IMG/VR virus record: IMGVR_UViG_3300035698_002394
Location: 1 to 23,513 of that record
DNA from: a virus
DNA: 23,513 nt
Strand: one strand, 5' to 3'
Program-made: the position numbers and the translations under genes
Shown: in pieces, positions 1 through 23,513 of the stretch
Layout: each line of letters opens with the position of its first letter
How positions within the stretch are numbered: position 1 is the stretch's first letter
Notes under the pieces: model-generated
Seen by the model: the letters and a program-made list of their open reading frames with translations, nothing else
Told to the model about the DNA's origin: nothing
The model's database searches: none

Positions 1-86
1 CCACGCCGTCCGGTGCTCAGAGTCAGTTCAAGAACGCCGAAAGCATTTTCAAGTCGCTTGGAATTCCCCTTCGCCTCAACGGCTGA
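1..86 (+). CDS. 3' end of an unidentified phage gene (partial)
   Basis: The window opens inside an open frame whose codons begin at base 3 and which ends with TGA at 84-86. The visible 27 residues read TPSGAQSQFKNAESIFKSLG followed by IPLRLNG. This is too little to name a family. It is treated as real because it is on the same strand as everything else, is open to the window edge, and is followed after 15 bases by a ribosome binding site (AGGAAA, 91-96) and the next gene. The function is unknown. Confidence 0.5.
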   Translation, partial: TPSGAQSQFKNAESIFKSLGIPLRLNG

Positions 87-101
87 CGAAAGGAAACCAT
101 C

Positions 102-338
102 ATGCCGGACCCAACGCCGAGCACGACGTGTCCGATGTGCAACGGCTCTCTGCTCTACCCGAATGCCGAGTGCCTGAACCGTGCGAACCACCGCACCTCA
201 GAGCAGGTGGAGGCGCACGCCGAGGTCGCGACTCTCGCGAAGGTTTTCAAGAAGATCACCAAGATCAAGCAGTTGAACGCGGCGAAGAAGATGGTCAAGG
301 AGTTGCTCGCCGAGGCCAAGGAGAAGACCGGTGGATGA
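102..338 (+). CDS. small putative zinc-binding protein, 78 aa
   Basis: This is an unrecognised small protein. The N-terminus carries a C10-x2-C13 pair followed by C24 and H30, which could form a treble-clef or zinc-ribbon-like site. The rest (about residues 35-78) is Lys/Ala/Glu-rich and predicted helical. The ATG at 102 has an AGGAAA Shine-Dalgarno at 91-96. The stop overlaps the GTG start of the next gene by 8 bases (GTGGATGA), implying translational coupling. The zinc site is inferred from Cys/His spacing only. No enzymatic residues are evident. It could be a small nucleic-acid-binding accessory protein, but the function is unknown. Confidence 0.6.
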   Translation: MPDPTPSTTCPMCNGSLLYPNAECLNRANHRTSEQVEAHAEVATLAKVFKKITKIKQLNAAKKMVKELLAEAKEKTGG

Positions 339-723
339 TCGCCAAGATGTCAACCCCCACACGCCCGAGAAGGACGAACAGGCCAGGCGTCAGATGGAGA
401 CGAAGTGCGTTGGACAGCCTGGCCAGAAGAAAGTCACCCTGACCGTCTACCAAATCCAGACGCTCATCGGTGCCCACGAGGAGAACAAGGCGCTCCGCAA
501 GGCGTATGACGAGATCCGTGCGGCCTTCGACAAGCAGTCCGCTCGCCTCAAGGAACTCGAACCCGAGGTCGAAACCGAGGTCAAATACTGCGGCGATTGC
601 GGAAGAATGCTCTCGGACGGAAAGTACGGGATGGTCTGCGGGAACCCTGTTTGCTCCAGGTACACACTGGTCGCCGGACAGGACGATCCGGCTGACATTC
701 CGCCATACGGACAAGCCGGCTGA
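331..723 (+). CDS. small zinc-ribbon protein with coiled-coil, 130 aa
   Basis: The start is GTG at 331, inside the end of the upstream gene. The central part (about residues 48-85) is a charged, heptad-like helix, and a C-terminal four-cysteine knuckle follows: C87-x2-C90-x12-C103-x4-C108, a classical zinc-ribbon spacing. The family is unrecognised. Its last codons lie in a 28-bp tandem duplication (688-743): the first copy encodes the C-terminal end ADIPPYGQAG, and the stop TGA at 721-723 is supplied by the start of the second copy. Read from the second copy alone, the protein would end one residue later with Cys. The duplication therefore changed the C-terminus only slightly. The function is unknown, and nucleic-acid or protein binding is the obvious guess. 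Confidence 0.6.
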   Translation: MDDRQDVNPHTPEKDEQARRQMETKCVGQPGQKKVTLTVYQIQTLIGAHEENKALRKAYDEIRAAFDKQSARLKELEPEVETEVKYCGDCGRMLSDGKYGMVCGNPVCSRYTLVAGQDDPADIPPYGQAG

Positions 724-743
724 CATTGCCCCATACGGACAAG
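688..743 (+). repeat. 28-bp tandem direct repeat, two copies
   Basis: Copy 1 spans 688-715 and copy 2 spans 716-743. They match at 26 of 28 positions, differing only at the 13th and 15th bases, and a partial third copy (CCGG) follows at 744-747. The repeat straddles the stop codon of the 331-723 gene, and its length is not a multiple of three. This looks like a recent slippage or unequal-exchange duplication. Confidence 0.85.
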
Positions 744-800
744 CCGGTTGCTGATCCAGCCGATAGAAGTGGATGCTTGAAGGGTTGCTGACGAGATCGA

Positions 801-817
801 GGTCCGCGAGTCGGACC
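801..817 (+). other. short hairpin in the gap before the ASCH gene
   Basis: GGTCCG (801-806) can pair with CGGACC (812-817) around a 5-base loop. It sits in the 116-bp gap 724-839, which otherwise contains only the second repeat copy and the AGGA ribosome binding site (826-829) for the gene at 840. There is no U-run, so it is not a convincing terminator. A stem of 6 bp in GC-rich DNA can arise by chance. Confidence 0.3.
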
Positions 818-839
818 GGACGATCAGGAACGGAACATT

Positions 840-1217
840 ATGAGGCGCATGAGTTTCGAGATGATGACGGACGCAATCCGCGACCGGAGCAAGACGGTGA
901 CGCGACGGCCCGGCTGGAAGAATCTGAAGCCAGGCGAGATCCTTGCCGCCGTCGAGAAGTGCATGGTGTTCGAAGAGGGCTACGAGGCCCAGGAGTCGAT
1001 CTGTACGATCCGAGTCGTCAGTGTCCGGCGTGAGCCAATCCGACGTCTCTGGTCGGAAGCCCGTGCCGACCCAGGTTATGGGCCTAGCGAGGTTCGCAAG
1101 GAAGGGCTCGGAGAGTACGACATGACGTGCGTCGAATTTAGTCTAAGGTTATGTAGTGCGTTCGGACTCAGAGCAAAAGACGAGGTCACTCGCATCGAGT
1201 TCGAGTACGTCACATGA
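840..1217 (+). CDS. ASCH-domain protein, 125 aa
   Basis: The protein resembles short phage and bacterial ASCH-domain proteins, a PUA-like beta-barrel fold thought to bind RNA or modified nucleotides. The family-typical N-terminal block is present (residues 4-35: MSFEMM, then SKTVTRRPGW, then NLKPGE). A middle strand IRVVSVRREPIRRL follows, and the C-terminal strand pattern is EVTRIEFEYV, which is how these proteins characteristically end. The ATG at 840 is preferred over the one at 849 because AGGA at 826-829 is well spaced for it. The stop overlaps the next ATG as ATGA (1214-1217). In phages this family often occurs among small genes near packaging or replication modules, but its substrate is unknown. 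Family assignment is fairly secure, biochemical role is not. Confidence 0.8.
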   Translation: MRRMSFEMMTDAIRDRSKTVTRRPGWKNLKPGEILAAVEKCMVFEEGYEAQESICTIRVVSVRREPIRRLWSEARADPGYGPSEVRKEGLGEYDMTCVEFSLRLCSAFGLRAKDEVTRIEFEYVT

Positions 1218-1597
1218 TCGGGCCAAGGCACCAAGCGCTGATCGACAAGTTCAAGGCGATGGCCAAGAAGTTCACCACCATCTCCGTGCTTAGGAACCGT
1301 GACGCGGAGCAGTTTGCTCTCGCTTGGGAGTCCATCCCAACGGAGTTCAACTGGACAAGAGGGGTCACCGTGCCGCAAAAGGCTGACGCAGAGTCATGGA
1401 GACTGCTGTGGTCGGCGGTACGGATGGACCTCGGCTACGCAGCCAGCATCACGGGGCTGACGAGGGATAGGGCTGTGACCGCTTTCGGTATGCTCAAGGG
1501 GGTCAAGATCATCTTTCCTGACGGAACGGTTTCCAAGGAAGCCATCTCCGTGCTCACCGACAAGGTTCAGGCCCTCATCGAAAGAGAGTCGGAATAG
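1214..1597 (+). CDS. hypothetical protein, 127 aa
   Basis: The family is unrecognised. The start overlaps the ASCH gene stop (ATGA), so it is probably translationally coupled to it. The sequence is basic and mostly helical. The segment around residues 75-105 (AASITGLTRDRAVTAFGMLK, then GVKIIFPDG) resembles a helix-turn-helix followed by a short beta-wing, so DNA binding is possible. That is only a pattern impression. The next gene begins 2 bases after its stop, placing it in the same transcript as the terminase genes. No catalytic motif is visible. Confidence 0.6.
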   Translation: MIGPRHQALIDKFKAMAKKFTTISVLRNRDAEQFALAWESIPTEFNWTRGVTVPQKADAESWRLLWSAVRMDLGYAASITGLTRDRAVTAFGMLKGVKIIFPDGTVSKEAISVLTDKVQALIERESE

Positions 1598-1599
1598 CG

Positions 1600-2250
1600 A
1601 TGGCGGAAAAGAAACTGTTCTCAGGAAGGCCGGTCAAGGTGGGCAACACCGTCAAGAAGGCGGCCGAGCTTGCGGTCATGAAGGATGCTCGGCAGATCAT
1701 GAACGATGTCGGGACTCTAGAATGCCCCGGGCTCAGGGACAGGAAAACCCTCCACAACGATGAGCGCAAATCCATGATCCTGCTGATGATTGCTGATGGC
1801 GTTTCTCGAAGAGAAATGAGCGAGATCCTCGGGATCGGCAAGGCCCAGGTCGCACTGCTGGTCAAGAACGCCAAGGCATACATCGGCGAGACCATCCGCT
1901 CCTCGACCGTTGAGGAGTACGCGGGGGTCGTGAGGATACGCATGGAGCGGATCTTCAACCGCCTCATGACCGAGGGTCGGACCGCTCGTGAGCCACAGCA
2001 TCGGATATTGGCGCTTGAAAAAGCGATGAAGACCATGTCGGAACTCGTGCGGTGCCTGCAGCAGATGGGCATCGTCTACAAGGAGCCGGAGCGCATCCGC
2101 ATCGAGAACGAGGTCAGGGTCCGCATGGTCACGATCTCAAGAGTTTTCATAGACGGGATGGACAGGTTTCTCGAAGGTGATGCGAAGAAGCAGTTCGGCA
2201 AATACATCGGCGGGAAGATGAAGGAATTGGGACTCGGTGAGTCTTCATGA
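1600..2250 (+). CDS. putative small terminase subunit (helix-turn-helix protein, 216 aa)
   Basis: It lies immediately upstream of the large terminase and overlaps it as ATGA (2247-2250), the standard place for the small subunit that recognises packaging-initiation DNA. Residues 65-92 form a plausible helix-turn-helix (ADGVSRREMSEILGIGKAQV), with charged helical segments downstream (about 100-185) suited to oligomerisation. The size (216 aa) is compatible with small terminases. No direct family signature was recognised, so the call rests on HTH plus synteny. It could instead be another DNA-binding regulator in the packaging operon. Confidence 0.6.
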   Translation: MAEKKLFSGRPVKVGNTVKKAAELAVMKDARQIMNDVGTLECPGLRDRKTLHNDERKSMILLMIADGVSRREMSEILGIGKAQVALLVKNAKAYIGETIRSSTVEEYAGVVRIRMERIFNRLMTEGRTAREPQHRILALEKAMKTMSELVRCLQQMGIVYKEPERIRIENEVRVRMVTISRVFIDGMDRFLEGDAKKQFGKYIGGKMKELGLGESS

Positions 2251-4061
2251 CAGAGCGTGGCGGTCCAGAAACGGAGATCCTCCAAAAGCTCATTGACGCG
2301 AGTCAGGGTGGGTTGGAGCAGATCAAGGGAGATCAGCCGGTCTGGAGGATGGCGCGAAAGCACCACCGGACCGCGAAGGACAAGCCCCTGACCTTCGACA
2401 AGCGTCCGTTCCTGAAGGAGATCTATCAACTCTGGACAAGCGATGTCCGAAACATCGAGGTCTCCATTCTCAAGGCTCCCCAGGAGGGAATCAGCGAGTG
2501 GGCACTCTGTACCGTCATCACGCTGGCGGGGGAGTTCGGCCTCTCGGTCTTCTACGTGCTGCCGAAGTACGAGCTTCGCAACGTGTTCGTGAAGTCCAAC
2601 GTGAACCGGATCATCTCGAACACGGACCGCTACAAGGACCGGATGCGCCAGGGCGTCGGCGCGACGGACTCTCTCCAGTTGAAACTCATTGGGCGCGGCG
2701 GACTCATCGTCTTCCCCTCGGCCAACGTCGAGACGGACTTCGTGTCCATCCCCGCCGACATCGGCCTGATCGACGAGATTGACCGATGTATCCCCGATAA
2801 CCTCGGACTGCTCGATGACCGCCTGAGTGGCCTGGACTCGCGCAAGATCAAGATCTACATCTCCAGTCCGAAACTCAAGGGCCGTGGCATCTCCGAAAAG
2901 TACGAGGAGAGCGATCAGCGCAAGTGGAACGTGCCCTGTAATCACTGTGGCCACTACCAGGAACTCGACTGGTGGCGCAACGTGATGAAGCCCGTCTCGG
3001 GCAAGGCCGACAAGTACGCTCTGATCGACAGGAAGTGGAAGCCTGGTTGCGGCCGGGACATCTACGTCTACTGCCAGTCATGCGGCGAACCGATGAAGCG
3101 GTCCTCGACGAAGGGGAAGTGGGTCGTGACGCACCCGGAGAACGCGGGGCACTACGGCTACCACATCTCGAAACTGTTCTCAGGCGCGAGCCTCGTTGAG
3201 GAGGGGTACGACCTCTGGAAGAAGGGCCAAGAGGATCCAGAGATCCTCATGCGGTTCTACAACTCGTTCCTTGGGCTCGGGTACGACGCACCTGGCGCTG
3301 GCATCCTGGAATCCGATCTCCAGGCGTGTGCGGCCGTAGACCCCTACTACATGCCGAACTCGTGGAAGGGGGGCCGGATCATCCTCGGGTGCGACGTTGG
3401 CAAGGTGCTCCACGTTCACATCTCGGAGGTCGATGGCCTCCAGCGCCGGAAACTGTTCATCGGGACGCTCCCGCTGGAGATCCAGCCGATCGTGGACATC
3501 TACAAGCGCTACGGCGTCCAGATCGGCGTGATCGACGCGGGGCCAGAGACACTGCTCGTGGCGAACCTCAAGGCCGTGCTCAACGTCTCTGGCGTGCTCA
3601 AGATCTGGAGTTGCAGTTACCAGCGGAGCGCTCTCAGAGCATCGACCCAGATCCCCACCGAGGCCAGGCTCACGATCGACAGGACGTATGCGCTCGACCA
3701 GACCTTCGCGGACGTCAGGGCGCGTAGAACGCTTCTCCCAACCGACTGGCGAGGGATCGACGGCGGCAAGTTCATGAAGGCCATGACGGAACCGAAGCGG
3801 ATCGCGGACTACGTGAACGGCGAGTTCGTCTGGATTTGGGAGAAGACGAAGTCTGACCACCATCGTCACGCCGACACTTATGAGTGGATCGCCTCGACGC
3901 TCCTCCTTCCGGTCAGCGTGGCAGACTACAGTGTCGATGCTGGGAGCGGGGACCGGATGGTGCGGAGAACGACGACGACGTCCGGATGCTCGGTTGGCGT
4001 GACAGGAGCCCGCGTGTTCCAAGAGGGGGCGCATCACGCGAGAGGAGGGAGGTTCCTGTGA
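2247..4061 (+). CDS. terminase large subunit, lambda gpA-type, 604 aa
   Basis: This is the packaging motor ATPase and nuclease that cuts concatemers and pumps DNA through the portal. Layout: an N-terminal ATPase with a deviant Walker A KAPQEGISE (K76-E84), aligning with lambda gpA KSARVGYSK in which the lysine comes first, and Walker B IGLIDEID (D176/E177). An internal zinc ribbon follows (C231-x2-C234 ... C276-x2-C279), a hallmark of the GpA family. The C-terminal RNase-H-like nuclease has candidate acidic residues D383 (GCDVG), D430 (GVIDAG) and D543 (HADTYEW). The length is typical of the family. The start ATG overlaps the upstream stop. The stop overlaps the next gene's GTG. The residue assignments come from motif reading, not alignment. 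Confidence 0.93.
   Translation: MTERGGPETEILQKLIDASQGGLEQIKGDQPVWRMARKHHRTAKDKPLTFDKRPFLKEIYQLWTSDVRNIEVSILKAPQEGISEWALCTVITLAGEFGLSVFYVLPKYELRNVFVKSNVNRIISNTDRYKDRMRQGVGATDSLQLKLIGRGGLIVFPSANVETDFVSIPADIGLIDEIDRCIPDNLGLLDDRLSGLDSRKIKIYISSPKLKGRGISEKYEESDQRKWNVPCNHCGHYQELDWWRNVMKPVSGKADKYALIDRKWKPGCGRDIYVYCQSCGEPMKRSSTKGKWVVTHPENAGHYGYHISKLFSGASLVEEGYDLWKKGQEDPEILMRFYNSFLGLGYDAPGAGILESDLQACAAVDPYYMPNSWKGGRIILGCDVGKVLHVHISEVDGLQRRKLFIGTLPLEIQPIVDIYKRYGVQIGVIDAGPETLLVANLKAVLNVSGVLKIWSCSYQRSALRASTQIPTEARLTIDRTYALDQTFADVRARRTLLPTDWRGIDGGKFMKAMTEPKRIADYVNGEFVWIWEKTKSDHHRHADTYEWIASTLLLPVSVADYSVDAGSGDRMVRRTTTTSGCSVGVTGARVFQEGAHHARGGRFL
4042..4050 (+). promoter_or_regulatory. strong Shine-Dalgarno deciding a GTG start
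   Basis: GAGGAGGGA ends 7 bases before the GTG at 4058. It selects this start over the many upstream in-frame codons that lie inside the terminase gene. Confidence 0.7.
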
Positions 4062-4318
4062 GAGCTAGTTACAAGATCAGCACGTCGATGGAGGCGGACG
4101 AGACCAAGGATCTCGTCACCGTGGCCGGTGGGTGCGCGTTGTGCTCCTACCAGTTCGTCATGCAGGTCGAGATCCCGTTCAACGACAGCGGGATGGAGCG
4201 GATCACGAACGCTGGGGTGCGGGCCGTAAAAATTACGACGATGTGGATGCTGGAGCATCTGGCCGCGAAGCATTTCATGTTCGGCAAGACGTGCAATCAC
4301 GCGCTCAAGCGGATCTAA
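4058..4318 (+). CDS. small C2H2-like zinc-binding protein, 86 aa
   Basis: The open frame extends upstream inside the terminase gene, but the likely start is GTG at 4058, overlapping the terminase stop (GTGA). It follows a strong GAGGAGGGA Shine-Dalgarno at 4042-4050 with ideal spacing. The protein contains C26-x2-C29 and H67-x4-H72, plus C79 and H81, so a zinc site of C2H2 or C2HC type is plausible. The family is unrecognised. Coupling to terminase translation suggests a packaging or head-assembly accessory role, which is inference from position only. Confidence 0.65.
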   Translation: MRASYKISTSMEADETKDLVTVAGGCALCSYQFVMQVEIPFNDSGMERITNAGVRAVKITTMWMLEHLAAKHFMFGKTCNHALKRI

Positions 4319-4348
4319 AAGCGTTCACCAGACAGGGAGGCACGGACG

Positions 4349-4990
4349 ATGGCAGACCGGTTCTTGTTGGAAAAGAAGATCGAGAATGGTCACTACCTTC
4401 TCAAGGTCAAGAACATCTCGCGGACCCTGGCAGAGCGTCGGGCTGGAGAGCCTGACTATCGGCAGGAGATCGCGATTTACGACCAGTCCAAGAAGCCACC
4501 GGTCATGATTATGGCTTGGTCGGGCCAGACCGTGATGCGTGCGCTCCTGACCCCAACAGGCAAGGCGATCGTGTCCGAGAAGATCCTCAGGCGGAAGGTG
4601 GATACCACGTCCGGGATCGAGGCGATGAACCGTGACGCAGCCATCACGAGGAAGCACGCCGAGGAGATATGGGCAGCTGGTGGGCCTTGCCCGGACTGTG
4701 GACAGGTATTCCAAGATGGCATGGCTGGGTCCAAGCCGTGCCAGTTCTGTGCGATGCCAACGGCTCCCGCGATAGTTCCCGTTCCCGTCGTTGCGCCGCC
4801 GCCTCCCGAACCCGTGGATCCGGTCTATGACTTCAGCGCGATGTCACTCGAAAGCCTGAAGGCATTCGCCGCTGACATGCCAGGGTTCGTGCCTGACGGA
4901 CGGTGGTCGGAGGAGACTCTCGTGAAGAACCTGGAGGAAGCCCTGGCCGCTCGTGCGGCGCAAGGCAAACCTCCCGCAGCAGAGACGTAG
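4349..4990 (+). CDS. zinc-ribbon protein with Pro-rich linker and SAP-like tail, 213 aa
   Basis: This is an unrecognised protein with a readable modular layout. Residues 1-110 are a mixed alpha/beta domain (MADRFLLEKKIENGHYLLKV onward). A four-cysteine ribbon follows (C114-x2-C117-x13-C131-x2-C134). Residues 138-160 are Pro/Val-rich, including PPPPEP, a flexible linker. The last 50 residues (SAMSLESLKAFAADMPGFVP through LEEALAAR) look like a SAP/HeH-type helix-extension-helix often found at the ends of phage structural proteins. The start ATG at 4349 follows a GGGAGG Shine-Dalgarno. The gene sits between terminase and portal. DNA or protein bridging is a guess from domains. The function is unknown. 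Confidence 0.65.
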   Translation: MADRFLLEKKIENGHYLLKVKNISRTLAERRAGEPDYRQEIAIYDQSKKPPVMIMAWSGQTVMRALLTPTGKAIVSEKILRRKVDTTSGIEAMNRDAAITRKHAEEIWAAGGPCPDCGQVFQDGMAGSKPCQFCAMPTAPAIVPVPVVAPPPPEPVDPVYDFSAMSLESLKAFAADMPGFVPDGRWSEETLVKNLEEALAARAAQGKPPAAET

Positions 4991-5006
4991 CCGTAGGAAT
5001 CATCCC

Positions 5007-5069
5007 AAAGCTCCTCAAGGTCCGCAGCCGATAACCATCGGTGTAAGCCGGACCTGCCAGGAGCTTTTT
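5007..5069 (+). terminator. large hairpin with U-run overlapping the portal gene ribosome binding site
   Basis: Three stacked stems are visible. AAAGCTCCT (5007-5015) pairs with AGGAGCTTT (5059-5067). AGGTCCG (5018-5024) pairs with CGGACCT (5049-5055). CCGAT (5028-5032) pairs with ATCGG (5037-5041) around an AACC loop. The 3' arm runs into TTTTT (5065-5069), as in an intrinsic terminator. The same arm contains the AGGAG (5059-5063) that serves the portal ATG at 5073, so folding would both tend to end transcription and hide the ribosome binding site. A transcription attenuator or a translational brake are both possible. Confidence 0.65.
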
Positions 5070-5072
5070 CTT

Positions 5073-7700
5073 ATGAGCAACCATCTCGTCGGATCGTCAT
5101 CTGTTCTCGATCGCGCCACCGCTGGCGAGGTCATGCGGTTCGCCACGGGCGGGTCGGAACTGCTCAAAGAGATGACAATGTCGGGGTATGGCGAGTACCG
5201 CACGAGCATGGTTACCGAGCGCGGTATGAAGTACGTCGGTGCCTACAACCCTGGACAAGTTTCGAACAGCGTCAAGATGAAGATGCTGAAGGACCCGCAG
5301 ATCAAACTCGGCATCGCGGCCTGTCAGGCCCCCATCCTCACCGCGCCGTGGACCGCTGACTGCGAGAGCCGCGAACTGAAGGCGATCCTTGAGCACACTC
5401 TCATCGAGCCGTGGATCCGTAGGATCGTCCGCGACGGCCTCTCCGCAGTCGAGTTCGGGTATCAGGTGGACGAGATTCTCTGGGAGCATGGCGTCAACTC
5501 GTTCGGCTGGGAAGATGACGATGGGGTGGAGAAGAAAACCGACTTCACGGGCTACAACCTCCGTGGCCTCAAGGATCTCCATCCGAACAGTCTGAAGTTC
5601 ATTCTCAACGCGAAGACCGGCACGACGGTCGGGATCACGCAACAGGTCGGCACTGGCCTCGAAGACATCCAGAAGAATCTCATCCCGATGTCGAAGCTGT
5701 TGCACTTCACGCACGCGAGCCGCTGGGGCAACCCCTACGGCGATGGTCGGTTGGAGAACGTGTACGACCCGTGGTACTGGTGCGTGGTCATCTACCTCTT
5801 CCTAAACCAGTATTTCGAGAGGCGAGCAGTGCCTACGGCCAAGGTCTTCATGCCGCCTGGCACCACGATCAAGGATCCGACGACCGGCACAGCCTCCGGA
5901 AACCCGACCCAGACCCTTGCGGACCAGATGCAGTCCAGGCTGAAGTCTCACTCGGTCCTCGTCTTCGAGTCGATCTTCGATCCCGGCAGTCACGAGCGGT
6001 TGTGGGACGCGGAGTTCATGCAGAGCGACCCGCGCGGCGAGATGTTCCTCAAGTACATCGAACACCTTCAGGTCATGAAACTCCGTGGCCTCTTGGTTCC
6101 CGAGCGCGTGGTGACCCAGGACGCCGAGGTTGGCAGCAACGCCATGGCGAAGACGCACAAGGGAACCGGCAACCTCATGGCGGTCACGCTCCTCGACTCG
6201 ATCCAGGAAACCATCAACCGGCAACTCATTCCCGTCTGGTGCGCTGCCAACGGGATCACCGAGAAGATCCAGGTCCAGCACGGCGGGATCGCCGAGGAGG
6301 CCGAGGAGTTGTACCGGGGCATCCTTGAGATGCTTCACGAAGCAGAACTCGCAATCCTCAAGGGCGAAGCAGTCGGCGACATCTCTGGCCACATGGTTGA
6401 CATCGTGGACCGGATGCGTCTCCTGAAGCGCTTGAACATCCCGCTCCGCGACTCGGCCGCGAAGAACCTCACGCCGAAGCACGAGGGTGGCACACCATCG
6501 GCGAAGCCGAAGGAAGGCAAGGTCCAGGAGAAGATCGAGGCGGACCTCGCGGATCTTCGATTCGCGCTCGTTGAGGCACCAGCCTCTCCGAAGGAGGCCA
6601 CCCTGTCGATGACCGAACTTCGCGCGATGTACGGCGAGTGGGGTGGAGAACTCGAAGAGGAGATCGAGGCGTGGACGGAACCGCAGCGAGAAGAGATCGG
6701 AACGCGCGAGAAGGTTGCTGCCGCGCTCATGGCGCTCGTGCTCTTGCGTGCGAAGAAGGAGGGCCCGGACGGTGGAACGATCGCTGGGGATAGCGCACTC
6801 ATGGGCCTCGTCTACAACGGTGCGGGCGGTCTCAGACCTCTCAGTCGGGTCGCTGACAACCTGCCGAAACTCCGGGCCGCACTCGACAAGATGAAGGACA
6901 AGTATCCCGATGGCATTCGCCTGGCCGCGAGCGGGAACCGTGGCCTCCTCGGGAAGTTCACACGGGACGTCAACGGTGTCATCGGCGAGAAGTCTCTGAA
7001 GGAGGCTGTGGAGTCCAGGGTCGAAGTGGACGCGCTCGTTAATCGCGCAATGAGCCTCGCGTCCACGCACTACACGGCTGGCGGCACGGCTGGCGGCTGG
7101 GGCATCGGAGCCAACCTCCGCGCGATCCTTCGTGGAGGCTACCCAGGTCGCAAGCGCGGGAAGAAGGTTCCCGGCGAGCCTGAGTTCAGGGGTCGTGCCA
7201 ACAACATCCTCGACGTGAACGTGGCGGGCATCCTCGCCAACGTTGAGAACATCGCGATCCGAGCGAGCCGAGGAATCATCGAGACGCTCCGCAACGCCTT
7301 CGGATCTCGCAGGACCCTCGCACGCGCACTTCTAAGTCTGACGAGCGAGGTTCAGGAGTGGCATCTCCACCCGACCTACACCGAGGAGACGCTCAGGTCT
7401 CACCTTCGCGCTGCCTATCGTGGCGCGATGCTTCAGGTAGCAGAGACCGGTGGCCTCTCGTACTTCCTCGGCATTCACCCACCTGGCTCGCCGGAGGAGA
7501 CGGGTCCTCGCGGAGGTGTTCCCTCCTGCCGTGACCTCGACGGAACGGTTGCTACAGAGAAGTGGTGGAACGCTCGTGGAGAGAAGGCTGGACAGGCCGC
7601 GCCGATGGAGCAATTCGGCATGGGATGGAACTGCCGGATGCAGTTCTTCCCGGTCCCGGATTCAGTTCTGATCGCGGAGGGCGTGAAGGTAAAGACGTAA
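5073..7700 (+). CDS. portal protein (Mu gp29-like, DUF935) fused to a MuF-like domain, 875 aa
   Basis: The portal forms the dodecameric channel at the capsid vertex. The N-terminal about 480 residues match the Mu gp29/DUF935 portal type: residues around 20-110 read MVTERGMKYVGAYNPGQV, then KMLKDPQIKLGIAACQAPIL; later come LLHFTHASRWGNPYGDGRLE, FLNQYFERRAVPTAKVFMPP and LRGLLVPERVV. The C-terminal part (about 540-875) is helical and ends like MuF/gp30 head-morphogenesis proteins, with PSCRDLDG (817-824) and WNCR (852-855), the usual P-x-x-x-C-R-x-x-x-G and N-C-R signatures. In Mu these are two separate genes. The true start is the ATG at 5073, with AGGAG at 5059-5063; the frame is open upstream (to 4953), but no convincing start lies there. 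Fusion of the two proteins is the notable feature. Confidence 0.88.
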   Translation: MSNHLVGSSSVLDRATAGEVMRFATGGSELLKEMTMSGYGEYRTSMVTERGMKYVGAYNPGQVSNSVKMKMLKDPQIKLGIAACQAPILTAPWTADCESRELKAILEHTLIEPWIRRIVRDGLSAVEFGYQVDEILWEHGVNSFGWEDDDGVEKKTDFTGYNLRGLKDLHPNSLKFILNAKTGTTVGITQQVGTGLEDIQKNLIPMSKLLHFTHASRWGNPYGDGRLENVYDPWYWCVVIYLFLNQYFERRAVPTAKVFMPPGTTIKDPTTGTASGNPTQTLADQMQSRLKSHSVLVFESIFDPGSHERLWDAEFMQSDPRGEMFLKYIEHLQVMKLRGLLVPERVVTQDAEVGSNAMAKTHKGTGNLMAVTLLDSIQETINRQLIPVWCAANGITEKIQVQHGGIAEEAEELYRGILEMLHEAELAILKGEAVGDISGHMVDIVDRMRLLKRLNIPLRDSAAKNLTPKHEGGTPSAKPKEGKVQEKIEADLADLRFALVEAPASPKEATLSMTELRAMYGEWGGELEEEIEAWTEPQREEIGTREKVAAALMALVLLRAKKEGPDGGTIAGDSALMGLVYNGAGGLRPLSRVADNLPKLRAALDKMKDKYPDGIRLAASGNRGLLGKFTRDVNGVIGEKSLKEAVESRVEVDALVNRAMSLASTHYTAGGTAGGWGIGANLRAILRGGYPGRKRGKKVPGEPEFRGRANNILDVNVAGILANVENIAIRASRGIIETLRNAFGSRRTLARALLSLTSEVQEWHLHPTYTEETLRSHLRAAYRGAMLQVAETGGLSYFLGIHPPGSPEETGPRGGVPSCRDLDGTVATEKWWNARGEKAGQAAPMEQFGMGWNCRMQFFPVPDSVLIAEGVKVKT

Positions 7701-7721
7701 ATCTCCTGGAATTTTCATGGT

Positions 7722-7751
7722 GAAGATCGGTGCGTGACTGCGCCGATCTTC
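7722..7751 (+). terminator. 12-bp perfect hairpin between portal and protease genes
   Basis: GAAGATCGGTGC (7722-7733) pairs with GCGCCGATCTTC (7740-7751) around a 6-base loop, with one G-U pair. It occupies the middle of the 70-bp gap. The following bases TCCCTTT are pyrimidine-rich but not a true U-run, so it may be a weak terminator or an mRNA-processing or stability element. The protease start follows 20 bases later. Confidence 0.6.
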
Positions 7752-7770
7752 TCCCTTTGAGAGGCTTTCC

Positions 7771-9615
7771 ATGGCAGACAAATTCAGTTTCGTCACACCG
7801 CACGCTGGGAAAATCAACCTCGGTTGGTTTGAGAAGGACATGCTCCCGGTCGGGCTGTGGAAGGGCGAGAACTTCGAGATCGAGGTCACGCCCGAGTACC
7901 TAGCCGCGCTCGTTGGAAACACGAATCGCGTGCTCGAAAAGGGCATCGACGTTCCGTTCCAGGACGGCCACACGAGTAGCGCCCTGGCGGGTGAGGGATT
8001 CCTTCGGGACACGTGGGTCGGGTTCAACGAGGACGGCGACCTCACGATGATGGGCCTCGCCGAGATCACGGGTGTCAAGGCATCCGAGAAGGTTGGAGAG
8101 GGCTCGATCACGAACGTCAGCGTCGGCATCCTCGGTGACTTCGTTGATGGTGAGGGCGAACACTTCGGTCCAGCACTCGACCACGTGGCGCTCACCCCGT
8201 TCCCCGTTGTTCATAAGCAGAGCCCATTCCAGCCCGCTGCGGAACTGGTCTCGCTCGATCGCTCCAAACTACCGAAGACCGTGAAGCGTGGGGATCACGA
8301 AATGGTAGTTCTGTCCAGAGATGGTGCTGGCGGCGTGAGCAAGGCCACCGTCTCGAACGCGCCATGGAACAGTATCGACAAGACGGTGCTGCCTGAGTCT
8401 GCGTTCCTCTACTGCGACATGAGCAAGGACCGCCGCAAGTCTCTCCTGGCTGTCTACGAGGGAGGCGGACCGCTCGCGCCGAAGGATGGCCGTTTGGCTC
8501 ACCAGACACGCGGGTCTCTGAACCGACACGCGGTTCACTCCGCCGTAGTCGAGCTTTCCCACATGGACCTTTCCGACGAGGACCGGGTGAAGGTTGCTCG
8601 CCGCCTCCTCGCGCTCTACTCACGTATCGAAGAGACCGCTCCCGCGTCCCTCCTCTCCATGGCTGGCCAGGAGGTCGAGGACACGTTCGACCGCTTCGAC
8701 TTCGAGGTCACGGTTGGAGGCATGAACGGTCCCGTTACGGTGAGTTCGGTCAAGGAACTCGTTGAGATTCGCGAGGACGAAGAGAACCGCAGGACCGCCT
8801 GGTGGGCACTGTCGGACTGGTACGAGGCGGTCAATTTCTCCGACATGACGCCGGACGAGAAGAAGAAGGAACTCAAGGCAGGATTCACCGACTTCATCGC
8901 CATGTTGGATCTGGCGAAGAGGTCGATCACTATCGAAATGCGTCGGCCCGATGGCGGGCCGGAAACCCTGGAGGTAGGAATGAACGAGCTTCTAAAGAAT
9001 GCTCTGTTCTTGGCGCTCCTCGGTCGGCTCGGGATCGAGGTTCCCGATGAGCCGGAAGAGGGGTTCGTCGAGACGGTGCTTTCGAGGGCCGACGTCGAGG
9101 TGACCGGGCTTCTCGCGAAGCTGGCCGCCGCGCCGACGCCCGAACCGGAGCCGGAGCCTGAGCCGACCCTCGCAGAGCTTGCGAAGGGCAATCCCCATGT
9201 CGCTGAACTCGCGAAGAAGGTCGTGGTCCTCGAAGAGAAGGGCCGCAAGGATCTCCTGAGCAAGGCGACGTCCGAGAAGGATGCGGCTCTCGCGGTGGGC
9301 AAACTGACGGCAGACGGTGCCGATGCGTTCGAGGCGCTTCTCGCCATTCAGGGCGGGACTCAGCGCATCGTGCTGGACAAGGCGGGCAAGACATCCGCCG
9401 AGGTCGTGAATGTTTCGGAACTGGTCACGAAACTCGTGTCCAGCCTTCCGGATGGTGCCGCCCTCGACATGGAGGAGCGGACGAAGCGTCTCGGCAACCT
9501 CGAAGTGGCCAAGCCTCCCGTCAAGGGCGAGCGGACCGCCGAGGACATCGAGCAGACCGCCGTCGAACAGGTCGAGTTTGCTCGCTCTGGCACGGCTGTT
9601 ACCGGAGGGAGTTAG
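7771..9615 (+). CDS. prohead protease-scaffold fusion (Mu gpI-like), 614 aa
   Basis: The N-terminal about 155 residues are a Mu gpI-type prohead protease. Likely catalytic residues are H67 (QDGHT) and S117 (NVSVGI), and the diagnostic strand is HVALTPFPVV (138-147). Residues about 196-290 are an extra module (APWNSIDKTVLPESAFLYC, then RGSLNRHAVHSAVVEL, then ARRLLALYSR) of a type I associate with phage proteases but cannot name. From about residue 300 the protein is acidic and helical. A PEPEPEPEP linker near residue 457 leads into a Lys/Glu/Ala-rich, scaffold-like C-terminus. The protease probably digests this scaffold and itself during head maturation. The SD is weak (GAGAGG about 10 bases upstream). 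Gene order protease, decoration, capsid supports the call. Confidence 0.85.
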   Translation: MADKFSFVTPHAGKINLGWFEKDMLPVGLWKGENFEIEVTPEYLAALVGNTNRVLEKGIDVPFQDGHTSSALAGEGFLRDTWVGFNEDGDLTMMGLAEITGVKASEKVGEGSITNVSVGILGDFVDGEGEHFGPALDHVALTPFPVVHKQSPFQPAAELVSLDRSKLPKTVKRGDHEMVVLSRDGAGGVSKATVSNAPWNSIDKTVLPESAFLYCDMSKDRRKSLLAVYEGGGPLAPKDGRLAHQTRGSLNRHAVHSAVVELSHMDLSDEDRVKVARRLLALYSRIEETAPASLLSMAGQEVEDTFDRFDFEVTVGGMNGPVTVSSVKELVEIREDEENRRTAWWALSDWYEAVNFSDMTPDEKKKELKAGFTDFIAMLDLAKRSITIEMRRPDGGPETLEVGMNELLKNALFLALLGRLGIEVPDEPEEGFVETVLSRADVEVTGLLAKLAAAPTPEPEPEPEPTLAELAKGNPHVAELAKKVVVLEEKGRKDLLSKATSEKDAALAVGKLTADGADAFEALLAIQGGTQRIVLDKAGKTSAEVVNVSELVTKLVSSLPDGAALDMEERTKRLGNLEVAKPPVKGERTAEDIEQTAVEQVEFARSGTAVTGGS

Positions 9616-9618
9616 GCC

Positions 9619-10041
9619 ATGGCCGACAGATTCCGAGACGGTATCGGCATGGACACCGAGCAGGAAAATGCCCCGTCCGAGTTCCTCATGGACGGTGGCA
9701 GGCAGGGCCGCCAGGTCGGCGGTATCATCATGTCCACGGCTCGTGACTCGGGTTCCACCCCGACCACCACGCTCCGCGCAGGACTCGTAATGGGTCGCAT
9801 CACCATCACGGACCTGTGGAAGGAGTACGACGACGGTGACAGCGACGGGACCAACGTTGCTCGCGCCATTCTCGTCAAGGACGTGAACCTCCTGAACAAC
9901 GCAGGGACGGCGGTCAACTCCGACGGCCCGCTGCATCAGGGCGGCTACTACGACGAGGACTACCTGTACGGCCTCGACGACAATGGTGAGGCTGACCTGC
10001 GGACCTTCCACTCCTCTTTCAAGAAGGATCTCCTTCCCTAA
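9619..10041 (+). CDS. head decoration protein (lambda gpD-like), 140 aa
   Basis: It is a capsid-stabilising protein that binds the three-fold positions of the expanded head. Family features: an N-terminal flexible arm, TLRAGLVMGRIT (about residues 51-62), a D/G-rich stretch, VARAILVKDVNLL (about 80-92), and a C-terminal HQGGYYDEDYLYGLDD. These match the gpD-like plan of strand, acidic loop, 'xAILxxDV' strand and terminal strands. The length is slightly above lambda gpD (110 aa). The start ATG follows GGAGGGAG near the end of the protease gene. Position between protease-scaffold and major capsid genes is the expected one. Confidence 0.85.
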   Translation: MADRFRDGIGMDTEQENAPSEFLMDGGRQGRQVGGIIMSTARDSGSTPTTTLRAGLVMGRITITDLWKEYDDGDSDGTNVARAILVKDVNLLNNAGTAVNSDGPLHQGGYYDEDYLYGLDDNGEADLRTFHSSFKKDLLP

Positions 10042-10068
10042 CCGGGGGGCGATCAGGAAGGCACAGGC

Positions 10069-11058
10069 ATGACATTCGACCACGAAATCCTGCAGACGAG
10101 GGACCTCATCGCATCTGCGGTGAAGTTCGAGTACCCGGCGCTCAAGTTTGTCTCCGCTGGCATCCCCGTCGAGGGTGTGAGTGGCGACAAGGTCGAGTGG
10201 GACATCGAGACTCCGAACAACGAGATCGACATCAACTTCGTGAACCCGGACTCCCAGTCTCAGCCGACCCAGCCGACGATCATCGGTCACCGTGTCGCGA
10301 ACGCGCTCACTACGTTCGTTCACCAGCACATCGGTGCGGGAAAACTCCTGAATCTCCGATTCCCGGGGACCAAGGAGAACAACGCCCGGCGTCTGATCGC
10401 ACGGGAGCAGGACCATCTCGTCAAGTCCTACGGTGCGCGGCGTGACGAGTGGATGATCGCTTCGATGCTGAAGGGGACGCTCACCTTCACATTGAACGGT
10501 GTCGCGCAGACGATCGACTACGGAATCGACGCGACCCACGAGCCCGACGTTTCCGGTACGGGCCCGTGGTCAACGGTCGGCACCGACATTCTCTCCCAGG
10601 TCAACGAGTGGAAGGGACTGATCGTCGCCGACTCCGGCCAGGACCCCACGACGATGTGGATGAACAGCGTCACGGCGATGTACCTCATCCAGAACACGGT
10701 TCTGAGCAACTACTTCTCCTCGACCGCCGAGGGCATCCTCATGGTCAAGGAGGGCGCTGTCCAGCGCTTGTTCGGGCTGAACATCATCATCTACGATGGT
10801 GCGTACATGAGTGGCACGTCCACGAAGTACATCCCCGACAACTACGTGATGATCCTCCCGGACTTCAACGCCGAGTGGATCAGCATGGTTCACGGCTCCA
10901 ACCTCATCCCCATGGGCGACGACATGGAAGAGGTCGAGGGCAAGGCGATGTACCAGGAGAGCGTCAAGGATCCGATCGGGATCAAGATGTATCTGAAGTA
11001 CACGCGCCTGCCGATTCTGAAGGTGCCCGACGCGGTGATCTACGCCCAGGTGGCCTAG
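10069..11058 (+). CDS. major capsid protein (lambda gpE-like), 329 aa
   Basis: It forms the icosahedral shell with the HK97 fold. The E-family pattern is readable: an N-terminal extended arm, VSAGIPVEGVSGDKVEWDIE (29-48), a helix RRLIAREQDHLVKSY (107-121) followed by RRDEWMIASMLKGTLTF (125-141), then WMNSVTAMYLI, LFGLNIIIYDGAY (234-246), IPDNYVMILP (255-264) and a C-terminal P-domain strand MYLKYTRLPILKVPDAVIYA. The length (329 aa) is close to lambda gpE (341 aa). The start ATG at 10069 follows AGGAAGG at 10055-10061. A clear intrinsic terminator follows the gene. Confidence 0.92.
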   Translation: MTFDHEILQTRDLIASAVKFEYPALKFVSAGIPVEGVSGDKVEWDIETPNNEIDINFVNPDSQSQPTQPTIIGHRVANALTTFVHQHIGAGKLLNLRFPGTKENNARRLIAREQDHLVKSYGARRDEWMIASMLKGTLTFTLNGVAQTIDYGIDATHEPDVSGTGPWSTVGTDILSQVNEWKGLIVADSGQDPTTMWMNSVTAMYLIQNTVLSNYFSSTAEGILMVKEGAVQRLFGLNIIIYDGAYMSGTSTKYIPDNYVMILPDFNAEWISMVHGSNLIPMGDDMEEVEGKAMYQESVKDPIGIKMYLKYTRLPILKVPDAVIYAQVA

Positions 11059-11087
11059 TCCCGCGAGGCGTACCGACTGACAATAGG

Positions 11088-11121
11088 CCGGGGGGCCGGG
11101 ATCACCCGGCCCTCCGGTTTT
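11088..11121 (+). terminator. intrinsic terminator after the major capsid gene
   Basis: CCGGGGGGCCGGG (11088-11100) pairs over 13 bp (one G-U) with CCCGGCCCTCCGG (11105-11117) around an ATCA loop, directly followed by TTTT (11118-11121). This is a textbook Rho-independent terminator. It sits in the 82-bp gap between head and tail-connector genes. Because the downstream genes lack an obvious promoter, partial read-through is likely, giving more capsid than tail mRNA. Confidence 0.88.
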
Positions 11122-11140
11122 CTCATGGGGGGCGACGAGA

Positions 11141-11743
11141 ATGGCGATCGACTACTACGCGAAACTGGACTTCGGGGACGGAGAACTTTCGCATATCTCC
11201 GAGGCGGCTCCAGAGAGTCGCGCTGGCCTCAAAGAGTCCGACCTGACGTGGGTCGAGAAACTCGCGATGGTCAAGATTCGCGGCAAGCTCGCGACACTGA
11301 TCGGCACAACCAACGTCACTGCACTGCACACAACGTGGACAGCCGCCACCGAGAGTACCTACGGCGACATCATCCCGATGGAGATCCAGGATCTTGCCAG
11401 GCTCCTCTCGTCCTCCGCTGCGTGGCGCATGGAGGAGGCTCACCACGGCATTGAGGAGCGACTTGACGAGAAGCGTTCGAAGCCCGCATCGAAGATCCTG
11501 CTCGACCGCGCCATCGAGTCGTGGACACACATCAAGACGACGAAGAAGTTGCACTCGATGAACGGCACCATCGTCGATCTGGCCTCGTACACAGATGCGG
11601 CCAGCGGCGTTGGGATCGCCAGCGCTGACGGAACCTTCTTCCCGGACAACGCTGACGACACGTCGTTCGACCTCGAACCTGTTTTCTCGACCGAGGGAGC
11701 GCTGAGATCAGCACACAGCGTCCTCGGCGGGTGGAGTTTCTAG
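11141..11743 (+). CDS. probable head-tail adaptor/connector protein, 200 aa
   Basis: No family was firmly recognised. It occupies the position directly after the major capsid gene and before a Mu gpG-like tail-completion gene, where head-tail adaptors (HK97 gp6- or Mu gp36-like) normally sit. Its centre is helical (residues about 33-135, including WVEKLAMVKIRGKLATLIG and IQDLARLLSSSAAWRMEEAH), similar to the helical-bundle style of those adaptors. The last 50 residues are acidic and probably extended. The ATG at 11141 is preceded by a G-rich SD-like stretch. The call is mainly by synteny. The gene is certainly real, given open frame and packing. Confidence 0.5.
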   Translation: MAIDYYAKLDFGDGELSHISEAAPESRAGLKESDLTWVEKLAMVKIRGKLATLIGTTNVTALHTTWTAATESTYGDIIPMEIQDLARLLSSSAAWRMEEAHHGIEERLDEKRSKPASKILLDRAIESWTHIKTTKKLHSMNGTIVDLASYTDAASGVGIASADGTFFPDNADDTSFDLEPVFSTEGALRSAHSVLGGWSF

Positions 11744-11745
11744 CC

Positions 11746-12249
11746 GTGCTCAGAATGACAATGACGCTGGACCCGAACAGCCAGGCCATTGCCAAGCTCA
11801 TCGAGCTTCGCAAGCGAGCCAAGGATCTGCGTCCGGCTTTTCAGTCCGCTGCTGACGTTGGTCGCTCAATGCTCAAGAAACACTTTGACGCGGAGGGTTA
11901 CGGTTGGGCCGTGCTCGCAACATCCACGATCCAAATGCGTGGGAATCGCAAGGGCTATTACAAGAAGCGAGCGTCGAGCGAGGGTCCTGCGCACCGCATC
12001 CTTCATTGGAGCGGACGTCTGAAGAAAAGCCTCACCGTGAAGGGTCATCGGTTCCACATCTCCAGATCCCTGACGCACAAGAGTTTCGAGTTTGGAACGA
12101 GGGATCCGAAGGCTCGTGGCCACCAGTTCGGAAGGGGAAGGCGTCCCCTCCCGAAGCGAGAGGTCTTGCCGAAGGGGAAGATGATTCTCCTGTTCCACCG
12201 TGAGGTCAAGCACTACTTCGAGGACGTCATCAAGGGAAGGGTTGCCTGA
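11746..12249 (+). CDS. phage virion morphogenesis / tail completion protein (Mu gpG, P2 gpS-like)
   Basis: It joins or completes the tail at the head-tail interface. The family pattern is clear: GYGWAVLATSTIQMR (W, L, T and R spaced as in the family), then GPAHRILHWSGRLKKSLTV (the G..iL..tGrLr.S motif), then FEFGTRDPKARGHQFG followed by PLPKREVL (the yA..hqfG...PaR motif). The start is uncertain. GTG 11746 with GGAG at 11733-11736 is chosen here, but GTG 11731 (14-base overlap with the upstream gene) or ATG 11755/11761 are possible. The stop overlaps the next start as TGATG. Confidence 0.82.
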   Translation: MLRMTMTLDPNSQAIAKLIELRKRAKDLRPAFQSAADVGRSMLKKHFDAEGYGWAVLATSTIQMRGNRKGYYKKRASSEGPAHRILHWSGRLKKSLTVKGHRFHISRSLTHKSFEFGTRDPKARGHQFGRGRRPLPKREVLPKGKMILLFHREVKHYFEDVIKGRVA

Positions 12250-12806
12250 TGTCGATCAACGATGAATTCATGCGCCTGGACGATCCTGCGACCCTCGTGC
12301 TGGACGCGATGATCGAGAAACTCCAGAAGCGCGAGAAGCCCTTCGGTGGCTACTACCTTCACCCGTGGCTGGAACAGCACTACAAGCCACTGCTCGTTCG
12401 CGCATGGACCGAGAATGATCCACTGGATGACCCTCCACTGCCGAGCGAGTGTCCCTGCGTCCTCATCGTTGGTGATGAGAACAATCCATGGACCCCGCAC
12501 GGTGCTGGCGCGGCGACCTGGGAGATCAACTACACCCTGCTCATGTTCCTTTACGACAGCGATCATCGGATGGCGAACCGATTCCGCTGGCTCGTGACGA
12601 CAGCGATCGGTACTCCGTGGATGAACACGCTGGACCCAATTTACGCATCATCGTCGCTGTGTTCGAAGTGGGGACCGAGTCAGGGCATGGGGTCTGGTCC
12701 GGTCCCGATCGAGAACAGACGAGGTAATCATCTCTGGTCGGCAAAACTGCCGCTGGAGTTCACCTTCCAAGGCACGAATCTACCCTTTTTCCAGCCGGGC
12801 ATGTGA
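12249..12806 (+). CDS. probable tail terminator / tail completion protein, 185 aa
   Basis: No family was recognised. Between the gpG-like gene and the tail tube gene, long-tailed phages carry a small alpha/beta tail terminator (lambda gpU, Mu gp37-like). The sequence fits such a fold loosely: an N-terminal helix (PATLVLDAMIEKLQKR), strands PCVLIVGDENN and TWEINYTLLMFLY, a helix HRMANRFRWLVTTAI, and a final strand LPLEFTFQG. The ATG shares its A with the upstream TGA, so translation is coupled. The functional call is by synteny and secondary-structure impression only. Confidence 0.45.
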   Translation: MSINDEFMRLDDPATLVLDAMIEKLQKREKPFGGYYLHPWLEQHYKPLLVRAWTENDPLDDPPLPSECPCVLIVGDENNPWTPHGAGAATWEINYTLLMFLYDSDHRMANRFRWLVTTAIGTPWMNTLDPIYASSSLCSKWGPSQGMGSGPVPIENRRGNHLWSAKLPLEFTFQGTNLPFFQPGM

Positions 12807-12824
12807 GCCCACGGAGGAGTCACA

Positions 12825-13991
12825 ATGGGTAACGAGATCCTCTCCGACATGGCGTTCCTTGTCGGGCGGAAGGAGACCGCGTGGGGCGTTTACAGCGCTT
12901 CCTCGGATCTCCCGCATCCGATGTACGACGGTGCCTACGGGGTGGCGCTCAACGACCCCGACCGCATCCAGCCTCACGTCGATGGAGACCTCGACGCAAC
13001 CTACGTCGTTCAGGACGTGCGGGACCTGGAGGGTTCGATGGAGGTCGGTGTCTTCCCCGATCTCCTCGGCTACCTGCTCGACTACGCCATGAGGCGTGGC
13101 ACGACGGGAAAGGGAGAGTCCTACTCCTGGGACTTCGTCGTTCCTGGTCTGAACGATCTGCGGCATCTCGGCTGCATGGTCGGGTCCATGTCGATAGCCT
13201 TCGCCGAGGGCCAGGACGTGAAACTTTCGATGAACCTTCGAGGGAAGTACGAGGTGCTCAACACTCCGATCCCGGCCACAGGCGACTACTCGTGGCCTCA
13301 GATCACCTCGATGTACTTCAGCAACTGCAAGTTCCTCTGCTCGCTCGACGGTGGGTCCACCGAGATCGTTCCGGTCGGCCTCGACAACGCGACCATCACG
13401 TTCGACAACCAGCTTCAGCCGGGGCCGCACGAAGAGAACCGCGTGGACGTGAACCAGGACGGCACGATCGGCTACCTGCTCTCGGGTCGCCCGGTGCTGT
13501 CGGGTTCGTTCACGGTCCTCTTCGACCGCGCGGACTGGCTGACCATGCAGCGGAGCAAGATCAAGGGTTCGCTCCGCATCATGATGGCGCACCGAGATGG
13601 TGCGTCGGCCGTCGTTGGTCCGGCTGGTGCTTCGGCGGGTGGGGCGGGTGTCCCCGTAGCCGTCCCGGTCACGGCCGACCCGTCCACGGACTTCGCGGCC
13701 GATGACGTGATCCGGTTCGACACGGACACGGCTGCGAACGCCAGTATCGGCAAGGTGACGGCTCGGGCGACCGGTCCGGACACGATCACCGTCGCCACGC
13801 TCGACAAGGACGTGGTGAGCGGTGACTACATCTTCAACGACGCGGCGGAGATCTTCGTGCCCTCGTTCCGGGTCACAAGCATCGGCCGCGAGACCACCAA
13901 GGGTTCTCTCGTCAAGGTCACGATGAACATGCGTGCCCTGGCCGAGGGTTCGGACAGCCTCATCGAGTACGAAGCGAAGAACGCGCAGTAG
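12825..13991 (+). CDS. major tail tube protein, 388 aa
   Basis: It is likely the hexamer-ring subunit of the tail tube. It precedes the tail chaperone and tape measure genes. It is beta-rich throughout, with DLEGSMEVGVFPDLLGYLLD (67-86) as the long-loop and helix element common in tube proteins and a C-terminal FVPSFRVTSIGRETTKGSLV strand pair. Residues about 276-340 form an inserted Ala/Gly/Asp/Thr-rich beta module (VPVAVPVTADPSTDFAADDV, then ATGPDTITVATLDKDVVSGD) that resembles segments in two later tail proteins. At 388 aa it is longer than simple tube proteins, consistent with an extra surface domain. SD GGAGG lies upstream of ATG 12825. No sheath gene is adjacent, favouring a siphovirus tail. 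Confidence 0.7.
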   Translation: MGNEILSDMAFLVGRKETAWGVYSASSDLPHPMYDGAYGVALNDPDRIQPHVDGDLDATYVVQDVRDLEGSMEVGVFPDLLGYLLDYAMRRGTTGKGESYSWDFVVPGLNDLRHLGCMVGSMSIAFAEGQDVKLSMNLRGKYEVLNTPIPATGDYSWPQITSMYFSNCKFLCSLDGGSTEIVPVGLDNATITFDNQLQPGPHEENRVDVNQDGTIGYLLSGRPVLSGSFTVLFDRADWLTMQRSKIKGSLRIMMAHRDGASAVVGPAGASAGGAGVPVAVPVTADPSTDFAADDVIRFDTDTAANASIGKVTARATGPDTITVATLDKDVVSGDYIFNDAAEIFVPSFRVTSIGRETTKGSLVKVTMNMRALAEGSDSLIEYEAKNAQ

Positions 13992-13997
13992 AACATA

Positions 13998-14049
13998 GGC
14001 GGGGCGGGAGGGTCGCGGTTGACCGCTTCCGGTGGCCTTCCCCCTCGCC
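13998..14049 (+). terminator. GC-rich hairpin after the tail tube gene (weak terminator or processing site)
   Basis: GGCGGGG (13998-14004) can pair with CCCTCGCC-type bases (14043-14049), allowing one G-U, and an inner GCGGT/ACCGC pair surrounds TTG-region bases (14015-14025). No U-run follows. The structure fills the gap between the tube and chaperone genes and may reduce or stabilise the upstream transcript. Confidence is limited because GC-rich DNA folds easily. Confidence 0.4.
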
Positions 14050-14055
14050 GACCAT

Positions 14056-14077
14056 ACAGGAAGCGGACAGGAAGCGG
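14056..14077 (+). repeat. 11-bp perfect tandem repeat carrying Shine-Dalgarno-like motifs
   Basis: ACAGGAAGCGG occurs twice in direct succession (14056-14066 and 14067-14077). Each copy holds AGGA. The next bases, AGGAG at 14078-14082, form the best-spaced ribosome binding site (7 bases before ATG 14090). The leader therefore has three SD-like motifs in a row. Confidence 0.8.
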
Positions 14078-14089
14078 AGGAGTAGACGC

Positions 14090-14734
14090 ATGGCAGACGA
14101 GACGATCGACATCAACGTGCCTGTGCCTGGCGAGGAGGCTGTGGAGGTCAAGCGCGACATGCCTGGCATGGATCAGGTTGCAGAGATGTGCTCCATGCTC
14201 GCGATCATGCCAGACCACAAGCCGGACTGGATCCGTGAGAGCGGTATCGACGAGGCAGAGATCCTCGTCTTCGGCGAGTGGGAGAATTCTCCCCAGAAGG
14301 TCACGATCCAGGGCCCGACTCGCGGCACCCTCAAGGCGTTTCTGGAAGCGTCGAGGGCCAAGAAGGACACCGACGAGATGGTGGTCCGGCTTGTCCGCGA
14401 AGTTGTTATCGAGATGCCAGAGTCGCTCAAGGCTCGGCGTCCCTTCGCTCTGAACGGTGCTGTCTGGATCGCGAAGGGAGCGCCATACCCGACGCCGGAG
14501 GATCTGGCGCAGGGAAAGCCGGAGGCGCTCAAGGACGCGGACGCGGACAAGGCGGTTCGGGAGTACATCCTCAACTACCTCCCGCATCGCATGGTTGTTC
14601 AGATCTGCTCGGCGGCGATGGCTCTCGGGACGCCGGACCTGAGTCAGGCGTTCTCGCTGGCGAAGAAGGCGGGACCGGACGGTGATGACCCTTTGTCGAG
14701 GGCGTCGGCTGGTACTTCGGAGGCGGTGGACTAG
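14090..14734 (+). CDS. tail assembly chaperone, unshifted product (lambda gpG-like), 214 aa
   Basis: It lies directly upstream of the tape measure gene, as lambda G does, and carries a -1 frameshift signal near its 3' end. Chaperones of this type coat the tape measure protein before tube polymerisation. The sequence is acidic at the N-terminus, with a central mixed region (GVPGEE-like start, then WIRESGIDEAEILVFGEWEN) and helical C-terminal part (KAVREYILNYLPHRMVVQIC). I do not recognise a named family by sequence. The call rests on position plus frameshift architecture. The start has AGGAG at 14078-14082. It ends at TAG 14732-14734. Confidence 0.75.
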   Translation: MADETIDINVPVPGEEAVEVKRDMPGMDQVAEMCSMLAIMPDHKPDWIRESGIDEAEILVFGEWENSPQKVTIQGPTRGTLKAFLEASRAKKDTDEMVVRLVREVVIEMPESLKARRPFALNGAVWIAKGAPYPTPEDLAQGKPEALKDADADKAVREYILNYLPHRMVVQICSAAMALGTPDLSQAFSLAKKAGPDGDDPLSRASAGTSEAVD

Positions 14735-14937
14735 AAGATCGCGAAGCCGGGCAACTCGCCTGGACGCAAGTCCGTGACAGGTGGCCGGGGATTGCGATGG
14801 AAATGCGCGAGATGAAACAGATCGTGTGGTTCCGAACCTTCCCCCGGCCCGGTCTGCCCTTGAAGCGTCAACCGGCACGATTCCTGGACCTTCTCGATTT
14901 CCTCACTTCGATGGGGGTACTCAGTAGCCATGCCTGA
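14090..14937 (+). CDS. tail assembly chaperone, frameshifted product (lambda gpGT-like), 282 aa
   Basis: The product joins codons 1-202 (14090-14695) to an 80-codon -1 frame starting at 14695 and ending at TGA 14935-14937. The extension has no ATG-initiated gene of its own, but reads as good protein: VEGVGWYFGGGGLEDREAGQ, LAWTQVRDRW, MEMREMKQIVWF, then FLDLLDFL near the end. It fills the otherwise blank 195 bp before the tape measure gene and overlaps that gene's start by 8 bases. In lambda, GT is made at a few percent of G and its T domain contacts the tail tube protein. The same job is inferred here. Confidence 0.8.
14689..14695 (+). promoter_or_regulatory. programmed -1 ribosomal frameshift slippery heptamer
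   Basis: C CCT TTG fits X XXY YYZ with CCT and TTG as zero-frame codons (690-692, 693-695). It comes right after the last stop in the -1 frame (TGA 14686-14688). Slippage re-pairs the tRNAs on CCC and TTT and continues with GTC at 14695-14697. I see no convincing close downstream pseudoknot by eye. Confidence 0.8.
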
Positions 14938-17900
14938 CCTGAAAATCACTATCCAGGGCGTCGATGAGTTCTCAAAGGTCGTTGACGCCATCCAGTCAAA
15001 GATGGATCACTTGTTCCAGGAGGCGAACAAGAACATGGCCGAACTCGCGGATCGCGCGAGCAAGGTCACTGTCAACATGGAGAAGATGGGACAGACCGTT
15101 GAGAAGGCTGAGAAGAAGTTGCATGCTCTGGCTGGCATGTTCCAGCAGTTCGCCACCGTGGCGTCGGGCGCGATCGAGCGGGTCGGTGGGATGTTCAGCC
15201 GAATGTTCGAGGACGCTGGGAGGATGGCTGAGAACGCGCTGAGCCGCCTCGGATCTCGCCTCAAGAGTATCGGTGGGGGTGGGCTGTCGCGGTCCTTCCT
15301 GTCCCCTGTGATCGACGCTATGCGGACCGGCATGCAGACCGCGATCGACGGCGTGAACGACATGGTCAAGGGCGCGATCACCGCGTACACGAACCTCGTC
15401 ACCGGGGCCATGAAAACCATTGGTGAACTCCTCAAGGGTGGTTCGACAGTCGGTGGGGCCGCGCTCGGTTTTGCTCTCACAGGAAACCCGATCGGCGCAC
15501 TCTTTGGTGCTGGCATTGGCTCCCTCCTCGGATCTCTCCCGAAGGTTATTGCGGATGTTGCTGCCGGAGTTGTCGAGGGGATGGCCTCAGTCCTTCGTGG
15601 CCTGAGCGACGTGTTCGCTGGTGCGTTCGGCGCTGCGGTGAACATCGCGAGTCAGATTCTCGCTGGGCTGGTGAGCGCTGTGTCGAGTGTCGTCGAGAAG
15701 ATCGGCAGCATCTTCTCCGGGATGGTGGACAAGGTCTTAGGACTCCTCGGAAACATGGCTGGGAAGATCGGCACTGTCTTCACAGGCATCGCGGGGTTCG
15801 CCACCTACGAGGCTCTCCGGATGGAACGTGGTTTCGCCACAGCCTTCGGTCTGATCCCGGACGCTGGTGAGAAGGCGTTCAAGATGCTGCGGGACCGGGT
15901 CACGGACATCTGGGAGACCACACCGTTTGTCAGTGGCTACCAGATGACACGCGGTCTCTTCCAGACGATCTCCTCCGGTGCTCGTGAGCCAGCCCGTGCG
16001 ATGGAGATCATGAAGGCGTCCATCGAGGCGGTCATCGGTGGTGGCGTGAAGGACATGGAGACCACGATCAAGGCCGTGACGAGAGCGACCCTGCTCTACA
16101 ACCACACAGCAAAAGAGACCGTGGACATCCTCTTTCAGACGCAGAACCTCGGTCAGATCACGTTCTCGGAACTTGCCAGAGGCATGGGCCTGGTCTCTGG
16201 TTTCGCGTCCGCCGCGAAGATCGAATTCAAGGATCTCATGACCGCAATCGCGGTGGGGTCACGTGGCCTCGATCCCGAGTCGCTGTTCACAGGTATCCGT
16301 CGTGGAATTCAGACGCTCTACGCTCCGGGACCGGACGCTGCTGCGGCGAGGAAGAGGGCTGGGATCGCCTTCAAGGAATTGACGGACGAGGAGCAGAAAC
16401 TCAGCGACACGAAACTGTTCAACATCCAGGTCATGAAGGAGGAGCTTCGGATCTTCACGCGACTCCCCGCGAGGACCCACACACAGGCGCTTCGGATGCG
16501 GGACCTCCGCGAGCAGATCGAGGGAGCATCAACCGCGTTCACGGACTGGGCCGCGACGACTGGCCGTCCGATCCCGATGATGGAGTCGCTTCGCAGGATC
16601 GCTGACCTGGACCCGAGCATCGAGACTCTGAGAAAGCTCATTCCTGAGATCAGGGCCCTGACGTTCATCTCCTCCGCGATCAAACTCCGTCCGTTCTGGA
16701 AGGAGATCAAGGAGGGCATCGAGGACTCTGCTGGCGCGGCGAAGGATGCTGCTGACATCCAGAGGACGGAGACACTGGCGCAACTGTCGATGACGTGGCA
16801 CGGGATCGTTGCGGTCATGAAGGACTTCGCCGAGACCCTGAAGGGCCCCGTGGCTGACGGTCTCACGATGATCCGAGAAGCGATCAAGGATCTCCAGGGG
16901 TCACACGCCTTTGCGCGGTTCAAGGACTGGGCGAAGGATATGGCTGTTGACATCTTCAAGCACCTCGGCAGCGCGTTCGACTACCTGCGCAACAACTGGG
17001 ACGACATCGAGAAGAAGATGACCGCTGGGTGGAGAGCCGTGGAGAAGGTGATCCTGGCCGCATGGGAGGGTGCGAAGGCGATCGTTAACGTTGTTAGCAA
17101 CATGGTCAAGGACGGCGTGCTTGGCGAATGGTCAGACGAGTGGGAGAGGGTCAAGGAGATTGTCGCTGAGACGTGGAGTATCATCGGGGAGATGTCTCAG
17201 GGGAACATGGGTCCTCTTGCCGACGCGATGAAGGGCCTTTGGGAGTGGTTCTCCGATTACGCAGAAGAGGCTTGGCTTCGCGTCCAGTCGTATGGCCTGA
17301 ACGCAGCGGCGACGATCGCCGAGGCTCTCGGAACCGGCATTCAGTACGCGCTCTCCGAAGGCATCACTGGAGCGATTCGCCTGGTCGTTGCGGAGATGCC
17401 TGGTGTCGGGGATATGTTCGGTCTCCCTGACAATCCCCCTGGCGTTGACGACGCTATCAAGGCGCTCAAGGCGGTCAGAGAGGTCGAGAGCACCAACCTG
17501 AAGGGCTTGCCAACGGGCTTCGGTGCTGAAGACCTGACGGCCGGGAAACAACCACGAGGGCCGATCGGAACTCGGATGGCGCTTCAGGATGCTGGTTACA
17601 GCAACAAGGACATCGACAAGCTTCTCAGCGCGTGGGAGAGGATGCTCGAATCGGCGGGAGGAATTACACCGACCGGAGACCCAGAAAGGCTCGTCGCAAA
17701 CATCAAGGCCGACGCGCAAGCGACCCTCGAACAGAACAATATCCTCGGGGAGATTGCCGGAAACATGCGCAGGGCCGCAGACGCGCTCTCGTCCGAGGCG
17801 GATCTCATGAAGATGTCGCGAGAGTTCTACCTCAAGGACAAGGCTGAGAAGGCGGCCGTTGCCAAGTCAGAACGCGAGCAGTTGGAGGCTGGCTACGGTG

Positions 17901-19081
17901 ATGACTCCATGTTCAAGGTCGGGAAGGTTTCCAAGGGTCCAGTGATAAGCCGGTGGGAGAACGAGCAAGCGGTGGCGCGTGGAGCAAAGGGTGTCTGGAT
18001 TGAAGCGCAACGCCGTCGAGAGGAAGGATCGAGAATAGCGGCTGAGTTCGGAGAGAGCACAGCGCATTATCCGACAGCAAAGGAGGAAGCGGTTGGAGAG
18101 GCGAAGGCAAAACTCGACAGGGCACTTGAGTCCCTCGCGAACAAGGAGCAGATGATCGCGGACCAGATTGCGAAACTCAACGAGATTGCCAAGACGGCAC
18201 AGAAGACGACCTCGAACCTGACCGATGAGGATCTTGAGAACATCGCTCGCGTTGTCACGCTCCGCCTGGAGTCATCGGTTGAGATGGCAAAGATCGGGCT
18301 CAAGAGGGCGCTGAAAACTCCGGCGAAGAAGGCTGGTGGCAAAGAGGTTGAAGCCGAGACTGACAAGGGGGTCGAGAAGGAGAAGGCCAAGGAGAAGGCT
18401 GGTGAAGCCGGTGAGGAAGTCGCGGACGAGTTCACGCAGAAGGCTCGTGATAAGGCACTGGAGAACATTCGCAAGTCCGGATACTTCAGCGACGAGGACT
18501 TCCTCACGAAGGCGCAACGCAAGGGTTCTTCCTCCAGCCAACGTCGTAGTGGGAGTTCCGGTGGTGGCCGTGCCAGCGATGAGGTTGAGGATACAGGGCA
18601 CCGCATGCCGAGGACGTTCCAGGAGGCCAGTAGCCAGCGCGGAGGTCTCGCCTGGACATCTATGGTTCAGAAGATCAGGGACCGCATCAATTCCCTTGAG
18701 GGAATAAGGCGTGAGATGTTCACGATGTTGCGCGAAGAGGTTGAGGCTGCTGGCGGGTCCATATCCCCAAAGGTTGCAAGTTCTATGGTGGCAGCGACAA
18801 AGGGCGCTGGGAGCCTTGAGGAGGCCAAGAAGAACCTTGCGGACAACCTTGAGAACTTCGCGAACACGCAGGTTTTCACAAGCAAGAGCGACGAGGCGAG
18901 AACAGGTAATCTGAGAGATGTGATTGAGAATCTTCGCGTGACCATCGTTGAGACAGGAGAGAAGATCGCCGTACTTCAGAACGACATCGTCAACAAGGTC
19001 AACGCATCGACCGAGGCTCAGAAGAAACTCGGCGCAGATACGGACGAATCAAAGAAACGGCTTCAGGCGCAGGAGAACTAG
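14930..19081 (+). CDS. tape measure protein, 1383 aa
   Basis: It sets tail length and is ejected at infection. It is the longest gene, follows the chaperone pair and precedes tail-tip genes. Residues 15-120 are helical, coiled-coil-like. Residues about 170-295 are a long hydrophobic Gly/Ala-rich stretch (GGAALGFALT, ALFGAGIGSLLGSLP, and so on) suited to membrane insertion. Residues about 300-480 resemble the TP901-type tape measure core (TTPFVSGYQMTRGLFQTISS, then LFQTQNLGQITFSELARGMG, then AVGSRGLDPESLFTGIRRGI). The C-terminal third is Lys/Glu/Ala-rich helix with a Ser/Gly-rich break near residue 1200. At the usual about 0.15 nm per residue this predicts a tail near 200 nm. The start ATG overlaps the frameshift product stop. 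SD is weak (GGGGGT). Confidence 0.9.
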   Translation: MPDLKITIQGVDEFSKVVDAIQSKMDHLFQEANKNMAELADRASKVTVNMEKMGQTVEKAEKKLHALAGMFQQFATVASGAIERVGGMFSRMFEDAGRMAENALSRLGSRLKSIGGGGLSRSFLSPVIDAMRTGMQTAIDGVNDMVKGAITAYTNLVTGAMKTIGELLKGGSTVGGAALGFALTGNPIGALFGAGIGSLLGSLPKVIADVAAGVVEGMASVLRGLSDVFAGAFGAAVNIASQILAGLVSAVSSVVEKIGSIFSGMVDKVLGLLGNMAGKIGTVFTGIAGFATYEALRMERGFATAFGLIPDAGEKAFKMLRDRVTDIWETTPFVSGYQMTRGLFQTISSGAREPARAMEIMKASIEAVIGGGVKDMETTIKAVTRATLLYNHTAKETVDILFQTQNLGQITFSELARGMGLVSGFASAAKIEFKDLMTAIAVGSRGLDPESLFTGIRRGIQTLYAPGPDAAAARKRAGIAFKELTDEEQKLSDTKLFNIQVMKEELRIFTRLPARTHTQALRMRDLREQIEGASTAFTDWAATTGRPIPMMESLRRIADLDPSIETLRKLIPEIRALTFISSAIKLRPFWKEIKEGIEDSAGAAKDAADIQRTETLAQLSMTWHGIVAVMKDFAETLKGPVADGLTMIREAIKDLQGSHAFARFKDWAKDMAVDIFKHLGSAFDYLRNNWDDIEKKMTAGWRAVEKVILAAWEGAKAIVNVVSNMVKDGVLGEWSDEWERVKEIVAETWSIIGEMSQGNMGPLADAMKGLWEWFSDYAEEAWLRVQSYGLNAAATIAEALGTGIQYALSEGITGAIRLVVAEMPGVGDMFGLPDNPPGVDDAIKALKAVREVESTNLKGLPTGFGAEDLTAGKQPRGPIGTRMALQDAGYSNKDIDKLLSAWERMLESAGGITPTGDPERLVANIKADAQATLEQNNILGEIAGNMRRAADALSSEADLMKMSREFYLKDKAEKAAVAKSEREQLEAGYGDDSMFKVGKVSKGPVISRWENEQAVARGAKGVWIEAQRRREEGSRIAAEFGESTAHYPTAKEEAVGEAKAKLDRALESLANKEQMIADQIAKLNEIAKTAQKTTSNLTDEDLENIARVVTLRLESSVEMAKIGLKRALKTPAKKAGGKEVEAETDKGVEKEKAKEKAGEAGEEVADEFTQKARDKALENIRKSGYFSDEDFLTKAQRKGSSSSQRRSGSSGGGRASDEVEDTGHRMPRTFQEASSQRGGLAWTSMVQKIRDRINSLEGIRREMFTMLREEVEAAGGSISPKVASSMVAATKGAGSLEEAKKNLADNLENFANTQVFTSKSDEARTGNLRDVIENLRVTIVETGEKIAVLQNDIVNKVNASTEAQKKLGADTDESKKRLQAQEN

Positions 19082-19735
19082 ATGACAACGTCCGTCTGCT
19101 ACTGGCGATTCATCAAGATCGGGGTGGACCTCCTGTCGCTCATTCCGTCCACGAACCGCCTGGCAGGTGGATCCGTTGCGGGCCTGGACCGGATCGTGTC
19201 GAAGCCGGAGACCCTCAACCAGAGTTTCGAGATCACGGTTGATGCGATGGTCGGGTTCCACGGCGATGGCTGGACGAGGATCAGCCTCCACACCGCGCTT
19301 TTCAACGCTCAGTCGGACGTCATCAACGAGTCCATCGACAACCCCACGGGGCCCCTGTGCTGGGTGGATGACGAGTCCAAGACAACCACGACGACCGGAT
19401 TGGAAAGCGCGGGAGATGATGTGGTTGTCGGGGTCACCAGCCTCACGACCCTGGACAGTGCTGTGAACGACTATGTCCTGCTCATCAACGAGTCGAGTCA
19501 GATCGGCCAGCTTGCCAAGGTATCCGGGATTGGCGTGAACGAGATCACGGTGGACCTCGACGAGGATCTTCCCTCTGGCTCGATCGTACTCAAGGTCTTC
19601 ATGGCGTACCCAGGCTCAGTGTTCCAAGGTGCCGACACGGGGCGGCCGGTTGAGCAGAGCGACGACAAGTACAGATTCTCAACCTACTGGCGCTTCCTGG
19701 CCGGAGAAATGCCCGTGAAGGGTGCGAGCCTGTAA
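19082..19735 (+). CDS. tail tip / distal tail-region protein, 217 aa (unrecognised family)
   Basis: It begins at the base after the tape measure stop and overlaps the next ATG (TAATG), so it belongs to the tail-tip operon. The place is that of a distal tail protein, but no DIT signature was recognised. The N-terminal about 95 residues are beta-rich (YWRFIKIGVDLLSL, LNQSFEITVDAMVGFHGDGW). Residues about 105-172 contain a Thr/Asp/Ser-rich beta module (DDVVVGVTSLTTLDSAVNDY, then GVNEITVDLDEDLPSGSIVL) similar to the insert in the tail tube protein. The last part is FSTYWRFLAGEMPVKGASL, echoing the N-terminal YWRF. It may be a ring or hub adaptor. Function inferred from location only. Confidence 0.55.
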   Translation: MTTSVCYWRFIKIGVDLLSLIPSTNRLAGGSVAGLDRIVSKPETLNQSFEITVDAMVGFHGDGWTRISLHTALFNAQSDVINESIDNPTGPLCWVDDESKTTTTTGLESAGDDVVVGVTSLTTLDSAVNDYVLLINESSQIGQLAKVSGIGVNEITVDLDEDLPSGSIVLKVFMAYPGSVFQGADTGRPVEQSDDKYRFSTYWRFLAGEMPVKGASL

Positions 19736-22700
19736 TGGACATCTTCGACTATCAGTTCGACGGCGCGGTTGGCGACCTCATTGCCGAGGCCGACCACTGG
19801 AACGTCAACCAGACGAGCCCTGTGGACGGAGAGACCACACCTGACGGCTACGGCTGGGACTGTATCGCTGGCGGCAAGGGTGCTCCAAACCGCGAACTCA
19901 ACACCCTCTGTCGCTTCAAGCAGTACCCAGGCACTCCGAACTACTCCGTGACCGTGGCTGTCACGTTCCCGTTCATGAACTCCTGCGCTCGGAACGTCGA
20001 TCTCTGGGCCCGCATGATCGACGATGAGAACGGATACTTTGCCAGGCTCGACAGCAACTACGGCTCACCCCAGGTTTCGCTCTACCGCGTGAGTGACGAC
20101 GTAGAGACTCTCCTCGACGGGCCAGCAGCCATCACAGGCATGACCCAAGGGGTTGCGGTGGACCTCAAGGTAGAGGTCATAGACTCCACGATCAAAGCCT
20201 ACGTCGCGACTGCCGAGAAGTGCTCCAAGACCGAGGTTGCTGGCGACCTCATCTTCGGGAATTACAGGGTCGGGCTCGCTGCTGAGTATGCGCTGGCACC
20301 CCTCGGTCCGACCGTGGACAATCTCAGGACCACAGACGAGGCGACTGAGAGCGGTCTGACCGGTGGATACATCCTCAAGGTTGCTGAGACTGCCTACGGC
20401 AAGTCCGAGATGGTTGCGGCTGGGATCTCACTGACACGCCTCACGCAGTCGTACCTCGGGCCCGCCGCGTTGACGATCAACGTGAAGGAGCAGCACACCG
20501 ATCCTCTCTGGCATCCGGAGCAGGTGGTCACGCTCAAGGCGCTGATCTCAGGGGACTGGAAGTACGTGTTTCAGGGCCGGATGAGGATTGTGAGTCGCAA
20601 GGGTGAGCCTGGCTCTGAGATGAACGAATACTTCGCTGCTGGTCCGAGGGCCTGTGCGAAGTTCGTGACGCCCGCACACCCGACACGCAAGTCTTCGATC
20701 ATCTGGAATTCGAACACCGACGATGAGGACTCTGACGCGGACTTCGAGGGGAAGGAAGTCGGCGAGATCATCGCTTGGTACTTCGACACGTACCTGGATG
20801 AGCTTCGATCCCACGGCGGAATCGGGCCGACAGGAACGCCATACGTCCAGGCCGAACTTGACGCGATGAGCACCGTTCCCACGAGGATGGACATCGGTGG
20901 CGACTTCGAGTCCGTGATGCTCGCCTTGCTGTCGAAGGTGCCGAACATCGCACTGAAGGTCGATCACGACACCCTGATCTGGCACTTCGTGGACTTCACC
21001 GCGTCAGCGGCGGAGGAGTACGAATACGGAGGCGACCCGGCTCTCCCGCTCAACGTGGTCAACGATGACGCGACGGGTTGCTACACCGCAGTCCGCATCC
21101 GAAGCTCGCGGAGAGAGAAGGTCAAGGGGTTCGCGAACACCACGTCGGGAAGCCTGATCCGTCACTGGTCAACCGACCTGTCTGCGATCTGGACTCCTGG
21201 GAAGCAGTTCCGGTCGAAGGTGTCTGTGACGGTGGCCGAGCTTGTCGATGATGGTGTGGCGAACGACGCGCCTGTCCTTCGGTTGGAGGGTAAACCCCTC
21301 TTCCCTGGCGAGTGGCAGAACACCCTCCTGACGTTCTCCGATGGGGCGCAGATTGGCAATGCCTTCAAGGTTGTTGGGAATACCTACAACCAGGTCACGC
21401 TTGAGCATGCTGGTGGATTCCCGTCCGACGCGCCTGGGCCTGGAGATTCCGCTGTCATCGAGGACAGTAGGGCTAACTCCTTGGCCGAGTCCGAGAACGG
21501 GTTCAGTTACGTTCGTCGCCGCTTCCTCGTGAAGGATCAACTCGGGAACAGCCTTGACCTCGCGAAGGACCCGTGCGCAACGTTGTGGCAGGAGAGTGAG
21601 GACGAGGAGAAGCGCGTACCTCACCAGATGACCTACGAGGCGAGTCCCGGAGTCATCGTGATCGGGATGCCAATCATCATTCCTCGTGAGGACCAGCCGG
21701 GTTGCGAGAACGCCGAGGGGTACGACGACGCTGAAGCCTCGATGGACTTCTGGTACTGGGAAGAGGAGGTCCGCGAGTACCGTACCCCGACAACCGGCTG
21801 GTACGGACCCGCCTACGCTGAGAGCGCGACCAAGTGGAGCGGTGGTGGAGATCCCGGTCCGGACGACTGGGGCGTCCGCCGCGAGAAGATCATAGAGGAC
21901 TCCCAGTGGGACTCCACGGCACAGAACAGTGCCATCGCAGCAGCGGCCGACTCGCTCCTCGAAGTGCTGTCCATGAAGCCCTACGGTGGCGAACTGTCCA
22001 TTTTTGGCCTGGAGTGGGTGCTCAGGGATCTCGACACGCACATCCACTTCACAACAGCGGCTCCTATTCGTGGAGCCAGCACGAGTTTTGAGAGCGCGGA
22101 CATCATCCCGTTCGATGTCACCTACGACTTCCTCCGCAACCGGACCGCAGTGACCTATGGGAACAGTGGTGAGTTCGCTCGCCAGTGGGCCGACCTGAAG
22201 GATCGGATGGGTCGTAAGAATGACCTGGCCTCGATCCTCATGCGCATCAAGAAGGTTGAGCAGTTCGCTGAGTGCGTCCAGCAGAACAAGAACTCGAAGG
22301 TCACAGCGGCGGACAACAATCCGATCTGCTCTTCAAGCGTTCGTGGCAAGTGGGGTGGTGGCGGTGCTGGCGGTGCTGGCGGTGGTGGTGGCAAGGGCGG
22401 TGGTGGTGGCCTTGGCGGCGGCGGAATTGACGTTCCTGGCGGTGGTACACTCCAGAGTTGGCTCGACTGGGTGAACTGGAAGATCATCAAGATTGAAGTT
22501 GACCACGAGATCCAGAAGCGAATTGAGGAGACGCCGCCTCCGACAGCACCTAGCGGTGGTGGTGCGCCAGACGATCCCACCACCACAACTCCAGCCGGAA
22601 CCATCGGGCCTGTCCATATCACTGAAGACGGAACAATTTACGCTCCTCGACCAGGTGGAAATGCGCGTGAGGAATTCGTCGAGCTTGAGCCTGACGATAC

Positions 22701-23172
22701 CGATGCACGGCGTCCGAAGTATGGTCCTGATTACGGAGGCCGAGTTATTGGTCCGTTCTCGCTCGGTCAACACTACGCCGACTTCCACCACAGGACGCAC
22801 AAGGAGTCAGACGAAGGTATCTGGGATGGCACCCAGACGACCATGCCTCTGACCTACCCGTGCATCGCCGGAACAGCCACAGTCTTTCTTCGGAACGGTG
22901 CGTCTGGACAGCCGCTTCACCAGATCGAGAGTGGAGGCGCTGACTACACGCTGACAGGAACACCGCTTCGAAGCCTCGTCTTTGCGAACCCTCCCGCATC
23001 CGGAAGTTATGCGGAGATCGTTTACGAACACCAGGGTGTCAGGGTTCGCCACTCAACCACCGTGCTCGCCGAACACGGGAACCTCATCGAGGACACAGCA
23101 ACGATCCTGACGGAATCTGGTGTCGCGATCGAGGACACAGAAACCTTGATGGTGGAGATTCTCGCGCCGTAA
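19735..23172 (+). CDS. large multidomain tail hub/tip protein with lectin-like N-terminus and receptor-binding-like C-terminus, 1145 aa
   Basis: Four regions are visible. Residues 1-200 look like a concanavalin/LamG-type jelly roll (NYSVTVAVTFPF, VDLWARMIDDENGYFARLDS, VSLYRV, DLKVEVIDSTIKAYVA, ending with VDNLRT), a fold usually binding sugars. Residues about 205-870 are hub-like: beta strands with a late-control/gp27-type feel (SLLEVLSMKPYGGELSIFGL), and a beta module near residues 493-578 related to other tail proteins. Residues 873-904 are almost pure glycine, a flexible hinge. The rest (about 960-1145) holds a putative fibre or adhesin-like domain (AGTATVFLRNGA, ADYTLTGTPLRSLVFANPPA) and ends with two 14-residue repeats. 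No peptidase motif is seen. The TAATG start overlap couples it to the preceding gene. Hub assignment is by size and position. Confidence 0.7.
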   Translation: MDIFDYQFDGAVGDLIAEADHWNVNQTSPVDGETTPDGYGWDCIAGGKGAPNRELNTLCRFKQYPGTPNYSVTVAVTFPFMNSCARNVDLWARMIDDENGYFARLDSNYGSPQVSLYRVSDDVETLLDGPAAITGMTQGVAVDLKVEVIDSTIKAYVATAEKCSKTEVAGDLIFGNYRVGLAAEYALAPLGPTVDNLRTTDEATESGLTGGYILKVAETAYGKSEMVAAGISLTRLTQSYLGPAALTINVKEQHTDPLWHPEQVVTLKALISGDWKYVFQGRMRIVSRKGEPGSEMNEYFAAGPRACAKFVTPAHPTRKSSIIWNSNTDDEDSDADFEGKEVGEIIAWYFDTYLDELRSHGGIGPTGTPYVQAELDAMSTVPTRMDIGGDFESVMLALLSKVPNIALKVDHDTLIWHFVDFTASAAEEYEYGGDPALPLNVVNDDATGCYTAVRIRSSRREKVKGFANTTSGSLIRHWSTDLSAIWTPGKQFRSKVSVTVAELVDDGVANDAPVLRLEGKPLFPGEWQNTLLTFSDGAQIGNAFKVVGNTYNQVTLEHAGGFPSDAPGPGDSAVIEDSRANSLAESENGFSYVRRRFLVKDQLGNSLDLAKDPCATLWQESEDEEKRVPHQMTYEASPGVIVIGMPIIIPREDQPGCENAEGYDDAEASMDFWYWEEEVREYRTPTTGWYGPAYAESATKWSGGGDPGPDDWGVRREKIIEDSQWDSTAQNSAIAAAADSLLEVLSMKPYGGELSIFGLEWVLRDLDTHIHFTTAAPIRGASTSFESADIIPFDVTYDFLRNRTAVTYGNSGEFARQWADLKDRMGRKNDLASILMRIKKVEQFAECVQQNKNSKVTAADNNPICSSSVRGKWGGGGAGGAGGGGGKGGGGGLGGGGIDVPGGGTLQSWLDWVNWKIIKIEVDHEIQKRIEETPPPTAPSGGGAPDDPTTTTPAGTIGPVHITEDGTIYAPRPGGNAREEFVELEPDDTDARRPKYGPDYGGRVIGPFSLGQHYADFHHRTHKESDEGIWDGTQTTMPLTYPCIAGTATVFLRNGASGQPLHQIESGGADYTLTGTPLRSLVFANPPASGSYAEIVYEHQGVRVRHSTTVLAEHGNLIEDTATILTESGVAIEDTETLMVEILAP
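23062..23145 (+). repeat. two tandem 14-residue coding repeats at the tail-tip protein C-terminus
   Basis: The units are VLAEHGNLIEDTAT (residues 1110-1123) and ILTESGVAIEDTET (1124-1137), followed by the truncated LMVEILAP. The shared pattern is hydrophobic-L-x-E-x-G-x-x-I-E-D-T-x-T, a turn-strand repeat of the kind that forms beta-helical or beta-prism fibre tips. Confidence 0.8.
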
Positions 23173-23232
23173 AGCCGATTCATAGCAACAGACAATCTAG
23201 GCCGCACAACAGCCGTTCCTGGAGACAAGACA

Positions 23233-23513
23233 ATGGCCAACGACATGAGCAACTATCAGGCAGACGTTTGCCTGGACGACGCGCTGAACAGCCCTGTGGG
23301 GGCGCTGTATATGTCCCTCCACAGCGACGATCCTGGCAAGACGGGCGCGGATGAAACCACCGGAACCGGCTACGCTCGCATCGTTTGCACCAACGCCTTC
23401 GGTGACGCTGCGGTCGATGGCGTGATCGCGAACACCGTGGCCATCGCCTTCGCCACTGCTGGTGGCGACTGGGACTCGGCCGCTGTCATCTCCTACGGCG
23501 GGATCTGGGATGC
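23233..23513 (+). CDS. tail fibre-region structural protein, 5' part (partial)
   Basis: It is open from ATG 23233 to the window edge (93 codons). GGAG at 23221-23224 is well spaced. The N-terminus resembles a widespread family of small phage proteins near tail fibre genes: LYMSLHSDDPGKTGADETTG, then GYARIVC, then AIAFATAGGDWDSAAVISYG, ending GIWD. The canonical pattern is 'aLHtaDP...E..g.gYaR......i.Fp.a...w..v...gifda'. Function in the family is not well settled; it is thought virion-associated. The C-terminus lies outside the window. The 60-bp gap before it (23173-23232) shows nothing else. Confidence 0.75.
   Translation, partial: MANDMSNYQADVCLDDALNSPVGALYMSLHSDDPGKTGADETTGTGYARIVCTNAFGDAAVDGVIANTVAIAFATAGGDWDSAAVISYGGIWD

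Follow-up and report, generated by a model that had tools for sequence, protein, structure and literature searches.

Between the tail tube and tape measure genes of an unclassified phage lies an open reading frame (ORF) of 214 codons that is followed by an apparent gap of 195 bp (14735–14929). Is this gap a spacer, or does it encode the end of a longer protein that is made by ribosomal frameshifting? We examined the whole virus record of 23,513 nucleotides (the window), together with relatives of its genes. Judging from the sequence, we consider it very probable that the ORF is a tail assembly chaperone gene of the lambda G/GT type, in which a programmed -1 frameshift would yield a minority G-T fusion besides the G protein.

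The putative frameshift site and its gene neighborhood

The + strand of the window carries a structural operon with genes for terminase, portal, capsid, neck proteins, and tail tube, and then the 214-codon ORF (14090–14734, + strand), the gap, and the tape measure gene. The ORF's product, which we will call G, would be the zero-frame form of the putative chaperone. Its direct neighbors on the same strand are clear: upstream is a tail tube protein of 388 amino acids (12825–13991; PF18906 or Phage_tube_2, E = 9.9e-24, 84.8 bits), and downstream is a tape measure protein of 1,383 amino acids (14930–19081; PF10145, E = 3.5e-12, and twelve PHROG tape measure families). The original prediction described the head genes as Mu-like, which is correct for the portal (PF06074, E = 4.7e-22) and not for the capsid (PF03864 or Phage_cap_E) or the terminase (PF05876 or GpA_ATPase), as neither of these is a Mu family. 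A neck gene has a match to Phage_tail_S that is below the cutoff. By family assignment, the head gene set is a mosaic, and only the portal is clearly of the Mu type.

The slippery heptamer, C CCT TTG, lies at 14689–14695 (+ strand) and is in exact X XXY YYZ phase with the zero frame of 14090–14734, as originally predicted. It is the sole heptamer in the usable zone. The last stop codons in the -1 frame are a pair of TGA codons (14683–14688, + strand; that is, 14683–14685 and 14686–14688), and the second of these abuts the heptamer, so the codon that was thought to separate them does not exist. From CCC at 14689, the -1 frame is open for 82 codons, until TGA at 14935–14937, which is close to the predicted 80; as expected, it overlaps the start of the tape measure gene (ATG at 14930), by 8 nt. 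If ribosomes slipped after reading TTG, then 202 residues of G would be joined to 80 residues from the -1 frame (14695–14937, + strand, including the stop codon; the T-like domain), to give a fusion protein of 282 amino acids with the predicted junction peptide ...DGDDPLVEGVGWYF... The extension continues for 67 codons past the stop codon of G (TAG at 14732). Downstream of the heptamer, we looked for a stimulatory hairpin and found no unusually stable RNA structure (z of -0.8 to 0.2).

The extension had been described as lacking a start codon of its own. In fact, there is an ATG in its frame at 14797, which opens an ORF of 46 codons (14797–14937, + strand). This suggests another reading, in which the ATG begins a separate small gene for a protein of 46 amino acids that is expressed without any frameshift, perhaps by translational coupling. 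The codon score is slightly better after this ATG than before it (0.074 versus -0.179 bits per codon), as would be expected of such a gene. However, the ribosome binding site is poor (AGGTGG is poorly spaced, as it ends 12 nt upstream), the heptamer and the open frame at 14689–14796 would be left unexplained, and the comparator phages that we describe below use a fusion. We consider a separate gene to be very unlikely.

How often the pattern arises by chance

It could also be a coincidence that an open -1 frame follows a heptamer here: G would be made alone, 14735–14929 would be a non-coding spacer, and the function of T would be provided elsewhere or would be absent. An open -1 frame is by itself compatible with this, as its probability under a Markov model is about 0.19, and in two other genes of the window the -1 frame is also open beyond the stop codon (for 85 codons in the terminase gene and for 62 codons in the capsid gene). 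Heptamers are less common: 17 of the 6,920 codon sites in the window's genes have an in-phase XXXYYYZ heptamer, so that 0.034 would be expected in a zone of 14 codons.

As an open -1 frame says little by itself, we calibrated the joint pattern on the called genes of the loci that were fetched for comparison. The joint pattern was defined as a heptamer at most 60 nt before the stop codon, a -1 frame that is open for at least 60 codons past the stop codon, and an open stretch that is not itself a called gene. In GC-rich loci, it occurs in just 8 of 1,087 called genes, including G from the window. At least three of the other seven (from loci L034, L065, and L208) are tail-chaperone genes, and each of these three is immediately 5' of a long ORF. 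The gene from L208 matches a PHROG for tail assembly chaperones, and the neighbor of the gene from L065 matches tape measure PHROGs. In L034, both the gene and its neighbor match only PHROGs of unknown function; we consider this gene to be a tail chaperone because of its position and because it is homologous to a gene in L014 that is followed by an ORF with matches to known tape measures. The remaining four GC-rich positives are spurious-looking or unexplained.

Among loci with low GC content, the positives include tail chaperones with G GGA AAG (L015 and L018), and also a capsid gene (L063:9343–10362) and a tail tube gene (L084:12431–12895; phrog_158) with CCCAAAA. In both of the latter, the heptamer is 13 nt before the stop codon and the -1 frame is open for another 82–88 codons, which suggests that frameshifting may produce C-terminally extended forms of these structural proteins.

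The window's own capsid gene (10069–11058) shows why the pattern should be read with caution in GC-rich DNA. It has an in-phase GGGCCCG (at 10560) within a long open -1 zone, the one that runs 62 codons past the stop codon, and this is probably due to chance.

Of the 60 distinct tape-measure loci in our comparison set, 37 are directly preceded by an ORF that fits looser criteria, namely a heptamer no more than 80 nt from the stop codon and a -1 frame that is open for 50 codons or more. However, these are not 37 independent cases because many of them are near-identical prophages.

We also asked if the extension looks like coding sequence. In the -1 frame past the stop codon of G, the GC content by codon position (0.65/0.46/0.69) is near the values of the window's genes. 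The full codon score, at about 0.0 bits per codon, is above that of every wrong-frame window and is higher than expected from random open frames of similar composition (P = 0.036), yet it falls in the lowest 3% of windows from true genes. The synonymous codon bias is no better than that of a random open frame (P = 0.43) and is within the bottom 1% of gene windows. Taken alone, this codon usage would suggest a non-coding extension, but our calibration showed that annotated extensions score low as well: in the phages Orchid and TIN2 (see below), the synonymous bias of the extension is also in the lowest 3–4%. The extensions in L034, L065, and L208 are more gene-like in their codon usage. Overall, the coding signal is weakly favorable at best.

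Together with the frequency of open -1 frames, the random level of synonymous bias is what would be expected from a coincidence, and neither a homologue nor an RNA structure backs the frameshift. Against this, the joint pattern is rare and at least four of the eight genes that have it are tail chaperones (counting the window's); it sits at the canonical place; and the full codon score of the extension exceeds all wrong-frame windows and most random open frames. Overall, a coincidence seems improbable.

Relatives of the window and recurrence of the arrangement

Searches of Pfam, PHROGs, NCBIfam, and phages did not identify a homologue of G. Scans of viral contigs with single proteins (G, the tape measure, the terminase, and the portal) found no relative, and tblastn against phages with G, the tail tube, or the fusion gave no match. 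Similarly, no homologue of the extension was found in the searches of viral contigs and phages. Alignments of the capsid, portal, and terminase identified relatives at only about 22–32% identity, none of which has a recognizable G, and the best relative by terminase (G015) has a different tail module. We also tried a scan for the motif GWYFGGG and rejected it, as its matches were for the most part out of frame and due to chance, and none was a tail chaperone. A structural model of G, predicted without relatives, was of too low quality to be useful (pLDDT of 39). A match to a known family is not required of a tail chaperone, because the G proteins of the phages TIN2 and phiT1 do not match any Pfam family either.

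Searches with the tail tube protein across about 1,000 genomes found one clear relative (34% identity), on a contig of 5 kb that has no tape measure gene (L253:1–5053; contig C119 of genome G473). There, the tail tube gene is followed by an ORF of 140 amino acids. The genome belongs to the phylum of a Phycisphaerales metagenome-assembled genome, and the locus may be a tail element that is domesticated or only partial.

Four phages with Portal_Mu portals, which were retrieved as portal relatives of the window, share the arrangement: Tsukamurella phage TIN2, Gordonia phage Orchid, Rossellomorea phage phiT1, and Bacillus phage Jayan. Their extensions continue for 74–87 codons past the stop codon (versus 67 in the window). 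In TIN2 (A AAA AAG; Orf16/Orf17) and Orchid (A AAA AAT; gp22/gp23), the two frames are annotated as joined. As in the window, the portal of these two phages belongs to Pfam's Portal_Mu, the shift is in the -1 direction, the tape measure comes next, and the extension has low synonymous codon bias. G has 194–196 amino acids, and the extension runs 85–87 codons past the stop codon. Unlike the window, they have A-rich heptamers, and we found no sequence homology between them and the window. In GenBank, then, frameshifted tail chaperones are already found in phages with Portal_Mu portals, so the combination of lambda-style logic with a Mu-type portal is on record, and the original prediction overrated its novelty.

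In phiT1 (L010:12564–13114) and Jayan (L013:11198–11787), A AAA AAG is present and the -1 frame is open for 74–80 codons past the stop codon of G. The GenBank records for these phages show two separate, unjoined genes, and these are likely to be missed frameshifts. In Streptomyces phage VWB, the -1 frame of gp45 (L002:12410–13158) is open for 132 codons past the stop codon, within an unannotated gap before gp47, but there is no in-phase XXXYYYZ heptamer. It is possible that this is a missed frameshift with another slippery motif.

The original prediction pointed out that the heptamer of the window differs in type from that of lambda. We searched the literature for CCCTTTG at tail chaperones and found nothing. 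Nevertheless, three divergent tail chaperones have retained C CCT TTC at the -1 switch (L014:9983–9989, L016:13056–13062, and L034:14709–14715); these are homologous to each other (31–38% identity in G and 31–47% in the extension). All three are from GC-rich, actinophage-like contigs in IMG/VR that are capsid relatives of the window phage; L014 is its best capsid relative. They share C CCT TT at the switch with the window and differ in the last base of the heptamer (C instead of G). G is 192–198 amino acids as called in L014 and L034, and the extensions in these two loci are longer than the window's (133–135 codons past the stop codon) and carry CxxC pairs. BLAST of the window's G or extension against these three found no significant match. 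As they are not recognizably homologous to the window's G, they provide a precedent for the class of heptamer and not a test of the site in the window. More broadly, a survey of SEA-PHAGES data with PRFect found such heptamers with all four bases at X, at Y, and at Z (PMC10885494). This class of heptamer is thus not odd at the tail-chaperone switch.

Another potential explanation for the two frames is an indel from assembly or sequencing that split one continuous gene, in which case G and the extension would be a single ORF without recoding. The window is a virus contig that lacks a close relative for checking, and the switch is inside a run of CCCTTT, both of which would fit this explanation. 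But it would be surprising for an accidental indel to fall precisely on an in-phase heptamer at the canonical place for frameshifting, and the comparators keep two frames. Of the alternatives, we give this one the least credence.

We prefer a programmed frameshift because of where the heptamer lies and its phase, because the pattern is rare among the genes that we surveyed, and because related phages have it at the same place; the lambda-like logic that was originally proposed is thus the best explanation.

Proposed mechanism and comparison with lambda and Mu

We infer that slippage occurs at this site at some rate, and that G and G-T act as chaperones, as follows. Most ribosomes would translate 14090–14734 through to the TAG and make a gpG-like chaperone of 214 amino acids. 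In a minority of ribosomes, with tRNAs on CCU in the P site and UUG in the A site, both tRNAs would slip back by one base on C CCU UUG, so that tRNA-Pro would now pair with CCC instead of CCU, and tRNA-Leu with UUU instead of UUG. These ribosomes would continue in the -1 frame and make the 282-residue fusion, whose last 80 residues would form the T domain. G and G-T would both bind to the tape measure protein, and it would be the T domain that brings in subunits of the tail tube.

Re-pairing from UUG to UUU is imperfect for a tRNA with a CAA anticodon, unless a tRNA-Leu with U34 decodes UUG. We can imagine that an orphan lineage of chaperones independently arrived at a structure-free -1 shift on C CCT TTG, and that UUG to UUU is an under-studied slip in phages, but this is speculative and we consider it rather unlikely.

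If the frameshift is real, it fills a gap in the annotation of an unclassified phage with a hidden C-terminal domain of 80 residues, and C CCT TTN joins the heptamers that are seen at the conserved tail-chaperone switch. Also, a simple rule (an in-phase heptamer near the stop codon, an open -1 frame, and an adjoining tape measure gene) finds chaperones that have no similarity to known ones. Our understanding of frameshifting or of tail assembly is unchanged; this trick is common to many long-tailed phages.

The gpG and gpG-T proteins of phage lambda both bind to the tape measure protein, and the T part serves to recruit subunits of the tail tube. The G-T frameshift has been conserved widely even though the sequences share little similarity, and in phage Mu the shift is -2 (PMC5009743). 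The window resembles lambda in its gene order (tail tube, G, -1 extension, tape measure), in having a heptamer for simultaneous slippage near the 3' end of G, and in that the fusion would be a C-terminal extension of G. It differs from lambda in the heptamer (C CCT TTG versus G GGA AAG) and in the sizes of the two parts (G is longer and T is shorter), and there is no detectable sequence homology. With Mu, the window shares a recoded tail assembly gene, if our interpretation is correct, and the type of portal. In contrast to the -2 shift of Mu, only a -1 shift reaches the open frame in the window.
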